Positions 1-64,000 of a stretch of 64,000 bases of DNA are shown one piece after another. The stretch comes from a virus. The position numbers and the translations under genes are program-made. Location of the stretch: positions 1-64,000 of IMG/VR virus record IMGVR_UViG_3300046492_000458, one strand, 5' to 3'. Positions within the stretch are counted from its first letter, which is position 1. The number at the start of each line of letters is the position of its first letter. The notes under the pieces were generated by a model, which did not search any database, was not told the DNA's origin, and saw only the letters and a list, made by a program, of their open reading frames with translations.

Positions 1-809
1 CCCCGCACTGGGATCCGGACCTGGCCGGGCGGGCGCTGGGGGATGAGGGGCTGTCGCTGGATGCGTGGTCGTCGTCGTCTGAGGATGGCGGGGAGCCGCA
101 GAAGGACCGTCTGGCGCGGGAGCGGGCTGCGAAGGCGGTGTGCGCCCGGTGTCCGATCGTGGACGCCTGCCGGGTGTACGCGAACGCGGAAACTGCGGAC
201 GGGAAGCTGACGGAGCCGGATGGGATCTGGGGCGGGGAGTTGGCTCTGGACCGTCATCGAACACTGATTGCCCGCCGTACGAACGCTCCGCTGCCTGCCC
301 GGAAGGATTTGGCGGAGGCGCGCACCGTACAGAAGCAGGCGGTGTTGGCGGCGTTGGCGCGGGAGACGGATGAGGAGCTGGTGGCGTACCGGGCGGGCAT
401 GGATGTCCGGACGGCGAACTGGAACCGGTCGGTGTTGTGCACGCTGCTGGGGTTGAACAAGGAGACTGCGACCCGGGAGCAGCTGCTGCAGGTGGCGGCC
501 GCGCATGATCTGCTGCCGCGCCGGTGCCGGATTGTTCCGGATGGCCAGTGGCCGGTGGCGGCGGCGCCGACGACGGACGGGGCCCGGCAGCGCCGGATTG
601 CCGCGGGCGCCCCGCAGCAGCTGGTGCTCAACCTGTGGCCGGGCCAGCCGGCCCCGCGTCGCGGGCCGAGGCCGCGCCACACCCCGTCCGCCGCGGCCTC
701 GGCGCGCCGCTCCCCGCGTCCGAGACTCCGCCTCGTCGCTCCGTACGTCGCTGAGCCGCTTCCCTTCCCCACCACCATCCGTACCGCACGCCTGGAGGCC
801 GCAGCATGA
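1..809 (+). CDS. WhiB-family regulator, 5' end cut by the window
   Basis: The frame is open from base 3, so the start lies outside the window. The visible part carries a CxxCxxxxxC cluster (CARCPIVDAC, about residues 46-55 of the visible reading) and the turn GIWGG about 20 residues later. This is the hallmark of WhiB-like iron-sulfur DNA-binding regulators; the first of the four cysteines must lie upstream. The C-terminal 120 residues are longer than in a usual WhiB protein and are rich in Arg, Pro and Ala, with one short helical stretch ending in LLGLNKETATREQL that could be helix-turn-helix-like. It overlaps the next gene by ATGA. WhiB proteins are common on actinophages and plasmids. The family call is firm; target genes are unknown. 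Confidence 0.8.
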   Translation, partial: PHWDPDLAGRALGDEGLSLDAWSSSSEDGGEPQKDRLARERAAKAVCARCPIVDACRVYANAETADGKLTEPDGIWGGELALDRHRTLIARRTNAPLPARKDLAEARTVQKQAVLAALARETDEELVAYRAGMDVRTANWNRSVLCTLLGLNKETATREQLLQVAAAHDLLPRRCRIVPDGQWPVAAAPTTDGARQRRIAAGAPQQLVLNLWPGQPAPRRGPRPRHTPSAAASARRSPRPRLRLVAPYVAEPLPFPTTIRTARLEAAA

Positions 810-1246
810 GCCAGATCCCCACCCCGTCGTCTTCCGTCGCCTCCACCAGCTCGAGCGCCTCGGCCGCCGAGCCGCCGGCCGGGTCGGCGGTGGACTTCGT
901 GCTCGCCGGGCGGGCGGTGTCGACGGGCGCGCATATCGCGGGGCTGATCGCGGCCGCGCAGTTGGACACGGTGGGCACGCCGCGGAAGCTTCCGGCGGAC
1001 TTGTTCCCGGGGGTGGATCCGGCGGTGGTGCAGGAGATTTGGGATCGGGCGCTCGTGGTGGGGGTGCGGGCGGGCCAGTTGATGAACGCGCCGCGGTTCA
1101 ACCGGGACAAGCTGGCGCGTCTCCAGGGGCAGTTGACGGAGGCGGGGTTCCTGGCGATGGGCGGGATGGCGGGCCAGTCGCGGGTGGCGGCGGAGCGGGC
1201 CCCGGAGTGGCATCCCGCGGACGGCGAGGACGGCCGTGAGCACTGA
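806..1246 (+). CDS. Hypothetical protein, 146 aa
   Basis: ATG overlaps the stop of the WhiB-like gene (ATGA) and has a GGAGG about 6 bases upstream. A Ser-rich, probably disordered N-terminus (residues 1-27) precedes a helical domain (VDFVLAGRAVSTGAHIAGL..., residues 29-130). No cysteine cluster, signal peptide or catalytic motif is visible, and I do not recognise the family. Overlap with the WhiB-like gene implies co-translation. Confidence 0.65.
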   Translation: MSQIPTPSSSVASTSSSASAAEPPAGSAVDFVLAGRAVSTGAHIAGLIAAAQLDTVGTPRKLPADLFPGVDPAVVQEIWDRALVVGVRAGQLMNAPRFNRDKLARLQGQLTEAGFLAMGGMAGQSRVAAERAPEWHPADGEDGREH

Positions 1247-1459
1247 ACTCCGGTGTGACAAGTCGGACTAGAGACACGGGGGAAGAGGGTGGGACAAGTG
1301 GCAGGGTCAACGGATAGGCTGCGCCTAGCACCAGACGACCATTCAGGTCAGGCTGGGGCTCACAAGACAATAGGAACGGCCCCGCAGTATCCCGGTGCAG
1401 CGAACACCAGGTGCGGGGCCGGGCCGACACCACGACCCTTGCGAAGTAGAGGTGCCGAC

Positions 1460-1576
1460 ATGGCAGAGCGTACCCGGACACCCGGGCAATCAGACAGTCG
1501 AACCCCGGACACCGCCGTGAAGATCACACCGGCGATGCAGACGGGTCCTGTCACTTCAACCCACAGCACACGATGA
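1460..1576 (+). CDS. Small hypothetical protein, 38 aa
   Basis: A short reading frame beginning MAERTRTPGQ, with GAGG about 7 bases before the ATG; its stop overlaps the ATG of the next gene. The overlap and the ribosome-binding site are the only support. A longer in-frame GTG at 1289 exists, but the extension looks like non-coding sequence. It may simply be a translated leader of the gene at 1573. Confidence 0.35.
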   Translation: MAERTRTPGQSDSRTPDTAVKITPAMQTGPVTSTHSTR

Positions 1577-2247
1577 GCCCCCGGGGCTATGCCGCCCGTC
1601 CGTATGACGAGTGGTCCCCCGACGAGCAGGACACCACCGTCGTCACGGCCGCCGAGATTGTCCCCGGCACCGTGGTGGCGTGGAACTACAAGCCGCTGCT
1701 CATCGTCCGCACCGAGGAAATCAACCTCGCCAACTGGAAGACCAGCTTCGTCCAGGCCTGGCAGGCAGCCGGTGAGCCTGACCATGAGACGTGGAACGGT
1801 CGCCCGCTGTACATCCATAACCGGACCGACCGCACCAAGGACCCGCTGAAGGTGGGGACCGCCCCGGCGTCCTGGAAGTACCTGGTTCTCCCCAAGCACT
1901 ACGCGGTGTGCAGCCACTGCGGCGACCTGCCGCCCTGCCGCGAAGTGTTCATGGACCGCGTGATGGCCATCGAGGGTAAGCGGATTGACTTCGAGATGCG
2001 GCTGGTCCACGGCGCCTGCCACGGCTGCGGCCAGGCCGTAACGCCCCGGGAGCACAGCATGTTGTTCCCGGGAGACAACCTGATTCGTCCCGACCTCGGG
2101 TCCAACACCGCCGTGTTCCACACGCGGCACAGCTGCCTGCCGCTCGCCCTGGCCTACCAGGAGCGGTGGCTGGCCGCCGATGACTCCCGTACCCCGCGCC
2201 TCGGGGACGGTGCTCGACAACCACGAAAGAGAGACCAGATGACGTAG
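1573..2247 (+). CDS. Hypothetical zinc-binding protein, 224 aa
   Basis: ATG start overlapping the previous stop. The protein has CSHCGDLPPC (around residues 116-125) and CHGCG (around 152-156), a layout that suggests one bound zinc ion. It is otherwise a compact alpha/beta sequence with several Trp residues (WNYKPLLIV, WKTSFVQAW). I do not recognise the family. A 229-base untranslated gap separates it from the Rep-like gene downstream. Confidence 0.7.
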   Translation: MSPRGYAARPYDEWSPDEQDTTVVTAAEIVPGTVVAWNYKPLLIVRTEEINLANWKTSFVQAWQAAGEPDHETWNGRPLYIHNRTDRTKDPLKVGTAPASWKYLVLPKHYAVCSHCGDLPPCREVFMDRVMAIEGKRIDFEMRLVHGACHGCGQAVTPREHSMLFPGDNLIRPDLGSNTAVFHTRHSCLPLALAYQERWLAADDSRTPRLGDGARQPRKRDQMT

Positions 2248-2476
2248 CGCTTTCTGGGCGGGAGATTCCTCGACCGCCTGGCCGCGTCCCGGACTGGTGC
2301 GCCAAACACCTCCGGGCCTCTGCGGCCCTCGTACCACGGATCAGCACGCCAATGCCGATCTAAGGCCCGCCGGGCGCCAACCCGAGCGAGCGGACTAACA
2401 GGTTCTCCACGAACCACTTCACCGCCACCGAGGGCTTTTGCGTTCCCGCAAGGCCATCAACGAAGGCAGGTACATA

Positions 2477-3958
2477 GTGCAGCACCGCACCCCTTCTTGT
2501 CAGCTTGGCAACTCCACCGTGGGCGATTCGCGAGGAATCTCCCCCCGGTCGGGTGGCACCCCGTGCACCGAATCCACCCCGGACACGCACGCCCCTACTG
2601 TCGAAATCGAACGCGCGTACGACTACAGTGCAGGTCAGACCGGTCGTGGCGCGCGCCTGCTGGTGACCGCAGCTAGCCAGTGGCTGCACGCCACGACCGG
2701 CCGCATCGCCACATGCGCCCACTCCTGGATGCAAGCCGTCCACTGGGTCGCCGGGAGCGGCCTCTACACGCCCTCCCGCAGCCACGGCCCGCGGTGGGGT
2801 GCAACGACCCTCGCCATCGCGCAGGAGATCGCCGCGCTGAAGGAGTGCCGGCCCGGGATCGACTACCTGATGCGGAAGCTGAAGGCGTCGGAGCGCACCA
2901 TCCAGTACCACCTGTCGATGCTCCGCGAGGCCGGGCTGCTCGTGTACCGGGTGAAGGGCACCCGGCTCTCCTCGCAGCCGAACCAGGCGTCCGTGTTCGA
3001 GCGGGTCATCCCCCTCGAGTTCGATGAGGCGCTCGGGATCCGCACCGTCGGTGCAGGGGTGCAACGGCGCCCGGTCGGGGCCGCCCCGGAGCACCGGAGC
3101 CTGCTCGGGAAGCTCGCGAAGAAGGCCGCCCGGAAGACCCGCCGCCGCCCCCGTCGGACCCCTGTTTCGGGTCGGGCGCGTTGCACCCCAATGGAGGGTG
3201 GTACCTCAGCGTCTTCTTCTGCGGCTAACACTTACTCCCCCCCTGAGAGCAAGCTCGCAAGCGGGGAAGCGAAGTCCCCCACCCAGAAGAAGTCCAACCG
3301 CGGGCCGAAGAAGCTGAACAAGACCGGCCGCCGCTACCAGCTCGCCCGCGAACTCATCCAGCTCGTGCCGTGGCTCAAGGACGCATCCATCCCCCGGATC
3401 GCCTGGATCATCCGCCACGCCGCTGATGCCGGGTGGACGGCCCTCGAGGTCCAGGCCATCGCAGAGCAGGAACGCCCGATCCTCGCCGCCCAGGTGCGCC
3501 GCCCGTCCGGGCTGCTCGCCGACCGACTCGGCAACCTCCACCTGCTGTACACCACCCCCGAGCGCCGCAAGACCGCCGTACTGGCGTGGCAGGAGTCCCG
3601 CGTGCAGGAGCAGGCCCGGCACACCGGCTACGACGAAGTCCACGGCGGCGACCGGCGCCCGGCCAGCGTGAGCGTGCAGGATCTCGTCCGGGAAGCGTTC
3701 CGCCGCAACCAGGAGATCGCCGCGGGCCCGGTCCCCGCCGGGGAGTGCTGGGACATCACTGAGGACACCCGCACCGAACTCGAGGACCTGGACCGCGAAC
3801 TGATCAAGGCGGTCCGCGCCGAAGCATCCGCCGACCTGTCGCTGATCACCAGTGCCCTCGCCAACGGCATGACCGAGCGGGACGCCCGCCGCCTGTACAC
3901 CAACTGGCTCGTCGACCAGGCCCTCGCCGCCGACCGCCGACTCACCCCCGCCTTCTGA
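2477..3958 (+). CDS. Winged-helix replication-initiator-like protein
   Basis: About 493 aa. GTG 2477 is chosen because AGGCAGG lies 6 bases upstream; a TTG at 2438 would extend it but has poor spacing. Around residues 85-175 (SGLYTPSRSHGPRWGATTL, then an ERTIQYHLSMLREAGLL helix-turn-wing) is a winged-helix DNA-binding domain of the type found in actinobacterial plasmid replication/HTH proteins. A basic Lys/Arg-rich linker follows (about 215-300), then a second helical domain containing RYQLARELIQLVPWL and a C-terminal Asp/Glu-rich helix. It is followed by a small gene and a DciA-like gene, which supports a role in replication start. It could instead be a transcriptional regulator; the family call is from memory. 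Confidence 0.6.
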   Translation: MQHRTPSCQLGNSTVGDSRGISPRSGGTPCTESTPDTHAPTVEIERAYDYSAGQTGRGARLLVTAASQWLHATTGRIATCAHSWMQAVHWVAGSGLYTPSRSHGPRWGATTLAIAQEIAALKECRPGIDYLMRKLKASERTIQYHLSMLREAGLLVYRVKGTRLSSQPNQASVFERVIPLEFDEALGIRTVGAGVQRRPVGAAPEHRSLLGKLAKKAARKTRRRPRRTPVSGRARCTPMEGGTSASSSAANTYSPPESKLASGEAKSPTQKKSNRGPKKLNKTGRRYQLARELIQLVPWLKDASIPRIAWIIRHAADAGWTALEVQAIAEQERPILAAQVRRPSGLLADRLGNLHLLYTTPERRKTAVLAWQESRVQEQARHTGYDEVHGGDRRPASVSVQDLVREAFRRNQEIAAGPVPAGECWDITEDTRTELEDLDRELIKAVRAEASADLSLITSALANGMTERDARRLYTNWLVDQALAADRRLTPAF

Positions 3959-3969
3959 CAGGAGTCCCG

Positions 3970-4206
3970 ATGGCACCCGCCGACGAACTTCGTGCCGCAG
4001 CCCAGACCCTCCGCGATGTCGCCCCTGAGATCACCGGTCGCCTGGCTGGACTCGCCGACCCGGTCGCCGAATGGCTGGAGCACGAAGCGGAGATCGATCG
4101 CACCGCCCACCTCTACACCGAGCGCGAACCGTGCGCCTGGTGCGGAAGCCCGGCCAACCATCACGCCCTCACCGTGGCCCGCGCCCTCTTGGGAGGCCAG
4201 TCGTGA
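3970..4206 (+). CDS. Small zinc-knuckle-like protein, 78 aa
   Basis: ATG with a good AGGAG 6 bases upstream; its stop overlaps the GTG of the DciA-like gene. It is mainly acidic helix (EITGRLAGLADPVAEWLEHEAEID) followed by CAWCG...NHH, a possible CxxC/His metal site near the C-terminus. The position between a Rep-like and a DciA-like gene suggests a part in the same replication operon; the function itself is not recognisable. Confidence 0.65.
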   Translation: MAPADELRAAAQTLRDVAPEITGRLAGLADPVAEWLEHEAEIDRTAHLYTEREPCAWCGSPANHHALTVARALLGGQS

Positions 4207-4994
4207 CCGACACTCCGCAGTTGTCCGGCCGGGACCTCGCCCGGCAGGCCCTCGCCGCCTACAAGAGCACCGCCCGAACCGCACCCACCAACACCCCGAG
4301 CCGACCCAAGACGCGGCGCACCGCCCGTACCGGCTCCGGCCGCGACCCCATCAGCCTGGCCTCCGCCATCGCTGGTCTCGGTGCCGACATCCACCTCGAA
4401 GCGGGCGTCGCCGGCGGCAGCGTCATCGACCAGTGGCCCACCCTGTGCCCGCAGTACGACGGCTTGGTGCAGCCCATCCACTACGACGAGAACACCGGCC
4501 GCCTGGACCTCCGCCCGGGCAGCCACTCCTACGCCGCGCAACTCCGCCTCCTCGGCGGCCAGCTCGCCAAGCAGATCAACGACAAGATGGGCCGCCCGGT
4601 CGTCCGGACGATCCGCGTGCTGCCGGTCGGGAACGTCGCCACGGCAGAACAGCAGGCCGCGGCACCGGAGTCAGCCGCCCCCGAGGCGCCCGTGCGGACC
4701 CGGGAGACCGCATCGGCCGGCTACCGGCGCACCCTCGAAGCACACCAGGCGGCCCAGGCCGACGGCGAGCCCACCAACCCGTACGTCGTCGACGCCATCG
4801 AGCGCCAAGACCGGATGCTGGCCGACCCCCACAACCGGGAACCGGAGACCGCGTTCACCGATGCCGTCGCCGAGCTCGAGCGGCTCACCGCCCCGACCGT
4901 GGATCGCGCCGAGATGATCCGCCGGGCCGCGATCGCCCGCAAGCGCGGCGGCAGCGATGCGGCACCGGTACGCCGCGCCTTCGACGTCGCATGA
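4203..4994 (+). CDS. DciA-like (DUF721) protein, possible replicative helicase loader
   Basis: 263 aa from a GTG overlapping the previous stop. Residues about 5-20 (GRDLARQALAAYKSTAR) and 45-140 match the layout of actinobacterial DUF721/DciA proteins: RDP.SLASAI, then VIDQWPTLCPQYDGLVQPIHYD, then L.L.PGSHSYAAQLRLLGGQLAKQIND..GRPVVRTIRVL. In bacteria lacking DnaC/DnaI, DciA helps load the DnaB helicase. The C-terminal 110 residues are an acidic, probably disordered tail not usual in chromosomal DciA. Placement two genes after a Rep-like gene fits a role in recruiting host helicase to the plasmid or phage origin. Family call is from sequence recall; activity is inferred. Confidence 0.72.
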   Translation: MTDTPQLSGRDLARQALAAYKSTARTAPTNTPSRPKTRRTARTGSGRDPISLASAIAGLGADIHLEAGVAGGSVIDQWPTLCPQYDGLVQPIHYDENTGRLDLRPGSHSYAAQLRLLGGQLAKQINDKMGRPVVRTIRVLPVGNVATAEQQAAAPESAAPEAPVRTRETASAGYRRTLEAHQAAQADGEPTNPYVVDAIERQDRMLADPHNREPETAFTDAVAELERLTAPTVDRAEMIRRAAIARKRGGSDAAPVRRAFDVA

Positions 4995-5437
4995 ACACCG
5001 CTACCGCGCACCTTGCGCTCATCCTGCTGACCAGCTCGAGGAAGTGGCCCGATCCGCAGTTTCTCGAGGACACGCTCCTCGACGTGTGGCACGACGCCCT
5101 CCAAGACGGCTACGACGGCATCGAGCTGATGCACGGCACCGCCGAAGGCGGAGACACGATCGGCGACGCATGGGCCATCCGCCATGAAGTTCCCCGTCGT
5201 CGCCGGCCCGCCGACTGGAACGGCCCCTGCGCGCCCACCTGCCCGCCGGGACACCGGCGCATCAACCGCCGCGGCCTCGAGTACTGCCCCCTCGCCGGAC
5301 ACCGCCGCAACCAGGGGATGGTCGACGAGGGCCCCCTTCTGTGTGTGGCCGCCTCGTACCAGAACTCCAGCGGCACAGCGGACTGCATGCGCCGGGCGAA
5401 GAAGGCCGGGATACCCGTCCTTCGGATCACCGGCTGA
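4991..5437 (+). CDS. SLOG (DUF2493-like) nucleotide-binding protein
   Basis: 148 aa, ATG overlapping the DciA-like stop. LILLTSSRKWPD near the N-terminus and ELMHGTAEGGDTIGDAWAI around residues 36-54 match the SLOG/YspA-type Rossmann motifs (a G/S-S-R strand-loop and an HG...G.D...WA loop). The C-terminus, ADCMRRAKKAGIPVLRITG, is typical of the last helix and strand. SLOG domains bind nucleotides or ADP-ribose-like ligands and occur in stress and conflict systems. The middle contains extra CxxxCPPGH...C residues that may bind metal. Role on this element unknown. Confidence 0.7.
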   Translation: MNTATAHLALILLTSSRKWPDPQFLEDTLLDVWHDALQDGYDGIELMHGTAEGGDTIGDAWAIRHEVPRRRRPADWNGPCAPTCPPGHRRINRRGLEYCPLAGHRRNQGMVDEGPLLCVAASYQNSSGTADCMRRAKKAGIPVLRITG

Positions 5438-5505
5438 GCGGAGGGAACACCCGGCAAGATCTGCGGGAGCCTGTTCGCGATCACCCCGCACGAACGGAGC
5501 CGCCC

Positions 5506-5652
5506 ATGCTGGACACCCTGCCGCACCCTGCGCTCGAGGACACCGACGCGCCCGCCGAGTTCACCCCCGAGTGGCACCGGCAGCAGGACCGCGAGGAACG
5601 GGCCTGGCTGGACGACTTCGCCCGCGCCCAACACCTCGTCACCGCCGCCTGA
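5506..5652 (+). CDS. Small acidic hypothetical protein, 48 aa
   Basis: ATG with CGGAG about 8 bases upstream. Acidic and helical in its second half (WHRQQDREERAWLDDFARAQHL). No recognisable family. It lies co-directionally after the SLOG gene with a short gap. Confidence 0.45.
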   Translation: MLDTLPHPALEDTDAPAEFTPEWHRQQDREERAWLDDFARAQHLVTAA

Positions 5653-5660
5653 GGAGCCCG

Positions 5661-5813
5661 ATGCCGCAGACCGCCACCCCGCCCCACGTTTCCGCCTCGC
5701 CTCGGCAGGTCGGGCCAGCGCCCGCGTGGGAGCGGCACAAGCTGTTCCAGGAGCCCGCCTACACGACGGTCCTCGAGGAGCCCGCGGAGGACGAAGAAGA
5801 CGGGGAGTGGTGA
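5661..5813 (+). CDS. Small acidic hypothetical protein, 50 aa
   Basis: ATG with GAGGAG 6 bases upstream. Pro/Thr-rich start and very acidic end (EEPAEDEEDGEW). Its last codons run into the first parS-like palindrome, so it is the last gene of the rightward operon before the partition locus. No family recognised. Confidence 0.45.
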   Translation: MPQTATPPHVSASPRQVGPAPAWERHKLFQEPAYTTVLEEPAEDEEDGEW

Positions 5814-5876
5814 CCACGTGGTCACCACCTTTGGGTCAGACAGACGACAAGGTGGTGACCACGTGGTCACCACCTT
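5807..5876. repeat. Two long perfect palindromes, putative parS centromere
   Basis: Two copies of GGTGACCACGTGGTCACC extended by further palindromic bases: the first spans 5807-5828 (22 bp) and the second 5849-5876 (28 bp, flanked by AAGGT/ACCTT). Their centres are 45 bp apart, close to four helical turns. There is no loop, so these are protein-binding DNA sites rather than terminators. They sit directly beyond the 3' end of the parB-like gene, which points to a centromere bound by that protein. Confidence 0.75.
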
Positions 5877-5900
5877 GAGACGTCGACACCATCGCGCCCG

Positions 5901-6824
5901 CTAGGCCTGCTCCTCCAGGTTCCCGGCCAGCTCTTCCAGCAGTTCACGCACCGCGCTCTCGAGTTCCTCCGCCTCCCGACGCGCCCGGGCGAGGTCGGTC
6001 TCCGCCAGGGCGCGGATCCGTTCCACCGCCTTCAGTGACTCGCTCGGCGTGAGCACCTTCGGCCCCGTCTTCTTCTCCGCCTCCTGGGTGAGCTCCTTCG
6101 GCGGGCCGTAGCCGAGGAAGTTTGCGGCATCCCGCAGCGTCTTGTCGATGACGTTGCCGTGCCGGGCCGCCTCCAGCCACGTCTCCCGCACCGCCTCGGT
6201 GCCGTGCGTCTCGAGGATCGGCACCAGAATCCGCAGGGGGCGTTCCTTCAGCTCCTGGGTGGTGATGTCCTCGAGTGCCTGCGCCACCGGCATCACTCGG
6301 ATGATGTTGTTGGCCTGGTGCTTCTTGATGCCGAAGCGGGCCTCGGCGAGCTCCCCGAACGTGTCGTGTCCGGCGACCTTGTGCAGCTCCTCCACCTTCA
6401 TCGCCCGCAGCCGGAGCCCGAGCCCGATCAGTTTCTGCTGTTCGGCCCGTTCGTGGTTGGCGCGGGCCGCGTACTGCACGGCGAGGATGCCCCGCGCATA
6501 GAACTCCAGCCGGGTGGCCGGGTCGTCGCTGTCCGGCTCGGTGAAGTCCGGCATCGGCAGGTACCCGGTCGCCGCGGTCCTGACGGCCGGCACAGATTCC
6601 GTTCCCGCCGATTCCGTCTCCGCGGGCTCCGCTACGGCCAGAACGGCGGCCGGGGGTGCGGCAGGTGCCGGGACCTGCGCCACCACAGCCGCGGGCGCGG
6701 CATGCTGCTCGCGTAGCTTGCGCTGGCTGTCCTCCCACTGCCGCAGCTGGTCCTCGCGGGACTGGTCACCGCTTCCGCCGGAGCCGACGACCGGGATGAC
6801 GGGGGCGACCTTCTTCGAGCTCAC
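5901..6824 (-). CDS. parB: ParB-like centromere-binding protein
   Basis: 307 aa, GTG start overlapping the parA stop. The N-terminal 100 residues are Ala/Pro-rich and likely disordered. Residues about 105-215 are helical and contain TFGELAEARFGIKKHQANNIIRVMPVAQALEDI, a plausible helix-turn-helix. A C-terminal coiled coil follows (KAVERIRALAETDLARARREAEELESAV). It lacks the GERR box of chromosomal ParB, so it is the plasmid-type partner of ParA. The palindromes at 5807-5876 lie 25 bases beyond its stop. Identity rests mainly on operon position after parA and on the HTH plus coiled coil. Confidence 0.7.
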   Translation of the reverse strand: MSSKKVAPVIPVVGSGGSGDQSREDQLRQWEDSQRKLREQHAAPAAVVAQVPAPAAPPAAVLAVAEPAETESAGTESVPAVRTAATGYLPMPDFTEPDSDDPATRLEFYARGILAVQYAARANHERAEQQKLIGLGLRLRAMKVEELHKVAGHDTFGELAEARFGIKKHQANNIIRVMPVAQALEDITTQELKERPLRILVPILETHGTEAVRETWLEAARHGNVIDKTLRDAANFLGYGPPKELTQEAEKKTGPKVLTPSESLKAVERIRALAETDLARARREAEELESAVRELLEELAGNLEEQA

Positions 6825-7966
6825 GCCGCCAACTCCTTGGCCAGGGCGCGCATGACCTGCGCCTGACCGGAGTCAGGGGCGTGCTCGAGCAGCGGGATCT
6901 GGTAGTCGGATGCCTCGCGGCCCTCGATGGCGTCCTTCAGGGTGGCCAGCACACCGGGTGTGGTGAGCTCGCTCCACCCGTCGTAGAAGGCGCGGGTGAC
7001 AACGCCCTTGCGGGAGTCGTAGGCGTTCACGACGAACCCGAGCTGGTCGACGACCGCTCCGGTCATCCGGCTGTGGGTGTCGATCTGCTCGTTCAGCATC
7101 TCGTAGGCGTCGAACGAGGAACGGTCCGACCAGACGGGCATCAGGATTCCGGAGTGGTCGATCAGCTCGCCCGGGCGACGCTGGACGTAGTTGATGGCGA
7201 GGTCTATCGCCAGCCCCAGGTTCGGAGGGCCGTCCAGGACGATGACGTCGTAGGAGTCCTCGACGGGGGCGAGCGCGCGGGCCAGGCAGGTGTCGCGGCC
7301 GACCTGGAGGAGCGCCAGCTTGGCGTCCATCAGGAAGGCGTCCTTGCTCGCGGGCAGAACGTGGAGACGGCCGCCGAACCGTTCGTGGGGGAGCGCGACG
7401 AGGGAGCGGGCCAGGTGCTTGTCGGCCTCGCCGAGCATGTGCGTGAGGAGACTGTCGGACCCGGTGGGAAGGCCAGGGATCTGCAGGCGGCTGGTGAGGT
7501 GCCCTTGGGGGTCGTAGTCGACGAGGAGAACGCGCAGGCCGGCCTCCGCCATGGCCTGGGCGAGTCCGGAGGCCACGAACGTCTTGCCGACACCACCCTT
7601 CTGGTTGCCCACCAGGATCCGCTTCACGGGCTGGGCGACGAGGCGCTCGTCGGGGGATGGGTGGGCCTTCAGCCACAGGGTGATGGCCTGGGCCATGCCC
7701 TGGACCTTCGTCAGACTGCGGGAATCGCACTCGCTTGCGAACCGGTGCGGGCCCCCAGCGGGAAGGAACACGCCCCACGACTTCGATCCCCTGGTCTCGA
7801 TGTCCGGGGAGCCCGGGGTGTCGTACCAGAGACTGAGGGCGGAGGCGACGGCGTCCTGCATGTTCAGCCCGTGCTCGGCTGCCCTGATGCGCAGGTCACG
7901 GCGTAGCTCAGGAGTCAGGTTAACGAGCAACTTTTCGCGCGCTTCTTCGGCGCCTGGGTGGGTCAT
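6821..7966 (-). CDS. parA: ParA partition ATPase with an N-terminal DNA-binding-like extension
   Basis: 381 aa. The deviant Walker A motif GNQKGGVGKT is at about residues 118-127, followed by LLVDYDPQGHLT (Walker A' region) and VIVLDGPPNLGLA (Walker B). This is a ParA/Soj ATPase that segregates plasmids by interacting with ParB. The first 60 residues (LTPELRRDLRIRAAEHGLNMQDAVASALSLW) look like a ribbon-helix-helix or HicB-type element and could mediate autoregulation. ATG 7966 is preferred to a TTG at 7975. A TAATTT -10-like hexamer (7972-7977 on the complement) is so close to the ATG that the message may be leaderless. Confidence 0.93.
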   Translation of the reverse strand: MTHPGAEEAREKLLVNLTPELRRDLRIRAAEHGLNMQDAVASALSLWYDTPGSPDIETRGSKSWGVFLPAGGPHRFASECDSRSLTKVQGMAQAITLWLKAHPSPDERLVAQPVKRILVGNQKGGVGKTFVASGLAQAMAEAGLRVLLVDYDPQGHLTSRLQIPGLPTGSDSLLTHMLGEADKHLARSLVALPHERFGGRLHVLPASKDAFLMDAKLALLQVGRDTCLARALAPVEDSYDVIVLDGPPNLGLAIDLAINYVQRRPGELIDHSGILMPVWSDRSSFDAYEMLNEQIDTHSRMTGAVVDQLGFVVNAYDSRKGVVTRAFYDGWSELTTPGVLATLKDAIEGREASDYQIPLLEHAPDSGQAQVMRALAKELAA

Positions 7967-8691
7967 GGCGAGCAAATTACCAGGCGATCATGTTTTGTGA
8001 GGCGCACGTGGCGCGGCCCGACCGCCTGCGCCACCCGAACGGGCCTGCCAGGCAAGGGAGATGGCTCGGGAACACTTTGCCCGCGAGGTAAAGAGCGGGG
8101 CCTCGTCATGCGCCGACCAGATTCGGTCGAATACGTGCCGGATGACGGGGTTTATCTGTCACCCACCTGAGTGATCCCTGTGCAAGCCCCTTCCCGGAGT
8201 GCATATATGCGCCTTGGGTGGGGGGTGCTGCCGGTCCCCACGGCCGGCGGCTGCACGGCCGGGGACAGCCCCTTGTGGATCGCAGCCCTCCGGGGGCGGC
8301 CCGGCCGCGCTGGGCACCCGGCCCGTACAGAAACCGGGGGAACGCATCTACCTGCGTGGGGAGTTCCCGGATTAGACTGCCGTCAACGAACGGGCATGCC
8401 CGGGAGGAACCGATCGGCCCCTCGAAGTGCCTGACCATTTGGCGCCCGCAGGGGCTGTTCCCGTATCTGGATGTAGCCTCTCCGTCACCCTCTGGCCAAA
8501 ACCGTATCGAATGCATGTCAGTAGGTGGTCAATACCCGGCAGTGTCTTACCGACCGCCTGGTATCGATGCCACAGTGACAAGTCCGAGCGTCTGGACTGG
8601 CAGCCGGACGTGCGGGGGGCCCGGGCGGAGCCGACACCGACCGGGCGTACGAGGACCCTTCCCACTTCTGCCGGAGGAGCGGAGACGCCCC
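7967..8691. other. Divergent intergenic region upstream of parA
   Basis: About 725 bases with no convincing gene. It contains the parA promoter region, a short AT-rich palindrome GCATATATGC near 8198, and an imperfect inverted repeat between about 8335 and 8371 (CCGGGGGAAC / GTTCCCGG) followed by a TAGACT -10-like hexamer near 8374. These could form a rightward regulated promoter for the gene at 8692. Nothing in it resembles an RNA gene. Confidence 0.4.
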
Positions 8692-9060
8692 ATGTCCGCA
8701 GCAGAGCCCCTTGACCCCGGGCCGGACGGTGGCCACGGCCCCGGTACCGTCATTTCGTTTCGTCAGGGCCCTTCCAAGCGCCGACGCAGGCGCAGGGAGG
8801 ACACCGTGCCGAACCCCAGGGAACCAAGCGACCCGTCAGCGTCCCCGCACCAGAATCTCGCCAACAGTGTCGAGGCGCGCTTCCTGAAGTGCGAGCGCAC
8901 TCTCACCGACCCGGATACCGCAGAGGCCTACCAGATCACGCTGGACCTGGTGAGCACCATGCTTGCGGGCGCCCACGTGAACGGGGTCGTGGACGATGAG
9001 CAGCGCCGGGAACTCCACGCCATGATTGACGGGATGAAGGCGGCGCCCGGCCTCCTGTGA
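8692..9060 (+). CDS. Hypothetical protein, 122 aa
   Basis: ATG with GGAG about 8 bases upstream. A basic patch (KRRRRRREDTVP, around residues 26-37) precedes a helical acidic domain (SVEARFLKCERTLTDPDTAEAYQITLDLVSTMLAGAHVNGVVDDEQRRELHAMIDG). The layout of basic arm plus helical bundle suggests nucleic-acid or protein binding, but no family is recognised. Confidence 0.55.
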   Translation: MSAAEPLDPGPDGGHGPGTVISFRQGPSKRRRRRREDTVPNPREPSDPSASPHQNLANSVEARFLKCERTLTDPDTAEAYQITLDLVSTMLAGAHVNGVVDDEQRRELHAMIDGMKAAPGLL

Positions 9061-9153
9061 AATTGTCTGAATATGCCGGGGGTTGTTTCATCTTCACAAG
9101 ATGACCACCCCTCAACACTGATGCAACCAGCAATGGTTCTTTCTAACGGAACG

Positions 9154-9182
9154 TTCACGTCCCCTCACTCACATGCCATAGT
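9154..9182 (+). promoter_or_regulatory. Putative promoter, TTCACG-17-CATAGT
   Basis: TTCACG and CATAGT are separated by 17 bases, with TG one base before the -10 (extended -10). The string CATGCCATAGTGGG recurs with one small change on the other strand near 27360. The predicted start is about 100 bases before the gene at 9292. A small inverted repeat CATCTT/AAGATG sits upstream at 9090-9104. Confidence 0.4.
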
Positions 9183-9291
9183 GGGGCGTCCGGAAACAGC
9201 CCGGAATCACGCTTTCCGGCCACCGGCGCGCGCCCCGACATATGTACGGACGTCCCGCGCCCCGGGGGCCGCCCGAGGGGACGGGGACACC

Positions 9292-9828
9292 ATGGGCCGC
9301 GACACAGAAGACGCCGCATCTCGGCTCCACCTGCTGGCCACCCACTACCGCGAACATCCCCAGACCGGCCCCTCCGAACGCCGCTCCCCCAGCGTCACCC
9401 CCGGCGCCCCCCTCAACCTCGGCATCGTCGACTACATGTCCCGCTGCGTCGACGAAGTCGTCCAGCATGCCCGTGACGAGGCCGCCGGCGACATCGGACC
9501 GCTCCCGGCCCGCGTCCGCGACGTCTACGCCTGGTGGGAGGAACAGACCGAGGACGCCCCCGCTGAAGTCCGCCAGCGCCGCGACATCGTGATCTACCGT
9601 CAGAGCCTCGAGCACGCCATCGCGCTCGGCGACCACGACGTCGTCTGCGCGCACCCCTGCCCCCGCTGCACGACATGGGGCCTGCAATGGCAGCCCTATA
9701 CGCGGCGGGCCATGTGCCTGAACATCGACTGCCGTGGACGCGACGGAATGTCGTCGGCATGGACCCTGGCCCGCCTGGCTACTCAGTACGTGACGCAGAA
9801 AGAAATCTTGAAAATCCGCGCAACCTGA
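9292..9828 (+). CDS. Hypothetical zinc-finger protein, 178 aa
   Basis: The ATG has only a weak GGGG-rich ribosome-binding site. The protein has a helical middle (DYMSRCVDEVVQHARDEAAG, VYAWWEEQTEDAP) and a C-terminal treble-clef-like CPRCTTWGLQW...CLNIDCRGR, around residues 123-150. A partly similar arrangement, zinc protein then small HTH protein, recurs in actinophage genomes, and the next gene here is such an HTH gene. Function unknown. Confidence 0.65.
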   Translation: MGRDTEDAASRLHLLATHYREHPQTGPSERRSPSVTPGAPLNLGIVDYMSRCVDEVVQHARDEAAGDIGPLPARVRDVYAWWEEQTEDAPAEVRQRRDIVIYRQSLEHAIALGDHDVVCAHPCPRCTTWGLQWQPYTRRAMCLNIDCRGRDGMSSAWTLARLATQYVTQKEILKIRAT

Positions 9829-9949
9829 CTGCCAGTCCGCCTGTCTACAGAACAACAACCGCACACAAAGCACACGAACGGATTCCTCGAATCCGCCCGT
9901 CATCGGCCGCCGGAGCTGCGAACTGTGGCCGTCGATCATGGGAGGCCGC

Positions 9950-10180
9950 ATGGCCATCACGTCCGCTGTCCCGAACATCGCCGGCATCCCCGATCCGGTA
10001 ACTCTCGATGAGGCTGTCGCGCTGTTCCAGCGAACCGGCCATCCGGCCCCGAAGAGCACCCTGGAGAACTGGATCCGCCAGGAGGGCATCAAGAAGGTCC
10101 GCCGCGGCAAGACCAACTACTTCTCGTACACGGCCCTGTTGAAGATCCACGCCGTGAAGATCAGAGCCCGCGACGCCTGA
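9950..10180 (+). CDS. Small MerR/excisionase-like HTH protein, 76 aa
   Basis: ATG 9950 is preceded by GGAGG at 4 bases spacing. VTLDEAVALFQRTGHPAPKSTLENWIRQEGIKKVRRGKTNYFSYTALLKIH shows a winged-HTH of the MerR/excisionase type, in which a helix pair is followed by a Arg/Lys-rich wing. Such proteins bind DNA as recombination directionality factors or small repressors. No integrase is in the window, so a regulatory role is likelier. A terminator follows at 10201. Confidence 0.65.
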   Translation: MAITSAVPNIAGIPDPVTLDEAVALFQRTGHPAPKSTLENWIRQEGIKKVRRGKTNYFSYTALLKIHAVKIRARDA

Positions 10181-10200
10181 ACGCCCCGTCCCGCCAGTGA

Positions 10201-10237
10201 AGCCCTTGCCCCCAGACCTGTGGGGCAGGGGCTTTTC
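10201..10237 (+). terminator. Rho-independent terminator
   Basis: AAGCCCTTGCCCC pairs with GGGGCAGGGGCTT across a short loop and is followed by TTTTCTC. It closes the transcript of the HTH gene and insulates the promoter that begins 16 bases further on. Confidence 0.8.
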
Positions 10238-10252
10238 TCATCCCCTCGCACT

Positions 10253-10289
10253 CTTGTATTGCGTACGTAATAGAAGATGGGTTACGGTG
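10253..10289 (+). promoter_or_regulatory. Conserved promoter/operator, copy 1
   Basis: The palindrome-like TATTGCGTACGTAATA is at 10258-10273. It contains the -35 TTGCGT (10260-10265); an 18-base spacer leads to -10 TACGGT (10284-10289). A 28-base block is identical in copy 2 and, on the other strand, in copies 3 and 4, while the flanks differ, which marks it as a selected regulatory element. It fires rightward into the gene run starting at 10357. Confidence 0.85.
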
Positions 10290-10356
10290 GTCACACAGCC
10301 CAGGACCCGCCCCAACAGGCAGTCCTCGCACCCTTCCTGACCTCCCGGAGCCCGCC

Positions 10357-10690
10357 ATGGCCGTGATGACGCACGCCCGAAAGGCGCCCACCAGCGTCGA
10401 CTACCGCGACCTCACCGACGCCCAGCAGGCCCGCCTCGACCACGTCCTCGAACTCGCCGACAGCACCAGCGACGCAGGCGAATACAACGCCCTGATGCTC
10501 GGCGTCGCCGCCCTCGCCGGCATCCACATCGCCTACGGCGGGCGAAGTCCTCCGCTGCTCCTGCACTTGCGTCTGCCCGGTCGTCTTCGACAACGCCGAC
10601 CCGGACGCCCGAACCATCGAAGAGTCCTGCGGCTTCAACCTGCCGATCCGACAGTGCCCCACCTGCGCCGACCGGCACCCCGCCGCCTGA
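10357..10690 (+). pseudogene. First gene of the rightward run, apparently frameshifted
   Basis: From ATG 10357 the frame reads MAVMTHARKAPTSVDYRDLT... to IHIAYGG (about residue 62) and then becomes Arg/Pro-rich nonsense. One frame over, sensible protein continues to a TGA at 10688-10690 with a cysteine cluster (CSCTCVCP ... CGFN ... CPTCADRH). Removing one G in the GGG at 10540-10542 joins the two. Either a sequencing error, a real pseudogenising insertion or a programmed frameshift explains this. The intact product would be about 110 aa with a zinc-ribbon C-terminus. Confidence 0.6.
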
Positions 10691-10706
10691 AAGGGAGGAG
10701 ATCCCG

Positions 10707-10874
10707 ATGAACGAGCCGACAAAGATCGACATGTCCGCCCCCAACGGCGAGGCAATCCGAGTGACATCCGAGAGCGGTGGCCACCTGGAGCTACACGACT
10801 CCACCCGGCCCGACGTCGCCCCGATCGTCCTGGACGACTTCCTGATGGCCGTTATGCGCGGCGAAGTCGCCTGA
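10707..10874 (+). CDS. Small hypothetical protein, 55 aa
   Basis: ATG preceded by AAGGGAGGAG, a strong ribosome-binding site. It reads MNEPTKIDMSAPNGEAIRVT and ends FLMAVMRGEVA. Acidic, beta-rich, family not recognised. The good ribosome-binding site is the main support. Confidence 0.5.
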   Translation: MNEPTKIDMSAPNGEAIRVTSESGGHLELHDSTRPDVAPIVLDDFLMAVMRGEVA

Positions 10875-10947
10875 CACCCGCCAACTCCCCGGCCGCGCAC
10901 GACCACGCTCTGCGCGCGCCGGGTGAACACCACCAGGGGAGACCCGC

Positions 10948-11568
10948 ATGCTCAGCACCGGCCGCATCCTCCGCAAGATGGCCACCGTCATCAACACCGA
11001 CGGCCTCCACACCGGAGAACAGTTCGGCCACCGCGGCGTCATCGACCAGTTCGACATCTGCGCCCTCGCGTACATCGTCGCCGAGGACAAGCCCGCCCCC
11101 GACGTCTTCTTCACCGACCAGGCCGCCTCCATGGAGCTCCTGGAGCGCAGCGAGCCCGCCATGCAAGCCCTGCGCGTTCTCTCCGCCTCCATCGCCGACT
11201 ACGAAGTCCCCGACACCGCAGGCCAGCCCGACGTCATCGAGCACGTCTTCAACTGGACCGCCGCCCCCGGCATCGGCCAGAAGACCCCGCCCACCACAGC
11301 CGAGATCGTCGGCCGCCTCATCCGCGCCTCCGAGACGCAGAAGCCCGACACCTACTGCACCGGCGACCGCTGCGCCGACTGCACCCCCGATGAGGAGTGC
11401 TGCGAAGCCACCTGCGGCTGCTGCCCCCGCGTCGACGAGCACGACCACTGTCGGCTCGCCCCCGGCAGCGAAGAGGACTCCAAGTACTGCGACCAGCACG
11501 GCGAGGGCTGGCTGTTCGACCGCTCGCCCGAGGCGGAGCGCAAGTACGAGCTGCTGCGCCGCGCCTGA
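10948..11568 (+). CDS. DUF6197-like protein with C-terminal cysteine cluster
   Basis: 206 aa, GGGGAGA upstream of the ATG. Residues 1-130 have a layout like DUF6197: an LRKMATVI helix, FDICALAYIV, then DVIEHVFNWTAAPGIGQKTPPTTAEIVGRLIRASE (compare the usual W-N-D..GRT..EV..L..A ending). The second half has eleven cysteines (TYCTGDRCADCTPDEECCEATCGCCPR ... KYCDQH), which should bind zinc. Two further genes here (19240, 46321) share the N-terminal layout. Function unknown. Confidence 0.65.
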   Translation: MLSTGRILRKMATVINTDGLHTGEQFGHRGVIDQFDICALAYIVAEDKPAPDVFFTDQAASMELLERSEPAMQALRVLSASIADYEVPDTAGQPDVIEHVFNWTAAPGIGQKTPPTTAEIVGRLIRASETQKPDTYCTGDRCADCTPDEECCEATCGCCPRVDEHDHCRLAPGSEEDSKYCDQHGEGWLFDRSPEAERKYELLRRA

Positions 11569-11603
11569 CCACCATTCCGCTGACACCGAAACGGACTCCC
11601 GCC

Positions 11604-11909
11604 ATGACGACCATGACCTTCGCCCCGGCCGACAACGCCTTCGCCCGCGACCCGTTCTACGCCCTCGGAGTCGCCGACGCCTACGACGAATACCAGGCCG
11701 GCGAGACCATCGACACCCTCAAGCGGCGCGCCAACGAGCTTCTGGACGCCGAGTACCCGAAGACCCAGAACATCCAGCCCGCCGAGCTGTACCGCCTCGG
11801 CTACGCCACCAGCATCGCCGGGATCCTCAACGGACACATCGCCACCGTCAACGCCCAGGCCGACGTGTCCCAGAAGTGGTGGGCGCGCAAGAACGGGCGC
11901 AAGGCATGA
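11604..11909 (+). CDS. Hypothetical protein, 101 aa
   Basis: ATG with only a weak ribosome-binding site. Helical protein (DPFYALGVADAYDEYQAGETIDTLKRRANELLDAEYP) ending in a basic KWWARKNGRKA tail. The stop overlaps the ATG of the next gene, so the two are translationally coupled. No family recognised. Confidence 0.6.
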   Translation: MTTMTFAPADNAFARDPFYALGVADAYDEYQAGETIDTLKRRANELLDAEYPKTQNIQPAELYRLGYATSIAGILNGHIATVNAQADVSQKWWARKNGRKA

Positions 11910-12055
11910 GGGCCCGGGTAGCTCAGATCGCGTTCACCCTCACCCTGATCGCCGCCGCAGTCCTCGCCGCCCCCGGCCGCGCCCACCCCACCGCCCCGGC
12001 CACCGTCCGGCCCGCCTGGACGACATCCGCGCCCGCGGCGGTGAAGGCGCGGTGA
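11906..12055 (+). CDS. Small secreted or membrane peptide, 49 aa
   Basis: ATGA overlap with the previous stop. The start MRARVAQIAFTLTLIAAAVLAAPGRAH reads as a short signal peptide or membrane anchor with a possible cleavage after APGRA; the rest is Pro/Ala/Thr-rich. Next to it lies another tiny membrane protein, so the pair may act together in the envelope. Confidence 0.5.
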   Translation: MRARVAQIAFTLTLIAAAVLAAPGRAHPTAPATVRPAWTTSAPAAVKAR

Positions 12056-12180
12056 CCTGGCCGGACGGCATCGCCGCCGCCGTCCTCACCGCAATCGCAC
12101 TCCTCATCACCCGCCACCAGCACAAGCCCCGGAGCACCACAGCCCCACCCAAGAACCCGCAGGACGGAGAACAGCAATGA
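12052..12180 (+). CDS. Small single-pass membrane protein, 42 aa
   Basis: GTG overlapping the previous stop (GTGA), and its own stop overlaps the next ATG. One membrane helix (GIAAAVLTAIALLI) is followed by a basic, Pro-rich cytoplasmic tail (TRHQHKPRSTT). The overlap on both sides is strong support that it is translated. Function unknown. Confidence 0.5.
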   Translation: MTWPDGIAAAVLTAIALLITRHQHKPRSTTAPPKNPQDGEQQ

Positions 12181-12812
12181 CCACCAGAACACGCGCTGCG
12201 CAGGCCACCACCCCCGCACCGGCCCCGAAGCCCACCGCCAAGAAGACGGCCGCGAAGCGCACCAGCACCCGGCCGGCCCGCAAGACAGCTCCGAAGCCCG
12301 CCAACCGGCCCGTGTCCCTCGCCAAGCGCCCGCGTGTCTCCCTGGTCAAGCCGCCTGCCCCGCTCCTCGTCCGCAAGTCCGAGTTCATCACCGAACTGCA
12401 GATCGCCGCCTACTACGCCGCCCGTACGCACAACCTGCCCGCCGGCCTCATCCGCGACTGGCAGGAACGCCCCGACGGCACCGTCACCCGCTCCTTCCCC
12501 TCCGGAGCCCTCCTCGCCTACACCCCCGACGGCAACTCCGCCGCCCCCTTCCACACCTTCACCCCCTGCGCCCAAGGCGCCCACCACTGCGAACCCATCC
12601 ACACCCCCAACGGCCTCCGCGCCGCCGTCGCCCACGCCGTCCACTGCCACACCCGCCACTACACGCCCAAAGCGCTGGCGCTCGTCGACGGCATCCAGGC
12701 AGCGAAGAAGACCACCGCGGACACCGAGCCGCTCTCCGTCACCACCATCGCCGCCGGCCTCGCCGCCCGCGCCGCCGACACCGAGACCCCGAAGGGACAC
12801 CCCGAGCCGTGA
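12177..12812 (+). CDS. Hypothetical protein with Lys/Ala-rich N-terminal arm
   Basis: 211 aa, ATGA overlap. Residues 1-60 are a basic Ala/Pro/Lys arm resembling histone-H1-like tails (KPTAKKTAAKRTSTRPARKTAPKPA), likely to bind DNA or RNA. Residues 65-170 form a folded domain with FITELQIAAYYAARTHNLPAGLIRDWQERPDGTVTRSFPSGALLAYTP and a His/Cys-rich stretch (CAQGAHHCEPIH). Family not recognised; it ends with a helix that overlaps the next gene. Confidence 0.6.
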   Translation: MTTRTRAAQATTPAPAPKPTAKKTAAKRTSTRPARKTAPKPANRPVSLAKRPRVSLVKPPAPLLVRKSEFITELQIAAYYAARTHNLPAGLIRDWQERPDGTVTRSFPSGALLAYTPDGNSAAPFHTFTPCAQGAHHCEPIHTPNGLRAAVAHAVHCHTRHYTPKALALVDGIQAAKKTTADTEPLSVTTIAAGLAARAADTETPKGHPEP

Positions 12813-13228
12813 CCGAGACGACGCCCGGCTTCGCGGCCGCCCTCGCCGCAGCCGAACACCACGCCACCATGCAGGCCCTCCGAGATCCCGCCTACATCGC
12901 CCAACTCGTCGCCCAGCTCGAGCAGGCCGTGGAGTTCCACATCCCCTGCCCTGGCCATCCCTACGGGCACCACGCCGACCTCCGCGTCAAACGCCGCCTC
13001 GACGGCCGCGCAGACGGATGGGCCGTCCTCAACGACAACCCCGGCAACGAACACGCCTGGACCGGCACCCAATGGATCTACCGCGGCGAACTCTCCCGCG
13101 AGCAGATCTACCGCTACGACCGCCAGACCGCCCTCGACGAAGCCACGCGCATCGCACCGCTCGAGATCGCCGCATTCCTCAAGCACGTCGGCCGCCTCCG
13201 CGCCGAACACCAGGAAGGAACCGCCTGA
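12809..13228 (+). CDS. Hypothetical protein, 139 aa
   Basis: GTG overlapping the previous stop. It contains an HHATMQALRDPAYIAQLVAQLEQAVEFHIPCPGHPYGHHADLRV segment and a WAVLND...TGTQWIYRGELSREQIYRYD segment. No motif allows a family call. The stop abuts the DUF5131 gene (TGATG), so the two are coupled. Confidence 0.6.
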   Translation: MTETTPGFAAALAAAEHHATMQALRDPAYIAQLVAQLEQAVEFHIPCPGHPYGHHADLRVKRRLDGRADGWAVLNDNPGNEHAWTGTQWIYRGELSREQIYRYDRQTALDEATRIAPLEIAAFLKHVGRLRAEHQEGTA

Positions 13229-14340
13229 TGGCCACCGACACCAGCATCGAATGGGCTGACAAGACATGGTCACCGATCATCGGCTGCGACCGGGTAAGCC
13301 CCGGATGCGACTCGTGCTACGCGATCAGCACCGCCCGGATCCGCGAGGGCAACCCGCACCCGCGAATCGCTGCGGCGTTCGCCGGCACCACCCAGCGCAC
13401 CGAAGCGGGCGTCGACTGGAGTGGTCGGATCAACCTCCTCGCCGACCGCCTCACCGAGCCGTTGCGATGGAAGACGTCCCGGAAGGTGTTCGTCAACTCT
13501 CTCTCCGACCTCTTCCACAAGAACGTCCCCGACGACTTCATCGCCAAGGTGTTCGCCATCATGGCGCTCACCCCCCAGCACTCCTACCAGCTGCTGACCA
13601 AGCGGCACGCACGGATGCGGTCCGTCCTGAACGACCACTGCACGTGCGGAAACGGCCACGTCCCCGGCGTCCACTTCCGATCCGCCATGGCCTGGGCCGT
13701 CTCGAAGGCCAACCCCGAGCGCATCCCCGGCGTACCCGACGACGCCGAACAGCGCGTCTACAACGCCCCGTGGCCCCTGCCGAACCTCCACCTCGGCGTG
13801 TCCGTCGAAAACCAGCACTGGGCCAACATTCGCATCCCCGCCCTCCTCGACACCCCGGCCGCCGTCCGCTGGATCTCCGCCGAACCCCTCCTCGGCCCGA
13901 TCCGCCTCAGCGCCTCCTGGATCCCCATCCCCGCCGACTACCGGCCTGTGGAACTCGCCGACATCCTCGGCATCGGGCAGCCGGAACGTCTGAACTGGGT
14001 TGTTGCAGGCGGGGAGTCCGGTCCGAAAGCCCGCCCGGCACACCCCGACTGGTTCCGCTCCCTCCGCGACGAATGCGCCGCCGCAGACGTCCCCTTCCTG
14101 TTCAAGCAGCACGGCAACTGGATTTCCCGGGACGACCTCGACGCCGACGCGAGGGCCTCCGCCTGGAACGAGAAGCGCGTCCTCTACGTCCACCCCGCCG
14201 ATGGCCGCACCCAGACCCACGGCCAGTGGGGCATCAACGACCACCTCGAGGGATGGGCCTGCGTCCAGCGCGTCGGCAAGAAGAACGCCGGCCGTGTCCT
14301 GGACGGTCGTACCCACGACGCGTTCCCCACGGTCCCGTGA
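13228..14340 (+). CDS. Phage Gp37/Gp68 family protein (DUF5131), three-Cys radical-SAM-like
   Basis: 370 aa. MATDTSIEWADKTWSPIIGCDRVSPGCDSCYA carries the family's C-x6-C-x2-C cluster, followed by KVFVNSLSDLFHKNVPDDFI, PQHSYQLLTKRHARM and WISAEPLLGPI, and ending with VAGGESGPKARPAHPDWFRSLRDECAAADVPFLFKQHG, all typical of phage Gp37/Gp68 proteins. The cysteine cluster is of the kind that binds an iron-sulfur centre in radical-SAM enzymes. The family is often seen with a partner called TcmP; none is visible here. Substrate unknown. Confidence 0.88.
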   Translation: MATDTSIEWADKTWSPIIGCDRVSPGCDSCYAISTARIREGNPHPRIAAAFAGTTQRTEAGVDWSGRINLLADRLTEPLRWKTSRKVFVNSLSDLFHKNVPDDFIAKVFAIMALTPQHSYQLLTKRHARMRSVLNDHCTCGNGHVPGVHFRSAMAWAVSKANPERIPGVPDDAEQRVYNAPWPLPNLHLGVSVENQHWANIRIPALLDTPAAVRWISAEPLLGPIRLSASWIPIPADYRPVELADILGIGQPERLNWVVAGGESGPKARPAHPDWFRSLRDECAAADVPFLFKQHGNWISRDDLDADARASAWNEKRVLYVHPADGRTQTHGQWGINDHLEGWACVQRVGKKNAGRVLDGRTHDAFPTVP

Positions 14341-14558
14341 ACGGCTTCCTCGCGGGCTGCTACCTCAAGACCGTCTTCCCCAGCCGCCGCACCGGACGCC
14401 GCAGAGCCCGGCAGATACGCGGCGAAGGCGGCCCCCGCCTCAACGACTACCGCTGCCGCTACTGCCTCGGCGTCCACATCGGACACAGCCACGGCGAAGC
14501 CACACACCTCCGCACCGGCCGCCACGGCCCCTTCCCCGTCCAGGAGTACGCCCAATGA
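14337..14558 (+). CDS. Small zinc-binding protein, 73 aa
   Basis: GTG overlapping the DUF5131 stop (GTGA). A basic N-terminus is followed by YRCRYCLGVHIGHSH, a CxxC/His cluster likely to hold zinc. Its stop overlaps the RusA start. The coupling between DUF5131 and rusA suggests a nucleic-acid role, but no family is recognised. Confidence 0.5.
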   Translation: MNGFLAGCYLKTVFPSRRTGRRRARQIRGEGGPRLNDYRCRYCLGVHIGHSHGEATHLRTGRHGPFPVQEYAQ

Positions 14559-15103
14559 CGCTCACCGATACCGCCCCCGCCATAGACCGGCAACTCTGCC
14601 TCACCATCGTCGTCCACGGCGACCCGGCCCCCCAGGGATCAAAGCGCTACGCCGGTCACCGCCGAAACGCCCGCTCCGGACGCGTCAGCGCCGTCCTCCT
14701 CGAACAGTCCACACGGGTCAGGCCCTGGCGGGAACGCGTGCACGCTGCCGCCCTGGCCGCCATACGGGAGTACCCGACCTGGAAGCCCCTCGACGGACCC
14801 CTCTCCGCAGACATGATCTTCGCCGTACGGACCAAACCGCAGTCCAAGCCCGTCTGGTGGCTCAAGGCCCTGCCCTGGTCCAAATACCTCTGGTGGCGCC
14901 CCGCATCATCCCCCGACCTCTCCAAGCTCCTCCGCTCCACCGAAGACGCCCTCACCACCGCCCGCGCCTGGAAGGACGACGCTCGAGTCGTCGAATACGG
15001 CCAACTCGCCAAGTACTACGCCGGCGACCCCAGCCACCCCGACGTCCTCACCGAACCTGGCGCGATCATCCGCCTCTACACCCTTCCCGGAGCCAACCGA
15101 TGA
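14555..15103 (+). CDS. rusA: RusA-family Holliday junction resolvase
   Basis: 182 aa, ATGA overlap with the previous gene. LTIVVHGDPAPQGSKR at the start, LDGPLSADMIFAVRTKP in the middle and the acidic catalytic region PDLSKLLRSTEDALTTARAWKDDARVVEYGQLAKYY (about residues 118-155) match RusA nucleases, which cut four-way junctions during phage recombination and packaging. The key Asp residues of the PDxxKL and DDA segments are present. The position beside WhiB, SSB and DUF5131 genes indicates the early phage replication/recombination block. Confidence 0.85.
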   Translation: MTLTDTAPAIDRQLCLTIVVHGDPAPQGSKRYAGHRRNARSGRVSAVLLEQSTRVRPWRERVHAAALAAIREYPTWKPLDGPLSADMIFAVRTKPQSKPVWWLKALPWSKYLWWRPASSPDLSKLLRSTEDALTTARAWKDDARVVEYGQLAKYYAGDPSHPDVLTEPGAIIRLYTLPGANR

Positions 15104-15561
15104 CCGCCACCGCGACCGAAACGCGCCTCCCTATGAGTCCTGCCGCGCCCGACACCGATTGGCGGACGGGCGCCGCCTGCCGGTACGTCGACCCCGACCT
15201 GCACTTCCCGACGGCCCACACGCCCGGCTGGCTGGAGCAAATCGATGATGCCAAGCAGGTCTGCGCTGGGTGCCCGGTAAGGAAGGCCTGCCTCGAGTGG
15301 GCGTTGAAGACCGGGCAGTCGGCCGGAGTGTGGGGCGGTCTGTCGGAACGTGAGCGCAAGGGCCTGCGCCAGCCGAGGGCAACATCCCTGGACAAGTGCC
15401 TGAGCCAGCGGGCATGGATTGAGAAGCAGCTCGACGCGGGGGTCACTCAGAAGTCGATCGCAGGCCAATTGGGCGTCGACAAGACGGCGGTATCGAAGGC
15501 AATCAGGCAGTTCAACGCAGAGCGGGAGCAGGCTGCTGCCGCACAGGGGGTGACGGTGTGA
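15100..15561 (+). CDS. WhiB-family regulator fused to a C-terminal HTH
   Basis: 153 aa. Cys27, Cys55, Cys58 and Cys64 form the C-x27-C-x2-C-x5-C iron-sulfur cluster of WhiB proteins, followed by GVWGG at residues 76-80. After a basic linker the C-terminus contains RAWIEKQLDAGVTQKSIAGQLGVDKTAVSKAIRQF (about 105-140), a clear helix-turn-helix. Chromosomal WhiB proteins normally act through sigma factor and lack such a domain, so this fusion may bind its own DNA site. Overlaps both neighbours. Confidence 0.85.
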   Translation: MTATATETRLPMSPAAPDTDWRTGAACRYVDPDLHFPTAHTPGWLEQIDDAKQVCAGCPVRKACLEWALKTGQSAGVWGGLSERERKGLRQPRATSLDKCLSQRAWIEKQLDAGVTQKSIAGQLGVDKTAVSKAIRQFNAEREQAAAAQGVTV

Positions 15562-16523
15562 CGAGGCGTCCCCCGAACAGCCGGGTACAGCACGGCAACG
15601 GGTCGTGCGCGGACTACGGATGCAAGCGGACCGAGTGCTTGGAAGCCCGCCGCAACCGCAGGAAGCGAAACAAGTTTCTTCTGGCCACGGGCCGTCCTGG
15701 CGATGTGGCCTCTGACCGGTCCGCTGCTCGCCTTCAGGCGTTTCGGCACGCCGGGTTGCTGGACAAGGAGGTCATGGCGCTGGTGGGCATTGCGCGTACC
15801 ACGTACTACCGGGCCTTGCGTGGCGAGCCCATTACGCGGGACTCGGAGCGAAAGATCATGTCGGTTCCTGTGCCGTCCCCCACCGGGATCATCACTACGA
15901 CGGCGATCGTGGACCGGGTTGGAACCCGCCGGCGGATTCAGGCTCTGATCTGGCTGGGCTGGCCGCAAGAAGTGCTGGAGGCGCGTCTGGGTGTCCATCC
16001 TGGCTGGATTGACCGGACCTTCCGACGTTCTGGGGTGCGGCTGACTGTGGCAGCCCGAGTGGGCCAGTTGTACAACGACCTGTGGTCGGTCCGTCCGGAG
16101 AATCAGGGCGTAGACGCGGAGCGCGCAGAAGAGACCCGCCAGTATGCGCGGAGTCTTTCCTGGAACGGCCCGCTGGCGTGGGACGACGAGACGATCGACG
16201 ACCCGAAAGCGCAGCCGCTCACGGACGTGGTGGAGCCGGTCGCGACCGAGGGCGGGAACGTCGCGGACCGGTGGCTGCACGGCGAGTCCGTCATCCTCCG
16301 CTCAGAAGACCGTAAGCAGGTCTTGCAGCACCTGTTCGAGTGGACCAACGACACCCCGGAAGAGATCGCCGCCCAGCTGGAGATGACGGTCGACGCGGTG
16401 TGGCAGACGTGGTCCCGCATCAAGAAGAAGGCCCGCCAGGAGGGCCGTACCGAGCCGTGGCGGCGCGTGTACGTGCCGCGTGAACGAGACCTGAGGCAGA
16501 ACCAGATGGAGGAAGCAGCATGA
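15558..16523 (+). CDS. Multi-HTH DNA-binding protein, 321 aa
   Basis: GTG overlapping the WhiB-like stop. The N-terminus has a CADYGCKRTEC cluster followed by basic residues, then LLDKEVMALVGIARTTYYRALRG (HTH, around residues 68-90), WLGWPQEVLEARLGVHPGWIDRTF (a second HTH, around 132-155) and DTPEEIAAQLEMTVDAVWQTWSRIKKKAR (a third, around 265-295). Several HTH units in a row recall sigma-like or terminase-small-like proteins. Likely a regulator or DNA-binding partner of the WhiB-HTH protein encoded just upstream. Confidence 0.7.
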   Translation: MTRRPPNSRVQHGNGSCADYGCKRTECLEARRNRRKRNKFLLATGRPGDVASDRSAARLQAFRHAGLLDKEVMALVGIARTTYYRALRGEPITRDSERKIMSVPVPSPTGIITTTAIVDRVGTRRRIQALIWLGWPQEVLEARLGVHPGWIDRTFRRSGVRLTVAARVGQLYNDLWSVRPENQGVDAERAEETRQYARSLSWNGPLAWDDETIDDPKAQPLTDVVEPVATEGGNVADRWLHGESVILRSEDRKQVLQHLFEWTNDTPEEIAAQLEMTVDAVWQTWSRIKKKARQEGRTEPWRRVYVPRERDLRQNQMEEAA

Positions 16524-17026
16524 GCACCACGATGACCTTGACCGGCCGGTTGACCGCGTCGCCTGAGCTTCGTTTCAGCGCGCAGGGAATGGCTGTAGCG
16601 GCGTTCACCATCGTTACGTCGCGGCGGGTGAAGGACCCGGCCTCTGGCGAGTGGTCCGACGCGGATACTACGTACTGGGACTGCAAGGCCTTCAAGCAGC
16701 TCGCGGAAAACATCTGTGAGTCCCTGGACAAGGGAATGGAGGTGGTCGCGGTGGGCCGGGCCGTGCAGGAGTCGTGGGAGGACAAGCAGTCCGGCCAGAA
16801 GCGTTCGAAGATTGCGGTCCGTATCGATGCGATCGGTCCGTCGCTTCGATCCGCCACGGCGAAGGTGACGAAGGCTTCGGGGAACTCGGGGCAGGGCCAG
16901 GGCCGGCAGGAGTTCCAGCAGGCCCGTCAGCAGCAGTCGGCGGGGTCGGGTGATCCGTGGGGTGCGGCGGCGCAGTCGGCGGGTCAGGCCGCGGGGTCGT
17001 GGGCTGGGGACGAGCCTCCTTTCTGA
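16520..17026 (+). CDS. ssb: Single-stranded DNA-binding protein
   Basis: 168 aa. Residues 1-112 form the OB fold (TLTGRLTASPELRFSAQGMAVAAFTIVTSRR ... YWDCKAFKQLAENICESLDKGMEVVAVGRA). A Gly/Gln/Ser-rich linker follows, ending in the acidic tip GDEPPF that recruits repair and replication proteins. This is a complete SSB. It is the last gene of the run headed by promoter copy 1 and is followed by a terminator, fitting early replication expression. Confidence 0.95.
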   Translation: MSTTMTLTGRLTASPELRFSAQGMAVAAFTIVTSRRVKDPASGEWSDADTTYWDCKAFKQLAENICESLDKGMEVVAVGRAVQESWEDKQSGQKRSKIAVRIDAIGPSLRSATAKVTKASGNSGQGQGRQEFQQARQQQSAGSGDPWGAAAQSAGQAAGSWAGDEPPF

Positions 17027-17045
17027 CCTGGTGAGGGCGTACGCA

Positions 17046-17076
17046 GAGGGGTCTGGCCTTCGGGTTGGGCCCCTTT
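17046..17076 (+). terminator. Terminator after ssb
   Basis: AGGGGTCTGGCC, loop TTCG, GGTTGGGCCCCT followed by TT forms a stable hairpin allowing G-U pairs. It separates ssb from the next promoter copy 20 bases downstream. Confidence 0.7.
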
Positions 17077-17095
17077 CGTGTGTGATCCTCCCGCA

Positions 17096-17132
17096 TCTTG
17101 TATTGCGTACGTAATAGAAGATGCCCTAGAGT
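17096..17132 (+). promoter_or_regulatory. Conserved promoter/operator, copy 2
   Basis: TATTGCGTACGTAATA at 17101-17116 with -35 TTGCGT (17103-17108), 18-base spacer and -10 TAGAGT (17127-17132). The 28-base core is identical to copy 1. It fires rightward into the gene run beginning at 17172. Confidence 0.87.
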
Positions 17133-17171
17133 GGACACACCGCACCAACCACCACCGTCCCTGGGGGACAC

Positions 17172-17708
17172 GTGAACCTGCGCCTTGTTGACCCGAACGG
17201 CCACACCGTCCCGGACTCCCTCCGCGAGAACGTGACCGCACAAGACGAAGAGAAGGTCAGCCAGGAACTCCTCACCGTCGCCGCCGCCAAGCACGCTGAA
17301 GAGTGGGCTGACTTCGGCTACAGGGTCCGTTATTACCGCATCGTTGCCGACCGACCCCACACCAAGCCCGTCCCCCCGACCGCCGACTTCCACGTAGCCG
17401 TGTCCCGCTTCATAGCGCTGCTCGAGTCCCGTCCTGGCCAGCGTGTCCCCGCCAGCAAGGGCCGGCGGCTGGCTTGGGAGGCCGTATACGGCGATCTGTG
17501 GACCCCGGATCGAGTCGGCGAGGTGCCCCCTGAGGGCCGACCCGCGCTTCGGGCCGTCGTGTCGCGAATCAATCGGCAGGCGTTTCCCGGCGGGGCGCGG
17601 GCTGCATCCGTAACTGCCGCCCACGTCAGGTCTCTCTGGCCGGACAGCTCGGCCTACATGACCCGGCAGGGCGAGCCCGACGACCCCAGCGACCACTACG
17701 ACCAGTAG
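17172..17708 (+). CDS. Hypothetical protein, 178 aa
   Basis: GTG start 40 bases after promoter copy 2, preceded by GGGGGA. VNLRLVDPNGHTVPDSL, a helical part (AAAKHAEEWADFGYRVRYYRI) and a C-terminal half with WEAVYGDLWTPDRVGEVPPEG and ASVTAAHVRSLWPDSSAY. As first gene of the run it may be an early regulator. No family recognised. Confidence 0.6.
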   Translation: MNLRLVDPNGHTVPDSLRENVTAQDEEKVSQELLTVAAAKHAEEWADFGYRVRYYRIVADRPHTKPVPPTADFHVAVSRFIALLESRPGQRVPASKGRRLAWEAVYGDLWTPDRVGEVPPEGRPALRAVVSRINRQAFPGGARAASVTAAHVRSLWPDSSAYMTRQGEPDDPSDHYDQ

Positions 17709-17719
17709 AGCCACCAGCG

Positions 17720-17824
17720 GCCTCCCTCCCCCCTCGGGAGGCCCTCCCCGGCCTCCGCCCCCTCGGAGGCCACCCCCCCCCAGGGTCCTGCCCCGCCCCC
17801 CCCGGAACCTCGGGGCAGGACCCC
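17720..17824. terminator. Three consecutive stem-loops
   Basis: Stems at 17720-17744 (GGCCTCCC/GGGAGGCC), 17751-17772 (GGCCTCCG/CGGAGGCC) and 17784-17824, the last with a perfect 13-bp stem GGGTCCTGCCCCG/CGGGGCAGGACCC. There is no T-tract. They lie between the first gene after promoter 2 and the rest of the run, so they may attenuate or protect the transcript rather than fully terminate it. Confidence 0.6.
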
Positions 17825-17859
17825 ACACCCCCCGGCCGACGCCTCACGGAGGACCGAAC

Positions 17860-18147
17860 ATGCAGAACGCCACCGTCATCACCCTCCCTGCCCGCATCGT
17901 CCGAGCCCTCCGCCAGTCGCTTCCCGCAACAACCGCCGGGCCGGAGATCGAGCTGGCCCTGCAGAACGCCCAGATGGACGCGGACACCGGCACCCACACG
18001 GTAGCCATCCCGTCCGGCCTGGTCTTGACGGTGCGCGGCCTGCTCCACGACACCGAGCAGCAGATGAGCAAGGAGGAGCCGGGGCACCGCATGCGGGTGT
18101 ACCGGCGCCTGTTCGACAAGGCGGCGCAGCGCCTGCTGGCCGCGTAG
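17860..18147 (+). CDS. Hypothetical protein, 95 aa
   Basis: ATG with GGAGG 7 bases upstream. Mixed helix and strand, with GTHTVAIPSGLVLTVRGLLHD then a basic C-terminal helix (GHRMRVYRRLFDKAAQRLLAA). No family recognised. It starts just after the triple hairpin. Confidence 0.6.
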   Translation: MQNATVITLPARIVRALRQSLPATTAGPEIELALQNAQMDADTGTHTVAIPSGLVLTVRGLLHDTEQQMSKEEPGHRMRVYRRLFDKAAQRLLAA

Positions 18148-18167
18148 GCGAAGTGAAGGAGCCCGAC

Positions 18168-18314
18168 ATGGACAACGAACAGGACTGGACCGAGACCGCT
18201 ACCGCTGAGGAGTTGGCGGACAGCCAGGCGCAGATGGACGCGCTGCGGCAGGCGCTCAGTCTTCCCCTGCCGGGGGCCCCCAACGTTCCGGCCGTAGGCC
18301 CTGGAACCAACTGA
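18168..18314 (+). CDS. Small acidic hypothetical protein, 48 aa
   Basis: ATG with AAGGAG 5 bases upstream. Reads MDNEQDWTETATAEELADSQ then DALRQALSLPLPGAPNV. Acidic amphipathic helix with a Pro-rich end. Family unknown; supported by its ribosome-binding site and codon use. Confidence 0.5.
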   Translation: MDNEQDWTETATAEELADSQAQMDALRQALSLPLPGAPNVPAVGPGTN

Positions 18315-18420
18315 CCGACAGTCCCACCCCCCACCACGATCGGGCCGCCCACCCAGACATCGCAGCCCGCGGTGGGCGGCCCTCACCCTTATGCGGACCC
18401 GAACTGCCGGAAGGCGCACA

Positions 18421-18834
18421 GTGAAGATCACCCTGGACCTGCCCGAGTCGGTGAAGTCCTTCGACGCGCCGTACGGCTGCCTCTGGTGTGGAACCGCGCA
18501 GGACTGTCACGGCCGTCGCTGGGCGCCTGCTCTCAGTGACACGCACACCTGGGAGAAGCCGGACCAGGCAACCATCCTGGGCCGGATGCTGCGGCGTCGC
18601 AGTGCCCGCCTGACCGCGGAGCCTGCGAAGTACCACGCCGCCACCGCGTGGGCTGCGGACCACACCGGTGAGAGCGCGGACCCGTACTGCGCGGACTGCA
18701 AGACCGACGTCTGCCACCCGTGGCTGCGCATCCAGGCCCGTCTGGACGAGCAGCGTTGGGGGATGCCGCGCCGCATCCGACGCGGGCGTACGGCTGTCGG
18801 GTTCGGCTGGGGAGATGGCGAGTCGCCGTGGTGA
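18421..18834 (+). CDS. Hypothetical zinc-binding protein, 137 aa
   Basis: GTG 18421 is used because GGAAGG lies about 7 bases upstream. Two cysteine pairs (CLWCGTAQDCH near residue 20 and YCADCKTDVCHPW near 92) suggest one or two zinc sites. Basic C-terminus (MPRRIRRGRTAVG). No family recognised. The next frame begins inside its last codons. Confidence 0.6.
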   Translation: MKITLDLPESVKSFDAPYGCLWCGTAQDCHGRRWAPALSDTHTWEKPDQATILGRMLRRRSARLTAEPAKYHAATAWAADHTGESADPYCADCKTDVCHPWLRIQARLDEQRWGMPRRIRRGRTAVGFGWGDGESPW

Positions 18835-18920
18835 CCGCGTTCCTGCTTCACGCCTCGCACCCTCCACTTTCCCAGACCTCGCGGATGAACCCGCCCCTAC
18901 GTCCGAAGGGCACCCCATGA
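18831..18920 (+). CDS. Coupling micro-ORF, 29 aa
   Basis: A GTG overlapping the stop of the preceding gene opens a frame VTAFLLHASHPPLSQ whose stop overlaps the next ATG. A near-identical start (GTGACCGCGTTCCTGCT) recurs at 19611. It probably carries ribosomes between genes rather than making a functional protein. Confidence 0.3.
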   Translation: MTAFLLHASHPPLSQTSRMNPPLRPKGTP

Positions 18921-19243
18921 ACACCCTCGCCGCCCTGCCCGCCCCATTCACAGCCAGGGTCACCAACCACCTCGCCCGCCTGGGCTGGGCAGCCACTGCC
19001 ACCCCCGACTACATCGAGGTCCGCATCCCCATCGAGGCCACCGGCCAGCAGGCTGCCGCGAAGCGCGGTGACCGCCTGTACGTGTGGCCGGCACCGGACG
19101 GTATGCGGTGGGAGATCCGGCCGCCTGGTGCCGTGCCAGGCCGCGGCGAGGTGCTGGCATTGCAGGGCCCGCACCACGTGTACCTGGTCGCGGAGGTCGA
19201 CCACCTGCTGAAGCCCCTCCATGAAGGGGAGTGCAAGCGGTGA
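18917..19243 (+). CDS. Hypothetical protein, 108 aa
   Basis: ATG 18917 near the end of the micro-ORF. Beta-rich domain: ARLGWAATATPDYIEVRIPIEATG, GDRLYVWPAPDGMRWEIRPPG, LQGPHHVYLVAEVDHLL. Looks like a compact strand-turn-strand protein. No family recognised. Confidence 0.6.
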   Translation: MNTLAALPAPFTARVTNHLARLGWAATATPDYIEVRIPIEATGQQAAAKRGDRLYVWPAPDGMRWEIRPPGAVPGRGEVLALQGPHHVYLVAEVDHLLKPLHEGECKR

Positions 19244-19614
19244 TCGTTCAGAACGTATCCGCGCCCACCACGCCTACCGACGCGGAGATCGCCGACGCCT
19301 GCGATAGGGCCCGCGCCCACATCGTCAGGTTCGGGTTCTACAAGCACTACCTGTTCAACACCCGGCAATTCAGGGACGGCACCCCGCCGGACCGGTGCGC
19401 GGTGGACCTGGACGGTGCGATCAACGTGGCCATGCACGGCACCCCCCTGCACCTCGGACGCGACCCGTTCACCCGGGCCGTAGTGGTGGCAGTCCTCGCG
19501 CGTACCAATGCGCCTTCCCTGGCCACCTGGTGCGACTACAAGGGCAACGGCACAGCCAAGGCGATCGCCCTGCTCCGTGACACCGCGGGCCGGCTGCGCA
19601 GGCGGACGCCGTGA
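19240..19614 (+). CDS. DUF6197-like protein, 124 aa
   Basis: GTG overlapping the previous stop. ACDRARAHIVRFGFYKHYLFNTRQF, CAVDLDGAINVAMHG and LATWCDYKGNGTAKAIALLRDTAGRLRR follow the layout of DUF6197: an opening helix, a C.l.GAI core and a W.D..G...A...LL..A ending. Related in outline to the proteins at 10948 and 46321. Function unknown. Confidence 0.55.
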   Translation: MIVQNVSAPTTPTDAEIADACDRARAHIVRFGFYKHYLFNTRQFRDGTPPDRCAVDLDGAINVAMHGTPLHLGRDPFTRAVVVAVLARTNAPSLATWCDYKGNGTAKAIALLRDTAGRLRRRTP

Positions 19615-19706
19615 CCGCGTTCCTGCTCTACCCACTGGCGGTCTGGCAGCTCACACCCCGAACCCTCCACCACCTCTACCGATGCGCGCGAAAGGCCGCC
19701 ACGTGA
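19611..19706 (+). CDS. Coupling micro-ORF, 31 aa
   Basis: GTG overlapping the stop of the gene before; the frame VTAFLLYPLAVWQLT ends at a TGA that overlaps the GTG of the methyltransferase. Its first 17 bases repeat those at 18831. The Trp- and Leu-rich content could span a membrane, but coupling is the simpler explanation. Confidence 0.3.
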   Translation: MTAFLLYPLAVWQLTPRTLHHLYRCARKAAT

Positions 19707-20458
19707 AGCCCTACTGGAAAGACACCGACACCGGGATAGCCCTGTACCTGGGCGACATGCGGGAAGTCCTGCCCGAGCTCGGAGTGCAGGCCGACTTGAT
19801 CGTGGCCGATCCACCGTATGCGGAAACCAGCCTCGCCTGGGACCGGTGGCCCACCGGTTGGCCGGCCCTCGCGGCTGCCGCCGCATCGTCGATGTGGTGC
19901 TTCGGCTCGATGCGCATGTTCCTCGACCGCGGACCGGAGTTCGCCGACTGGAAGCTCAGCCAGGACGTCGTGTGGGAGAAGCACAACGGCAGCGGATTCG
20001 CCACCGACCGCTTTCGCCGCGTCCACGAGATCGCCACCCACTGGTACCGCGGCAACTGGGCCAGCATCCACCGCGACGTCCCACGACTGCCGTCCACCTA
20101 CAACAGCAAGGGCCGCACCGTCAGCGCCCGCGCTGCCCGGCCCCCGCACACCGGGGACATCGGCGGCGCCACCTACAGCGACGACGGACTCCGCCTCGCA
20201 CGGTCGGTGCTGTACGCGAAGTCGATGCAGCGGGCTGCGATCCATCCGACGGAGAAGCCGGTAACCGGGCTTCTGGAGCACCTCATCGCCTACGCCTGCC
20301 CCGAAGGCGGCCTGGTCATCGACCCGTTCGCCGGAAGCGGCAGCACCTTGGACGCCGCCCGCCAGGCCGGACGCCGGGCGATCGGCATCGAAGCCCACGA
20401 ACCCTACGCGGAAGCCGCGGTGCGCCGTCTATCGGCGTTGACGCTGCCCGCCGCGTGA
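19703..20458 (+). CDS. DNA methyltransferase (DPPY class, N4/N6)
   Basis: 251 aa from GTG 19703, which overlaps the micro-ORF stop. DLIVADPPYAE (residues 31-41) is the catalytic DPPY motif; IDPFAGSGSTLDAARQAGRRAIGIE near the C-terminus is the AdoMet-binding motif, so the order is catalytic motif first. IHPTEKPVTGLLEHLI is typical of phage orphan methylases. No restriction enzyme gene is adjacent, so it may protect the element from host cutting or mark its replication. Recognition site unknown. Confidence 0.88.
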   Translation: MKPYWKDTDTGIALYLGDMREVLPELGVQADLIVADPPYAETSLAWDRWPTGWPALAAAAASSMWCFGSMRMFLDRGPEFADWKLSQDVVWEKHNGSGFATDRFRRVHEIATHWYRGNWASIHRDVPRLPSTYNSKGRTVSARAARPPHTGDIGGATYSDDGLRLARSVLYAKSMQRAAIHPTEKPVTGLLEHLIAYACPEGGLVIDPFAGSGSTLDAARQAGRRAIGIEAHEPYAEAAVRRLSALTLPAA

Positions 20459-20508
20459 TCCCGCACCATCCACCACCTCTACCGCTCCCTCACCCGCAGG
20501 AAGGCCTC

Positions 20509-20955
20509 ATGACCGATCCCGAGACTGTCGCCACCGAGAAGGACCACGCCGTGAAGGCCTGGTACCTGTTCACCAACCACCGCAACTTCAGGGCCCGCGT
20601 GCCCGACTGGCGTGAGACGAAGGCTCCGGACGGCTCACCGCGGCTGGTTGCTGAGGTGGTCGGCCCGGGTGCCGCGCATGCTCTGCGCCTGTTCGCGTCT
20701 GAGTACCCGCTTGTTCTGGGCGGCGTCGGCGATCAGCGGCCGGGGTTCGACTACAGCACGCCGGGCCGTGTGACGTGCGTGTGGCGGCGCCACGGCGTGT
20801 GGATCGAGCTGTGGCATCCCGACATCGTGACGGCGGTCCTCGAGCCCGCGCGTACCCCGTCCCGGCCGCCCGTACGGCGCATGTTCACGCGGCCCTCCGG
20901 CCGGCTCCCGTTCACCCGACGCTCTAAGACCCCGAAGGAGACCACCACGCCATGA
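20509..20955 (+). CDS. Hypothetical protein, 148 aa
   Basis: ATG with GGAAGG 6 bases upstream. VKAWYLFTNHRNFRARVPDWRETKAPDGSPR, VVGPGAAHALRLFASEYPLVLGG and GRVTCVWRRHGVWIELWHPD give a beta-rich core, followed by a basic Pro/Arg tail. No family recognised. Its stop overlaps the next gene. Confidence 0.6.
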   Translation: MTDPETVATEKDHAVKAWYLFTNHRNFRARVPDWRETKAPDGSPRLVAEVVGPGAAHALRLFASEYPLVLGGVGDQRPGFDYSTPGRVTCVWRRHGVWIELWHPDIVTAVLEPARTPSRPPVRRMFTRPSGRLPFTRRSKTPKETTTP

Positions 20956-21473
20956 CGACCGCCCTTGAGGATCACAAGCCCGAGCCATGGTTCTGGGAAG
21001 CAGGCGCCACGGAGTGCCCCCACGGGGCCGAGCCGAGGTACGAGTTCTTCGGCGACGCCTGGGATGCCTGGCGGGAACGACACCCGTCCAGCGACAGCGG
21101 ACCGATCTGCCTCGATGCACCAGCAGGCGAGGCGTGCGGCGCCTGCTCCGAGGAGTGCGGCGAGATGGTGCCGTGGGCCTCCTGCCGTGCCAGGAAGCGT
21201 TCCCTGCGCGACGGAGAGTCGAGGCAAGCTCCTCTCACTCACACCCCGGTCACCGTTACTGGAGGCGACCTGGAGTGCCTGGAGAAGGAGTGCGACGACT
21301 TCGTCGACGAAGACGGCAACGAGATCCCCGGCAAGGAGACCTGCTCGCACCTGAGCGAGATGGAGATCTGCGAGGCCTGTACCGGGCCGTGGGGAAAGGG
21401 CGAGTTCCCGCCTGTCGTCGCTTGGACGGACTGCGCTAAGCGTCTCGCCAGGGCGGGGGCGCATTCCGCATGA
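20952..21473 (+). CDS. Cysteine-rich hypothetical protein, 173 aa
   Basis: ATGA overlap. It has ten or more cysteines in repeated C..C pairs (CGACSEECGEM, LECLEKECDDFVDEDGNE, ETCSHLSEMEICEACTGPWG), all consistent with several zinc ribbons on an acidic scaffold. Function unknown. Confidence 0.6.
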   Translation: MTTALEDHKPEPWFWEAGATECPHGAEPRYEFFGDAWDAWRERHPSSDSGPICLDAPAGEACGACSEECGEMVPWASCRARKRSLRDGESRQAPLTHTPVTVTGGDLECLEKECDDFVDEDGNEIPGKETCSHLSEMEICEACTGPWGKGEFPPVVAWTDCAKRLARAGAHSA

Positions 21474-22015
21474 CGAGCACCCTCGAGGACCTGGCCGTCA
21501 TCGGCCGCCGTGTCGAGTTCGCGTACTACCGCAGCCTGCACGACGACTCCGAAACCCTGTACCTGCCGGGCATCATCACCGCCATCACCGACGACCCGGC
21601 CAGCCTGCGGGTCCGCCTGGACGGGCAGCGCTCCAACCTGCCCCTCCGCCCCGACTACGAGGGCCTGCGCTACCTCGAGCAGGTCGTGCCCGTCCCCGAC
21701 CTTCCGATGGGACGCTTCATCCCCACCGTCGACGACCTGGAAGGTGTATGGGAAGGCGTCCCGCTCTGTTCCATCGGTGAGGACGGTGACCTGATCGTCC
21801 TCACCGGCGACCGAGCGAAGGCCATCGCCGCGGCCCGCACCTACCTGGACGAGATGGGCGGCGTGGACCTCGACTACGTCGACTTCGACGACATCCGCGC
21901 GCACTGGGCGGTCTTCGAGTGGCAGCCCGAGGGCGCCGAGTGCCCGTGGCTCGTCGACTGGGACGCCGCCGAGGGCGACGACCAGGCCATCCGCATCCAC
22001 TACCTGCCCGCCTGA
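21470..22015 (+). CDS. Hypothetical acidic protein, 181 aa
   Basis: ATGA overlap. Two small beta domains seem present: GRRVEFAYYRSLHDDSETLYLPGIITAI...LRVRLDGQRSN (a barrel-like start) and CSIGEDGDLIVLTGDRAKAIAAARTYLDEM. The end is strongly acidic (DYVDFDDIRAHWAVFEWQPEGAE). DNA-mimic or regulator roles are possible but unproven. Confidence 0.6.
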   Translation: MTSTLEDLAVIGRRVEFAYYRSLHDDSETLYLPGIITAITDDPASLRVRLDGQRSNLPLRPDYEGLRYLEQVVPVPDLPMGRFIPTVDDLEGVWEGVPLCSIGEDGDLIVLTGDRAKAIAAARTYLDEMGGVDLDYVDFDDIRAHWAVFEWQPEGAECPWLVDWDAAEGDDQAIRIHYLPA

Positions 22016-22029
22016 GGAGGCAACCCCGC

Positions 22030-22545
22030 ATGACCGCCACACCCGAGACCGAGACCGACATTGAGATCCCGCAGACTCCCGAGCAGCTCCTCACCGACCT
22101 CGGCGAGCTCCACACCCGCACTCTCGTCTCCCCGCTTCCCAAGCATCCGGCCGCCATGGGCTGGCAGGCCATCGCCGGATCCATGACTGCCGGCTTCGCG
22201 CGAGCCCTGCACGCCCTGAACGAGGTCGACCCGGGCAAGGCTGCGGAGATCACCGTCTGGTTCCAGGGCCCGTTCGAGGACGGACCGGACCCGGAAGAGC
22301 ACACGGACTGGCTCGAGCGGAACGTCGCGAAGGACCTGGACGAGATGGAGCAGTGGGTGAAGGACGGCCGCCGTCTGGCGGAGTCGTCCAAGGCCTCCAC
22401 CGAGGCCCGCGAGGCACCGGACGTCCAGGCCGCAGCGCGCTGGCGTGCTGTGGAGCCGCTCATCACCGAGGCGCACGAGAAGGACACCGCCTTCATCGAC
22501 ACCGTCGACCTGGCTGCCGCGGCAGGCCTGGGCGGTGGCGAGTGA
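22030..22545 (+). CDS. Hypothetical helical protein, 171 aa
   Basis: ATG with GAGGAGG about 10 bases upstream. Mostly helical and acidic: LLTDLGELHTRTLVSPLPKHPAAMGWQAIAGSMTAGFARALHAL, then KDLDEMEQWVKDGRRLAESS and AARWRAVEPLITEAHEKDTAFIDTVDLAAAAGL. No family recognised. Confidence 0.6.
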   Translation: MTATPETETDIEIPQTPEQLLTDLGELHTRTLVSPLPKHPAAMGWQAIAGSMTAGFARALHALNEVDPGKAAEITVWFQGPFEDGPDPEEHTDWLERNVAKDLDEMEQWVKDGRRLAESSKASTEAREAPDVQAAARWRAVEPLITEAHEKDTAFIDTVDLAAAAGLGGGE

Positions 22546-22883
22546 CCACAACACCCAAGTTGAAGCCCCTCGCACCGCTCGCCCGCACGATCGCCGACAT
22601 CGTCCGCGACACCCCGATCCGGCTCGGCAGTCCTGACGGGGCGGCCGACCTGGTAGCCCAGCTGACGGTCAACGTGGCCGCCTACGCCGGTGCGCAGACC
22701 CTGCCGCTCATCGACGCTCTGCGCACCGTGTACAGCTCCATGGAGGCTTCCCGGCCTGACGAGTGGGCGATGGAGTGGCTCGGTGACGTGTGGTCGACGC
22801 TGCCACTGGATGTGCGGGCCGTTGCTGGTGACGAGGACGCTGCTGCCGAACTCGCCGCCCTGGCCTTGGAGCCGGTTCGATGA
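22542..22883 (+). CDS. Hypothetical protein, 113 aa
   Basis: GTG overlapping the previous stop. Helical: LAPLARTIADIVRDTPIRLGSPDGAADLVAQLTVNVAAYAGAQTLPLIDALRTVYSSM. Ends in an Ala/Glu-rich helix overlapping the next gene. No family recognised. Confidence 0.58.
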   Translation: MTTTPKLKPLAPLARTIADIVRDTPIRLGSPDGAADLVAQLTVNVAAYAGAQTLPLIDALRTVYSSMEASRPDEWAMEWLGDVWSTLPLDVRAVAGDEDAAAELAALALEPVR

Positions 22884-23326
22884 CCGCCCCGGTGCAGGTG
22901 GGCCCGTCGCCTCAGGGTGGCGGGCCCGTCCCGTCCAAGCAGAAGAACCTGCCGACCCTCGAGCAGCTCCTCATCCTGGTTGCTCGTGCTGAACGCAAGG
23001 GCGGTCTGGACTACATCGAGGGACGCCGGCTGCGTGACGGCATCCTGCAGTTCGCCGAGAGTCGGTCGGATGAGACGGACGAGGCGGAGCTGCGCAGGAA
23101 GTACTTGAACGCGCGCCAGCGGGCGTGGAAGTGGAAGCGGCGGGCTACCACGCAAGGTGTGGGGCCTGTCGGGCCGGCCGACCTTCAGCATGCCCAGCCG
23201 GTTGACGTTCGCGCCGAGGACTCCGTGCGTCGGGTGACAGAGCTGGCCACACGGTGGATGCACATTCCGGCGAAGCGCCAGGCAGGCCTTTCCGTGCTGG
23301 CCGCTCTGTCGGAACGGCAGCCGTAG
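22880..23326 (+). CDS. Hypothetical coiled-coil protein, 148 aa
   Basis: ATG overlapping the previous stop. TLEQLLILVARAERKGGLDYIEGRRLRDGILQFAESRSDETDEAELRRKYLNARQRAWKWKRRA forms a basic helical hairpin; the C-terminus has a second helix (RVTELATRWMHIPAKRQAGLSVL). Possible nucleic-acid binding. Family unknown. Confidence 0.58.
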   Translation: MTAPVQVGPSPQGGGPVPSKQKNLPTLEQLLILVARAERKGGLDYIEGRRLRDGILQFAESRSDETDEAELRRKYLNARQRAWKWKRRATTQGVGPVGPADLQHAQPVDVRAEDSVRRVTELATRWMHIPAKRQAGLSVLAALSERQP

Positions 23327-23424
23327 CCCGACTCAGTCAACGCAGCGTGACGAAATTCCGTTGAAAGTCTCCTCCGCCCCCAGGCGGGCAACTACCCACC
23401 GTCACACCAACCCTGGGAGGGCTG

Positions 23425-23652
23425 ATGCCTCCATGCCTTCGCATCCTGTTCGATCAGATCGGTCTCATCGTCGCCCTCGCCGGGGCGTTCGCCGGCGTGT
23501 GGATAGCCGTCACCGGTACGTACCGGCCGCCGATGTGGGTGAACCCGGTCGCCGCGGCCGGGGTGATGGGCCTGGCCACCGTGCTGGAGGCCATAGCCCG
23601 CTCCCGCCGTCCCCGGGTTGTCCCGGCCCGGCATCGGAGGACCGTCCGATGA
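23425..23652 (+). CDS. Small two-helix membrane protein, 75 aa
   Basis: ATG with GGGAGGG about 7 bases upstream. Two membrane helices (IGLIVALAGAFAGVWIAVTG and VNPVAAAGVMGLATVLEAIA) are followed by an Arg-rich tail (RSRRPRVVPARHRRTVR), implying a positive-inside C-terminus. Small phage membrane proteins of this type may affect superinfection or lysis timing; nothing here decides which. Confidence 0.6.
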   Translation: MPPCLRILFDQIGLIVALAGAFAGVWIAVTGTYRPPMWVNPVAAAGVMGLATVLEAIARSRRPRVVPARHRRTVR

Positions 23653-23846
23653 TTCGTATCCCGTGCCCGGTCTGCCACCGCGAGGTCGGCCTGTCCGCCC
23701 GCGGCCTGCTTTACCGGCACGGCGACTGCCCGAAGTCCGGGAGGCCGATCGGCCGTATCTGGCCCACCCGGCACCACGGGCGTCGTGTCCGCACGATCCC
23801 CGGCCCGGACACCTGGAACCCCTCATCCCTTGAAGGAGCAGCATGA
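23649..23846 (+). CDS. Small zinc-ribbon protein, 65 aa
   Basis: ATGA overlap. IPCPVCHREVGLSARGLLYRHGDCPKSGR holds a CxxC...H..C metal site, then a very basic tail (PTRHHGRRVRTIPG). Likely nucleic-acid binding. The stop overlaps the next ATG. Confidence 0.55.
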   Translation: MIRIPCPVCHREVGLSARGLLYRHGDCPKSGRPIGRIWPTRHHGRRVRTIPGPDTWNPSSLEGAA

Positions 23847-24652
23847 CCGACCAACCAGCGACCGAAGCGACCGAGCTGGACAAGGCGCGCCGCTACCTCC
23901 GTCCGGTGGCGGCCACGATCATCTCTGACGATCCGGATGGTGTGCACCTGGCCGTTTACTCGTGGCTGCCGATGTTCGACGAGTGGGCCACCGGTCCCGG
24001 CCTGTGTGGGGAGTCGATGCGCCAGGGGGCCCTGCCGGAGGGCACGGAGGTGACATGCCCGCGGTGTCTGGAGTGGCAGCCGAAGTATGAGCGGATGCTG
24101 GCGCCTGGCTATCGGCCGGAGGAAGACGACGCGGACGTCCTGCGGCAGCGCCTTGAGGAGTCCCAAGAGGAGACGAGGAAACTCAGGGAGCGTCTCCGAC
24201 TGACCACCGATGAGAAAATCGCGGATCTGGCCCGTCCGACCATCGACCTTCTCTATACGGAGATCGACCGCCTGAAGGCGGAGGTGGCGGCGGCCCGCAA
24301 GTTCGCGGGGGAGATGCGGGACTTCTGCTCCCCGCATGGTGTGTCTGTCGGCTACGCGGACCGGCTGCTCGAGGCCATGGACCGGGCGAAGGCGGCGGAC
24401 CCCGGCCCGCCAGGAACCGTCCGCGGGGCTGTTCCGGCCGAGTATGTACGGCTGAAGGGCCAACTCGAGGCCGATCTGCGCAAGATGACCGCCTGCGCTG
24501 CGCAGCCCCCGAAGCCGGGCGCGGAGGAGGGCCGGGTCGCGCAGGGAGGCATCGCTGCGGGCATCCGGACCTCCCTGGCGTGGGCCATCCACTGCTTCGA
24601 GGGCTCTGCGGCGCGGGAAGCGTTCCTGAAGAGGCTGGAGGGCGACCGGTGA
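23843..24652 (+). CDS. Coiled-coil hypothetical protein, 269 aa
   Basis: ATGA overlap. A start of unknown fold with CGESM ... CPRCLEWQPKYERM is followed by a coiled coil (VLRQRLEESQEETRKLRERLRL and LLYTEIDRLKAEVAAARKF, about 100-165) and a C-terminal helical part. A structural or scaffold role is possible. No family recognised; it overlaps the NERD nuclease gene. Confidence 0.6.
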   Translation: MTDQPATEATELDKARRYLRPVAATIISDDPDGVHLAVYSWLPMFDEWATGPGLCGESMRQGALPEGTEVTCPRCLEWQPKYERMLAPGYRPEEDDADVLRQRLEESQEETRKLRERLRLTTDEKIADLARPTIDLLYTEIDRLKAEVAAARKFAGEMRDFCSPHGVSVGYADRLLEAMDRAKAADPGPPGTVRGAVPAEYVRLKGQLEADLRKMTACAAQPPKPGAEEGRVAQGGIAAGIRTSLAWAIHCFEGSAAREAFLKRLEGDR

Positions 24653-25299
24653 GCGCCCCGCAGAACTCGGCGGCCGCGAAGGCTAAGGCGATCCGTGAGC
24701 ATGCCCGGCGGGGCGTGTGGCGGCGTGTCACCGCGTGGGCGGGCCTGAACCCGGCCGCGGCCCGCGCGGACGCCAAGGCGGCCCTGTGGGCGCACGGAGC
24801 CCAGGGCGAGGCCGCCACCGAAGCCCTCCTCGCACCCCTCGTACAGGCGGGCTGGACGATCCGGCACGACCTCCGATTAGCCGGGGCCCGGTGGAACGTG
24901 GACACGGTCCTCGTCTCCCCGTGCGGGACGGCAGTGGTGGTGCTGGACACGAAGGCATGGCGCCGGAACTGGCCCACCAGGCTGGTCCGCGGCCGGGTGT
25001 ACTGCGGAGACGAGGACCGGCACGGCCAGGTGGAGAAGGTCGCCGGATACGCGGAGCGGATATCCCGGGCGCTCGGCCTGCCGGGGGTGAAGGTGCTTCC
25101 ACTACTGGTGGTGCACGGCTCCCCGGTGGCCGGCGGGCACCTGGACGTCCGGATGCCCGGGATGACGGACCCGGTGTACGTGCTTGGCCCGGACTGGCTG
25201 GTCCCGACGCTGGCGGCCGCTCCGAAGGCCCGGGATCCTCGGCGTGCGGCCGCGGTGGCCGCGAGGGTGGACGCGGTACTTCACCCGTACAGGGAATGA
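24649..25299 (+). CDS. NERD-domain nuclease-like protein
   Basis: 216 aa, GTG overlapping the previous stop. GEAATEALLAPLVQAGWTIRHDLRLAGARWNVDTVLVSPCGTAVVVLDTKAWRR (about 47-102) has the NERD pattern: a G-E opening helix, an N-x-D strand and a D-T-K core as in PD-(D/E)xK nucleases. The rest, GQVEKVAGYAERISRALGLPGVKVLPLLVVHG, completes the fold. It carries a TTA leucine codon at 24877-24879, rare in Streptomyces and read only by the developmentally expressed bldA tRNA. Last gene of the run; a terminator follows. Confidence 0.8.
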   Translation: MSAPQNSAAAKAKAIREHARRGVWRRVTAWAGLNPAAARADAKAALWAHGAQGEAATEALLAPLVQAGWTIRHDLRLAGARWNVDTVLVSPCGTAVVVLDTKAWRRNWPTRLVRGRVYCGDEDRHGQVEKVAGYAERISRALGLPGVKVLPLLVVHGSPVAGGHLDVRMPGMTDPVYVLGPDWLVPTLAAAPKARDPRRAAAVAARVDAVLHPYRE

Positions 25300-25345
25300 G
25301 GCGTACGGTGCTGGTGCACCACATTGGGGGGCGCCCATACGAAGG

Positions 25346-25385
25346 CGGCCCGTCGTTCTCCGGAGCGGCGGGCCGTCTTTTTTTG
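25346..25385 (+). terminator. Rho-independent terminator after the second rightward run
   Basis: CGGCCCG pairs with CGGGCCG and is followed by TCTTTTTTTG, the longest T-tract in the window. It ends the run headed by promoter copy 2. Confidence 0.88.
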
Positions 25386-25402
25386 TGCCTACACTCGAAC
25401 AC

Positions 25403-25744
25403 ATGCACGATGATCTGCCGCCTGACCTGCCGCGACTCGAAGCGATCGAGACGTACCTGGCGCTCACTCTCGCGCGGGTGCGGGAGAAGAAGGCGGACCT
25501 GCAGCGCCGGGAGCAGGAGCGGCAGCGCGGTGCGGAGGCGCGGCCGCCGACACCGGACTGGCTGATCGAGCAGGCGCTGAGCCGGGACACGCCGCCCGTG
25601 TACGTGCACGTGGGCGGCTGCCACATGACGGGGAAGCGCTCGAAAGGCGTGAGGCGGGAAGCGGCGTTGCGAGCCCTGGTGGAGGGTGTGCCCGCGTGTT
25701 CGCATTGCCGTCCGGACTCGGAGCTCGGCTACCTCGAGGGATGA
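25403..25744 (+). CDS. DUF6233 family protein, 113 aa
   Basis: ATG 25403. LPPDLPRLEAIETYLALTLARVREKKADLQRREQER, then PPTPDWLIEQALSRDTPPVYVHVGGCHMTGKRSKGVRREAALRALVEGVPACSHCRPDSELGYLEG, is the pattern of DUF6233, a common small Streptomyces family of unknown role with a His/Cys-containing C-terminal half. A TACACT -10-like hexamer at 25390-25395 is only 7 bases before the ATG, so the message may be leaderless. Flanked by terminators on both sides, it is an independent transcription unit. Confidence 0.75.
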   Translation: MHDDLPPDLPRLEAIETYLALTLARVREKKADLQRREQERQRGAEARPPTPDWLIEQALSRDTPPVYVHVGGCHMTGKRSKGVRREAALRALVEGVPACSHCRPDSELGYLEG

Positions 25745-25748
25745 CGTG

Positions 25749-25811
25749 CCACAGCCTCTCATCCATCGACGGATGAGAGGCTGTGGTCCGCATCTCTTGG
25801 AACTGCGGACC
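25749..25811. terminator. Two strong hairpins between convergent genes
   Basis: A perfect 16-bp stem CCACAGCCTCTCATCC with loop ATCGAC (25749-25786) is followed by GGTCCGCA/TGCGGACC (25785-25811), with GTTTCGTG after it. It lies between the rightward DUF6233 gene and the leftward RHH gene and can serve as a bidirectional terminator. Confidence 0.8.
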
Positions 25812-25822
25812 GTTTCGTGCGT

Positions 25823-26302
25823 TCAGAGGCCGGCGACGATCAGGCGGCGGAGCATCTCTGCGCGGCTGACCCCTTCCTGCGCGGCGCGGTCGTCGACCTT
25901 CTTGATGTCGTCGGGGTCAAGGCGGGTCTCAACCTTGGGCCCCACCGTGGGCCTGCCTCCAAGGCTCGGACCGGATTCGTCGGGGGCGTCAGGGAAGTGC
26001 TCGGCCAGCACGGACTCCGCTTCGTCGCCTCCGCTCTTGATGACCCAGTCGCGGGCCTCGTCGTCGGTGAGGAAACTCCAGCGGTCGGGCCCGTTGAACT
26101 CGCGCCTGGCGTCACAGTGTTCAACCCAGCGTCCGCCCTTGGTGCGGTACAGGTCGGAGCGGGTGGTCTGGAGGCCGGACACCTTGCCGCGGTGGTTGCT
26201 GCCGTCCCAGTAGCTGTCCTCTTCCAGGATGTGGGTGGCGGCGTCCAGATCGAAGTAGCCCAGTCGGATGCCGTCGGCGTCGTGGATGGTGATGCGGTTC
26301 AT
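25823..26302 (-). CDS. Ribbon-helix-helix-like DNA-binding protein, 159 aa
   Basis: ATG overlaps the stop of the upstream gene (26302). The N-terminal 100 residues are beta-rich (ITIHDADGIRLGYFDLDAATHILEED ... WSFLTDDEARDWVIKSG). Residues 118-159 (PTVGPKVETRLDPDDIKKVDDRAAQEGVSRAEMLRRLIVAGL) match a MetJ/Arc ribbon-helix-helix: strand, helix, turn, helix. Probably a repressor co-transcribed with the HTH protein upstream; their shared operator may be the inverted repeat at 27181-27217. Confidence 0.7.
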   Translation of the reverse strand: MNRITIHDADGIRLGYFDLDAATHILEEDSYWDGSNHRGKVSGLQTTRSDLYRTKGGRWVEHCDARREFNGPDRWSFLTDDEARDWVIKSGGDEAESVLAEHFPDAPDESGPSLGGRPTVGPKVETRLDPDDIKKVDDRAAQEGVSRAEMLRRLIVAGL

Positions 26303-27150
26303 CAGTAGTCGCCCTTCAGTGAGGTGATGTAGGTGGAAGCCTCGGCCTTGGACAGTTCTTCGATTCCAGCGCGGTCGGTGGGGCCCTGGAAGAATCCGCC
26401 GCCCTCGCCGGTGCGGGCCCGCACGGTCAGGAGCTGGAGGATGTAGTCGACCTGTCGGGCGGTGGCCAGCTCGCCCTTGGTGCGGCGGGCCTCGGCGAGC
26501 TGCTCTTCGCGGGCCTCGCGGACGGTCGCTTCGGCGGCGGCGATGGCGTCCTTCTCCGCCTTCTCCGCGATGCGCTGTTCGGCGCCCGCGGCATGCTGAT
26601 TCGCCCACTGGATGAGGATGTCCACGACGGTGGTGCCGGCGGGGGTGTTCTTGCCTTCGGCGGTCCAGTCGGCTTCGATCCGCATCCGCAGGTCGCTCGG
26701 GTCGCCTTTGGTGGATCCGGTGACGACCCAGTAGGTGGTGCGGTCTATGCGGCCGGCGCGGGGCAGGGCCTTTTCGATGCGGAAGCCGTCGGGGGTGTTC
26801 TCGTAGAACTTGGCGTAGAACTTGGCGAGGTCCTCGGTGAAGAAGGGCTCGCCGTGGATGCGCAGGTCCTTGCCGGGACCGTATCCGGCAGGGGTTCCGT
26901 CGGTGCGGACGATGGAGTACGTGGTGCGGGCTTTGCCGTACTGGATGGTGCTTCCTTCTTCGACGCGGTACTTCGGCTCGTCGGTCATGCGGGCCTTCCT
27001 CTGGCCGATGGCAATGCGGGCGGCGAGGGAGGCGATGTCGATGATCCAGCGGCCGGCCTGCTTGACGGCGGCGACGGCTCCGACGCGGCACCAGGTGCGG
27101 ATGGTGGCGACGGTGACGTTGGCCTGGGTGGCTGCGGCGGTGGTGTTCAT
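26302..27150 (-). CDS. HTH protein with coiled-coil domain, 282 aa
   Basis: The first 45 residues (ATQANVTVATIRTWCRVGAVAAVKQAGRWIIDIASLAARI) are a MerR-like winged HTH. The middle is beta-rich (KYRVEEGSTIQYGKARTTYSIVR, IHGEPFFTEDLAKFYAKFYENT). Residues 195-240 (AEQRIAEKAEKDAIAAAEATVREAREEQLAEARRTKGEL) form a coiled coil. ATG with GGAGGGG upstream. It is transcribed from a strong promoter flanked by GCATGC inverted repeats, and its HTH is the natural candidate for autoregulation. Confidence 0.7.
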   Translation of the reverse strand: MNTTAAATQANVTVATIRTWCRVGAVAAVKQAGRWIIDIASLAARIAIGQRKARMTDEPKYRVEEGSTIQYGKARTTYSIVRTDGTPAGYGPGKDLRIHGEPFFTEDLAKFYAKFYENTPDGFRIEKALPRAGRIDRTTYWVVTGSTKGDPSDLRMRIEADWTAEGKNTPAGTTVVDILIQWANQHAAGAEQRIAEKAEKDAIAAAEATVREAREEQLAEARRTKGELATARQVDYILQLLTVRARTGEGGGFFQGPTDRAGIEELSKAEASTYITSLKGDY

Positions 27151-27180
27151 CAGGTTCCCCTCCCTGCAAGCGGATGTTTC

Positions 27181-27221
27181 CGCATGCGTTAACTATGACA
27201 GACGGTTAACGCATGCGTCAA
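27181..27221 (-). promoter_or_regulatory. Promoter with 12-bp inverted-repeat operator
   Basis: On the minus strand -35 TTGACG (27216-27221) and -10 CATAGT (27192-27197) are 18 bases apart. CGCATGCGTTAA (27181-27192) and TTAACGCATGCG (27206-27217) form an exact 12-bp inverted repeat with 13 bases between, flanking the -10 element and touching the -35. This is a textbook repressor site. It drives the HTH/RHH pair. Confidence 0.85.
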
Positions 27222-27233
27222 CCGTTTTGAGGG

Positions 27234-27356
27234 GAAACAAAGAGCCCCGACCCAGAAGGGCCGGGGCTAACCCCGCATCGGCGGGGACAACTCGAAGTAC
27301 TGAACTGGAACACCCCCGCAGCAGCGGGGAGCAAGGCCGGTGTGTCGCGCACCAGA
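27234..27356 (-). ncRNA. Putative small RNA with two CRISPR-repeat-like hairpins
   Basis: Reading leftward: a candidate extended -10 (TGCCATAGT on the complement of 27363-27371), then a unit at 27335-27307 with stem CCCCGC/GCGGGG between TTGCT and GGTGTTCC arms, 12 linker bases, a second unit at 27294-27265 with the same stem between CGAGTTGT and TTAGCC arms, and finally a terminator AGCCCCG/CGGGGCT (27268-27243) followed by CTTTGTTT. The second unit's 3' arm overlaps the terminator stem. Stem and arms resemble type I-E CRISPR repeats of actinobacteria as I recall them. No open frame of note lies within it. RNA identity is inferred. Confidence 0.5.
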
Positions 27357-27399
27357 CCGCCCACTATGGCATGCGGCACTGACAACGCCCTCGGACATG

Positions 27400-27435
27400 C
27401 CTGTGGCCCGGTCTCCCCAGAGACGCGGGCCACAG
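27400..27435. terminator. Hairpin downstream of the peptide gene
   Basis: CCTGTGGCCCG and CGGGCCACAGG form an exact 11-bp stem with a 14-base loop. It lies 140 bases beyond the stop of the leftward peptide gene and before the small RNA, so it may end or process that transcript. There is no clear T-tract. Confidence 0.55.
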
Positions 27436-27578
27436 GGTTCCCCGGGCGGCAATGCGGATTGCGGCCGGGAGGTGTCGGCTGGTGCCGCCACGGGGGACGT
27501 ACACGGCACCAGCGCCACGGCGAGTCTCCCACGCCACGTCAGGCGGACGGGCCGGTTCAGGCAGGGATCCGCGTGCCT

Positions 27579-27803
27579 CTATCCCCAGGTGGTGTCGAGG
27601 GGCGTGATGGTCGGCAGGTCGACGGGAAGGGTGACGGGAAGGTCGACAGGCTCGCTGCCCCACGTGGTGTCGTCCGCGGTGTCGGAGGCGCCCCAGGTGG
27701 TGTCTATGCGGGGGGCGGCGACGGTGTGGGTGATGACGGCGCCGGTCGCTGCGGCGGTGGCGAGGGTGAGGCCGGCGACGATGCAGCGGATGCGCTTGCT
27801 CAC
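27579..27803 (-). CDS. Secreted small peptide precursor with three DTTWG motifs, 74 aa
   Basis: GTG with AAGGGA 8 bases upstream. The first 30 residues (basic KR.R start, then IVAGLTLATAAATGAVITHTVAA) are a Sec signal peptide with likely cleavage after VAA. The remaining 44 residues contain DTTWG three times (PRIDTTWGAS, ADDTTWGSEP and the last five residues, DTTWG). The repeats and the exact C-terminal ending recall pheromone precursors cut into several copies. I recall similar DTTW peptides near LuxR-type genes in Streptomyces but cannot confirm. It is divergent from the LuxR-type gene at 28085. Confidence 0.7.
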   Translation of the reverse strand: MSKRIRCIVAGLTLATAAATGAVITHTVAAPRIDTTWGASDTADDTTWGSEPVDLPVTLPVDLPTITPLDTTWG

Positions 27804-28084
27804 GGGCGGGTCCCTTCTTGGGTTGTCCGGGGAACGATAACGGGGCGCCGTCCCGGTTTCCTCGTGCTCCATGTCCGCTGCGAATCCCGTTGCGTGTGGC
27901 GCGCTTTCTGGCAGTAGGCGCGTGTGGTGCGTGGGGAGGACGTGGAGTACGAGCGCCGGGGGACGCCCCGCAACTAAACTGCCGTAGAGTCTTTTCATCC
28001 TCAACCTTTGTGTGCTGCGTATCTACGCATTGCGTGTAAGCGCAGTGCAGGGCCGTATTTTTGACGGGGGATCAAGCTTTGGCC
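27804..28084. promoter_or_regulatory. Divergent control region between peptide and LuxR-type genes
   Basis: 280 bases serving both directions. Leftward, TATCGT near 27829 is a -10 candidate for the peptide gene. Rightward, overlapping inverted repeats stand at 28016-28041: TGCGTATCTACGCA (28016-28029), ACGCATTGCGT (28025-28035) and a third TGCGT half-site running into GTAA. TTGCGT at 28030-28035 has the same hexamer and 18-base spacing to a weak -10 (CGTATT) as the four conserved promoters. Confidence 0.55.
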
Positions 28085-29176
28085 ATGCATTTCGGATCGA
28101 GTGATCAGGGATTCCTGTCTGCTGATGATGTTCAGGTGTTTGGCCTGATCGCGGACGGTGGAGGGGTGCCGGAGGGGTGTGCGGATTCCGTTGCCCGGTT
28201 GGCCGACCTGGGGTTTGTGAAGATCGATTCCGGGGGTGGGGACAGACCAGTCGCCCTGAATCCCGAGGACATAAAGCAGCGCACCCTCGAGGCATTGCTC
28301 ACCGAGGCCGCCGAACGGGTCGCCAAAATGCGCACCTTGCACCTGATGTCGGAACAGCTGACCAAGGAGTTCGACCGCGGCCGCTCCCTGGCCGGCGGCG
28401 GCAGCGAGTACATCGACGACGCCGCAGTAGTGAACACCCGACTCGATGACCTGCTCAACTCCGCCCGCACGGAAATCCTCGCCGCCCAGCCCGGCGGACC
28501 CCGAACCAAGGAACAGCTGGAACGGTCAGTGGACCGCGACCGGGCCGCCCTCAACCGGGGGGTGTCCCTGTGCACCCTGTACCGGGACAGCGTCCGTCAG
28601 TCCTCCGCCATGGCCTCCCATATCGGGATGATGACCGGTCACGGGGCCGAGTACCGCACGCTGGTCGCCCCGTACGAGCGGGCCATCGTCATCGACCGCC
28701 GGCACGCGTTCGTGTCGGACTACGTGGTGGAGGGCTCACCCGCGCACGCGGCCTGGCATGTGACAGACCCTGCGGCGATCGGCTTCATCGTGGGCGCGTT
28801 CATGAACGCCTGGCAGCTCGCCCAGCTGTGGCGGGGAGAACCCAGGACGGAAGTCGCGGTCGAGTGGGACGGTGATACGCGCGGCGGGCACCCGGACGTC
28901 GACACCGTGTCAGGCCCGAGTGCCGGCTTGCGGACGACACCGTTGGAGCGGGTGATCCTGCGGGACATGGTCGACGGAATCCAGCAGAGCAGGACGGCGG
29001 CCCGGCTGGGCATCAGCCTTCGAACCCTGACGGATCACGTGTCGGTGTTGAAGACAAAGTTCGGTGCGGTGTCGCCGGCGCAGCTGGGCTGCAAGTTCGC
29101 CTTGGCGCCCGACTACCACTTCGATGACAGCGCCCCATTGGCCGACGTACCCAAGACCGGCCAGCCGACGGCCTGA
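28085..29176 (+). CDS. LuxR-type transcriptional regulator with TrmB/PLD-like sensor part
   Basis: 363 aa from ATG 28085 (a TTG at 28061 is possible). Residues 15-45 (SADDVQVFGLIADGGGVPEGCADSVARLADLGFVKI) form a winged-helix-like start as in TrmB-type proteins. A long helix follows, then an EYRTLVAPYERAIVIDRRHAFVSDYVVE region like the PLD-like ligand domain. The C-terminus (TTPLERVILRDMVDGIQQSRTAARLGISLRTLTDHVSVLKTKFG, about 284-330) is a LuxR/NarL helix-turn-helix. Streptomyces has many such orphan regulators. Next to a secreted peptide and central to four outward promoters, it is the best candidate for a master switch. Confidence 0.8.
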   Translation: MHFGSSDQGFLSADDVQVFGLIADGGGVPEGCADSVARLADLGFVKIDSGGGDRPVALNPEDIKQRTLEALLTEAAERVAKMRTLHLMSEQLTKEFDRGRSLAGGGSEYIDDAAVVNTRLDDLLNSARTEILAAQPGGPRTKEQLERSVDRDRAALNRGVSLCTLYRDSVRQSSAMASHIGMMTGHGAEYRTLVAPYERAIVIDRRHAFVSDYVVEGSPAHAAWHVTDPAAIGFIVGAFMNAWQLAQLWRGEPRTEVAVEWDGDTRGGHPDVDTVSGPSAGLRTTPLERVILRDMVDGIQQSRTAARLGISLRTLTDHVSVLKTKFGAVSPAQLGCKFALAPDYHFDDSAPLADVPKTGQPTA

Positions 29177-29180
29177 ACGG

Positions 29181-29699
29181 TCAGGACGGCCGTTTCCTGG
29201 TCGCGTTGGACGGCTGCACGCCCTTCAGCACGGCCAGCTCCCGCTGAACCTCGGTGAGCCTGGCGAGGTATTCGGCGGCCTGCGCTTGCCAGTCCGGCGC
29301 AGCGCCCGCTCGCACCCGCCCGGTCATGAAACGGTCCCAGCCCTCCAGGGCGTGCTCGAGGTCCCGGATGCGGCCGCGGAGGCCTTCCCGGTCCCGGTCC
29401 TTCCGCAGCTCGGCCACCTCGGCCTCGAGGCGCCGCACGTCCGCCGCGGTCCGGGCCTTCTGCCGCTCCCGTCCCTTGTCGTAGCCGCGGCCGAACGCCG
29501 CCCGCCGTTCCTCCCGCGGGCACTCCGCAATCCACGACATCAGGGCCTGGGCGGCATCCCGGTGCTCTTGTGCGCGCTCGGGGTCTTCCTGCTCGAGCTC
29601 GGCGATGCCGCGGTAGTCGTACTCGCGGGACAGCCGGTCGGCCAGGAGCGCCTCCCGGTCCGGTTCCGGCCCATCATCGGCGGGCTGTTGCGCGGTCAC
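29181..29699 (-). CDS. Coiled-coil hypothetical protein, 172 aa
   Basis: GTG overlapping the stop of the gene upstream. Long helices throughout (DPERAQEHRDAAQALMSWIAECP, KARTAADVRRLEAEVAELRKDRDREGLRGRIRDLEHALEGWDRFM, YLARLTEVQRELAVLKG). A structural or scaffold-like protein. Last gene of the leftward run started at promoter copy 3; it converges on the LuxR-type gene with a 4-base gap, so the two transcripts probably overlap. Confidence 0.6.
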   Translation of the reverse strand: MTAQQPADDGPEPDREALLADRLSREYDYRGIAELEQEDPERAQEHRDAAQALMSWIAECPREERRAAFGRGYDKGRERQKARTAADVRRLEAEVAELRKDRDREGLRGRIRDLEHALEGWDRFMTGRVRAGAAPDWQAQAAEYLARLTEVQRELAVLKGVQPSNATRKRPS

Positions 29700-30523
29700 G
29701 TTTCCTCCAGGCTGAGGCTGCTGATGGCACGCAGGCGGCCGCGGCGGACCGGCTGTGCGTTGTCCAGGGCCGGCCAGTCGTCAGCTGCCAAACCGTAGCT
29801 CGGGGGCTCCCAGCGGGGCCGGTAGTGCCGGTACACCTTCTCCCAGTCCGCGTTGAAGTAGCACGGCAACAGACCGCCGGTGTTGGGGATCGGCTCGGGG
29901 GCCTGCTCGTTCTGCTCCCGGACCTGCTCGGTGACGCGGTCGGCGTGGTCCTTGTGCCGCTTGCAGAACCAATGCGCAGTCACCCATCCGGTCCGCGGGT
30001 CCTTCTCCAGGACGCGGTGATGCGATGCGGCGCCGCATACGCCGTCTTCAGTCCGCCAGTCCCTGGGGGGCGTGTAGTTCGACAGCGACTCTTCTTTCAG
30101 AGCTGCCAGTTCTGGTGGCAGCGTGTACGGACGGATGGGGACGGGTGCGTCAGGGTCTGGTACGTACGGTACGGCCGGGTGTGGCCGATAGGGGCGCAGT
30201 CGCGGCGCCTCGCACGCCGGGACCGTGACGTGAGTGCAGCGTTCCTGCGCTTGGTCGGGGAGTTCGTAGCGGGGCGCGTCGTTGGCCACCAGCCGGTCGT
30301 AGCGGGCCTTGCGGTAGCCCTCCGTCCCCAGCTTCCGCCGGGCCACTTTCAGCGCGCTGACGCCGTGCTCACGCTTGGCGAGGTCCACCGCGTACGCGAC
30401 GGCCAGGAGGAGCTCGCGGGCTTCATGACCCACGCGCTCGTCTTCGTAGATCGCCGCCACGAGTTCGGGGAACGATCGCTTCGGTCGTTGTTCTGCGGCC
30501 GGGGCGGGTACGGAGTGCAGCAC
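29696..30523 (-). CDS. Hypothetical protein with cysteine/His site, 275 aa
   Basis: The N-terminal 80 residues are helical and basic (KRSFPELVAAIYEDERVGHEARELLLAVAYAVDLAKREHG), followed by a Pro-rich linker and a domain with DGVCGAASHHRVLEKDPRTGWVTAHWFCKRHKDHADRVTEQV (C...HH...C..H), likely to bind zinc. Family not recognised. Overlaps the coiled-coil gene downstream. Confidence 0.62.
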   Translation of the reverse strand: MLHSVPAPAAEQRPKRSFPELVAAIYEDERVGHEARELLLAVAYAVDLAKREHGVSALKVARRKLGTEGYRKARYDRLVANDAPRYELPDQAQERCTHVTVPACEAPRLRPYRPHPAVPYVPDPDAPVPIRPYTLPPELAALKEESLSNYTPPRDWRTEDGVCGAASHHRVLEKDPRTGWVTAHWFCKRHKDHADRVTEQVREQNEQAPEPIPNTGGLLPCYFNADWEKVYRHYRPRWEPPSYGLAADDWPALDNAQPVRRGRLRAISSLSLEET

Positions 30524-30524
30524 G

Positions 30525-30887
30525 TCAGGCCCCCTTCTTGCTGCGGCCGCTGTACCAAGGCAGGGCCAGGCCGTCGTTCTCCGCTCGAGGAACGAGGTGG
30601 ACGTGAAGGTGAAACACGCTCTGCGTCGCTTCCCGGCCGCGCGAGGTGATCAGGTTCATGGGCTGATCGGTCTCGGCTGCGAGTTCGGATGCCCGGTAGG
30701 TGGTGGTGGCGGACACAACCGGGTCGTCGGCGAAGTCGGTGACGTGCTCCCGCGGGATGACGAGGACGTGGCCGGGGACGACAGGGCCGCGCGGCACGAT
30801 GGCGATGACGTCGTCCCACTCGCGGATGAACGTGGCGGGCGCACGGCCTGCGGAGATCTCGCAGAACGGGCAGGGCTGCTCAGGCAC
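30525..30887 (-). CDS. HIT-family nucleotide hydrolase/transferase
   Basis: 120 aa from GTG 30887, which overlaps the region just past the upstream stop. CPFCEISAGRAPATFIREWDDVIAIVPRGPVVPGHVLVIPREHVTDF and the histidine triad FHLHVHLVPRAENDG (about residues 92-106) are diagnostic. HIT proteins cleave nucleotide phosphoramidates or dinucleotides such as Ap4A. On a phage-plasmid it may adjust nucleotide signals during infection; this is inference. Confidence 0.92.
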   Translation of the reverse strand: MPEQPCPFCEISAGRAPATFIREWDDVIAIVPRGPVVPGHVLVIPREHVTDFADDPVVSATTTYRASELAAETDQPMNLITSRGREATQSVFHLHVHLVPRAENDGLALPWYSGRSKKGA

Positions 30888-30889
30888 GG

Positions 30890-31822
30890 TCAGTCCTCCT
30901 TCGGCTTGTTGGCGTCTTCGATCTGCTTGGCGACCTTGATGGCGTTGGCGATCCACCAGCGGTGGTGGTTGGCCTGGATGGTCTGGTCGGTGGGGATGTC
31001 GTGCTGCTTTGCGAGGTCCCACAGGCCTTGGTCGCCGGCGCAGTCGATGTCGTTGTGGACGTGGCCGGGGGTGTCGTCTTCGCAGTTCGCGCCGACGAGG
31101 ATCGCGTAGAGGAGGGCGTCGACCTTGTCGGCGGTCCAGTCGCGGGAGTCGAGGGTGATACGGGTACGGAGGGCTTCGAGGGCGGTCTTCGCGCCGAGGA
31201 GGGCGGGGACGGCGGTCGTGTAGGCGAGGAAGCAGGACCGGGCGAAGTCTCGGAGGTCCTCGTGGTCGGCTTCGGCGTCCCACAGCCGGTCGTACAGCTC
31301 GGCGAGCGTGGCCTCGGTGTGCTCGGTGAGGGGGATCCGGTGCTCGGGGTCGGTGATCGGCGGGGCGGCTGGCAGCTTGCCGTCCACGGTGAGGAGGTGC
31401 TGCTCCCACAGGGCGCGCAGGACGCCGTGCCAGGTCTGCGGGGCTGGCGTCCACCCGCAGGCGCAGTCGACGCTCCAACGGTCGCTGGGCAGCTTCAGAC
31501 GGCGGGGAAAGTGGTCGGTGACCAGCTGCTTGTGGTCGGGGCAGATGTGGCCGCCGGCGGGAAAGACGCTGCCGGAGCCGAGTGTGGACCAGCCCTTCCC
31601 GGACCATTCGGGCCGCGGCGGGGTCTCACCGGTCATGGTGGAGACCGCGTCGTACTGGCGCATGCAGCCGGGCACCAGGCAGGTTCGGAGGGATGGCTGG
31701 TTCAGGATCGCTTCGCTGATGGCGTCGTCGACGGCTTGTTCGGGGCTGGTTCCGCGGTTCGCTGCGTCGGCCGCGCCAATCAGGTCCAGGAGCAGGTCCC
31801 GGGCCTCGGTCTTCCCACTCAC
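30890..31822 (-). CDS. Hypothetical protein with zinc-ribbon segments, 310 aa
   Basis: GTG start. CLVPGCMRQYDAVSTMTGETPPRPEWSG...GGHICPDHKQL holds C...C...C..H metal ligands around residues 48-100, and SVDCACGWTPAPQTWHGVLRALWEQHLL follows. The C-terminal half is helical and acidic (LYDRLWDAEADHEDLRDFARSCFLAY, DKVDALLYAILVGANCEDD). No family recognised. Confidence 0.62.
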   Translation of the reverse strand: MSGKTEARDLLLDLIGAADAANRGTSPEQAVDDAISEAILNQPSLRTCLVPGCMRQYDAVSTMTGETPPRPEWSGKGWSTLGSGSVFPAGGHICPDHKQLVTDHFPRRLKLPSDRWSVDCACGWTPAPQTWHGVLRALWEQHLLTVDGKLPAAPPITDPEHRIPLTEHTEATLAELYDRLWDAEADHEDLRDFARSCFLAYTTAVPALLGAKTALEALRTRITLDSRDWTADKVDALLYAILVGANCEDDTPGHVHNDIDCAGDQGLWDLAKQHDIPTDQTIQANHHRWWIANAIKVAKQIEDANKPKED

Positions 31823-32397
31823 GGGGTGGTCCTTTCGGGGCAGGTGGGGTGCTGGCGTTGCGCGTCGCCGATGGCGACCGGGTAGTCGTAGCCGCCGAGG
31901 AGCGGGCGGGAGCTCTCTCCGCGGGCCGGGCAGGACCGGCACTGCCAGTACTCGCCGTTCCGGTCACGCTGCAGGTCGAACTTGTCGTAGAACGGGAGCA
32001 ACTCGGCGGCACGGCGGGTGTAGATGGTGGTGCGCTGCTTGTAGTCCTTGTAGGTGGCGCAGTCCGGGGCTGGGCCGTCGATGTGCTCGTTCCAGGCCGG
32101 CAGGTAGTCGGGGTGCGTTCGGTAGAGGCGGGCGAGGCCGCGCATGGTCTGGCAGGGGACTCCGCTTCCGGAGACCGTGCAGGTGATGCACCGGCCTGCG
32201 GAGTCTCCGCGGGAGTCGATCCAGATGTTGTGGTCGGCGGCGATGAGGTAGAGGGAGTCGATGCGGTTGAGCTCGGCGGCCTGGCTGTCGCCGGGCGGCA
32301 TCTGTTCGGCGGCGGTCTGGGATTCGGCGAGGCGGGCGTACACGAAGTCCTCGCAGTGGAACTCCCACCGCCAGGCGGGATCGTCCGGGCCGGTCAC
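31819..32397 (-). CDS. DUF6221-like hypothetical protein, 192 aa
   Basis: GTG overlapping the upstream micro-frame. EDFVYARLAESQTAAEQM at the start and PCQTMRGLARLYRTHPDYLPAWNEH in the middle follow the DUF6221 pattern (F..aRL.E.e..A..., ...C.tlRlLA..Y..HPDY...W). A second part, YWQCRSCPARGESSRPLLGGYDYPV, adds a CxxC pair. Compare the clearer DUF6221 gene at 53397. Function unknown. Confidence 0.55.
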   Translation of the reverse strand: MTGPDDPAWRWEFHCEDFVYARLAESQTAAEQMPPGDSQAAELNRIDSLYLIAADHNIWIDSRGDSAGRCITCTVSGSGVPCQTMRGLARLYRTHPDYLPAWNEHIDGPAPDCATYKDYKQRTTIYTRRAAELLPFYDKFDLQRDRNGEYWQCRSCPARGESSRPLLGGYDYPVAIGDAQRQHPTCPERTTP

Positions 32398-32492
32398 GGT
32401 CGGGTCCTCTCGGGTGGGGTGCGGGTGCCGGGGTGGATCCAGTCGACGGTCGCGAGGTATGTGAGCCCCCACACCACTCCGGCGATACACAC
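32394..32492 (-). CDS. Putative single-pass membrane micropeptide, 32 aa
   Basis: A GTG opens VCIAGVVWGLTYLATVDWIHPG, one membrane helix with a basic, Pro-rich tail, and its TGA overlaps the GTG of the next gene. Coupled start and stop support it; the ribosome-binding site is weak. Confidence 0.35.
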   Translation of the reverse strand: MCIAGVVWGLTYLATVDWIHPGTRTPPERTRP

Positions 32493-32500
32493 GGCGGGGA

Positions 32501-32716
32501 TTACGGGGTGGTCGTCCCCTCTGCCGTGGCGGTAGAGCAGGTGCAGGGCTGTTCCTCGAGGTCTTCGCAGACCATGCAGAGTTGTTCGTCCTGGTCGACT
32601 TCGGGAGTGTTGGACACGTCTTCGCCGCAGAGCGCGAGGTCAGGGTTGCAGCAGTACACGTGGGTCAGGTCCAGGCTGGTACTGGGTGTGGTGGGTGCGG
32701 GTGCGGTGTCGAGCAC
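32501..32716 (-). CDS. Small cysteine-rich protein, 71 aa
   Basis: HVYCCNPDLALCGEDVSNTPEVDQDEQLCMVCEDLEEQPCTCST contains eight cysteines in pairs, likely a two-zinc knuckle in an acidic protein. One of several such proteins in the leftward run. Function unknown. Confidence 0.5.
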   Translation of the reverse strand: MLDTAPAPTTPSTSLDLTHVYCCNPDLALCGEDVSNTPEVDQDEQLCMVCEDLEEQPCTCSTATAEGTTTP

Positions 32717-32734
32717 TGGGCGCTCCTGTCGTCG

Positions 32735-32962
32735 CTATAGAGACCAGAGGGTCGGCTGATATTCGAAAAGGGCCAGGGCGTCTTGCCCGGGGAGGGCGTC
32801 TGGAGCGTGGGGCACGGGTGCGGGTCGGCGGGATCGGCGTGAGGTGGGCCCGGTCAGGCGGCGGGCGCAGACCGGGCCGATGTCGCCGCTGCTGCGGGGC
32901 AACGGGCGGTGGCATTCCCGGCACCGCTTGACGTCGCTCATCCGGTCGTCCGTCCCATTCAC
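32735..32962 (-). CDS. Small zinc-ribbon protein (DUF6011-like), 75 aa
   Basis: GTG overlapping the upstream stop. KRCRECHRPLPRSSGDIGPVCARRLTG has the C..C.RPL....S...G..C pattern seen in DUF6011-like ribbons, common in phages and plasmids of actinobacteria. The tail (YQPTLWSL) is short. Possibly nucleic-acid binding. Confidence 0.55.
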   Translation of the reverse strand: MNGTDDRMSDVKRCRECHRPLPRSSGDIGPVCARRLTGPTSRRSRRPAPVPHAPDALPGQDALALFEYQPTLWSL

Positions 32963-33492
32963 GCCTCCTTGGCGGTTGGAGCGGTCGGGAAGATGTCCGG
33001 GTGCGCGGCCTTCCAGTCGAGCCAGTGCTGCATGGGCCCGTCGCCGATGGTGTGACTGCGATCCATGACCTGTTCCAGCGTGAGCGGCGCGGGGGCGCCT
33101 CGGTCGGGGTGGTTCGGCCCCATGGGTACGTAGGTAGGCCCGTAGATCCAGGAGCAGCGGCGAAAGCCCCAGTCGTCGTTGGCGTACTTGATGAACACTG
33201 TCGTGTTGCAGCCAGAGTCGACGTCGAGCGGGCGTTCCAGCAGCTTGCCCTTGTACCAGTCGTTGAAGAAGTAGTTCTTGTACTCCTCGATGAAGCTGGC
33301 GATCATCGCGGCTTCGGCGTCGGTGGGGCGTTCCTTGCTGCCCCAGCTGTAGCGGCTGGTGTCGACGTCGATGTAGGCGGCGATGTACTTCCAGCCCGGA
33401 TTGAAGCTGTCGACGACTGGGATCCGTAGCGCGGTAAGGGGATCGTCCTGCTTGGCGTCGGTGCCGAACGGCCACGCGGTGGTGTCGGTCAC
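32959..33492 (-). CDS. Hypothetical protein, 177 aa
   Basis: GTG start coupled to the upstream stop. Aromatic-rich beta protein: PVVDSFNPGWKYIAAYIDVDTSRYSWGSKERPTDAEAAMIASFIEEYKNYFFNDWYKGKLLERPLDVDSGCNTTVFIKYANDDWGFRRCSWIYGPTYVPMG. It resembles a ligand-binding or capsid-like fold more than an enzyme; family not recognised. Confidence 0.6.
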   Translation of the reverse strand: MTDTTAWPFGTDAKQDDPLTALRIPVVDSFNPGWKYIAAYIDVDTSRYSWGSKERPTDAEAAMIASFIEEYKNYFFNDWYKGKLLERPLDVDSGCNTTVFIKYANDDWGFRRCSWIYGPTYVPMGPNHPDRGAPAPLTLEQVMDRSHTIGDGPMQHWLDWKAAHPDIFPTAPTAKEA

Positions 33493-33674
33493 GCGGACTT
33501 CCTTCCTGCTCGTTCCTCGCGGATGCGGCGTCGGATCGGCAGTTCGAACGCCCACAGTTCGTCTGCTGTCATGCCGGTGTCCCTGAGCTGCCAGCGTGTG
33601 TCAGTGAGGGCGATTCCCCGCCGTATGCGGCCTTCGAGTTGGCGCAGCAGCTTCTTCCGGGCGGCGGTGGCCAC
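33489..33674 (-). CDS. Small basic hypothetical protein, 61 aa
   Basis: GTG start. ARKKLLRQLEGRIRRGIALTDTRWQLRDTGMTADELWAFELPIRRRIREERAGRKSA: two basic amphipathic helices, suggesting nucleic-acid binding. Overlaps the next gene. No family recognised. Confidence 0.5.
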   Translation of the reverse strand: MATAARKKLLRQLEGRIRRGIALTDTRWQLRDTGMTADELWAFELPIRRRIREERAGRKSA

Positions 33675-33676
33675 GG

Positions 33677-34420
33677 TCAGGCCTCCTTGCCGGGCTGGGA
33701 CACGGCGGCGCCGAGGCACTGGCACGGGGGCCGCACGATGCCTGCCTCCGACGTCATGACCACGCCACAGCGGCGCCCTCGCCCCATGCAGGCGCGATGC
33801 CCGCACTGGCTGCACCCGCCCTGCGTCTCGGGCTGCTGCGCCTCGCCGGCCATGCGGCTCGGGCTGGTCCCGCAGTCCCGCTCGCACAGTTCGTGGTCGC
33901 CCTCGGCGTGGGCCATCAGCCGCTCGTGCGTGTCGCACGGCTCACCGCCCGGCTCGCAGCCTCCGGCGCTGCACGGGGTGGCCACGTACTCGGCCTCGTC
34001 TGCCTTGCGGAGGAACGTCTCCATCAGGGCGAAGGCCCCGCCAGCGTGGTCGTTGAGGGCGCGTGCCGTGTACGCGGCGCCCGCCTCGTCGCACTCGTCG
34101 GCGGCCTCGCGCAGGAGAACGGCCCGTACGGAACGCGGGTGGTGCTCGATGGCGAGCTTGCCCATCCAGTCTGGCCATTCGTCGGTGTCCCCGATGCGGT
34201 ATTCCTGGTCAACGGGCGCGTCGGTGAGTTCGCCGTCCTCGCAGACCCAGGAGCCGTACAGGTGGGCGTGGATGCCGTCTTGCCGGTAGGTGAAGATGAC
34301 GAGGCCGGGCCGGATACTGCCGCTGTCCCATTTGTACTTCACGTCGGGCTTGCCGGTGAGGAGCAGTTCGACGGACTGGGAGGCGACGGTCACGGTGGCC
34401 TCGGTGGGCTGGTCGGTCAT
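33677..34420 (-). CDS. Hypothetical protein with C-terminal cysteine region, 247 aa
   Basis: ATG start. Beta-rich N-terminus (VTVASQSVELLLTGKPDVKYKWDSGSIRPGLVIFTYRQDGIHAHLYGSWVCEDGE), then helices (VRAVLLREAADECDEAGAAYTARALNDHAGGAFALMETFLRKADEAE), then a Cys/His-rich tail with CELCERDC-like and CSQCGHRACMGRGRRC segments. Several zinc sites are likely. Unknown family. Confidence 0.6.
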   Translation of the reverse strand: MTDQPTEATVTVASQSVELLLTGKPDVKYKWDSGSIRPGLVIFTYRQDGIHAHLYGSWVCEDGELTDAPVDQEYRIGDTDEWPDWMGKLAIEHHPRSVRAVLLREAADECDEAGAAYTARALNDHAGGAFALMETFLRKADEAEYVATPCSAGGCEPGGEPCDTHERLMAHAEGDHELCERDCGTSPSRMAGEAQQPETQGGCSQCGHRACMGRGRRCGVVMTSEAGIVRPPCQCLGAAVSQPGKEA

Positions 34421-34516
34421 GAGACGGCTCCAGGGGCGGGGAGGCGGGTCCAGGTCCAGCCTGGCGTGGATCGGGCACGGCATTGCCCCGGCCTGAGTGG
34501 CCGGGGCAGGGGGCGG

Positions 34517-34810
34517 TCAGGTGTTCAATTCGCGGCGTGTGGTGACCGAGTACGGCTCGAGGGTGAGAACGTCGCAGCCGCCGGTGAGGAGGATGGAGCC
34601 GTCCTCTGCCGGGGTGACGTGGCGGATCCCGAACGACTGGTCGATCTTCTGGGCTTCGGTGACGAAGTCGCCGTGCGCGAGGTCGCGGTCCAGGTAGACG
34701 CCGACGATGCGGGCGCCTTCGCAGGCCTCGCCGATGGAGAGGATCCATACGGTCGGGCCGGCCGGTGCCGTGTGCTGGGCTGCCGTGGCGGCGAGTTCGA
34801 TGTCGGCCAT
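34517..34810 (-). CDS. Hypothetical protein, 97 aa, first gene of leftward run
   Basis: ATG 34810 lies about 32 bases downstream of the -10 of promoter copy 3. MADIELAATAAQHTAPAGPTVWILSIGEACEGARIVGVYLDRDLAHGDFVTEAQKIDQSFGIRHVTPAEDGSILLTGGCDVLTLEPYSV is a small alpha/beta protein. Family unknown, though the strand pattern is well formed. Followed after 96 bases by the next gene. Confidence 0.62.
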   Translation of the reverse strand: MADIELAATAAQHTAPAGPTVWILSIGEACEGARIVGVYLDRDLAHGDFVTEAQKIDQSFGIRHVTPAEDGSILLTGGCDVLTLEPYSVTTRRELNT

Positions 34811-34841
34811 CGGGTTCCCCCTGGGGTGTGGTGTGGGGGCC

Positions 34842-34877
34842 AGTCTAGCCATCTTCTATTACGTACGCAATACAAGA
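34842..34877 (-). promoter_or_regulatory. Conserved promoter/operator, copy 3
   Basis: On the minus strand TATTGCGTACGTAATA (34857-34872) contains -35 TTGCGT (34865-34870) and lies 17 bases from -10 TAGACT (34842-34847). The 28-base core is identical to the other three copies. It fires leftward into the run 34810 to about 29181. Confidence 0.87.
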
Positions 34878-34977
34878 GATGGGGAAGGTGGCCCACGACT
34901 CGGCAGGGCCCGCCATCTACCGCCCGCACGCCTCCCGCGGGATCCTCAAGGAACCCGACAACGCGAACCGAGGGACG

Positions 34978-35106
34978 GTGGACGCCGTGAACTGCACGAA
35001 GTGCGGAGGCGCCGGACAGCAAGGCCCTGACGGCTCGTGGCTGTGCCCTCTGTGCGGCCCCATCTCCGGTACCGCGCCCGCCCCGACGGTAGGGTGCCGC
35101 CCATGA
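34978..35106 (+). CDS. Small zinc-ribbon protein, 42 aa
   Basis: GTG with GAGGGA 3-4 bases upstream; an in-frame ATG at 34879 would make it longer but overlaps promoter copy 3. NCTKCGGAGQQGPDGSWLCPLCGP is a CxxC...CxxC ribbon. Its end overlaps the next small zinc protein. Translation level uncertain. Confidence 0.45.
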   Translation: MDAVNCTKCGGAGQQGPDGSWLCPLCGPISGTAPAPTVGCRP

Positions 35107-35303
35107 CAGCCACCCCACCCCCGCGCACGCCGGCTGCGGAGTTCCTGAGCGGGCAGGAGATCACCACGACGGACTGCCGCGGCTGCGGTACGCAGATCTC
35201 CGGCGTTAATGGGCGCTATTCCTGCATGTGCGGCTGGGTGAACCACTGGTCAGAGGGCCACACCGAGCTGCCGACCGCCGCGGACGACGACAACGCGGCA
35301 TGA
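35103..35303 (+). CDS. Small zinc-ribbon protein, 66 aa
   Basis: ATG overlapping the previous frame. TTDCRGCGTQISGVNGRYSCMCGWVNHWSEGH is a CxxC...CxC ribbon. Co-directional pair with the gene at 34978, running against the leftward neighbours. Function unknown. Confidence 0.48.
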   Translation: MTATPPPRTPAAEFLSGQEITTTDCRGCGTQISGVNGRYSCMCGWVNHWSEGHTELPTAADDDNAA

Positions 35304-35348
35304 AGACGCCCCCGGACCATCGCCCGGGGGCTGCGGTGAGACTCCCGC

Positions 35349-35579
35349 TCAGGACCCTGGGCGGAGCGTGTACTCGGGGCAACGTGTCGGATCCCCCCAC
35401 GACTGGGTGTGCGGCTGATCAGATCCGCACCACGGGCACGGCAGCACCGGGCTGAATGCCGCGCCTTCAATGCCGCAGTGCCCGGCATCACCGAACTGCT
35501 CCGAGTGGAAGATCGTGACGGCCTGCCGGCCGCAGGTGCACAGCTCGCCGGGTTCGGCGGGGCGCTGCTGGTCAGGCAT
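35349..35579 (-). CDS. Small zinc-binding protein, 76 aa
   Basis: ATG start. GELCTCGRQAVTIFHSEQFGDAGHCGIEGAAFSPVLPCPWCGSDQPHTQSW contains C.C...H...C...CxxC, a likely zinc site. Last gene before the zinc-ribbon pair on the other strand. Family not recognised. Confidence 0.52.
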   Translation of the reverse strand: MPDQQRPAEPGELCTCGRQAVTIFHSEQFGDAGHCGIEGAAFSPVLPCPWCGSDQPHTQSWGDPTRCPEYTLRPGS

Positions 35580-35645
35580 GGATGCTCCAGGACGTTGTCG
35601 GCGTGCCGCCCAGTCTTGCATCGGCAACCGACAGCCCGGGCTGGA

Positions 35646-36944
35646 TCAGGCGACCTCGGCTTCACGGCCGCTATCCGCCGCCATCTCCCGCAGCCGTTCC
35701 ACGACCGCCCGGCAATCCGAGACCGCCCGATGGTCTCCGCCGTACAGGGGCTGCCACGCGTAGTTCCCCCAGTAGTCGGACCAGTCCCCGTACCAGTCCG
35801 AGTAGGGGATCATCGCGTCCTCGAACCGAACGCTGTTCAGCCAGGATGCCGCGGAGGCTTCCGGGTCGGTGTGGCCGGCCTGCCGGTAGTGCACGGTCAG
35901 CTCGTGTCGGAGTCGGGCGGTGTCGTACGGCGAGTTGTAGATCAGGCAGCGGCGGCCGGCCAGCGCAGCAGTGAGACGCACAAGGATCTCCGCGAACGAG
36001 GGAGCATCGGCAACCTCCTCGTCGGTGATCCCGTGAATGTCAGTCGCGTCTGAGGGAATCGGCTGCCCCGGGTTGACGAGCGTGTCCAGCAGAACGTCGC
36101 CAGCCACGGTGATGACCGCGATGTCGACGATCCGCGCATCGTCCTCGAGTCCCGTGGTCTCCGTGTCGAGCAGCACCACCGTCGGGTCGTCCAGCGCGGC
36201 CGCGGCCCACTCGGACAGCTCCCGCACCTGCCGCACCCGGGCCGCCTCGGCGTCCCGTTCCGCCTGGATACGCCGCTGCTCCCGCTCGGCGCGCTCGCGT
36301 TCGTCCCGCTCCTTGCACGGCGGGCACCACCGCGGCGACCATCCCCACGACCGGAGAGCCTGCGCGGCATCCTCATCCCACCCGGCGGCGATCTCTTCGT
36401 CCGTCGCGGTCACTGTCGTGCAGTCCCGGCCGGGGCACGTCCGGCGCCACACGGCCAGGCGTTCCCCCTCGGCCTGCTTACGCAGCGCGTAGTGGATCCG
36501 GCAGTGCTCGCACGCCCACCAGCCGTGCACATCCTTCGGAAGCGCCGCTCCGGCCTGACGGCGGCACCGGTGGCAGGTACGGGCCTGCCGGTCCTGCGCC
36601 TCCTTCTGCGCCCGGCTACGGCAGTCCTCACACCGCTGGTACACCACGTAGCCGCGGACCTCGCGGCACTCCGGGCAGGTACGGCGTGCGGTCATCGCCT
36701 GCTGCTGCTTCCCCGACAGCGGCCGCATCTTCGCCGCGCCGGCCGGGTCGTACAGCGGGAACTCTCCCCAACCGTGACCCCGCCGGTACACCCGCAGAAG
36801 TGCGACCGGCTCCTGGCCGTCGGCGGGCTTGAGACGCTGCTCCTTCAGCTGCGTCATGGTCCGCAGGTGCTTCAACGCCTCCGGGACCTCCTTCCGTTCG
36901 TAGACGGGCAGAGACTCCGGCTTGGCAGACGTGGACGCGGTCAC
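35646..36944 (-). CDS. DnaQ-like 3'-5' exonuclease with N-terminal zinc-ribbon array
   Basis: 432 aa from GTG 36944. Residues about 254-425 carry the DEDD exonuclease motifs: VLLDTETTGLEDDARIVDIAVI (Exo I), DIHGITDEEVADAPSFAEIL with CLIYNSPYDTARLRHEL (Exo II) and GGDHRAVSDCRAVVERL (Exo III, H..xD). Residues about 85-215 hold at least four CxxC pairs (CPECREV, CEDCRSRAQ, CHRCRRQA, CEHCRIH, CPGRDC) and a coiled coil (ERERAEREQRRIQAERDAEAARVRQVREL) links the two. Such exonucleases proofread or trim DNA ends; the zinc array may direct it to particular DNA or to partner proteins. Confidence 0.87.
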   Translation of the reverse strand: MTASTSAKPESLPVYERKEVPEALKHLRTMTQLKEQRLKPADGQEPVALLRVYRRGHGWGEFPLYDPAGAAKMRPLSGKQQQAMTARRTCPECREVRGYVVYQRCEDCRSRAQKEAQDRQARTCHRCRRQAGAALPKDVHGWWACEHCRIHYALRKQAEGERLAVWRRTCPGRDCTTVTATDEEIAAGWDEDAAQALRSWGWSPRWCPPCKERDERERAEREQRRIQAERDAEAARVRQVRELSEWAAAALDDPTVVLLDTETTGLEDDARIVDIAVITVAGDVLLDTLVNPGQPIPSDATDIHGITDEEVADAPSFAEILVRLTAALAGRRCLIYNSPYDTARLRHELTVHYRQAGHTDPEASAASWLNSVRFEDAMIPYSDWYGDWSDYWGNYAWQPLYGGDHRAVSDCRAVVERLREMAADSGREAEVA

Positions 36945-37127
36945 GGGCACCTCCAGGCAGGTCGACGGTCGTAGAGATAGCACAGCGCACGCCACTGACA
37001 ATGCCGGGCGAACAGGGCGCCATGTGGTGCTGCTGGTGGGCGCTGAGGCGTTGAGCTGGCCTTGAGCGCCCGTGCGCCCCCGCAGACACCCTCCCGACGG
37101 TGTCGGGTACGTCGCACGGTCGAACGC

Positions 37128-37358
37128 ATGGGGGCTACAGGGGAGTTTGAGTGTGTGGGCCGCGGCGACGGCAGCAGCTGCCCGCACGGGGCGGTGCTGA
37201 CCGTGGATGCCGGGATCGAGTACCGGTGTGACGACTGTCGGCAGTACTGGGACCTGGACGCTACGGAACCGGGACGTCGGATGGTGGAGGACGATTCGCT
37301 GACCCGGCCGATGGGGGATCCGGGGGAGGCCGGCCACGGGAGCGGCACCGCGGCGTAG
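37128..37358 (+). CDS. Small zinc-binding protein, 76 aa
   Basis: ATG start, weak ribosome-binding site. MGATGEFECVGRGDGSSCPHGAVLTVDAGIEYRCDDCRQYWDLD holds C...CPH...CxxC, a probable zinc ribbon. It runs against its leftward neighbours, so it is less certain. Confidence 0.42.
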   Translation: MGATGEFECVGRGDGSSCPHGAVLTVDAGIEYRCDDCRQYWDLDATEPGRRMVEDDSLTRPMGDPGEAGHGSGTAA

Positions 37359-37410
37359 ACGTCAGAACCCCGAAAGTCCGGCCACCAGAGGTGGCGATGG
37401 CCGGGCCAGA

Positions 37411-39003
37411 TCAGGCGATGTCGCCGAACAGGGCAACGCTGTACGGCTCGCTGAGACGCTGAACGCACAGCTGCGCGTAGGGCTCGTGCTGCTCGATGCC
37501 GATTGCCGTCATGTCCTCGCGGAGGGCCGCGGCCAGCGTGGTCCCGGAGCCGGCGAACGGATCCAGGACAGTCCCTCCGGGCGGGGTGACGAGCCGTACC
37601 AGCCACTGCATCAGCGCGAGCGGCTTGACTGTGGTGTGCGCGGTGCCGTCGGCGAGGCGGGGGCGCTCGGACGCGCGGGCCTTGGCCTCGTACCGGAAGA
37701 TCGGAAAGTACCTAGAGGCCCCGCCCTCGTCCTGGTGTTTGACGTATGGCACGCGGCCCTTGCACTCGCCGTAGGTGTCGGTGAAGCGAGTACCTGGTTC
37801 GTTACCTGAAAGGTTCCCGCCTGTCCGACGAATGCCGCTCTGCGCGTCCATCTCCGCGACAGGGCACCCGGACTGGCAGTGCCCGCCGTCGATGCAGTCG
37901 GGACCGTGGCCGAGAAGGACATTGGTCGGCCAACGGCCCGTGTCGGTCTCGCCTGCGGCCCGGGAGCCTTGCAGCCCGTCCCCGTAGACCTCGTTGCCAC
38001 TGCGCCGGTTGGAGACCCTACGGGGGCGAGCGCCGGACTCGACGCGGCAGCCGTCGATGTTGATCGCCCCGGTGCCGTGTTCCAGTACGTTCGCGACGGT
38101 CGTGTCGAAACCGGTGGACTTGCGGGCCAGGATGATCGGCTCGTGCGCCGGGCGAAGCTGGGTGTTCCAGCCGTGCCACTTTCGGGCCGCGTCGGTAGCG
38201 GGGGCCGTCAGGTCGTAAGCGCCGGCGCTGACGGGGGCGAGTTGCACGTCGGACTCGCCACGCACCCGGAAACCCTGGCCGATCACCTCCCGCCGGGCCC
38301 ACGCCTCACCGATCTCACCCTTGCGGCCATTCAACTCGGCCACGAGCGGGCGGATCTCGGCATCGTCGAAGCCGAGCAGATCGCGCAGGCGGTCCCACTG
38401 CTCAGGTGTCGGCACGATTGCGGCCTTACCTGCGAGCGTCGTCCAGTGGCTAGCCATGCCGTTGAAGCCGAAGGTGTCGTCGATCTGTCGGTGAGAGAGC
38501 CCGGCGGCATTGCGGGCGGCGGCCAGGAAGGCGGTCACCTGCAGGACTTGCGCCCGATCGTCGCGCCGCTTGTCGATGGCCTTGCCAATGTTCTGCCCCT
38601 TCGGCATCCCGGACCCGTAAATCCAGTGCAGGGAGTCACGGATCTCGAAGCCGGCGAGGCGAATCGCCATACCCATCAGGTCGGCAGTGCGCGGCGCCGC
38701 GAACGCCACAAGGTGGCCGCCAGGCTTGAGGACGCGCCAGCATTCATCCCACGCGGCGGGCGGCGGCACGAACCGGTCCCACGAGCGGCCCATGAAGCCA
38801 GCACCCTCGGGGACGTAGGCGCGGTCACCGGACAGCCAGGCGGCGAGGGCTTCGGCTATGACCCGCGGGTGGTGGTCGGCGAGCCCGTACGGCGGGTCGC
38901 AGACCACGGCGTCGACCGAGTTGTCGGCGAGGGTGGGGAGGATGTCGAGGCTGTCGCCGAGGTGGAGGGTGACGCCGTCGGCGCTGTAGTAGGGGTCGGG
39001 CAT
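37411..39003 (-). CDS. DNA methyltransferase with an inserted HTH-like region
   Basis: 530 aa. VDAVVCDPPYGLADHH (residues 31-46) is the catalytic DPPY motif and VLDPFAGSGTTLAAALREDMTAIGIE near the C-terminus is the AdoMet site. This gives the same order as the smaller methylase at 19703, but the protein is twice as long. LKPGGHLVAFAAPRTADLMGMAIRLAGFEIRDSLHWIYGSGMPKG follows the phage/plasmid N6-adenine or N4-cytosine methylase pattern. Between about residues 155 and 220, AARNAAGLSHRQIDDTFGFNGMASHWTTLAGKAAIVPTPEQWDRLRDLLGF looks like a helix-turn-helix inserted in the target-recognition part. No cognate nuclease is nearby. Confidence 0.88.
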   Translation of the reverse strand: MPDPYYSADGVTLHLGDSLDILPTLADNSVDAVVCDPPYGLADHHPRVIAEALAAWLSGDRAYVPEGAGFMGRSWDRFVPPPAAWDECWRVLKPGGHLVAFAAPRTADLMGMAIRLAGFEIRDSLHWIYGSGMPKGQNIGKAIDKRRDDRAQVLQVTAFLAAARNAAGLSHRQIDDTFGFNGMASHWTTLAGKAAIVPTPEQWDRLRDLLGFDDAEIRPLVAELNGRKGEIGEAWARREVIGQGFRVRGESDVQLAPVSAGAYDLTAPATDAARKWHGWNTQLRPAHEPIILARKSTGFDTTVANVLEHGTGAINIDGCRVESGARPRRVSNRRSGNEVYGDGLQGSRAAGETDTGRWPTNVLLGHGPDCIDGGHCQSGCPVAEMDAQSGIRRTGGNLSGNEPGTRFTDTYGECKGRVPYVKHQDEGGASRYFPIFRYEAKARASERPRLADGTAHTTVKPLALMQWLVRLVTPPGGTVLDPFAGSGTTLAAALREDMTAIGIEQHEPYAQLCVQRLSEPYSVALFGDIA

Positions 39004-39085
39004 CCGGGGCTCCCGCAGGTTGGTGGGTGGGCGCACCTTCACGGTGCCGTGGAATCTGTCGCGCGTTCCCCCCGCTTACGAGGGA

Positions 39086-39115
39086 GGGCCCACCCGGGGG
39101 GTGACGGGTGGGCCC
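39086..39115. terminator. Perfect inverted-repeat hairpin
   Basis: GGGCCCACCC and GGGTGGGCCC form an exact 10-bp stem with a 10-base loop between the membrane micropeptide gene and the methyltransferase. There is no T-tract. It could weaken leftward transcription from promoter copy 4 before the methyltransferase. Confidence 0.6.
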
Positions 39116-39118
39116 TGG

Positions 39119-39280
39119 CTAGAGGCGGATGGCGAGTAGGGGGCTTGCCAGTGCGGTGAGGGCGCCGGCGTCTTCGGATTGTCCTCCCATGGTGCGGATG
39201 AGGAAGTAGAGGGCGGTGAGGGCGAGGGCTTGCAGGTAGGGGGTCGGGTTCTGGTCGATGTGGGGGCGGTCGTCGGTCAC
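39119..39280 (-). CDS. Small single-pass membrane protein, 53 aa
   Basis: VTDDRPHIDQNPTPYLQALALTALYFLIRTMGGQSEDAGALTALASPLLAIRL: one membrane helix in the middle. GTG 39280 has GGAG 8 bases upstream; a GTG at 39331 is also possible. It is the first gene after promoter copy 4. Function unknown. Confidence 0.5.
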   Translation of the reverse strand: MTDDRPHIDQNPTPYLQALALTALYFLIRTMGGQSEDAGALTALASPLLAIRL

Positions 39281-39415
39281 TTCGGGGCTCCAGGAGGGCG
39301 TGGTGGGGGCTTGTCGGGGATGCTGTGGCACGCCCGTCCTGGAGTTTGGGGAGGGTCCGGGGCCGGCCGATCCTGGCCTGCTAGCTGTGTTCAGCCGGTC
39401 CCGGGTACGTGTAAG

Positions 39416-39452
39416 ACACTAGCCCATCTTCTATTACGTACGCAATACAAGA
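39416..39452 (-). promoter_or_regulatory. Conserved promoter/operator, copy 4
   Basis: On the minus strand TATTGCGTACGTAATA (39432-39447) contains -35 TTGCGT (39440-39445), followed after 18 bases by -10 TAGTGT (39416-39421). The core matches the other copies exactly. It starts the leftward run 39280 to about 35349 and lies just after the replication gene. Confidence 0.87.
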
Positions 39453-39468
39453 TGGGGTGTGGTGCCCA

Positions 39469-40608
39469 TCACGCCCGAACTTCGCGGCGCTCCCGGCTCC
39501 GCTGGCACTGGGGGCACATCTCTTCGCCCTCCTTCAAAGGGCGCCCGCACAACCCGTCGTTGCCCTGGCACTCACCCAGGCGGACCCGCGGAACGATCGT
39601 CTCGGGATCCCAGGCCGCTGGAGTCGGCGTCGGCGTGTCCTTTGGCGCCCAGTCAGCCTTGAACTGCCCGACATGCGGCACAGGACCGGACAGAGCATCC
39701 CGCAACCTGCGGGCAACGATCGCGCCCACCGTCGTACGGATCGGATCGGGTAGCGGCCGCCCTGCGATGACCTGCCGGACCTGCTCCCGTGTCCAGCCCT
39801 GCATCAACATGCCGGCCACAGCCAGCCCTTGATCCTGGAGCGTCTTTCCCGTCAGGAGGAACTCCGGCTGCTGGGCACCGATCGCCTGAAGCAGATCGAC
39901 GCCTGGATTCCTTCCGATCTGATGGGGGACCGCTGAACCGTCCGTCCCTCCGTCCTTCCCGCTGCCAGCATCTGCCGCGGAAGGAAGGACGGGTTCTAGG
40001 TCCGGTTCATAAGGACTGGTTCGGGGGTCTTCAAGTCCCCCCGTTTGGGACTGAGAGTCCCCCCGTGGAGGACTGACAGTCCCCCCGCGGCCCCGCATGG
40101 GCCCCACGTCACGAGTGGACTGAGAGTCCCCCCGTTCCTCGGGCGGCTCGGCGGCGACGGCTTCGACCTCTTCAACCTGCGCCGTGGAGCGCTTCCTGCC
40201 CTTGTCGCTGCGGGTCTTCTTGGCTGGCGGAGGTGCGATCGGGGGACGGTTCTCGGGGGTCAGAGGCGTCTTGCCCCTTTCCCTCCGCTCCTTGTTGATC
40301 CGCTCGATGTTCGGGAACCAGTCGTACGGGATCAGCAGGTCCCACACGGGCGGCCGGCGGTCGGCACGGATGTACTCAGCCGCCTTCGGATCCCCAGGGC
40401 CGATCAACTTGCGTGCAGCGAGACCGGTCAGCGTGCGCTGGACGGTCTTTGGGTCCACAGTCGTCCGCTTCGCCACCGTTGAGCGGGCAGGGAAGGCGGC
40501 ACAGCCATCCGAATCGGCCTTCTCGGCCAACATGACCAGGATGGCGAACTCGTTGACGTTGGCGATCGGCGCGTCGCTCGTAGCCCAGAGGACAGCTTCG
40601 AAACTCAT
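39469..40608 (-). CDS. O-like replication protein with winged-helix domain
   Basis: 379 aa. Residues 1-105 (SFEAVLWATSDAPIANVNEFAILVMLAEKADSDGCAAFPARSTVAKRTTVDPKTVQRTLTGLAARKLIGPG) form a winged helix like that of phage O and plasmid replication proteins. The middle 100 residues are charged and disordered, and the C-terminal part has GLAVAGMLMQGWTREQVRQVIAGRPLPDPIRTTVGAIVARRLRDAL (DnaD-like or helicase-loader-binding helices) and a CxxC...C zinc ribbon (CGRPLKEGEEMCPQCQRSRE). The iterons at 40034-40134 lie within the disordered part, as in lambda O. An initiator role is therefore probable. Confidence 0.7.
   Translation of the reverse strand: MSFEAVLWATSDAPIANVNEFAILVMLAEKADSDGCAAFPARSTVAKRTTVDPKTVQRTLTGLAARKLIGPGDPKAAEYIRADRRPPVWDLLIPYDWFPNIERINKERRERGKTPLTPENRPPIAPPPAKKTRSDKGRKRSTAQVEEVEAVAAEPPEERGDSQSTRDVGPMRGRGGTVSPPRGDSQSQTGGLEDPRTSPYEPDLEPVLPSAADAGSGKDGGTDGSAVPHQIGRNPGVDLLQAIGAQQPEFLLTGKTLQDQGLAVAGMLMQGWTREQVRQVIAGRPLPDPIRTTVGAIVARRLRDALSGPVPHVGQFKADWAPKDTPTPTPAAWDPETIVPRVRLGECQGNDGLCGRPLKEGEEMCPQCQRSRERREVRA
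40034..40134. repeat. Iterons inside the replication gene, putative origin
   Basis: GGACTGAGAGTCCCCCCG occurs at 40048-40065 and 40117-40134, as GGACTGACAGTCCCCCCG at 40070-40087, and in part as AGTCCCCCCG at 40034-40043. Each full copy contains the inverted pair GGACT/AGTCC. The copies are read in all three frames of the enclosing protein, so the DNA sequence and not the amino acids is being conserved. Spacings are 22 and 47 bases. This resembles the lambda origin, where iterons sit inside gene O. Confidence 0.75.
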
Positions 40609-40845
40609 CAGAAGCCTCCAGCCGTGCGAGTGATCACGCTGAGGGTACTTGCGGGCGATGTGCCAACTGCGGGTAGTCTCGACACCGAGATGCCTACTCT
40701 CACGTGGTTGCTCTCACTGACCCAGCGGGCTGCGATCCGCTGGTCGAACTTGGACGGCCGGTATGAGGCGCTGCGACCTCTAGCCGGCCGTTCGTGTATC
40801 CGGGGCGATGAGGCTGCGATCTCAAAGCCCGGGTGACCGGTGTTG

Positions 40846-41106
40846 CTACTTGCGGCCGCGTCCGCCGCGGCGAGGGCCGTCCTTGAACATCTCGATGAAG
40901 ACGCCGGTCTCCATCGTTCGCGTCTTCCCGGCCATCACGTACGGCATCTGGCCTGGCCCGTCGCCGAATCTCCACCAGTCGGGGTTCGCGCGGGCGAGGT
41001 ATCTGAGTCCGTCGGGGGTGATGCTGTCGACCAGTTTCAGTTCCACAAGCAGCGCGGCGCCGGTTGTGAACGTGACGAACGGGGGCAGGTCGTCTTTCAT
41101 CGGCAT
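40846..41106 (-). CDS. Small basic hypothetical protein, 86 aa
   Basis: ATG 41106 (another at 41100). MPMKDDLPPFVTFTTGAALLVELKLVDSITPDGLRYLARANPDWWRFGDG, then a basic end (FKDGPRRGGRGRK). The LVDSITPDGLRYLARANPDWWRFGDG stretch could be a small winged-helix. It lies between the replication gene and the GntR gene and may regulate or assist replication. A 14-bp palindrome CCGGGTTAACCCGG (41237-41250) is in its upstream region. Confidence 0.5.
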   Translation of the reverse strand: MPMKDDLPPFVTFTTGAALLVELKLVDSITPDGLRYLARANPDWWRFGDGPGQMPYVMAGKTRTMETGVFIEMFKDGPRRGGRGRK

Positions 41107-41236
41107 ACACCGGTGACGGAAACTTCGGTCGAACGCGAGAATGTCGATAGCATCGACACGTGCAGGTCCTTCCTCCAAGTGGGGCGATCTGTGCTGCCGG
41201 GTCGTATTCGCAGTACGCCGGCGCGGGAACGGTCGG

Positions 41237-41250
41237 CCGGGTTAACCCGG
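41237..41250. promoter_or_regulatory. Palindrome CCGGGTTAACCCGG
   Basis: A perfect 14-bp palindrome, extended imperfectly by GGC.../...GCC, in the 197-base gap between the GntR gene and the small gene at 41106. Likely a protein-binding site upstream of the replication genes. Confidence 0.5.
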
Positions 41251-41303
41251 TTCGGCCGTTTCTGCTGCTCAGGGCGGGTCAGTCATCTGCTTCCACTCCT
41301 CAG

Positions 41304-42032
41304 TTACTCGTCGTCCGCTTGCCATAGGCCGACGGAATAGATGTCCTCCCAGTACTCCAACGGCCCATCCTCGTCGTGGAACACGTTCACCAGGACGAGA
41401 ACAGGTACGGGAACGTCCTCAGGTACTCGGACTTCCAGAAGGTCCAGCTCGTTCTGGGAGGCGAATCGAGCGGTTCGCCGCTCCGGCGACTTGGTGACCG
41501 TGCGCCCGGTCCGCTCCGTGTAGATCTCCTGCCAGAACCGGCCCATCGGCTCGGTGCTCAGCAGCTCCGGGACAGCGCTCAGCGCCCGGACATGGATGCA
41601 GGACAAGGCTGCGATCGTAGGAGTGTTGTCCCGCACGAATACCCGGGTGCGCAGCACGATCTCGTCGTGCAGATCGATCTCGAGCGCGTCCGCGACTGCC
41701 GCGTCTGCTGACCGGAGAGCTGCGGTGTGCTTGATGGACTTCTCCTTGTAGCCGTACGGGTCACCCGTGCGGCCAATCCTCTTCAGGCGTGCGGCGGCCG
41801 TCGTGGCGACGCGGGGGCGTTCGGCCACCACCGTGCCGACGCCGGGCTTGGCCACGGTCAAGCGTTCTGCCTTCAGGAGTTGGAACGCCCGGTTCGCCGT
41901 GGCGATCGCGACATCGAACTCCTCGCAGACCCTGTTCATGGACGGCATCTTGTCGCCAGGGGTGAGCGTGCCGTCCGCGATGAGCCGTCGGTAGTGGGTG
42001 GCGATCTCGGCATATCCAGCCTTGCCGCTCAT
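41304..42032 (-). CDS. GntR/HutC-family repressor (KorSA/TraR-like)
   Basis: 242 aa. Residues 1-70 (YAEIATHYRRLIADGTLTPGDKMPSMNRVCEEFDVAIATANRAFQLLKAERLTVAKPGVGTVV) are a GntR winged helix; residues 85-240 form the HutC/UTRA ligand-binding domain (IVLRTRVFVRDNTPTIAALSCIHV ... GRFWQEIYTERTGRTVTKSPERRTARFASQNELDLLEV). In Streptomyces conjugative elements such proteins (KorSA, TraR, KorA) repress transfer and replication genes. Its own promoter has a tight inverted repeat, suggesting autoregulation. Confidence 0.88.
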   Translation of the reverse strand: MSGKAGYAEIATHYRRLIADGTLTPGDKMPSMNRVCEEFDVAIATANRAFQLLKAERLTVAKPGVGTVVAERPRVATTAAARLKRIGRTGDPYGYKEKSIKHTAALRSADAAVADALEIDLHDEIVLRTRVFVRDNTPTIAALSCIHVRALSAVPELLSTEPMGRFWQEIYTERTGRTVTKSPERRTARFASQNELDLLEVRVPEDVPVPVLVLVNVFHDEDGPLEYWEDIYSVGLWQADDE

Positions 42033-42066
42033 GTGCCCGCCCCTTTCTTCATCGTCGTCTTGGTGT

Positions 42067-42090
42067 GAGCACTATAGTAGTGCTCTACTA
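42067..42090 (-). promoter_or_regulatory. Operator and promoter of the GntR gene
   Basis: Two overlapping inverted repeats: GAGCACTATAGTAGTGCTC (42067-42085) and TAGTAGTGCTCTACTA (42075-42090). The minus-strand -10 TATAGT lies inside the first. A weak CGTCAG -35 is about 17 bases upstream of it. Such AGTAG-type repeats are typical binding sites for GntR repressors of actinobacterial plasmids. Confidence 0.7.
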
Positions 42091-42152
42091 GCCCTGACGG
42101 GTAACGCACCGAGGAGTCCCAGGGGGGATGGCATGGCGATTCCGAACGTGGA

Positions 42153-42413
42153 TCATCCACTCGCATCCCCGTCCTGCTGCTTCTCCTCCAAGTCCGTACG
42201 CCGGCCCGGCTGGAGGACCCGCGTGTCGAAGTACTCGTCGACCGCATCGGTCGGGTACTTCAGGCGCGTCGTACCCGGCTCGATCACGGGCGTCGGGAAC
42301 TTCGGGTCGGAGCGGGCGATGCGGTGGACGCGCTGGCGGCTCAGCCCGCGATGCTCCGCAATCTCCGGAATGGTCATCAACTGCGGGACCTCCTTGTCTC
42401 TCTCGTCGCTCAA
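42153..42413 (-). CDS. AlpA/excisionase-like HTH protein, 86 aa
   Basis: TTG 42413 has GGGAG 7 bases upstream; ATG 42377 after AAGGAGG is an alternative (74 aa). MTIPEIAEHRGLSRQRVHRIARSDPKFPTPVIEPGTTRLKYPTDAVDEYFDTRV is a MerR/AlpA winged-helix. Such proteins regulate excision or transfer. It is transcribed away from the transfer operon; the region between holds a TTGACA promoter. Confidence 0.7.
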   Translation of the reverse strand: MSDERDKEVPQLMTIPEIAEHRGLSRQRVHRIARSDPKFPTPVIEPGTTRLKYPTDAVDEYFDTRVLQPGRRTDLEEKQQDGDASG

Positions 42414-42442
42414 TGAATCTCCCTCAGTATGGACGAACCCTG

Positions 42443-42471
42443 TTGACAATGTCCACCAGGTGGAGGACTCT
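42443..42471 (+). promoter_or_regulatory. Putative promoter of the transfer operon
   Basis: Perfect -35 TTGACA (42443-42448) with a weak -10 (GACTCT, 17-base spacing, or TCTAGT at 20). A 13-bp palindrome TCCACCAGGTGGA (42452-42464) sits in the spacer, where a bound repressor would block RNA polymerase. The HTH protein encoded on the other side or the GntR repressor could bind there. A CCCCGG/CCGGGG stem-loop (42493-42521) follows in the leader. Confidence 0.5.
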
Positions 42472-42600
42472 AGTACCAGCAAAACAACACGACCCCGGGC
42501 CAGCTCATCGCCAGACCGGGGCCGTGCGTCCCGGACGGTGTTCCCGCACCGAAAGGGACTTGGAACCGTCCTACCTGCGCTATCAGGAGGCCAGATCCGC

Positions 42601-42822
42601 ATGCAGGATCTCACGGCAAGCATTCCCATGGCACCGCACCCCGGTGACTTCGTCCACCAGGCGGCGCCGACCATCCTCGAGACGTTCCCCGCTGGTTCCC
42701 CGTACGGCAGCTGGCCGGCTGATGCGTTCGCCGCCGCCCGCCGCAACGAGGGCATCAACGCCGAGGTCGTCATGAACCTCGCCACCGACTCCTTCCTCGT
42801 CGTCGTGAAGGCCGGTGCGTGA
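42601..42822 (+). CDS. Small hypothetical protein, 73 aa, first gene of the transfer operon
   Basis: ATG with AGGAGG about 9 bases upstream. SIPMAPHPGDFVHQAAPTILETFPAGSPYGSWPADAFAAARRNEGINAEVVMNLATDSFLVVV: small alpha/beta protein. The stop overlaps the next start. Family not recognised; position suggests a role in transfer control. Confidence 0.55.
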   Translation: MQDLTASIPMAPHPGDFVHQAAPTILETFPAGSPYGSWPADAFAAARRNEGINAEVVMNLATDSFLVVVKAGA

Positions 42823-43229
42823 TGGCTGACCGTGACTACACGAACGAAGAGATGCGGCTGCTGGAGATGTACCACCAGCTCATCGCCCTCAGCGACGACA
42901 AGGACGTGGCGGGCAGGTTCATCCTCCTCGGCACCAACGGGGCGATCGTCGCGCACGGTTCCCTCGCCGCCCGCGACATCGAGGCCGCCACTCTCGCGCT
43001 CGCCGCGCTCAACGAGGCGAAGGCCGCCACGGAGGAGTCCACCGGACACGCCGTGTACGCCTCCCTCCCGAAGGTGCCGATCGACCAGGACCTCGAGAAC
43101 GAGCTTGAGGAGTACTGCATCAGCCTCGACACCGACCACCTGTTCGGCTTGGCCGCGCAGGACCAGGCCGCCGCGGTCGCCGAGTTCGACCAGATCACCA
43201 GCGATGTCGAAGGCGACGGGACCCTGTGA
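42822..43229 (+). CDS. Hypothetical protein, 135 aa
   Basis: ATG 42822 overlaps the previous stop (a GTG lies one codon earlier). NEEMRLLEMYHQLIALSDDKDVAGRFILLGTNGAIVAHGSLAARDIEAATLALAALNEAK is alpha/beta; the C-terminus is helical and acidic (DLENELEEYCISLDTDHLFGLAAQDQAAAVAEFDQI). Unknown family, coupled on both sides. Confidence 0.6.
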   Translation: MADRDYTNEEMRLLEMYHQLIALSDDKDVAGRFILLGTNGAIVAHGSLAARDIEAATLALAALNEAKAATEESTGHAVYASLPKVPIDQDLENELEEYCISLDTDHLFGLAAQDQAAAVAEFDQITSDVEGDGTL

Positions 43230-43645
43230 TGGCCGCGCACCCGGGCACGCACGTGCACCCCGCGGACAACGCGGTCCCGCCCCTGAACGACGACCTCGCC
43301 GGCCTCCTCGACGACCTGGTCGGTTTCCACCGCGGGCTGGACCTCATCGCCGACGGCGTACGGCTCCTGGCGCTGGACCGGCTGACGATCCCCCAGACGC
43401 AGACCGTCGTCACCATGCTCGCCGGTTCCACCGACCCGGCCGGCACGCAGATCGACGTGGCCGCCCTTATCGCCGCCCTCGTCGCCCGGCTCCTCAACGC
43501 CGACGAGAACCCGGCCCTCCGCACCCTCCCCGCCGACACCCAGGACCAGGCCCGCACCGCGGGCGCCGACTTTGCCGACCACGACGCCTACATCACCCCC
43601 CGCTCTGACATCGCCAAGACCGTCTACGACCTCAACCCGATCTGA
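43229..43645 (+). CDS. Hypothetical protein, 138 aa
   Basis: ATG overlapping the previous stop. LNDDLAGLLDDLVGFHRGLDLIADGVRLLALDRLTIPQTQTVVTMLAG and DVAALIAALVARLLNADENPALRTLPADTQDQA are helical. The end YITPRSDIAKTVYDLNPI is a short strand-helix. No family recognised. Confidence 0.58.
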   Translation: MAAHPGTHVHPADNAVPPLNDDLAGLLDDLVGFHRGLDLIADGVRLLALDRLTIPQTQTVVTMLAGSTDPAGTQIDVAALIAALVARLLNADENPALRTLPADTQDQARTAGADFADHDAYITPRSDIAKTVYDLNPI

Positions 43646-43738
43646 CCGCGCCCGGTGCCGGGTCAGCCACCACGGTGGCCCGGTGCCGAGTACGGCCAGC
43701 ACCATCCCGTCCCGCACCACCGGAAGGAGCACCACCCC

Positions 43739-43864
43739 ATGAAGAAGCAGCTCATCCGCCTGTGGCACCTGGTCGCGAACTCCGGCCAGTGCAACGTCTG
43801 CTCCGGCTGGTTCGACAACTGGCCCGGCGGCACCTGCGCCGCCTGCATCAACAACGGCTACTGA
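43739..43864 (+). CDS. Small zinc-knuckle protein, 41 aa
   Basis: ATG with GGAAGGAG about 9 bases upstream. MKKQLIRLWHLVANSGQCNVCSGWFDNWPGGTCAACINNGY: basic helix followed by CxxC...CxxC. Translation is well supported by the ribosome-binding site. Confidence 0.55.
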   Translation: MKKQLIRLWHLVANSGQCNVCSGWFDNWPGGTCAACINNGY

Positions 43865-43907
43865 CCCACCCCGACCACCCGCCTGCACCACCCGGAAGGA
43901 GCCCGCC

Positions 43908-44063
43908 ATGGCCGCCACCACCGACCAGACGACCACCACCACCGACGAGCCGCTGAACGGCCCCAAGTTCCGTGCCACCCACGGTGCAGAGGAGTGGAGC
44001 CCCGCCGAGATCGACGCCCAGCAGATCCTCGCCGAACTCGCCGCCTACGCCCCCGCCGCCTGA
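43908..44063 (+). CDS. Small hypothetical protein, 51 aa
   Basis: ATG with GGAAGGAG about 7 bases upstream. Thr-rich N-terminus (TTDQTTTTTDEP), then KFRATHGAEEWSPAEIDAQQILAELAAYAPAA. Unknown. One of a series of very small genes with the same leader pattern of CC.GGAAGGA. Confidence 0.5.
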   Translation: MAATTDQTTTTTDEPLNGPKFRATHGAEEWSPAEIDAQQILAELAAYAPAA

Positions 44064-44087
44064 CCACCGGAAGGACACCCGTACCCC

Positions 44088-44297
44088 ATGGCCAACGACC
44101 ACGTCCGCAACGCGACCCTCGCCCTCATCCCCCGCGACGGCTTCAACCGGCCCAGCGCCGGCCAGCTCCACGAGGCCGAAGTCCACGCCGCTCTCGCCAA
44201 GGCCGTCGAGCTGGGCCGGATCGCCGACGCGCTCGAGTCCCTCGCCGCCACCACCGCACTCGCGGACCTCGAGCCCGCCATCCACCACAGCCACTGA
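44088..44297 (+). CDS. Small hypothetical protein, 69 aa
   Basis: ATG with GGAAGGA about 9 bases upstream. RNATLALIPRDGFNRPSAGQLHEAEVHAALAKAVELGRIADALESLAATTALADLEPAIHH: helical. Family unknown. Confidence 0.5.
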   Translation: MANDHVRNATLALIPRDGFNRPSAGQLHEAEVHAALAKAVELGRIADALESLAATTALADLEPAIHHSH

Positions 44298-44340
44298 CCC
44301 CAGCCCATCCGCCCGAACCCACCGGAAGGACATCGATCCC

Positions 44341-44649
44341 GTGCTCGCCACCCTCTTCGCCCGCCGCCCCCAGCAGGACACCCCGACCCCCGAGACCCCC
44401 GCCACGGACACCGGCGCCGCAGAGACCAACCAGAACCAGCAGCCGGACCGTCCCGAGAACCTGCAGATCAGGTTCCAGACGGTCGGCGGATCCTACGTCG
44501 ACGTCACCGGAACCGAGTACCTCCAGGACAACCGGTGGCAGTGCCACGGCTGCAAAGCCACCTCGGAATTCCCCCAGCATGACTGGCTCAGCTTCATGCG
44601 CAGCAAGGCGAACAAGCACGCCAACGAGTGCCGCGCCATCCACCTCTGA
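44341..44649 (+). CDS. Small zinc-finger protein, 102 aa
   Basis: GTG with GGAAGGA about 11 bases upstream. A disordered Pro/Thr/Gln stretch, then a beta segment (LQIRFQTVGGSYVDVTGTEYLQDNRWQCHGCKATSEFPQHDWLSFMRSKANKHANECRAIHL) containing C..C...H...H...C, a likely zinc site. In Streptomyces transfer clusters such proteins occur beside DUF2637 genes; role unknown. Confidence 0.6.
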   Translation: MLATLFARRPQQDTPTPETPATDTGAAETNQNQQPDRPENLQIRFQTVGGSYVDVTGTEYLQDNRWQCHGCKATSEFPQHDWLSFMRSKANKHANECRAIHL

Positions 44650-44680
44650 CGATCCCACTCCAGGAAGGACACCGATCCCG

Positions 44681-46324
44681 ATGACCGCCACCCCGGCCCC
44701 CGGCACCGAGCCGACCCGCCCCGCCGTGGACGGCACCCTCGCGCCCACCGCGCCGGGGCAGCCCCCCATCACGCAGCCCCTCACCCGCACCCAGAAGACC
44801 CTCACCGGCGTCGTCGTCGGCGCCGTCCTCATCATCGCCACCCTCGGCTTCATCGGCTCCTACAGCGCCGTCACCCACCTCGCCATCCGCAAGGGCTTCG
44901 GCGAGTTCGCCCACGCCTTCCCCATCGCCGTCGACGCCGGCATCATCGCCTTCCTCGCCCTCGACCTCCTCCTCACCTGGCGCCGCATCGGCTTCCCCCT
45001 CCTCCGCTACACCGCATGGGGCCTCACCGCCGCCACCATCGCCTTCAACGCCGTCGCCGCCTGGCCCGACCCCGTCGGCGTCTCCATGCACGGCGTCATC
45101 CCCGTCCTCTTCGTCATCGCCGTCGAAGCCGCCCGGCACGCCATCGGCCGCATCGCCGACATCACCGCCGACAAGCACCTCGAAGGCCCCAACGCCTCCC
45201 GCTGGCTCCTCAACCCGGCCGGCACGTTCATCCTGTGGCGCCGCCAACGCCTGTGGAAGATCCGCCTGTGGGACACCGTCCTCGAGCTCGAGCGGGAGCG
45301 CCGCATTTATATCGGGCAGCTCCGCGGCACCTACGGCCGCGGATGGCGCCGCAAGGCCACCGCCGACCAGCTGCTCATCCTCCAGCTGTCCAAGGACGGC
45401 ATGAGCGTCACCGAGGCCCTCGCGCTCCCCGCCAAGGAGGCGGAGAAGCAGCGCGCCGAGGAGGACCGCATCAAGCGGAACCGGGAGCGCGCCGAAGCCG
45501 ACCGCCGCCGCCAGGCCGAGAACGAGCGCCGCGAGCAGAAGGAAGCCGACGAAGAGCAGGCCCGCCGCATCGAGGAGGAGCGCCTCGAACTCGAGCGCAA
45601 AGCCATCCAGGTCCAGCAGGAGAAGGACGAGGCCAACCGGCAGAAGCTGCTCGCCGACGCCCAGACCCGCGCCGACCTCGCCGAGATCCAGCGGCAGCAG
45701 CAGGAGAACGAGGCCGAAGCCGACCGCCGCCGCCAGGCCGCCCAGGACGAAGACGACCGACGCCGGCGCAACGAGCAACTCGAGCACACCCGCCTCATCA
45801 CGGCCGAGCAGGAGAAGGCTGCCCGAGCCGCTCAGGTTCGCCGCGAGAACGAAGAGCGCGCCCGGAAGGAAGCCGAGAAGAAGCTGGACGCCAGCACCCG
45901 CGCCGTCGAGATGCTCCGCCGCGCGGACAGTGCCAGTGCCAAGCAGGCGGCTGCCAGCCGCACTACCAGCCCTGCCAGTGCCAGCGCCGCACCTGCCACC
46001 CCGGCTGCCAACACCACGACTGCCAGTGCCAGCCCGGCACCTGCCAACGCCCCCCACCCTGCCAGTGCCAACAGCCCGGCTACCAACGCCAGTCCTGCCA
46101 GTGCCAGCGCTGCTACCACCTCTGCCAGCACTACCAACCCGATTGCCACCGACCACGTCGTCGCCACCTACCAGCTGCTGCAGGAGAAGGACGGCAAGGC
46201 CCCGTCCGACGCCAGGCTCGGCGAAGCCCTCGGCGTCTCCCGCTCCCGTGCCCAGCAGCTCCGCACCCAGGCCATCAACGACGGCCACCCCGAGCTGGCA
46301 AAGCCCCTCCGGATCGCCTCATGA
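44681..46324 (+). CDS. DUF2637 membrane protein of the transfer/spread cluster
   Basis: 547 aa. Residues 40-160 hold four membrane helices typical of DUF2637 (LTGVVVGAVLIIATLGFIGSYSAV, FPIAVDAGIIAFLALDLLLTW, YTAWGLTAATIAFNAVAAW, VIPVLFVIAVEAARHAIGRI), followed by WLLNPAGTFILWRRQRLWKIRLW. From about 250 to 410 is a long charged coiled coil (KEAEKQRAEEDRIKRNRERAEADRRR...), then an Ala/Ser/Pro-rich stretch (AASRTTSPASASAAPATPAANTT) whose codons form TGCCAGTG repeats, and a C-terminal HTH (DARLGEALGVSRSRAQQLRTQAI). DUF2637 proteins neighbour traB in Streptomyces conjugative elements and are thought to help intramycelial spread. Confidence 0.85.
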   Translation: MTATPAPGTEPTRPAVDGTLAPTAPGQPPITQPLTRTQKTLTGVVVGAVLIIATLGFIGSYSAVTHLAIRKGFGEFAHAFPIAVDAGIIAFLALDLLLTWRRIGFPLLRYTAWGLTAATIAFNAVAAWPDPVGVSMHGVIPVLFVIAVEAARHAIGRIADITADKHLEGPNASRWLLNPAGTFILWRRQRLWKIRLWDTVLELERERRIYIGQLRGTYGRGWRRKATADQLLILQLSKDGMSVTEALALPAKEAEKQRAEEDRIKRNRERAEADRRRQAENERREQKEADEEQARRIEEERLELERKAIQVQQEKDEANRQKLLADAQTRADLAEIQRQQQENEAEADRRRQAAQDEDDRRRRNEQLEHTRLITAEQEKAARAAQVRRENEERARKEAEKKLDASTRAVEMLRRADSASAKQAAASRTTSPASASAAPATPAANTTTASASPAPANAPHPASANSPATNASPASASAATTSASTTNPIATDHVVATYQLLQEKDGKAPSDARLGEALGVSRSRAQQLRTQAINDGHPELAKPLRIAS

Positions 46325-46527
46325 CTAGCACTGGCAACTGGCAGCCCACTGCCAATCGACCCGACCGACACCTGCCAGCACTGGCAGAGGAAGACGCGAT
46401 GGCAACCACCGACTGGCACACCCCTAGCACCCAGGAGCCCCGGCTGGCAGACCCGGCCGGGGTGCCAACCCGCGTCCGCCCCACCCCTGCTGGCAGCCGG
46501 CCACTGGCAACTCCGGTCCTGCCAGTG
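45931..46527. repeat. TGCCAGTG repeat cluster with orientation switch
   Basis: TGCCAGTG occurs on the plus strand at 45931, 45973, 46021, 46060, 46096 and 46520; its complement CACTGGCA starts at 46329, 46379 and 46502. Many shorter TGCCA/TGGCA half-copies lie between. Inverted pairs occur at 46372-46387 (CTGCCAG/CTGGCAG) and 46501-46528 (CCACTGGCA/TGCCAGTGG). Left of about 46150 the plus orientation dominates; right of it the complement does. The repeats force rare codons (AGT Ser, GCA Ala). This resembles the short direct repeats bound by Streptomyces TraB at clt sites. Confidence 0.7.
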
Positions 46528-46926
46528 GCACCCGACTGGCCGTCCCGCTGGCACCTCCTCGTCCCCCGCGGCGTACGCAACCTGGCAGAAGCGTGGGGGC
46601 TGTGGCAGAACCCGACCCCGCTCATCCCCTCCGACCACCTCACCCAGACGTTGGCCGTCCTCGAGCGCTATGGCTGGGCCCGCTCCCTCGACTTCAGCCC
46701 CACCGGCCGGATGTGCATCCGCGGCGGTCAGACCCTCCTCGAGCACACCGGACACGTCACCCCCGCCAACCGGGCCCGCGCCGTCGACTACATGCAGCAA
46801 ACCCTCCGCGAACACGGCGTCCACGAACCGTTCTTCGCCTGGAACGACCACACCGGCCGCACATTCCCGCAGGTCAAGCACCTCATCACCGCATCCGCCC
46901 ACGCCGCACGAAAGAACGGAGAATAA
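46321..46926 (+). CDS. DUF6197-like protein, 201 aa
   Basis: ATG overlapping the DUF2637 stop (ATGA). Residues 1-80 are low in structure and carry the right half of the repeat cluster. Residues 85-195 (VRNLAEAWGLWQNPTPLIPSDHLTQTLAVLERYGWARSLDFSPTGRMCIRGGQTLLEH ... FFAWNDHTGRTFPQVKHLITASAHA) match the DUF6197 outline of a helix, RMCI.GG, and a final WND..GRT..V..L..A. Compare 10948 and 19240. Function unknown; possibly transfer regulation. Confidence 0.6.
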   Translation: MTSTGNWQPTANRPDRHLPALAEEDAMATTDWHTPSTQEPRLADPAGVPTRVRPTPAGSRPLATPVLPVAPDWPSRWHLLVPRGVRNLAEAWGLWQNPTPLIPSDHLTQTLAVLERYGWARSLDFSPTGRMCIRGGQTLLEHTGHVTPANRARAVDYMQQTLREHGVHEPFFAWNDHTGRTFPQVKHLITASAHAARKNGE

Positions 46927-46929
46927 GCC

Positions 46930-47508
46930 GTGACTCCCGAGGAATTCGACCAGGAATTCGGCCCCGAATTCACCCCGCAGCCCACCATCGATCCCACCCC
47001 ATACGGCTTTTCCCCGCACGCCGTAAAGCCCGTGAAGACCGGTCTCACGCCGCGCGGAAAGGTTGCCCTCGCTATCAGCGCGGCCGCGATCGCCACGGGC
47101 GGCATCGTTGGTTACCAGGTGTATTCGGCAGACCAGGCCCAGAGTGAAGCCAAGGCGCAGGAAATCGCCTACAAGAAAGACCTTCTCGAGCTGGAAAAGC
47201 TGAAGGTGCAGAGCCAGGTCAACAAGACCCAGGACAGTGCTACCAGCGTCCGGCAGAAGCAGGTCGATGCCTGCGTCGCGAACAGCAAGGACCTCGTCGG
47301 CAAGTCCCTGAACAGCAGCTACCGGGACATCGTGGAGGCCTGTCAGGCCCAGTACACGGGCAGCGGCAGCGACGCCGACATGCAGACCGCGGCGTCCTCA
47401 CATGCCACCTCGGGCGGCGTCAACAGCGGGGTCTTCCTCGTGGGAGGCGTCTTCGTCGTCGGCCTCGTCGTCCTCGTCAGGAAGGGCACCAGGAGCAACG
47501 CAGCGTAG
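46930..47508 (+). CDS. Two-pass membrane protein of the spread cluster, 192 aa
   Basis: GTG start, weak ribosome-binding site (GAGAAT). VALAISAAAIATGGIVGYQVY (about 40-60) is a first membrane helix, a soluble part with coiled coil follows (EIAYKKDLLELEKLKVQSQVNKTQDSATSVRQKQVDACVANSKDLVG), and GVFLVGGVFVVGLVVLVRKGT is a C-terminal helix. Similar in layout to Spd-type proteins that bridge cell compartments. Family not certain. Confidence 0.62.
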   Translation: MTPEEFDQEFGPEFTPQPTIDPTPYGFSPHAVKPVKTGLTPRGKVALAISAAAIATGGIVGYQVYSADQAQSEAKAQEIAYKKDLLELEKLKVQSQVNKTQDSATSVRQKQVDACVANSKDLVGKSLNSSYRDIVEACQAQYTGSGSDADMQTAASSHATSGGVNSGVFLVGGVFVVGLVVLVRKGTRSNAA

Positions 47509-47546
47509 TTACTCCCGCCGACCCTTCCGACGGAAAACAGCAAGAT

Positions 47547-47592
47547 CCCCCCACGCCAGAACCTCATGATCGGTCTTCCTTCTGGCGGGGGG
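47547..47592 (+). terminator. Large hairpin within the transfer operon
   Basis: CCCCCC...GCCAGAA pairs with TTCTGGC...GGGGGG across a central loop of about 18 bases, between the membrane protein gene and the low-complexity protein gene. No T-tract, so it may be an internal attenuator or a protective stem. Confidence 0.5.
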
Positions 47593-47626
47593 CGTCCGGG
47601 AGGAACTACCCACAGTAAGGATTGAG

Positions 47627-49393
47627 ATGGCAAGCGACACCGCGCCGGCAGCCGTCCCCGACCCGATCGGCCAGCCCGCGACCGACACCTCAACCGGCCC
47701 GGCCACCGGGCCGGTTACCGGCCTGCTCGCCCCCATCGAACCCGCCCGGCCCACCTCTGCGGCCTTCAACCTGGACCCGTCCGCCGTCGCCCCCGACGCC
47801 GCCGGAAGCGTCGATCAGGCCCCCGCCAGCGCCTCCAGCTCCACCTACCAGAACGACACCGACATCACGGGCGCCAAGGACGGAAAGAACAGCAGCAACA
47901 AGCAGCAGACCGGAGTGATGCGCGCATTTGCACTGGCTGCTATCGAGCGGTGGAAGAAAGGCGCCGACGCACGCAACAAACGCCTCGACATTCAGAAGGC
48001 GAAAGCAAGTGCACACCAGACGAAGGAATCCCGCACCGTCAACCGGTCCGAAAAGTTTGCGGGCGGGTCCACGAATTCCGGCACGGCGTCCGGTAAGTCG
48101 CTGGATTCCAAGACGCACAAGGGTGCGGGCGGCTCCGGAAACGGCGGATCGAAGAACGGTTCGCAGAAGAACGGCGGGTCGAAGAACAGCAGCTCAGGCA
48201 ACGGTTCGGGGGGCGGTTCCCGGTCTGGCGGACGTTCCGGCAGTGGTGGCGCGTCGGGATCGGGAGGGTCCGCCGGTGGCCGCGGCTCGAGCGGAGCGTC
48301 CGGCCGCGGCGCCGCTGGGAACAGCAACAGCGGAACCTCCCCCAAGACTTCGAAGACCGACTTCAAAGGCCACAGCGGGTCCTCCCAGAACGGCACCGAC
48401 AGCAAGAAGAACGGCCGCAAGGACGCGGCTGGCACCAAGACGGACACGGCGACCTGCGGCGACTCCTCCGGGATCAGCCTGACCAAGGACAAGAAGAGCA
48501 AGAACCGCGACAACAAGTCCGACGCCCGGAAGAACGGTCGTACCGACACCACGGACGCCAAGGGCAGCAGCAAGGACACCACGTCCGGCAGGACCAGCAA
48601 CGGCAAGGGCGCGGACGCGGTCGGGTCTTCCGCCAAGCCGTCCAACGCCGGCGACACCAAGACCGGCAAGACCCGAAAGAGCAGCAAGGACAGCAACCCG
48701 GCCGCCAGCGGCACGCCGATCAACACCCAGCCGTCCCGCGAAGCCGGATACCGCGACGGATCCCGCACCGCCAAGGCCACCGCCCACGTCAAGGCCTACC
48801 GCGACGGCTTCAAAGACGGCCACCACGACACCAGCAAAGCCGCCGAACGAGAGAAGCAGCGTCTCGACGAGGCGCACGAGGCACGCAAGCAGCAGCGAGC
48901 AAAGGACCAGCCCGTGACCGCCTCCAGCGCCGACCACCAGCCCCAAGGCCCCCAGCCCATCGACGTCAAAGAGGTCACCGACACCCACGTCACCCTCGAC
49001 AGCGGGAAGACCTACACCCGCGGCGAGGTCCGCAACCTCAAGCAGTACGAACGCCGCATGGCCGTGAAGGCCACCAACATGGGCAAGGCCGCCGAAGGCA
49101 CCCGCCAGCTCGAGGCCCACGCCGAACAGCAAGCCGACAAGGCCTTCAAGTTCCTCGAGATGGCCAAGACCGTCGAAGGCGGCGACCGGTTCGTCGGCAT
49201 CCTCACCCGCCTCCACGAGGCCGCCACCATCCAGATCCGCGAAGCCCAGGAACTCCACAAGCGAGTCGTCCGCGCAGCTGAGAACACCCGCGTCGTCCTC
49301 GTCAACGTCGAGATCCGTTACGGCGGGATCTACAAGGCCGTCTGCGAAAGCCCCCTGACCAAGCCCGCCGAACTCAACTGGTACAGGAAGTAG
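47627..49393 (+). CDS. Low-complexity Gly/Ser/Lys protein of the spread cluster, 588 aa
   Basis: ATG with a weak AAGGAT ribosome-binding site. Residues 1-90 are Pro/Ala-rich. From about 150 to 370 it is almost entirely Gly, Ser, Asn, Lys, Asp and Thr (GGSKNGSQKNGGSKNSSSGNG, SGGRSGSGGASGSGGSAGGR), highly charged and disordered. Residues 405-588 fold into a helical domain with IDVKEVTDTHVTLDSGKTYTRGEVRNLKQYERRMAVKATNMGKAAEGTRQLEAHAEQQADKAFKFLEMAK and INVEIRYGGIYKAV-like strands. The ordered end resembles companion proteins of the DUF2637/TraB clusters. A scaffold role at the transfer site is possible. Confidence 0.72.
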   Translation: MASDTAPAAVPDPIGQPATDTSTGPATGPVTGLLAPIEPARPTSAAFNLDPSAVAPDAAGSVDQAPASASSSTYQNDTDITGAKDGKNSSNKQQTGVMRAFALAAIERWKKGADARNKRLDIQKAKASAHQTKESRTVNRSEKFAGGSTNSGTASGKSLDSKTHKGAGGSGNGGSKNGSQKNGGSKNSSSGNGSGGGSRSGGRSGSGGASGSGGSAGGRGSSGASGRGAAGNSNSGTSPKTSKTDFKGHSGSSQNGTDSKKNGRKDAAGTKTDTATCGDSSGISLTKDKKSKNRDNKSDARKNGRTDTTDAKGSSKDTTSGRTSNGKGADAVGSSAKPSNAGDTKTGKTRKSSKDSNPAASGTPINTQPSREAGYRDGSRTAKATAHVKAYRDGFKDGHHDTSKAAEREKQRLDEAHEARKQQRAKDQPVTASSADHQPQGPQPIDVKEVTDTHVTLDSGKTYTRGEVRNLKQYERRMAVKATNMGKAAEGTRQLEAHAEQQADKAFKFLEMAKTVEGGDRFVGILTRLHEAATIQIREAQELHKRVVRAAENTRVVLVNVEIRYGGIYKAVCESPLTKPAELNWYRK

Positions 49394-49398
49394 CCCCC

Positions 49399-49779
49399 AT
49401 GGCAGACACCCGCTACGAACAGTTCCTCCGGCTCGTCACCGACTTCGGCAACGAGATCATGGCCGACGCCGAAGCCCTCCGCGGCTGGTCCCAGTTCATC
49501 GACGGCGAATCCCGCGACACCGCCCACGTCGCCGACATGATCTCCGCGAAGCGCGTCGACAAGGACACCGTCGGCGAAACCCAGGAACTCGCGAAGATCA
49601 TGCTCGGGGTGTCCGAGCAGGCCATCCAATACGCCTCCGCCGGGGACACCACCACCCGCCTCGCCCGAGCCAGCCACGACGAAGCCGTCAACAGCCACCA
49701 GGCCATCAGCGAGCAGGTCAACGCCTCACCCGCAGTCGGCATCCACGACGTCGACAACGACTGGCTCACCCAGGAATAG
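49399..49779 (+). CDS. Helical companion protein of the transfer cluster, 126 aa
   Basis: ATG with AGGAAG upstream. Helical throughout: YEQFLRLVTDFGNEIMADAEALRGWSQFIDGESRDTAHVADMISAKRVDKDTVGETQELAKIMLGVSEQAIQYA. Positioned between the low-complexity protein and TraB; small helical proteins at this position recur in Streptomyces transfer clusters. Exact role unknown. Confidence 0.65.
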   Translation: MADTRYEQFLRLVTDFGNEIMADAEALRGWSQFIDGESRDTAHVADMISAKRVDKDTVGETQELAKIMLGVSEQAIQYASAGDTTTRLARASHDEAVNSHQAISEQVNASPAVGIHDVDNDWLTQE

Positions 49780-49828
49780 CCCCGCTACGCCCGCCCCCGA
49801 ACCCGCCGCACCCTCGAAGGAATCCCCG

Positions 49829-52120
49829 ATGAGCATCAACGCGAACACCACCAGCCAGCCCGCCGCCAGCACCACAGAACGCCGTATCGCCAGCATCACC
49901 AGCGCCGCCCCCATCGTCATCGGCATGGGCTCCCCCTTCCTCGACGGCAGCGCCGCCTTCCTCACCACACTCGCCTACGGCAGCGTTGCCGCCCTCACCA
50001 CCGCCAACTACATGAACCGGCTCCCACCCGGCCTGCAGAACCATCTCCCGGCCGCCGACATCCTCCGCGCCCACCGCACCCCCCTGGCCATCTCCACCCT
50101 CACCAGCGGCATGGCACTCGCCCTCGGCGTCCTCCAGGGCCCCGATGGCGCCGACGCCCTCCTGGCCGGCTTCCTGACCCCGCTCAGCGTGCCAGGCATC
50201 GTCTCCCTCGGCTGGTGGGCCGCCGTCGGCTTCGTCCCCCTCAAACTCCGCAAGGTCCTCGGCCGCGTCCGCATCCCCAAGCAGCCTGCTCCCGCGGCCG
50301 ATGCACCCAGCCCCACACCCGAACCCCTCACCCCCGCAGAGCAGATCGCCTACCGCTGGCACCAGATCGTCTCCAACCGGGAAACCGGCACCCACAGGGG
50401 CCAGAACATCGAGATCCGCACCCTGTCCACGATGCGCTGGCAAGGCACCATCACCGCCCCCGCAGGCCAGTCCGTCACCGTCACCGCCGACACCGTCTCC
50501 AGCGCCTACCAGTCCACCCCCTACCAGGTCCGCGCCGCCTGGATCCGCTTCGAGGACGGCGCCCACTCCGGCGAACGCCACATCACCGTCAACCTGGTCC
50601 CGCCCCTCGAACTCGACACCAACACCCTCCAAGGCGCCTGGCGCAAGTGGGCCGCACGCTCCGGCGGCGTCATGGCCGGCACCCACCTCGAAGACGTCCA
50701 GACCGACCCCAACACCGGCGGCGAAGTCGCCCACGTCACCGCAGGAGAGAACCTCGACAAGCTGCCCGTCCCCGACCGGGCCGCCCTCGCCGGCGCCCTC
50801 CGTACCAACACCCTCCTCTGCTCCTACGCCCCCGTCCCCGGAGACCCCCGCCGCGGCATCATCCGCCTGATGAAGCACAACCCCCTCAAGAAGGGCGTCC
50901 CGTTCCCCGGCACCCACGTCCTGAAGATCTCCAAGGGCGGCTACGTCCAGATCGGCCAGCACGTCTCCGGATTCCCCGCCCGCATCCAGTTCGTCGACCC
51001 CAAACTGGGCGCCAAGCACCTCTTCATCGCCGGGGTCACCGGATCCGGCAAGGGCGGCCTCATCCAGATCGTCGCCCTCGCCGACCACGTCAACGGCCAC
51101 GCCATCATCTACGCCGACCCCAAGGGCTCCTCCAACCCAGACGTCGAAGAGATGGCCTGCTACCCCGGCCTCGGCGAAGACGGCTGCATGGGAGCCCTGC
51201 GCGTCGCCTACGCCCTGCTGCAGTGGCGGATCGAAGAGTCCGCGCGGCTGAAGATGAAGAACTTCATCGCCACGCCCGAACGCCCCTGGGTCCGCGTCAT
51301 CCTCGACGAAGCCCACGTCCCACTGTCCGAACTGGTCCAGTACCGCAAGGAAGCCCGGATCATCGTCGAAGCCCTGGCGGCCAAGGCCCGCTCGCTCGGC
51401 ATCATCCTGACCGTCGTCAACCAGGCCGTGAACGCCGACAAGCTCGGCGGCTCCACCGCCTTGCGAACCAACGTCATCCAGGGCGGCTCCCTCGTCATGC
51501 TCCGCACCGACTCCGACCAGAGCAACCTCGTCACCACCGGCTTCGAAGGCGTCGACCCCGGCCAGATCCCCGCCGCCTGGGACGTCGACCGCCCGCTCAT
51601 CTACGACGAGAGCATCGCCCTCCAGGACCCCGAATCCACCTTCGGCCTCGGCTACACCCTCGGCCCCGGCGGAGCCGCCGAAATGATGCGCGACTTCATC
51701 CTCGAGTCCGCCGCCCCCTACATCGACGAGACCGCCATCGCCTACCCCGCCGACTGGCCCGACTGGGACAACCGGCACGAGATCGCCCAGACGTCCATCC
51801 TCGGCGACGACGAAGACGAGGGCATCGTCATGGAAAGCAGCACCGGCGGCAGCGCCACCCTGGCCGGCCCGCCGAAGGAACCCACCGCCGACGAGAAGAT
51901 CCTCGCCGTCCTCCAGGACGCCGCCGACCCGATGGGCGAAGAGGTCATCTACACGCACAAGGACGACATCGAGAAGCTCGCCGCGCTCACCACCTCCACC
52001 CTTGAGAACCGGCTTTCACGGCTGGTCAAGGAGGGGCGAATCCACCGCATGCCCGGCAGCGGCCAGGCCGTCCGCGGTAAGTACGGCCTCGGCCCCACCC
52101 CGAACGACGCCGCCGCCTGA
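49829..52120 (+). CDS. traB: FtsK/TraB-type conjugative DNA translocase
   Basis: 763 aa. Residues about 25-130 contain membrane helices (AAPIVIGMGSPFLDGSAAFLTTLAYGSVAALTT, GIVSLGWWAAVGFVPL). The motor carries Walker A GVTGSGKGG (about 402-410) and Walker B WVRVILDEAH (about 487-496), then IILTVVNQAVNADKLGGSTALRTNV with an LRTDSDQSN motif typical of FtsK-like translocases. The C-terminal 80 residues (DEKILAVLQDAADPMGEEVIYTHKDDIEKLAALTTSTLENRLSRLVKEGRIHRMPGSG) form a winged helix like the DNA-reading gamma domain. Such proteins move double-stranded plasmid DNA between mycelia. The Walker A ends in KG rather than the usual K-S/T. Confidence 0.9.
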   Translation: MSINANTTSQPAASTTERRIASITSAAPIVIGMGSPFLDGSAAFLTTLAYGSVAALTTANYMNRLPPGLQNHLPAADILRAHRTPLAISTLTSGMALALGVLQGPDGADALLAGFLTPLSVPGIVSLGWWAAVGFVPLKLRKVLGRVRIPKQPAPAADAPSPTPEPLTPAEQIAYRWHQIVSNRETGTHRGQNIEIRTLSTMRWQGTITAPAGQSVTVTADTVSSAYQSTPYQVRAAWIRFEDGAHSGERHITVNLVPPLELDTNTLQGAWRKWAARSGGVMAGTHLEDVQTDPNTGGEVAHVTAGENLDKLPVPDRAALAGALRTNTLLCSYAPVPGDPRRGIIRLMKHNPLKKGVPFPGTHVLKISKGGYVQIGQHVSGFPARIQFVDPKLGAKHLFIAGVTGSGKGGLIQIVALADHVNGHAIIYADPKGSSNPDVEEMACYPGLGEDGCMGALRVAYALLQWRIEESARLKMKNFIATPERPWVRVILDEAHVPLSELVQYRKEARIIVEALAAKARSLGIILTVVNQAVNADKLGGSTALRTNVIQGGSLVMLRTDSDQSNLVTTGFEGVDPGQIPAAWDVDRPLIYDESIALQDPESTFGLGYTLGPGGAAEMMRDFILESAAPYIDETAIAYPADWPDWDNRHEIAQTSILGDDEDEGIVMESSTGGSATLAGPPKEPTADEKILAVLQDAADPMGEEVIYTHKDDIEKLAALTTSTLENRLSRLVKEGRIHRMPGSGQAVRGKYGLGPTPNDAAA

Positions 52121-52122
52121 CC

Positions 52123-52472
52123 GGCCCGGGGGGAAGCGCCTCAGACAAACCCCCGCCCGTACGCCACCATCAGAACTGCACGGCCCGGAGCTCCGGAAGC
52201 GTCCCCCCGCCCCAAGCACCGCAAGCCGCGCAACACCCAGCTCGGACCAGCCCACCCCAGGCCCCCGAGCACAACGGCCCCGCCAGTCATCCCCAGACCG
52301 GCGGGGCCGACCCATACCCGCACACGGGACCGCCCGGGGGGAAGGCAGCTCAGACAAACCCCCCAACCTGCGACAGCATCAACACCAAGCCGAAGTGCTC
52401 CGGCCGCGTCCGCCCCAAGCACCCAGGCACACCACGGCCCCGCCCGCCCAACTTCCCCGGGCAGCGGGGCCG
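52123..52472. repeat. Tandem duplicated structured non-coding unit behind traB
   Basis: Two imperfect copies, 52123-52308 and 52331-52472. Each begins GCCCGGGGGGAAG, then CTCAGACAAACCCCC (G-run pairing with C-run), contains CCGCCCCAAGCACC and ends with a GGCCCCG.../...CGGGGCC hairpin. No gene lies across it. It directly follows traB, the position of clt in several Streptomyces plasmids, so it may be the TraB recognition locus; two copies of a structured RNA are an alternative. Confidence 0.7.
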
Positions 52473-52495
52473 GCCCGCAGACGAGGGAGCCGAAC

Positions 52496-53203
52496 GTGCA
52501 CGACCAGCCCACCGCGCTCGAGGAATACGACTGGCCGACCTGCAGCACTCCCCAATGCGGGCGGCAACTCTGGATCACCGAAACCGGACGCCAGGCCTGC
52601 CGCCCCTGCGAAGACGCCACCAGCCGCCGCATCACCGAACTCCCCGCCCTGTTCCGGCAGCTCAACACCACAGCCGCCCTCATGCGCGGCGCCAGCCGGA
52701 TAGGCGGCGGCAACTCCGGCAGCAAAACCCCGCCCATCCCGCCCCGGCTCGAAGTTCTCGCCCTCGTCGGCCCCGGCGGCGTCGCAGCCCGACTCCGGGA
52801 CATCGAGGACTCGTGGCGCAACGCGCTCGACTGGCCCATCGCTCCGTGGCGCGGCAGCCCGGCGCAGGCCGTCCCCGCCCACGCCAAGTTCCTTGCCGAC
52901 AACCTGCTGTGGGCATGCGGGTCCTACGAATCCGTCGGCCAGGACATCGACGACCTCCGTAAACTCCACGGCGAATGCACCGCCATCGTCAACAACGAAC
53001 GCCGACCCGGACGCGTCGCCATCGGCCTATGCCCCACCCGCACCAACGACACCCTCTGCGGACAGCCACTCACCGCCACAGCCGCCTCCCACCGCGTCCG
53101 ATGCGGCACCTGCGGAAGCCGCTGGGAAACCCTCGGAGAGTGGCGCCAGCTTCGCACCGCACAAGAGCAAGTGCTCGCTGAAACGGCAGGAGTCGCGGCG
53201 TGA
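52496..53203 (+). CDS. Hypothetical protein with terminal zinc ribbons, 235 aa
   Basis: GTG with GAGGGAG 6-7 bases upstream. N-terminal WPTCSTPQCGRQLWITETGRQACRPCEDATSRRI (C...C...CxxC) and C-terminal GLCPTRTNDTLCGQPLTATAASHRVRCGTCGSRWETLGEW are paired zinc ribbons. The middle is helical (LEVLALVGPGGVAARLRDIEDSWRNALDWPI). Proteins with this layout are common next to Streptomyces transfer genes. Function unknown. Confidence 0.65.
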   Translation: MHDQPTALEEYDWPTCSTPQCGRQLWITETGRQACRPCEDATSRRITELPALFRQLNTTAALMRGASRIGGGNSGSKTPPIPPRLEVLALVGPGGVAARLRDIEDSWRNALDWPIAPWRGSPAQAVPAHAKFLADNLLWACGSYESVGQDIDDLRKLHGECTAIVNNERRPGRVAIGLCPTRTNDTLCGQPLTATAASHRVRCGTCGSRWETLGEWRQLRTAQEQVLAETAGVAA

Positions 53204-53400
53204 CCGGCCGCTCCCTCCCGGTGCTGCAGCCCACACTCCGCATGTGGCAGATCCTCCGCCACTGCTACCGCGGCGAAGACCCCGTCGCCGTCCTCGGACG
53301 CGGCCTCGACATGCTCGCCCAAGCCGACGGCCACCTCCACCCCGGCGGCAGCATCAAAACCGGGATCGGCGGCAGGCCCACAGTCAGAAGGCAGCCGTGA
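53200..53400 (+). CDS. Small hypothetical protein, 66 aa
   Basis: GTG overlapping the previous stop. SLPVLQPTLRMWQILRHCYRGEDPVAVLGRGLDMLAQADGHLHPGG: helix-turn-helix-like small protein. The stop overlaps the GTG of the DUF6221 gene. Unknown. Confidence 0.5.
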   Translation: MTGRSLPVLQPTLRMWQILRHCYRGEDPVAVLGRGLDMLAQADGHLHPGGSIKTGIGGRPTVRRQP

Positions 53401-53762
53401 GCGAGATCGCCGACTTCCTGCGGGCCCGGTACACGGAAGATGGCGCAGCGATCCGCGCCAACTGGAATGCCAGCGGCATCACTTCGCAGCGGTATCAGGG
53501 CACCCCTATCGACCCGACGCGGCTCCTTGCCGACCTCGACGCCAAGCTCGCCCTCATCGACGACCTGCTCGCCGAGGGCCATCAGACGGTCGATGACGAG
53601 TGGTACACCTGCCCCGCCGTCGTCGACCAGCAACTGGGTTTCGAGTCGGGACGTGGCGGCCCCTGTGGCTGCGGACGTGACAGGCGCGTCAACCGGCGAC
53701 TCGCCATCCTTGCCCTGCCCTACGCCGGATACCCCGACTACCGGAACGAGTGGGCGCCGTGA
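53397..53762 (+). CDS. DUF6221 family protein, 121 aa
   Basis: GTG overlapping the previous stop (GTGA). EIADFLRARYTEDGAAIRANW, DPTRLLADLDAKLALIDDLLAEGH and the ending RRLAILALPYAGYPDYRNEWAP match DUF6221, a common small Streptomyces family of unknown role. It carries CGCGRDRRV before the last segment. Confidence 0.78.
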   Translation: MSEIADFLRARYTEDGAAIRANWNASGITSQRYQGTPIDPTRLLADLDAKLALIDDLLAEGHQTVDDEWYTCPAVVDQQLGFESGRGGPCGCGRDRRVNRRLAILALPYAGYPDYRNEWAP

Positions 53763-53832
53763 ACGAGCAGCCCAAAGCCGCCGCCGATCACCGATGAACA
53801 CAGCGGCCGAGAGGTGCCCAGGAGAGACGGGC

Positions 53833-53861
53833 TTGACAGATCGCCCATCTGTAAGTCACAT
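53833..53861 (+). promoter_or_regulatory. Promoter with inverted repeat in the spacer
   Basis: Perfect -35 TTGACA (53833-53838), 17 bases, -10 TCACAT (53856-53861). The inverted repeat ACAGAT/ATCTGT (53836-53852) lies between the two hexamers, so a bound repressor would occlude the promoter. The start is only about 35 bases before a strong hairpin, implying attenuation. Confidence 0.55.
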
Positions 53862-53897
53862 TCTTGATCGTGGCACACGAGTCACAACACGCTCCTT

Positions 53898-53935
53898 AAG
53901 CCCCCGCCGTGAACACACCGGTCGGGGGCTTTCTC
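53898..53935 (+). terminator. Attenuator-like terminator
   Basis: AAGCCCCCG pairs with CGGGGGCTT and is followed by TCTC. Located just after the promoter at 53833 and just before the gene at 53954, a premature terminator or leader attenuator. Confidence 0.75.
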
Positions 53936-53953
53936 GTACCACGAGGAGGTGAC

Positions 53954-54235
53954 GTGGTCGCCTACCCCAACCCAGACGGCATAGAAATCCACTTCGCCCA
54001 ACTCGAAGGCAGCCGCGACCTCGGCGACCTCTGGGAAGCCGCCCGCACCGCAGGCGTAAAACCCGGCACCATCCGCGTCTGGATGACCAGAGGAAAGATC
54101 GAACCCGTCCTCGACGGCCCAGCCGGCCAGTACTTCCACCTCCCCACCATCCGGCAAGCAGCAGCAGGCGGCGCCAAACACCGCCCCGCCGACCCCGCCG
54201 CAAACAGCCGCGGACCCCACGCCCGCGCCGCCTGA
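53954..54235 (+). CDS. Small HTH-like protein, 93 aa
   Basis: GTG 53954 after GAGGAGG (4-base spacing). VAYPNPDGIEIHFAQLEGSRDLGDLWEAARTAGVKPGTIRVWMTRGKIEPVLDGPAGQYFHLPTIRQAAAGGAK contains a MerR-like helix (LWEAARTAGVKPGTIRVWMTRGKI) followed by a wing. The tail is Ala/Pro/His-rich. Probably the regulator of this operon. Confidence 0.6.
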   Translation: MVAYPNPDGIEIHFAQLEGSRDLGDLWEAARTAGVKPGTIRVWMTRGKIEPVLDGPAGQYFHLPTIRQAAAGGAKHRPADPAANSRGPHARAA

Positions 54236-54409
54236 TCTCCCTGCGGTGGGCGCCGCAGGGACGGGCCTCGAAGCGCACCGCGCTCGGCCCACGTCCGCCC
54301 GGCCCTTGGGAAGGGGACCGGGCGGACACAAACCCCGAACGTCCCGCCGCCCAATCGGACCCCCGCCGAGGGCGGCGGGACTCGCCAACACCCCCACACC
54401 AGGAGAACC

Positions 54410-54649
54410 GTGCGCCGCCCCCTCATCACCGCCCTGTTCGTCGCCGCGTTCCTCGTCGGACCCGTCGCCTGCACCCACGACAACCCCAGCCCCGCACCCA
54501 GCACCACGACGGCAACACCGAGCAAGCCGCCGAGCACGGCGCCATCCACGACACTCCAGCCGACCCCGCCCGTGTCGCCTTCGCCCACGCCCACGCCGAC
54601 CACTGCACCGAGCGCGCCGAACCCCACACCCAGCGCCACCACGCCATAG
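54410..54649 (+). CDS. Small lipoprotein with Pro/Thr-rich tail, 79 aa
   Basis: GTG with AGGAG 5-6 bases upstream. RRPLITALFVAAFLVGPVAC is a signal peptide ending at a Cys that fits a lipobox loosely, so the protein would be lipid-anchored at the outer membrane face. The mature part (STTTATPSKPPSTAPSTTLQ...) is a disordered, probably glycosylated stalk. It lies just before the secreted GH16 gene, and the pair may act together at the surface. Confidence 0.65.
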   Translation: MRRPLITALFVAAFLVGPVACTHDNPSPAPSTTTATPSKPPSTAPSTTLQPTPPVSPSPTPTPTTAPSAPNPTPSATTP

Positions 54650-54662
54650 ACCTGGGGGTGCC

Positions 54663-55487
54663 ATGCGCCGCATCCTCACAACCGCCGCACTCGCCGCCGG
54701 CCTCCTGCTCGCCAGCCTCACCGCACCCACCGCGGCCGGCAGCACCCCGACCTGGCACCTACGCTTCACCGACGGATTCAACACCCCCGTCGCCAAGGGC
54801 CGTTTCACGGACTGCAATCACGCCGTGGACACCCCGAAGGCGTACTGCGGCGGCCTCACCGGCACCGTCCGCGCCAGCTGGTGGGCGTACCCCGCGGGCT
54901 GGCCCGACACCGCCACCCAACGCCACTATCCGGTCGGCGGCTACTACGACCCCGCCACCACCCTGTGGATCTCCGGTGGACAGCTCCACATCCGCATGTG
55001 GCGCGGCGCCTCCGGCCCCGTCCACTCCGCGACCGTCGTCCCCAAGGCCCTGATGGGCCAGCGGTACGGCCGGTACGAGGAACGATGGCGCGTCTCCAAG
55101 GCCGCGACCGGCTACAAGAGCGCGCACCTGCTCTGGCCCGTGACGGACAGCGCCTGCCCCAACTGCGAAATCGACTTCCCCGAAGGTAACTGGACGGGCA
55201 GCGTCAACGGCTACGCCCACCACCTCAACAGCATCGGCGGCGACCAGGACGCCTACGACGCCCGCGCAAAGTGGACCGACTGGCACACCACGGTGATCAC
55301 CTGGCAGCCCGGCAGCGTCACCCTGGCCATCGACGGGCGCACGGCCGGCCACAGCACCACGGCCGTCCCCAACACCGCCATGAGCTGGGACATCCAGAAC
55401 GAGACCGCCCTCGAAGGGCCAGCCCCGGCACCGAACACCAGCGCCCAGATGGACATCGAGTACGTTAAGGGCTGGTCGTGGAGCTGA
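54663..55487 (+). CDS. Secreted GH16-type beta-glucanase-like enzyme, 274 aa
   Basis: ATG 54663. Residues 1-25 (RRILTTAALAAGLLLASLTAPTAAG) are a Sec signal peptide. The catalytic centre EIDFPE at residues 169-174 matches the family-16 motif with nucleophile and acid/base glutamates. WHLRFTDGFNTPV, GRYEERWRVSKA, SAHLLWPVTDSACPNCEIDFPEGNW and WHTTVITWQPGSVTLAIDGR are typical flanks. Family 16 cleaves beta-1,3/1,4 glucans, agars and related polymers. On a phage-plasmid it could open host or fungal polysaccharides or alter the lysogen's surface. Substrate unknown. Confidence 0.85.
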   Translation: MRRILTTAALAAGLLLASLTAPTAAGSTPTWHLRFTDGFNTPVAKGRFTDCNHAVDTPKAYCGGLTGTVRASWWAYPAGWPDTATQRHYPVGGYYDPATTLWISGGQLHIRMWRGASGPVHSATVVPKALMGQRYGRYEERWRVSKAATGYKSAHLLWPVTDSACPNCEIDFPEGNWTGSVNGYAHHLNSIGGDQDAYDARAKWTDWHTTVITWQPGSVTLAIDGRTAGHSTTAVPNTAMSWDIQNETALEGPAPAPNTSAQMDIEYVKGWSWS

Positions 55488-55500
55488 CGTCGGAGGAAGC

Positions 55501-55686
55501 ATGACTACGCGCTATGTGCTGCTGCTGTGGCACCTGGACCGCTCCGGCATCCAGCAGGCTTTCGGGCCCTACGACAGCGAGGCTGAAGCCGAACGCGCTC
55601 GCGACGGACTCAAGACGTGGCCCGCACTCAACGCCGCCACAAACGCCGACTGCTGGACCATTCAGCCCTGCACGGCAACAGCTTGA
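55501..55686 (+). CDS. Small hypothetical protein, 61 aa
   Basis: ATG with GGAGGAA about 5 bases upstream. TTRYVLLLWHLDRSGIQQAFGPYDSEAEAERARDGLKTWPALNAATNADCWTIQP: ferredoxin-like or ACT-like small alpha/beta fold. Unknown. Confidence 0.52.
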   Translation: MTTRYVLLLWHLDRSGIQQAFGPYDSEAEAERARDGLKTWPALNAATNADCWTIQPCTATA

Positions 55687-55689
55687 CCG

Positions 55690-56193
55690 TCAGCCCAGCG
55701 ACGCGGCGAACTTCCCCGCCTTCGCTTCAGCCGACGACACGGTGACCTTCCCCCGGTGCGAGATCTCCACCTGGTAGAACTTCGAGCCCTCCGGGACACC
55801 CGGCACCTTCACGGCGAACACGCACGGAGCCGTCGAATCCTCGCTGGCGTATCGGCCAGCACCCAACGCGCCCGTACCGAGAACCTTCCCCTCAGCGTCG
55901 TACACCGTTACCCCGGCGCCCTGACGGATGTCGCCATAACCGTCCGACCCGCCGCACGCCTTGTGGTCGAAATCCAGCGCCGTCGGATCGGTCAACGTCA
56001 TCGACCCCCGCAGCGTGAACGTCTTCGGCGCGCTCGATCCGCCGTCGGACAGGCCCCACACCAAACCCACGGCGCCCGCCCCAACGACAAGACCGGCAAG
56101 CCCGGTCACCAGCGGACGCGGCCAACGCCTCCCTGCAGCAGGCGGATTCTCGGGCAACGGCGGCACGGCAGGCGCATCGGTCAGCTCAGACAT
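55690..56193 (-). CDS. Membrane-anchored extracytoplasmic protein, 167 aa
   Basis: ATG 56193 (MSELTDAPAVPPLPENPPAAGRRW). A Pro-rich cytoplasmic start and one membrane helix (LVTGLAGLVVGAGAVGLVWGL, about 28-48) precede an extracellular beta domain with two cysteines (FTLRGSMTLTDPTALDFDHKACGG ... TAPCVFAVKVPGVPEG). It faces the opposite way from its phage-gene neighbours. Proteins of this layout are common in Streptomyces; a superinfection-exclusion role is possible but unsupported. Confidence 0.62.
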   Translation of the reverse strand: MSELTDAPAVPPLPENPPAAGRRWPRPLVTGLAGLVVGAGAVGLVWGLSDGGSSAPKTFTLRGSMTLTDPTALDFDHKACGGSDGYGDIRQGAGVTVYDAEGKVLGTGALGAGRYASEDSTAPCVFAVKVPGVPEGSKFYQVEISHRGKVTVSSAEAKAGKFAASLG

Positions 56194-56270
56194 GCCGCGA
56201 ATGATGACAGCCCACACACAAGGCGTACACGCCAACGACCAGATCGTGACCAGCGCGGAAGGAGTTGACG

Positions 56271-56717
56271 GTGCCGTCCATCGTCCAGAACATCGCCCTC
56301 GGCAAGGTCGCCTACTACGCGTCCCTCCCCGCCGCCAACGACGCCCTCATCGCCGTGCCCATCGAAACCGCAGGCATCGTCTCCGATGCAACCATGCGGG
56401 ACTACCACGACCTGCAGACCCTCCTCGCCGGCGCGAGCAACGAGCAGACGACCATGGGCCGCAAGACTTTGTCGGGCGTGACCGTGACCGTCGACGACAC
56501 CAACGACCGCGTGGCTGTCGACTCCGCAGACATCGTCTGGACAGGTGCAACGGGCAACCCGATCAGCGCGATCGTCATCTGCTACGTGCCCGACAACACC
56601 GCACCGAACGACGCGACAACGATCCCGCTGACGAAACACGATTTCGCTTTGACCCCCGACGGCAGCGATATCGCAGCAACTGTTGCGGACTTCTACCGCG
56701 CCAACAGCGCCGCCTGA
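56271..56717 (+). CDS. Virion-associated-like protein, 148 aa
   Basis: GTG 56271 with AAGGAG 7 bases upstream. VQNIALGKVAYYASLPAANDALIAVPIETAGIVSDATMRDYHDLQTLLAGASNEQTTMGRKTLSGVTVTVDDTNDRVAVDSADIVWTG... is a beta-rich protein of the type found among actinophage structural genes, often called minor tail or decoration proteins. No catalytic motif. Followed closely by two more such genes. Confidence 0.65.
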   Translation: MPSIVQNIALGKVAYYASLPAANDALIAVPIETAGIVSDATMRDYHDLQTLLAGASNEQTTMGRKTLSGVTVTVDDTNDRVAVDSADIVWTGATGNPISAIVICYVPDNTAPNDATTIPLTKHDFALTPDGSDIAATVADFYRANSAA

Positions 56718-56743
56718 CCCCGGCCGCCCGGGAGGGATGAACC

Positions 56744-57592
56744 ATGGCGCTCATCTCCACCCTCGTCGACGACTTCAACGACGGCATCGTCGACCCCGCG
56801 AAATGGCCCAACAGCTTCGGCACATACTCGGAGGTCGGCGGCCGCGCCCGCGTCTCCTGCGACACCGGCTTCAACGCCTACAGCTCAGCCCTCGCGTACA
56901 CGCTCGCCGGATCCTCGATCTACCTGCGCGGCTACCCGCCCGCGGCAGGAGGCGCCACCACCGAAGCGTGGGCGCAGATCCTCATCAAGTCGAGCACAGG
57001 CGGCACGGACCTCGGCTTCGAGCTGAGAGCGTTGACCGGCGAACTCGTCATGTTCTCCCGCACCGGATTCTTCGACGCCGCAGCCGTGAACATCCCCTAC
57101 TCGCCAACCGCTCACGCGTGGCTCCGAGTACGGGAAACAGGCGGCACGGTCTCCTGGGACACCAGCCCCGATGCCGCGACCTGGACCACCCGGCGCACCC
57201 TCGCCAGTCCGGCATGGGTCGCCGACGCCAATCTTGAGTTCCAGCTCATCGCCCACCGCGACAGCGGCACCGCCGACTTCGCCGAGTTCGACAACGTCAA
57301 CATCACCGGAACCCGCGTCGCCCTCGGTACGGCCGGCGAGACGGACACCGCGCGGACGCTCGGCGCCCGGAAGACGAAGCTCCCGCCCCTCGCGACCGGC
57401 ATCGAGACGGCCGTCGCACTGGGCCGACGCAAGACCCACACCCTCACGCCAGCAGCCGAGATCGCGACGGCCGTAACCCTGGGTTCCCGCGTGGGTGACG
57501 ACGACATCGACGTCACCATCGGCCAGCCCTACAGCCCATGGACCGCAGGCCAACCGACAGGCGCGTCGTGGTCCGTGGGCGAACCGCATTGA
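56744..57592 (+). CDS. Putative tail-fibre-like protein with lectin-like fold, 282 aa
   Basis: ATG with GGGAGGGA about 8 bases upstream. VDDFNDGIVDPAKWPNSFGTYSEVGGRARVSCDTGFNAYSSALAYTLAGSSIYLRGYPPAAGGATTEAWAQILIKSSTGGTDLGFELR is a concanavalin/LamG-like beta sandwich. The C-terminal 80 residues contain three short repeats (ARTLGARK, AVALGRRK, AVTLGSRV), frequent in Streptomyces phage structural proteins. Host binding is a reasonable inference. Confidence 0.68.
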   Translation: MALISTLVDDFNDGIVDPAKWPNSFGTYSEVGGRARVSCDTGFNAYSSALAYTLAGSSIYLRGYPPAAGGATTEAWAQILIKSSTGGTDLGFELRALTGELVMFSRTGFFDAAAVNIPYSPTAHAWLRVRETGGTVSWDTSPDAATWTTRRTLASPAWVADANLEFQLIAHRDSGTADFAEFDNVNITGTRVALGTAGETDTARTLGARKTKLPPLATGIETAVALGRRKTHTLTPAAEIATAVTLGSRVGDDDIDVTIGQPYSPWTAGQPTGASWSVGEPH

Positions 57593-57604
57593 GAGGTGGT
57601 GGAC

Positions 57605-57904
57605 ATGCAACTGCCCGCCACCACCACCGAATACGTCCGCATCCCCGTCACCCCACCTGCCGGAGTCAACATCACCGGCACCCCACCGAAGCTCGCGTTC
57701 CTGCCCACCTCGAACCGCGGCAACCCGACGGTCACCGACTGGCAGACCGGGACGTGGGCCAACGGCACCGAGGCGCGGCTCCTCGTCGGACCCGACAGTG
57801 GCGCGCTCACCCTGGCCGCAGGCGACTACCGCGTCTACGTGTCCTTCGACCCACCCGGCTCCGAGAACATCGTCCGCCTGTCCGGCTACCTCGGCATCAC
57901 GTAG
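57605..57904 (+). CDS. Small virion-like protein, 99 aa
   Basis: ATG with GAGAGG 8 bases upstream. MQLPATTTEYVRIPVTPPAGVNITGTPPKLAFLPTSNRGNPTVTDWQTGTWANGTEARLLVGPDSGALTLAAGDYRVYVSFDPPGSENIVRLSGYLGIT is an Ig-like beta sandwich typical of phage structural or head-decoration genes. No other clues. Confidence 0.6.
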   Translation: MQLPATTTEYVRIPVTPPAGVNITGTPPKLAFLPTSNRGNPTVTDWQTGTWANGTEARLLVGPDSGALTLAAGDYRVYVSFDPPGSENIVRLSGYLGIT

Positions 57905-57916
57905 AGGGAGGATCGC

Positions 57917-58153
57917 GTGAGGAAGCGCAAGCCGCCGCACCGGCAGCCACGCGGGCCACGCGCCACACTCCCCACCGCGCGACCGCAGACACCAGGCCCG
58001 CCATGCGGACCCAACCTGCACCCCGAGATCAGCAGCGACCCGTGGTGGACCCACAACCACAACCTGTGCGGATGCTGGCACCAACACGACGAATGCCCCT
58101 GCGATCTCGTCGCCCACGTACCCGCCCACCTCGCAGCAGGCTGCACCTGCTGA
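57917..58153 (+). CDS. Small Cys/His-rich protein, 78 aa
   Basis: GTG with GAGGGAGG 6 bases upstream. Basic N-terminus, then PWWTHNHNLCGCWHQHDECPCDLVAHVPAHLAAGCTC, dense in Cys and His and likely to bind zinc. Just before an HNH gene. Confidence 0.52.
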   Translation: MRKRKPPHRQPRGPRATLPTARPQTPGPPCGPNLHPEISSDPWWTHNHNLCGCWHQHDECPCDLVAHVPAHLAAGCTC

Positions 58154-58172
58154 CCGCAGCGAGGAGGCCGCC

Positions 58173-58559
58173 ATGCCACGACGAACCGGCTGGCGCGTCT
58201 GCTCAACACCGCGATGCCCCGAGTTCACGGACAAGGGCGGCAAGTGTGACGGCTGCCGATCCGAGGCAGAGCAGCGACGTGGCACGGCACGGCAACGCGG
58301 ATACGGCAAGCAACACGAGCAGCGCTTCAGACCCGGCGTGCTGGCCCGCGATCCACTGTGCGTCTGTGCCGAGGAGAGCCACGGTCACGGCTCACCCTGC
58401 GGCCAACGATCCGTACACGCCGACCACTGGCCACTCAGCCGACGCGAGCTCACAGCCCAAGGCCTGGACCCCGACGACCCGAAGCACGGACGCGGACTGT
58501 GCCAGAGCTGTCATGCCAAGGAGACCGCCGTTGCCCAGCCGGGAGGATGGAACCAGTGA
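58173..58559 (+). CDS. HNH endonuclease near the packaging genes, 128 aa
   Basis: ATG start. An N-terminal zinc ribbon (CSTPRCPEFTDKGGKCDGCRSEAEQRRG) is followed by RGYGKQHEQRFRPGVLARDPLCVCAEESHGHGSPCGQRSVHADHWPLSRRELTAQGLDPDDPKHGRGLCQSCHAKET, the phage HNH type (A-D-H, then N/H and CxxCH). Such HNH proteins next to terminase are needed by many siphoviruses to cut concatemers during packaging. Confidence 0.82.
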   Translation: MPRRTGWRVCSTPRCPEFTDKGGKCDGCRSEAEQRRGTARQRGYGKQHEQRFRPGVLARDPLCVCAEESHGHGSPCGQRSVHADHWPLSRRELTAQGLDPDDPKHGRGLCQSCHAKETAVAQPGGWNQ

Positions 58560-58945
58560 CCGCGCTCGGCATCCTCCTCGCTCACCTGGTCGGCGACTAC
58601 CTGACCCAGTCCCACTGGATGGCAACCGAGAAGACCAAGCGCTGGTGGCCAGCATGGGCGCACGCCATCACCTACGGCCTGCCGTTCATCCTCATCACGA
58701 GGTCAGTGCCGGCTCTCGTTGTGATCGTCGCGACTCATGCAGTCATCGATCACTACCGGCTTGCTCGGCACATCGTCTGGGCCAAGAACTTCCTCGCCCC
58801 AAAGGCCTACTGGCACCCATGGTCAGAGTGCTCGGCGACGGGCTACCACCAGGACCAGCCGGCCTGGCTCGCCGTCTGGCTGATGATCATTGCCGACAAC
58901 ACCATGCACCTGGTGATCAACGCGGCGTCGGTGCGGTGGCTGTGA
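58556..58945 (+). CDS. DUF3307-like membrane protein, 129 aa
   Basis: GTG overlapping the HNH stop. LLAHLVGDYLTQSHWMATEKTKRWWPAWAHAITYGLPFILITRSVPALVVIVATHAVIDHYRLARHIVWAKN has the DUF3307 signature (HL.GDY..Q..WMA..K...W.A..H...Y.). Several membrane helices, ending in MIIADNTMHLVINAASVRWL. DUF3307 proteins occur on phages and conjugative elements; role unknown. Confidence 0.75.
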   Translation: MTALGILLAHLVGDYLTQSHWMATEKTKRWWPAWAHAITYGLPFILITRSVPALVVIVATHAVIDHYRLARHIVWAKNFLAPKAYWHPWSECSATGYHQDQPAWLAVWLMIIADNTMHLVINAASVRWL

Positions 58946-59150
58946 TGGTCACTCCCGGTGACGGAGGCTTGATCATCCCCACCCGGGGGACGGTCCAAGG
59001 TGATTCACTCTGGACCGCCGGGGAGGGACACAAGGTGTGCGTCAAATTCAAAACTTTCAGAGATCAACTTCGCCTTGATCGTTAGTCACGTACCGTGACA
59101 GTCCGGAGCAAGATCGGGAACAGTGGGCGGCCCGCGATCGTTGAATTGAC
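58946..59150. promoter_or_regulatory. Intergenic region with inverted repeats
   Basis: About 205 bases without a gene. GATCAA/TTGATC at 59062-59080 and GTCACG-TAC-CGTGAC at 59085-59099 are exact inverted repeats, and GGTCCA/TGGACC lies near 58992-59016. The second repeat is 50 bases before the HNH gene and may be an operator for it and the late genes. Confidence 0.5.
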
Positions 59151-59843
59151 GTGAGCAACTCCCGTCTCTGCCGCGGCTGTCAGCAGCCGTTCCCTATCGG
59201 TGCGCGCGAGCGCAACCCGCGTGTTTGGTGCAGCGACTCGTGCCGCCGGTGGGCGGGTCTTCATCCGGGCGAAGTACGATCCACGCAGCGAACCTGCATG
59301 GGGTGTAAGGCCGACATCTCCCATCGGCCGATGCAAGCCAAGTGGTGCTCGAAGCGCTGCTTCGAGACCGTCAAGGGGACGCGGCGAAGTACGCCACTGC
59401 TGGGCGCCATCTGCGCTCTCGCGGAGTGCGGAGCCCCTTTCCAGCCGAAGCAGGAAGGGCAGCGCTGCTGCTCGGAGAAGCACGGCAAGCTCCAATACAA
59501 CCGCGAGTCGCGCGCCGACGGACGTCAGAAGTCCTCGGTGTGGAACGACAAGCGCCGCGACAACTACCACCGCCGCCGGGCCTTGAAGAAGGCCACGGCA
59601 ACTGGCGAACCGGTGCTGTTCGCGGAGATAGCGGAGCGGGACCGCTGGCGTTGCTCCCTCTGTAAGAAGGTCGTGAATCCGGCGGTGAAGTGGCCGGACC
59701 CGAAGAGCCCGAGCCTGGATCACGTGGTGCCGCTCTCGAAGGGCGGCGCGCACGATCCCTCGAATGTCGCCTTGGCGCACCTGGGGTGCAACACGGCGAA
59801 GAACAACCGTGGCGGCGGCGAGCAACTGATGCTGATCGGCTAA
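59151..59843 (+). CDS. HNH endonuclease with zinc fingers, 230 aa
   Basis: GTG start. SRLCRGCQQPFP, WCSDSCRRW, CMGCKADISHRPMQAKWCSKRCFET and CALAECGAPFQPKQEGQRCCSEKH are four cysteine pairs (residues 5-120). The HNH core is SLDHVVPLSKGGAHDPSNVALAHLGCNTAKNNR near the C-terminus, with CSLCKK before it. Probably a free-standing homing-type or packaging endonuclease. Just upstream of the terminase genes. Confidence 0.85.
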   Translation: MSNSRLCRGCQQPFPIGARERNPRVWCSDSCRRWAGLHPGEVRSTQRTCMGCKADISHRPMQAKWCSKRCFETVKGTRRSTPLLGAICALAECGAPFQPKQEGQRCCSEKHGKLQYNRESRADGRQKSSVWNDKRRDNYHRRRALKKATATGEPVLFAEIAERDRWRCSLCKKVVNPAVKWPDPKSPSLDHVVPLSKGGAHDPSNVALAHLGCNTAKNNRGGGEQLMLIG

Positions 59844-59898
59844 GCACCGTGCGGGAGGATATGGCAGCCTCCCTGCGTTTCGCCTGCAGTACGACACC

Positions 59899-59924
59899 GG
59901 AGCCCCCGCATCGTCGGGGGTTCC
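59899..59924 (+). terminator. Hairpin after the HNH gene
   Basis: GGAGCCCCCG pairs with CGGGGGTTCC across a short loop, allowing G-U and A-T ends. No T-tract. It separates HNH from the late packaging genes. Confidence 0.6.
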
Positions 59925-59997
59925 GCCATGTCTGGACCGGCTGTGCGCAAGGCCAGCCGGGTGTGATCGCCGCAATGGCGTGATCAAGGAGTTCGAC

Positions 59998-60177
59998 ATG
60001 CAGTGGTTTCTGCTGGGTACGGCGCTGTGGCTTGTGCTGGGCGCCCTTTCCTCGGTGACCTCGGTCGGTAAGGAGAGGAAGCCGATCTCTGGAGGTACGG
60101 CCGCCGTAGGAGTGCTGATCCATGGGGCGTTGGCCGCCGGGCTGATCGTCGCTGCAGTGGGGTGGTCGCATGCCTAG
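59998..60177 (+). CDS. Small two-helix membrane protein, 59 aa
   Basis: ATG with AAGGAG 6 bases upstream. FLLGTALWLVLGALSSVTSVG and GGTAAVGVLIHGALAAGLIVAAVGW are membrane helices. The stop overlaps the terminase small subunit start. Could be a holin-like or spacer protein; nothing decides. Confidence 0.55.
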   Translation: MQWFLLGTALWLVLGALSSVTSVGKERKPISGGTAAVGVLIHGALAAGLIVAAVGWSHA

Positions 60178-60643
60178 CGGCGGTGCGCGTGCACGCTCCG
60201 GTCCTGCCCCTGACCCGACTGCGCTGCGGCGTGACCGGGATGCCGGCGAGTGGACGATCCTGCCTGCGGAGGGCCGACAGGGCGCAACGCCCGAGTGGCC
60301 GCTGACCGAGCAGACGATCCGTGAAGCCGACCTGTGGGGCGCCTTGTGGCGGAAGCCACAGGCGATCATGTGGGAGCGGTATGGCCAGGAGTTCGAGGTG
60401 GCGCTGTACGTGCGCCGCTTCTCCGAGGCCGAGTTGATGGACTCCCGGGTGAATCTGTCGACGCTAATCCGGCAGATGGCGGACTCGCTGGGTCTGACGA
60501 CGCCGGGGATGCGGGCGAACCGGTGGCGGATCGCGGTCGATGAGGTCGCGGAGCGCCGTGAGGGGGCCGGGAAGCAGCAGCCGGCCACGCGGCGCGCGGC
60601 TCGGGATCGTTTCAAGGTCGTGCCCGGTGACGGGGGCGAGTGA
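60170..60643 (+). CDS. Phage terminase small subunit
   Basis: 157 aa, start overlapping the previous gene. SGGARARSGPAPDPTALRRDRDAGEWTILPAEGRQGATPEWPLTEQTIREADLWGALWRKPQAIMWERYGQEFEVALYVRRFSEAELMDSRVNLSTLIRQMADSLGLTTPGMRANRWRI is the usual Streptomyces phage small-terminase pattern. It recognises the packaging site and hands DNA to the large subunit, whose gene overlaps its end. Confidence 0.85.
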   Translation: MPSGGARARSGPAPDPTALRRDRDAGEWTILPAEGRQGATPEWPLTEQTIREADLWGALWRKPQAIMWERYGQEFEVALYVRRFSEAELMDSRVNLSTLIRQMADSLGLTTPGMRANRWRIAVDEVAERREGAGKQQPATRRAARDRFKVVPGDGGE

Positions 60644-62264
60644 GCAGGTCGTCCAGTGGCCCACGCTCGGCTTTCTGATCGCGGACTGGGTTGAGGCGCA
60701 CTGCGTCATCCCGGACGGGTTCTCTGCTGGTGAGCCGTATGTTCTGACGGACGAGATGCTGTGGTTCTTCCTGAACCACTACCGGGTGAAGCCCGGGGCG
60801 ACGCGCGAGCGCTCGATGTTGTCGCCAGCGTCGGCGTTCCATTTCCGGCGTAGCCAGCTGGTCCGTCCGCAGAAGTGGGGCAAGGGACCGTTGACTGCCG
60901 CGCAGGTCTGCGTGGAGGGTGTCGGGCCTGCCGTGTTCGCCGGTTGGGCGGCTGGCGGCGAGGTCTACGACTGCCGGGTTCACGGCTGCGGCTGTGGCTG
61001 GGTGTTCGAGTACGAGCCGGGCGATCCGATGGGTATGCCGTGGCCGACGCCGCTGATTCAGATCACGGCGTTCTCGGAGGAGCAGACCGACAACATTTAC
61101 GGCGCCCTCAGGCCGATGATCGACAAGGGTCCGTTGTCGGAGCTGATTCCGAAGACGGGCGAGGAGTTCATCCGCCTTCCGGGTGGCGGCCGCGTCGACA
61201 CGGTGACGTCGTCGGCCCAGTCTCGCCTCGGCCAGCGCGTGACGTTCGTGCCTCAGGACGAGACTGGCATCTGGACGACTGAGAACAAGATGCAGAAGGT
61301 TGCCGATACGCAGCGGCGTGGCCTGGCGGGTATGGGTGGCCGGTCGACGGAGACGACGAACGGCTGGGACCCGTCGGAGAACAGCGTGGCGCAGCGGTCG
61401 TTCGAGGCGAAGGTCCAGGACATCTTCCGGGACTTTCGCAAGGCGCCGGCCGATCTGAACTACGCCAAGAAGACGGACCGTCGGAAGATCCATAAGGCGG
61501 TGTACGGCGACTCCTGGTGGGTCGACCTCGACGCGATCGAGGCCGAGGCCGCGGAGTTGCTGGAGCGTGACCAGGCGCAGGCGGAGCGGTTCTTCGGGAA
61601 CCGGATCACGGCCGGTACCGGTACATGGCTGGCCCGGGATCGTTGGGATCTGCGGGCGGTACCCCGTGAAGTCCCGGACGGTACGCCTGTTGTCCTCGGC
61701 TTCGACGGCTCGGACATCGACGACTGGACCGGCATCCGCGCCGAGACGCTGGACGGCTATCAGTTCACACCGGTGTACAGCTCGCTGGAACTGCCGACTA
61801 TCTGGGATCCAGCCGAGTGGGGCGGTCAGACGCCGCGGCTTGAGGTAGATGCGGCGGTGGATGAACTGATGCGTCGCTATCGGGTGGTGCGCATGTACTG
61901 CGATCCGCCGTACTGGCCAACCGAGGTCGATACCTGGGCGGAGCGGTACGGCGAGAAGCGCGTGGTCCGCTGGTACACGCACCGGGATGTTCAGACGCAT
62001 GCGGCCTGCGAGCGCCTGTTGACGGACGTGACAAAGGCCGACAGCGGATTCACGCACGACGGTTGCGAAGACACATCGGCGCACGTGGGGCACGCGCGGA
62101 GGGCGGCCCGCACCGCTGGCCGCTACGTGCTCCGGAAGGCCGCGCCCCATCAAAAGATCGACATGGCGATGGTGTCCATCCTCGCCCACGAGGCGGCGGG
62201 CGACGCAATCGCAGCTGGCCAGGCCCGGCCGAAGGTTTCCCGGAAGACGACTGTGATGCGCTGA
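60627..62264 (+). CDS. Phage terminase large subunit
   Basis: 545 aa from GTG 60627, overlapping the small subunit by 17 bases. RSQLVRPQKWGKGPLTAAQV (about 76-95) is the Walker A region, VTFVPQDETGIWTTENKMQKV (about 205-225) the Walker B and coupling region, and VVLGFDGSDIDDWTGI (about 354-370) with MYCDPPYW the nuclease centre. ATP-driven packaging and cutting of phage DNA is the known role. It starts the head-gene order terminase, portal, minor head. Confidence 0.94.
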   Translation: MTGASEQVVQWPTLGFLIADWVEAHCVIPDGFSAGEPYVLTDEMLWFFLNHYRVKPGATRERSMLSPASAFHFRRSQLVRPQKWGKGPLTAAQVCVEGVGPAVFAGWAAGGEVYDCRVHGCGCGWVFEYEPGDPMGMPWPTPLIQITAFSEEQTDNIYGALRPMIDKGPLSELIPKTGEEFIRLPGGGRVDTVTSSAQSRLGQRVTFVPQDETGIWTTENKMQKVADTQRRGLAGMGGRSTETTNGWDPSENSVAQRSFEAKVQDIFRDFRKAPADLNYAKKTDRRKIHKAVYGDSWWVDLDAIEAEAAELLERDQAQAERFFGNRITAGTGTWLARDRWDLRAVPREVPDGTPVVLGFDGSDIDDWTGIRAETLDGYQFTPVYSSLELPTIWDPAEWGGQTPRLEVDAAVDELMRRYRVVRMYCDPPYWPTEVDTWAERYGEKRVVRWYTHRDVQTHAACERLLTDVTKADSGFTHDGCEDTSAHVGHARRAARTAGRYVLRKAAPHQKIDMAMVSILAHEAAGDAIAAGQARPKVSRKTTVMR

Positions 62265-62282
62265 CGATGACGGGGGTGACCT

Positions 62283-63668
62283 GTGGCCCTCGACCTCGAG
62301 CCGGATGCCTGGCTGAAGCGGCTGATTGCGGCGCACGACAACGACCTGCCGCAGCTGCGGTTGATGGACAGCTACTACGAGGGCACGCAGCCTCTGTCGT
62401 ATCTGGCGCCGGAGATCCAGTCGGAGCTGTCGGACCGGATGCGGCAGCTGGTCATCAACTGGCCGCAGCTGGTCGTCGATGCGCTGGATGAGCGGCTGGA
62501 CGTCGAGGGTTTCCGGTACGCGGACTCGGAGACGACGGCCGAGGATCTGTGGTCGGTGTGGCAGGCCTCCGACATGGACGAGGGCAGTCAGCAGGCCCAC
62601 GTTGACGCGCTGGCGCTGAAGCGCTCCTATGTGATCATCGGTGCGAACGAGACCGACGAGTCGACGCCGATCATCACGGCCGAGTCCGCGCTGGAAGTCT
62701 TCGCCGAGCGGGATCCGCGGACGCGTCAGGTGATGGCGGCGATCAAGCGGTGGGATGAGCCCGCGGCGGCCGGGTCCGCTCCGGTGAAGTGGGCGACGCT
62801 GTATCTACCGAAGAAGCGGTGCACGTTCGAGCAGCAGAAGGGCGTCTGGGTCGAAGTCGACCGGGACGAGCACAACGTGGGCCAGGTGCTGGTGGTACCG
62901 CTGGCGAACCGGCCGCGGCTTCGGCATCTGGACGGCACGTCTGAGCTGCGTTCGGTGATTCCGATCTCGGACGCGGCATGCAAGATCGCCTCGGACATGA
63001 TGGTGTCTGCGGAGTATCACGCGATGCCGCGCCGGTGGGCGACGGGCATGTCCCGGGATGATTTCGCCGACGAGAACGGGCAGCCGCTCGGCGCAATGTC
63101 GTCACTGGCGGGCCGTCTGTGGGTGAACGAGGGCGAGAGCGTCAAGTTCGGCCAGTTCCCCGAGGCGCAGCTCTCGAACTTCCACGAGACGATCAACGTT
63201 CTTGCCCGGCTGGTGGCCGCCCTGACAGGCCTGCCTCCCGCGTTCCTCGGCCTGGCCACCGACCAGCCGCCGTCGGCGGATGCGATCCGTGCGTCGGAGG
63301 CCCGCCTGGTGAAGCGTGCGGAACGCAGGCAGCGGGCGTTCGGTGAGGCGTGGGAGAGGGTGATGAGGCTCGTTCTGCTCGTGCGGGACGGCGACTTGGA
63401 CCCGCGGACCCGCAAGCTGGAGACGGTCTGGCGGGACCCGGCGACGCCGACCTACGCCCAGAAGGCGGACGCGGTCGTCAAGCTGCACACCAGCGGCATT
63501 CTGCCGACGGAGCAGGCCTGGGAGGACCTCGGCTACTCGGCGGTGCAGCGGGACCGGATGCGGGGCATGCAGGATGAAGCCCTGACCCGTATGACCGCGA
63601 TGGATCTACAGCAGCTGTCTACGGCCCAGCCGGAGCCGCAGCCCTTCGAGGCCCCTCCGGGAGGCTGA
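62283..63668 (+). CDS. Phage portal protein (SPP1 gp6-like)
   Basis: 461 aa, GTG start. RLIAAHDNDLPQLRLMDSYYEGTQPLSYLAPEIQSELSDRMRQLVINWPQLVVDALDERLDVEGFRYAD is the SPP1-gp6 family opening; the C-terminus has LARLVAALTGLPPAFLGLATDQPPSADAIRASEARLVKRAERRQRAFGEAWERVMRLVLLVRDG, typical of portals. It forms the dodecamer through which DNA enters the capsid, and it follows terminase as expected for a siphovirus. Confidence 0.94.
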   Translation: MALDLEPDAWLKRLIAAHDNDLPQLRLMDSYYEGTQPLSYLAPEIQSELSDRMRQLVINWPQLVVDALDERLDVEGFRYADSETTAEDLWSVWQASDMDEGSQQAHVDALALKRSYVIIGANETDESTPIITAESALEVFAERDPRTRQVMAAIKRWDEPAAAGSAPVKWATLYLPKKRCTFEQQKGVWVEVDRDEHNVGQVLVVPLANRPRLRHLDGTSELRSVIPISDAACKIASDMMVSAEYHAMPRRWATGMSRDDFADENGQPLGAMSSLAGRLWVNEGESVKFGQFPEAQLSNFHETINVLARLVAALTGLPPAFLGLATDQPPSADAIRASEARLVKRAERRQRAFGEAWERVMRLVLLVRDGDLDPRTRKLETVWRDPATPTYAQKADAVVKLHTSGILPTEQAWEDLGYSAVQRDRMRGMQDEALTRMTAMDLQQLSTAQPEPQPFEAPPGG

Positions 63669-63669
63669 C

Positions 63670-64000
63670 GTGGCCGTTGTGACGCAGGCGCACCAGGAGG
63701 TCGCCGACGCCTACGGGCGGGCCCAGCAGCGGGCTGTCATTCAGACGACGGTCACGCTCGAGCGGCTGTGGAAGGAACTCGCGGCCACGGACCTTTCGCG
63801 GTCCTGGTTGGGAGGCTTGGGTGCGGCGATGGTCCGGGCTGTTTCCGTCGGCCAGCTGGTCGCGGCATCGACGGGTCAGCCGTACATCGAGGCGATGGTC
63901 CGGATGGACGGGCTGTCGAGCGACTACCTGGAGCAGGCGGCGCGTGTGGATGCCCGGTCGTTTTCGGGTGTCGCTGCGGACGGCCGGACGCTGGACTCGC
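63670..64000 (+). CDS. Minor head/maturation protein, 3' end cut by the window
   Basis: GTG 63670 one base after the portal stop. VAVVTQAHQEVADAYGRAQQRAVIQTTVTLERLWKELAATDLSRSWLGGLGAAMVRAVSVGQLVAASTGQPYIEAMV is the opening of the minor-head or capsid-protease-associated proteins that follow portals in actinophages. The frame stays open to the window edge. Domain assignment is by position and helical pattern. Confidence 0.7.
   Translation, partial: MAVVTQAHQEVADAYGRAQQRAVIQTTVTLERLWKELAATDLSRSWLGGLGAAMVRAVSVGQLVAASTGQPYIEAMVRMDGLSSDYLEQAARVDARSFSGVAADGRTLDS

Follow-up and report, generated by a model that had tools for sequence, protein, structure and literature searches.

Does a small exported peptide with a repeated five-residue motif, encoded divergently from a gene for a DNA-binding protein, form a signalling pair with that protein, and which promoters would such a pair control? 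The question is raised by a locus in a 64,000-nucleotide stretch of DNA (hereafter the window), which represents 64 of the 65.6 kb of an IMG/VR record and belongs to a Streptomyces phage-plasmid contig. We favor, with a probability of about 0.75, a peptide pheromone with a receptor in the cytosol, a self-contained pair with local autoregulation that resembles RRNPP/arbitrium systems and has a receptor not homologous to theirs.

The window was assigned to a phage-plasmid because its nearest relatives are mostly Streptomyces plasmids and contigs (85-97 kb) and because it combines replication-initiation-like proteins with the following genes:

6821-7975: ParA-like partition protein
60540-62264: terminase
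62283-63668: portal protein

A DNA methyltransferase and a polymerase-exonuclease-like protein are also encoded. Three near-identical inverted-repeat iterons (AAGGTGGTGACCACGTGGTCACCACC, 5807-5880), which are present in the relative W05 as well, lie close to the ParA gene and are probably the partition site. A perfect 12-bp inverted repeat (GCATGCGTTAAC/GTTAACGCATGC, 27182-27216), which precedes the leftward HTH_17-like gene (26302-27150), is a probable operator. The repeated palindrome GTATACCGCGGTATAC was observed at three or more sites per element in W01 (~38-40 kb), G311 (~8.5-10.2 kb), and G323 (~43-44.5 kb). An identity of pSAM1 of S. ambofaciens with phage Samy was rejected, as the Samy paper treats the two as different.

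The precursor and the regulator

The two genes and the parts of the regulator, the latter taken from its AlphaFold2 model, are as follows:

27579..27803, minus strand: peptide precursor, predicted to be exported, 74 amino acids with three copies of DTTWG (translation and conservation in about 30 phage-plasmid homologues)
28085..29176, plus strand: regulator with a TrmB-like sensor and a LuxR-type HTH (AlphaFold2, Foldseek, HMM comparison to the PDB)
Regulator, amino acids 13-57: wHTH
Regulator, amino acids 60-104: long helix
Regulator, amino acids 107-250: alpha/beta PLD/TrmB-like sensor
Regulator, amino acids 286-345: LuxR-type HTH

The translation (MSKRIRCIVAGLTLATAAATGAVITHTVAAPRIDTTWGASDTADDTTWGSEPVDLPVTLPVDLPTITPLDTTWG) confirmed the 74-residue precursor of the preliminary description, including the third copy of DTTWG as the last five residues. 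The Sec signal proposed there is retained as a prediction: the N-terminus displays basic residues, a hydrophobic stretch, and an AxA-like site, and was classified as Sec-like by our own hydropathy rule. Translation starts from a GTG at 27803, which is preceded by the ribosome-binding-like sequence GAAGGG. No family in Pfam or NCBIfam was found above the cut-off. Compared with the window, the relative L045 (75% identity) has a diverged leader and diverged linkers (29 non-synonymous codons) and one motif copy fewer, yet the two DTTWG copies that it retains are unchanged.

For the regulator, the ATG at 28085 is the more likely start, and a TTG at 28061 is a possible earlier one. Searches against Pfam, NCBIfam, and PHROGs yielded no family above the cut-off; the single-sequence Pfam scores for GerE (E = 3.8e-4) and TrmB (E = 0.009; 15.8 bits for PF11495 vs. 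a gathering cut-off of 22.2) were below the thresholds. The family profile, compared with the PDB, matched the NarL/GerE HTH (8.7e-11) and TrmBL2 (3.6e-10). The AlphaFold2 model was built from an alignment of 83 sequences (A4) and reached a mean pLDDT of 87.9 and a pTM of 0.61. Using its first three parts, Foldseek retrieved TrmBL2 (E 1.5e-10) and TrmB (3.8e-9), and the sensor matched the phospholipase-D fold (Nuc, 1byr). As modeled, the regulator would possess the wHTH, the long helix, and the PLD-fold effector domain that characterize the TrmB family, and the earlier suggestion of a TrmB/PLD-like sensor half combined with a LuxR HTH was borne out by AlphaFold2, Foldseek, and the HMM comparison to the PDB. 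The sequence FxRxIIxDR, conserved among the regulators of A4, resembles in our reading the PLD motif HxKx4D minus its histidine, which fits a role in binding and not in catalysis. A membrane segment was not evident in the model.

Co-occurrence of the genes and variation of the motif

Homologous regulators were collected from plasmids, a phage, viral contigs, and whole genomes. A viral scan with the single regulator protein gave no matches, whereas the alignment as a query did. At least one homologue (E ≤ 1e-30) was present in 58 of 61 Streptomyces genomes, and at E ≤ 1e-25 homologues were detected in 118 of 247 genomes of the class. Peptide genes were defined as open reading frames of 35-110 amino acids that lie no more than 800 bp from the regulator gene, have a basic-hydrophobic N-terminus, and carry [DE]xxW close to the C-terminus or xxxW more than once. 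As the regulators are related and therefore non-independent samples, the results of this uniform scan are counts rather than probabilities: a divergent upstream W-motif peptide with predicted export was found for 76 of 155 distinct regulators and for 35 of 43 in the clade closest to the window (score ≥300 bits). On the same strand upstream, such a peptide was found for none of the 155, downstream on the opposite strand for four, and downstream on the same strand for two. Since the rule was devised after the first cases were known, the weight rests not on the rule, but on 210 control genes taken from twenty 20-kb Streptomyces segments, none of which had a divergent upstream W-motif peptide and two of which had one in any position.

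The scan found no peptide gene for about half of the 155 regulators, mostly distant ones, nor for the close relatives L025, L027, L028, and L090. On two Streptomyces linear plasmids that encode close relatives of the regulator (L013:2474, L014:2465), a divergent possible open reading frame of 34-35 amino acids ends in RRDSAWGC and is devoid of a Sec signal. In other actinobacterial genomes (L200-L208), the peptide gene (DTSWG, DSSWG) is located downstream in convergent orientation, which indicates that the link between the two genes outlives their arrangement. The isolated temperate phage Chymera carries the pair beside an integrase and an immunity repressor, and its peptide contains DPGWG twice. 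A protease or importer dedicated to the pair was not seen in the adjoining genes. Co-occurrence and motif conservation in actinobacterial genomes, a check that the preliminary description itself had suggested, strongly support, at the level of sequence, the signalling pair put forward there, and the divergent arrangement noted there extends well beyond the window.

Some Streptomyces chromosomes contain clusters of three to five adjacent regulator paralogues (G001:C7:229012-233857, G018:C1:4728984-4732253, G183:C1:2007074-2010928); in G001 and G183, an end member has a peptide gene. Such clusters are possibly a hub of peptide sensing.

The motif differs between loci. Phage-plasmids and other plasmids encode DTTWG, DTAWG, DTGWG, DSTWG, DTWWG, DTHWG, or DSAWG, and an Actinacidiphila plasmid DIQWG (three to four copies). 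Chromosomal motifs include EPSWE (four copies), DSGWT (four to five), DTGWT (three), SIGWD (four), and DSVWP (two). Genome G001 combines a phage-plasmid peptide with DTTWG and chromosomal pairs with DPIWG and DTVWD. Within precursors, the identity of the three residues preceding the tryptophan was 0.88, compared with a mean of 0.45 and a maximum of 0.51 upon random dealing (2000 shuffles), and all copies were identical in xxxW in 45 of 57 multi-copy precursors. The final motif required 37 changes when mapped onto the receptor tree vs. at least 49 in 200 shuffles (phage-plasmid clade: 11 vs. at least 14). The motif type tracks the receptor tree and, judged from these comparisons, behaves like a specificity word. 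With its own motif, each element or chromosomal paralogue would have a private channel.

Control DNA of the pair and the four shared promoters

The region between the two genes contains the following elements:

27834..27839, minus strand: TATCGT, presumed −10 box of the peptide gene (TANNNT conserved in most relatives)
27842..27865, plus strand: site A, GGGGCGCCGTCCCGGTTTCCTCGT, operator-like, from phylogenetic footprinting, 2 bp from the presumed −10 box of the peptide gene
27945..27969, minus strand: site B, GGGGCGTCCCCCGGCGCTCGTACTC, operator-like, nearly invariant in 26 loci
27985..27990, plus strand: TAGAGT, presumed −10 box of the regulator gene (TANNNT conserved in nearly all relatives, with constant spacing to site B)
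28016..28045, plus strand: site C, two adjacent 14-bp dyads, TGCGTATCTACGCA / TTGCGTGTAAGCGCA, with co-changing halves and copies

Sites A and B form an inverted pair in most close loci, and site B faces site A just upstream of the presumed −10 box of the regulator gene. In the phage-plasmid clade, both are facing copies of GGGGCG(T/C)C..CCCGG..CTCGT, each beside a conserved TANNNT. The dyads of site C have the form TGCG-N6-CGCA, and both halves and both copies change together between loci; variants are TGCGGGTTTCCGCA, present twice in L032, and TGCTCACTTGTGCA / TGCGCACACGTGCA in L054. The core GCANTGC was found in 21 of 30 cases in the phage-plasmid clade (shuffled mean 1.7) and in 10 of 47 among the nearest other paralogues (mean 2.5), an only moderate enrichment, so that no claim is made for the whole family. 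In nine elements, the profiles of B and C each identified one strong location per element, always between peptide and regulator, which makes local autoregulation the best-supported action: the regulator is predicted to act on its own promoter and on that of the peptide gene. A second close match to site A was not detected in the window.

The preliminary description had also placed the pair between two rightward and two leftward operons with common promoters and had suggested that the pair controls these. These promoters are real; they and a further regulator gene are located at:

10253-10279, plus strand: 27-bp promoter/operator element, CTTGTATTGCGTACGTAATAGAAGATG
17097-17123, plus strand: identical element
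34850-34876, minus strand: identical element
39425-39451, minus strand: identical element
41304-42032, minus strand: GntR/UTRA regulator, candidate regulator of the four shared promoters

An arbitrium-like lysis-lysogeny switch that acts directly on these four shared early promoters would agree with their identity, with the position of the pair amid convergent operons in the middle of the element, and with its proximity to integrase and repressor in the temperate Chymera. The four promoters, however, have a different operator (of the ATTGCGTACGTAAT type in the window, ATTGCGCGCGTAAT in W06), which bears no resemblance to sites A, B, and C and changes from element to element without relation to them, and the GntR/UTRA protein is another candidate for the control of these promoters. 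W05 (GGCATTGCAATGCC) and some other relatives carry repeats of another type, which contain ATTGC. Given the restriction of B and C to the intergenic region in the nine elements, control of the four operons by the pair is unsupported, and the peptide receptor as their direct controller was rejected on the motif evidence. Such a switch therefore appears unlikely; because it concerns the output, it is compatible with a pheromone function, and the confidences in the two need not add up to 1.

Mechanism and relation to known systems

The exported peptide might itself be an effector, for example, a small bacteriocin, a surface or matrix peptide, or a superinfection blocker, with a regulator that controls its expression and senses another ligand such as a sugar. 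TrmB-type sensors, such as that of archaeal TrmB, bind sugars; the sugar-binding structure 2f5t is among the Foldseek matches of the regulator, and adjacency together with local operators fits a self-regulated effector gene. A fixed sugar sensor, however, fails to explain why the copies of four or five residues are homogenized within a precursor and change with the receptor clade. DTTWG is kept even in the L045 precursor, which is down to two copies, and no immunity-like gene lies alongside the peptide gene, so we consider an effector function improbable. It is very improbable that the precursor is a RiPP with a tailored product instead of linear DTTWG as the signal. Several core copies in which Asp and Trp are conserved do recall multi-core RiPP precursors, but among the annotated neighbors in six phage-plasmid loci, most of which are hypothetical proteins and the others regulators or a nuclease-domain gene, no tailoring enzyme was recognizable. 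The precursors have Sec-like signals, and NCBIfam gave no family.

For the preferred peptide pheromone with a cytosolic receptor, the following course is proposed. The phage-plasmid would produce the multi-copy precursor, which its predicted signal would direct to the Sec route. Extracellular trimming would release short peptides around DTTWG, and these would re-enter cells, plausibly via a BldK/Opp-like ABC permease for oligopeptides. Genetics, fold, and co-variation suggest that the peptide binds the neighboring regulator in its PLD-fold sensor half. The regulator may then act on both divergent promoters through sites A, B, and C, resulting in a local feedback switch. An output to lysogeny, copy number, or induction, through changes in the amount or state of the regulator or through unmapped targets, is speculative, as is the sensing of lysogen density, which the preliminary description proposed by analogy with arbitrium.

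Exported-peptide signalling with cytosolic receptors is known mainly from Firmicutes, and Streptomyces is known for gamma-butyrolactones. The pair probably, though less surely than the function proposed for the locus itself, exemplifies an actinobacteria-wide, undescribed group of linear D-x-x-W-G-type pheromones with TrmB/PLD-fold and LuxR-HTH receptors unrelated to RRNPP, of which a Streptomyces genome has several copies and which phages and phage-plasmids have captured as private channels. The novelty is provisional, as the literature search covered open-access papers only; no description of the pair was found among them, and DTTWG and related motifs matched only an unrelated kiwifruit-allergen paper and abbreviations. 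Genus-wide peptide-receptor pairs with readable motifs would make communication in antibiotic producers and phages testable with synthetic five-residue peptides.

To our knowledge, no gene has been named for the oligopeptide signal that Streptomyces imports through BldK. The import of this signal by the BldK ABC permease has been reported (PMC11303876), and DTTWG-type peptides may be likened to it in a single respect, the proposed uptake by a permease. With archaeal TrmB and TrmBL2, the modeled regulator would share the winged helix, the long helix, and the PLD-fold sensor; it differs in its additional C-terminal LuxR-type HTH, its link to exported peptides, and its bacterial origin. The C-terminal HTH connects it to the LuxR/GerE family (PDB matches NarL and GerE), whereas neither an acyl-homoserine-lactone (autoinducer)-binding nor a receiver domain was found in it by Pfam.

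The closest likeness in organization is to RRNPP/arbitrium (AimP-AimR-AimX), in which the gene of an exported pro-peptide adjoins that of a soluble DNA-binding receptor, the genes occur on mobile elements and chromosomes, and the short linear motif differs between systems. Here, adjacency is conserved and export is predicted. Membership in the arbitrium family is excluded, because the regulator has no TPR/AimR domain (Pfam, AlphaFold) and the peptide is not of the AimP type; no AimX-like target is known for the pair. In place of the TPR receptors of Firmicutes and their phages, Actinobacteria would use a TrmB/PLD-fold receptor with a LuxR HTH, encoded divergently or convergently to a multi-copy precursor. 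Phage-encoded peptide signalling would then have a second, independent origin alongside arbitrium.

Follow-up and report, generated by a model that had tools for sequence, protein, structure and literature searches.

A divergent small-precursor and TrmB/LuxR-type regulator gene pair of Streptomyces phage-plasmids as a putative arbitrium-like peptide-signalling locus

The leader of a LuxR-type regulator gene in a viral DNA record carries TGCG half-sites that are also found at four outward-facing promoters of the same element, which raises the question of what this regulator controls and of what it responds to. The DNA analyzed, referred to here as the window, comprises 64,000 bases out of a 65,644-base IMG/VR virus record. 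A first-pass annotation had predicted, from the half-sites and an apparently common promoter geometry, that the protein regulates its own gene as well as the four operons. We now consider, with a probability of about two in three, that the locus is an arbitrium-like divergent pair of peptide-signal and receptor genes of Streptomyces phage-plasmids, the receptor having an unrelated fold according to sequence comparison and a structure model. In this reading the regulator seems to serve as receptor for a short peptide that is secreted and is the product of the neighbouring gene.

Close kin of the window are a 93-kb Streptomyces olivochromogenes record (G001) and a group of 88-94-kb Streptomyces plasmids. 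In one of these plasmid relatives, inspected over its full length, genes for capsid, terminase, and tape measure occur together with ParA/ParB genes, and from this gene content we take the group to be phage-plasmids; excerpts of PMC11302927 describe a prophage-like sequence in pSAM1 of S. ambofaciens, a member of the group. Palindromes of the form GTATACCGCGGTATAC occur in three to four copies in G001 (8546-10197), W01 (38062-40906), and W07 (42902-44530), and are probable parS sites, lying in W01 beside the ParA/ParB genes. Searching for related loci with the single regulator protein as query gave no relative, and searching with the alignment gave 19. Relatives of the regulator (E of 1e-10 or better) are present at 1 to 13 per genome in 60 of 61 sampled Streptomyces genomes. 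The receptor loci compared here number 54 and represent 48 distinct receptors; the receptor tree was built without L067, the frame of which is interrupted, and without six duplicates.

All of the bases quoted by the first-pass annotation upstream of the regulator gene are present, with TGCGTATCTACGCA at 28016-28029, ATTGCGTGTAA at 28029-28039, and a TTGCGT hexamer (28030-28035) followed after 18 bases by CGTATT (28054-28059). The half-sites are real, but as parts of a 29-bp tandem dyad, TGCG-N6-CGCA-N-TGCG-N6-CGCA, which emerged from the alignment of homologous upstream regions (Table 1), and the promoter role given to them does not hold. TTGCGT occurs 17 times in the window, its spacing to a weak -10 is no more than chance would give, and CGTATT has three of six bases in common with TATAAT. 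Among 36 homologous leaders (duplicates and L152-L156 were left out) TTGCGT stands at the homologous place in just three, those of the window, L034, and L146, and the best putative -10 at the place of CGTATT again agrees with TATAAT in three of six bases; this promoter was therefore rejected as not conserved. A TANNNT hexamer, by contrast, precedes the dyads by 31-32 or 41-43 bases in all 36 leaders, and because of its position the half-sites most likely lie within the transcribed leader and not in the promoter. Upstream of it, GGGGGACGCCCC is present in every one of 18 aligned phage-plasmid-type sequences. Across 18 phage-plasmid-type loci conservation is strong throughout the intergenic region 27820-27990 (GGGGCG.C, GCTGCGA, CTGGCAG, and GGGGGACGCCCC), although most of their proteins are only 38-52% identical to those of the window; used as a DNA query against phage records, the intergenic region gave no matches. 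As for the start of the regulator, 28061 (TTG) and 28085 (ATG) are alternatives, and the TTG at 28079 is most likely since TTGGCC following GGGGGA is conserved in the alignment of 18 leaders.

Table 1. Features of the locus and of the four outward promoters, in window coordinates.
Feature	Position	Strand	Basis
Small secreted-precursor-like protein, proposed pro-pheromone	27579-27803	-	74 aa, GTG start, AAGGGA ribosome site
C-terminal DTTWG, proposed mature signal (extent inferred)	27582-27596	-	Only window ORF ending D..W[GN]
Internal DTTWG repeat 1	27690-27704	-	Precursor sequence
Internal DTTWG repeat 2	27657-27671	-	Precursor sequence
GCGCCGGGGGACGCCCC, conserved palindromic element over expected -35 region	27953-27969	+	GGGGGACGCCCC in 18/18 aligned sequences
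Alternative -10, TAAACT	27975-27980	+	TANNNT, same 36-locus comparison
Probable -10 of regulator gene, TAGAGT	27985-27990	+	TANNNT upstream of dyads, 36/36 loci
Tandem dyad TGCGTATCTACGCA-T-TGCGTGTAAGCGCA, proposed autoregulatory operator in leader	28016-28044	+	26/26 homologues and window
TrmB/LuxR-type regulator, proposed peptide receptor	28079-29176	+	Start TTG 28079 preferred
Four-promoter palindrome, copy 1	10250-10279	+	ATTGCGTACGTAA exact; not assigned to regulator
Four-promoter palindrome, copy 2	17094-17123	+	ATTGCGTACGTAA exact; dyad model score 0.4
Four-promoter palindrome, copy 3	34850-34879	-	ATTGCGTACGTAA exact
Four-promoter palindrome, copy 4	39425-39454	-	ATTGCGTACGTAA exact

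Alignment of homologous upstream regions, a check that had been suggested together with the original prediction, showed the dyad at the matching place in all of the 26 homologues first examined; the dyads of g072 and CP134214, which had been misplaced by the motif finder, were set to the homologous place by alignment. The dyad also precedes linear-plasmid and chromosomal homologues whose upstream regions otherwise differ, and it accompanies the regulator gene in phage-plasmids, linear plasmids, and chromosomes, where the divergent genes differ. A model of the tandem dyad built from phage-plasmid-type leaders, with nine loci of linear-plasmid or chromosomal type left out, gave a single strong site per element in 11 of 11 elements, in every case in the regulator leader and on the coding strand (scores 27.5 to 40.1; next unrelated site at most 13.6), and no second target site in any of them. 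No clear tandem dyad was seen at the eight distant homologues L157-L164. Since the dyad is the sole such site in 11 elements and precedes distant chromosomal homologues, we infer that the regulator gene is likely to be autoregulated through the predicted operator, in support of this part of the earlier prediction. Dyads are, as is generally known, used by host regulators too, so that the receptor gene might simply be under host control; this is quite unlikely for a dyad that is single in each element and goes with one gene family on plasmids and chromosomes although the neighbouring genes vary.

A dyad downstream of the probable start site might alternatively act as RNA, forming two small leader hairpins that control translation or termination instead of a protein operator. 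The inner pairs of box 1 do fit RNA pairing in 28 of 32 distinct motifs, many as G-U, but at position 5 of the dyad halves RNA pairing drops to only 22/32 in box 2, whereas both bases are purines or both are pyrimidines in 28/32 motifs for box 1 and in 30/32 for box 2. The outer GC bases are near invariant and do not covary, and there was no Rfam match up to an E of 5. Purine/pyrimidine symmetry in excess of RNA pairing favours two DNA sites for protein dimers over two RNA hairpins; a reading of the dyads as nothing but hairpins was rejected on the position-5 counts, and an RNA element of any kind is unlikely. Operator class pairs with the clade of the recognition helix, but on supported branches of the tree this amounts to one independent pair, in effect a single event, and the match, considered also as a sign of independent co-evolution of HTH and operator class, is weak evidence.

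The four outward promoters are a different matter. ATTGCGTACGTAA occurs there exactly four times in the window (10258 and 17102 on the plus strand, 34859 and 39434 on the minus strand), and the palindrome is close to 30 bp with CGTACG in its centre. Against the tandem-dyad model the four promoters score -0.5, 0.4, -6.3, and -5.6, compared to 20 to 40 for true leaders, and the conserved tandem-dyad site is not present at any of them. A single LuxR-type protein acting through common half-sites, as repressor or activator, on its own gene as well as on the four operons is suggested by the TGCG found in both types of site and by the presence of the regulator in every operator-bearing element examined that is complete or nearly so (window, G001, G003, W02, and W03). 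TGCG is however the sole likeness between them, with an inner spacing of 6 in the dyad as opposed to 2 in the operators. The palindrome is present in four copies in both the window and G001, in two exact copies plus three variants in G003, as five variants in W02, two in W03, and two in the fragment G002, while W10 has one asymmetric match, which is probably due to chance; allowing up to 3 mismatches it is absent from W01, W04-W09, and W11, i.e., from 8 of the 13 other LuxR-carrying records searched. Moreover, near-identical operators occur alongside receptors of two clades with different recognition helices (window, G001, and W03 versus G003 and W02). The first-pass annotation had named homologous operators without the regulator as evidence against its proposal; no such case was found among G001, G003, W02, and W03, and the 31.8-kb fragment G002 has the operators and lacks the regulator. 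Given the low dyad scores and the palindrome-free carriers, control of the four promoters by this regulator was rejected and common control of gene and operons is highly improbable; on the sequence comparisons the four promoters are unlikely to be under this regulator and would be run by a different protein. The product of 41304-42032, a GntR/UTRA-family regulator that is absent from the closest relative G001, was considered for this role and, with no match in the operator-bearing G001, G002, and G003 (possibly fragmentary records), is excluded by this comparison as their general regulator. A comparison of 77 genes, in which G003 was covered in part, revealed no clear case of a gene confined to operator-bearing elements. 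The gene at 9950-10180, just upstream of palindrome copy 1, encodes a small HTH-like protein, is present in all compared elements, and is a candidate regulator of the four promoters.

For the regulator protein, Pfam matches to GerE (E 3.9e-4) and TrmB (E 9e-3; 15.7 bits with a cut-off of 22.2) both fall under the Pfam cut-offs, and at E up to 0.01 these were the only ones, with no autoinducer-binding domain among them. An AlphaFold2 model based on an alignment of 20 sequences (pLDDT 78, pTM 0.46; a model without alignment, pLDDT 40, was set aside) is composed of a winged helix (residues 15-59), a long helix (62-105), a PLD-like domain (109-247), and a LuxR-type HTH (288-341). The best Foldseek matches were to TrmBL2 (5bpi_D, E 3.1e-11) and to Nuc of the PLD family (1byr, E 9.9e-7). 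With VIA-align, 5box_A of the TrmB/TrmBL2 family was matched over 231 residues at Z 16.3 with an rmsd of 10.8, the domains being placed differently, and NucT (6ehi_B) over 135 residues at Z 16.1 with an rmsd of 3.0; LuxR-type HTH domains scored about 12 (4hye_A, Z 12.1 over 66 residues, rmsd 1.2; phage VqmA, 7dwm_B, 11.5). On this model the regulator is a TrmB/PLD-like fold joined to a LuxR-type HTH. PLD enzymes have the motif HxKxxxxD, and since its place in the regulator alignment mostly reads F/Y-E-R-x4-D the PLD-like domain looks catalytically dead.

The gene divergent from the regulator encodes a small protein with a hydrophobic N-terminal stretch, from which alone secretion was judged, and with three copies of DTTWG, one of them at the extreme C-terminus; it has no match in Pfam, PHROGs, or NCBIfam. 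Among the 684 ORFs of the window it is the only one ending in D..W[GN], and in all of 11 elements (684-995 ORFs each) there is exactly one such ORF, and in every case it is the gene oriented divergently to that of the receptor. A divergent ORF of D-x-x-W-(G/N) type is present at 47 of the 54 receptor loci (41 of 48 distinct receptors, one being doubtful: the match at L162 looks like chance). It is missing at L077, L079, L081, L082, L083, L161, and L154, of which L161 has a transposase upstream and the record of L154 is without upstream DNA. Counted by ORF, such endings are found in 47 of 315 divergent ORFs compared to 1/410, 0/381, and 0/359 in the other three flank directions (1/1,150). The endings seen are DTTWG, DTAWG, DTGWG, DSTWG, DTWWG, DTHWG, DVGWG, DTSWG, DTGWN, DPGWG, DSAWG, DSDWG, DIQW, and DSAWGC; pSAM1 of S. 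ambofaciens ATCC 23877 belongs to the DTAWG type. Internal repeats match their own C-terminus at position 3 in 43 of 47 cases, with a mean of 12.5 and a maximum of 24 after shuffling, which keeps composition and not the relatedness of the sequences. Mapping on the receptor tree gave at least 11 changes at precursor position 3 and at least eight at position 2, with D and W constant, and W at position 3 arose in both main receptor clades. Of 30 further loci of Streptomyces genomes, searched under a less strict rule ([DNE]..W followed by at most 3 residues), 13 had a divergent D-x-x-W-tailed ORF, one of these being the G001 element (L165), while such ORFs were found in the same-strand upstream flank at 1/30 and downstream at 2/30. 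In several Streptomyces genomes, chromosomal or other genomic relatives (L167-L187) have such divergent D-x-x-W-tailed small proteins as well. Also in the window, at 27262-27330, are two short GC-rich hairpins, CCCCGCATCGGCGGGG and CCCCGCAGCAGCGGGG, which resemble the repeat stems of type I-E CRISPR and are too close together for an array.

The precursor need not be a signal. A small, secreted-like protein with no uptake gene adjoining it in annotated neighbourhoods would also suit a secreted effector (an antimicrobial, structural, or modified peptide) encoded with its regulator, but the exact C-terminal placement, the matching repeats, and the variation at two inner residues only resemble pro-pheromones. 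No conserved co-transcribed gene was found downstream of the precursor, which indicates that it has no dedicated maturation partner, and we consider an effector rather unlikely.

In the proposed peptide-signal and receptor pair, the precursor, with its hydrophobic N-terminus and C-terminal D-x-x-W-G, encoded back to back with the TrmB-like/LuxR-HTH receptor, would be exported and trimmed to a peptide of five to six residues, which would be taken up again and bind the PLD-like domain of the receptor. The peptide-bound receptor, as a dimer or a pair of dimers, would then bind more or less tightly to the two dyads, which lie downstream of its transcription start, and would in this way regulate its own gene and perhaps that of the divergent precursor. 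As the element has only one dyad site, the output is probably the receptor's own locus, a host gene, or a protein contact; AimR of arbitrium, likewise, has one locus as its main site of action. Each step of the pathway, from secretion and processing through uptake to the binding of peptide and operator, is inferred from sequence, as is the output of the pair. In the temperate Streptomyces phage Chymera (L157, gp29-gp30) a receptor and a DPGWG precursor lie beside integrase and immunity repressor genes, which makes a role in lysis/lysogeny plausible; a precursor matching that of Chymera is also found in a Streptomyces genome at L172. More tentatively, a large Streptomyces family of TrmB-PLD-LuxR receptors, with their own D-x-x-W-G pro-pheromones, might constitute a peptide language common to chromosomes, plasmids, phage-plasmids, and phages, in which private variants of mobile elements (DTTWG, DTAWG, DTHWG, DTWWG, DPGWG, and others) would sense the number of carrier neighbours and set lysis/lysogeny or copy state.

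It is chiefly in Firmicutes that short secreted peptides are known to signal through a cytoplasmic receptor. In the open PMC literature (paywalled papers and preprints were outside the scope) neither the pair, nor the pentapeptides, nor a peptide pheromone system of Streptomyces phage-plasmids was found; as a means of communication between phages, the pair would be of a kind so far undescribed in Streptomyces. If this is confirmed, peptide signals would gain a receptor of a new fold, phage-plasmids of actinobacteria might possess an arbitrium-like switch, and the receptor family present in nearly every Streptomyces genome sampled would have a likely function. With TrmB and TrmBL2 of Pyrococcus the receptor shares the winged helix, the coiled coil, and the TrmB/PLD-like domain, and it differs in its extra C-terminal LuxR-type HTH and in a proposed ligand that is a peptide and not a sugar. 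To the LuxR-type quorum regulators (LasR, RhlR, SdiA, VqmA) the likeness is limited to the C-terminal HTH domain; in place of the autoinducer-binding domain of an AHL receptor, its N-terminal part matches TrmB folds. In the arbitrium system of Bacillus phages (AimR-AimP-AimX), as given in excerpts of PMC6458997, a phage-borne secreted peptide and its receptor set lysis/lysogeny; here the receptor fold is unrelated, no aimX counterpart was identified, and the system is known from sequence, its role in lysis/lysogeny being putative. According to excerpts of PMC9765709, RRNPPA systems (Rap, Rgg, NprR, PlcR, PrgX, AimR) have the pheromone at the C-terminus of a propeptide, in some of them in several copies, and are abundant on phages, plasmids, and phage-plasmids. 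As in those systems (PMC9765709), the gene for a small propeptide of secreted type, here the divergent D-x-x-W-G ORF with its predicted secretion, adjoins that of a cytoplasmic DNA-binding receptor. The differences are the host, which is Streptomyces and not a member of the Firmicutes, the D-x-x-W-G signal, and a TrmB/PLD-like and LuxR-HTH receptor whose modelled alpha/beta PLD-like domain takes the place of the TPR or TPR-like domain. Not being a TPR protein, the receptor would work like RRNPPA receptors without being a member of their family.
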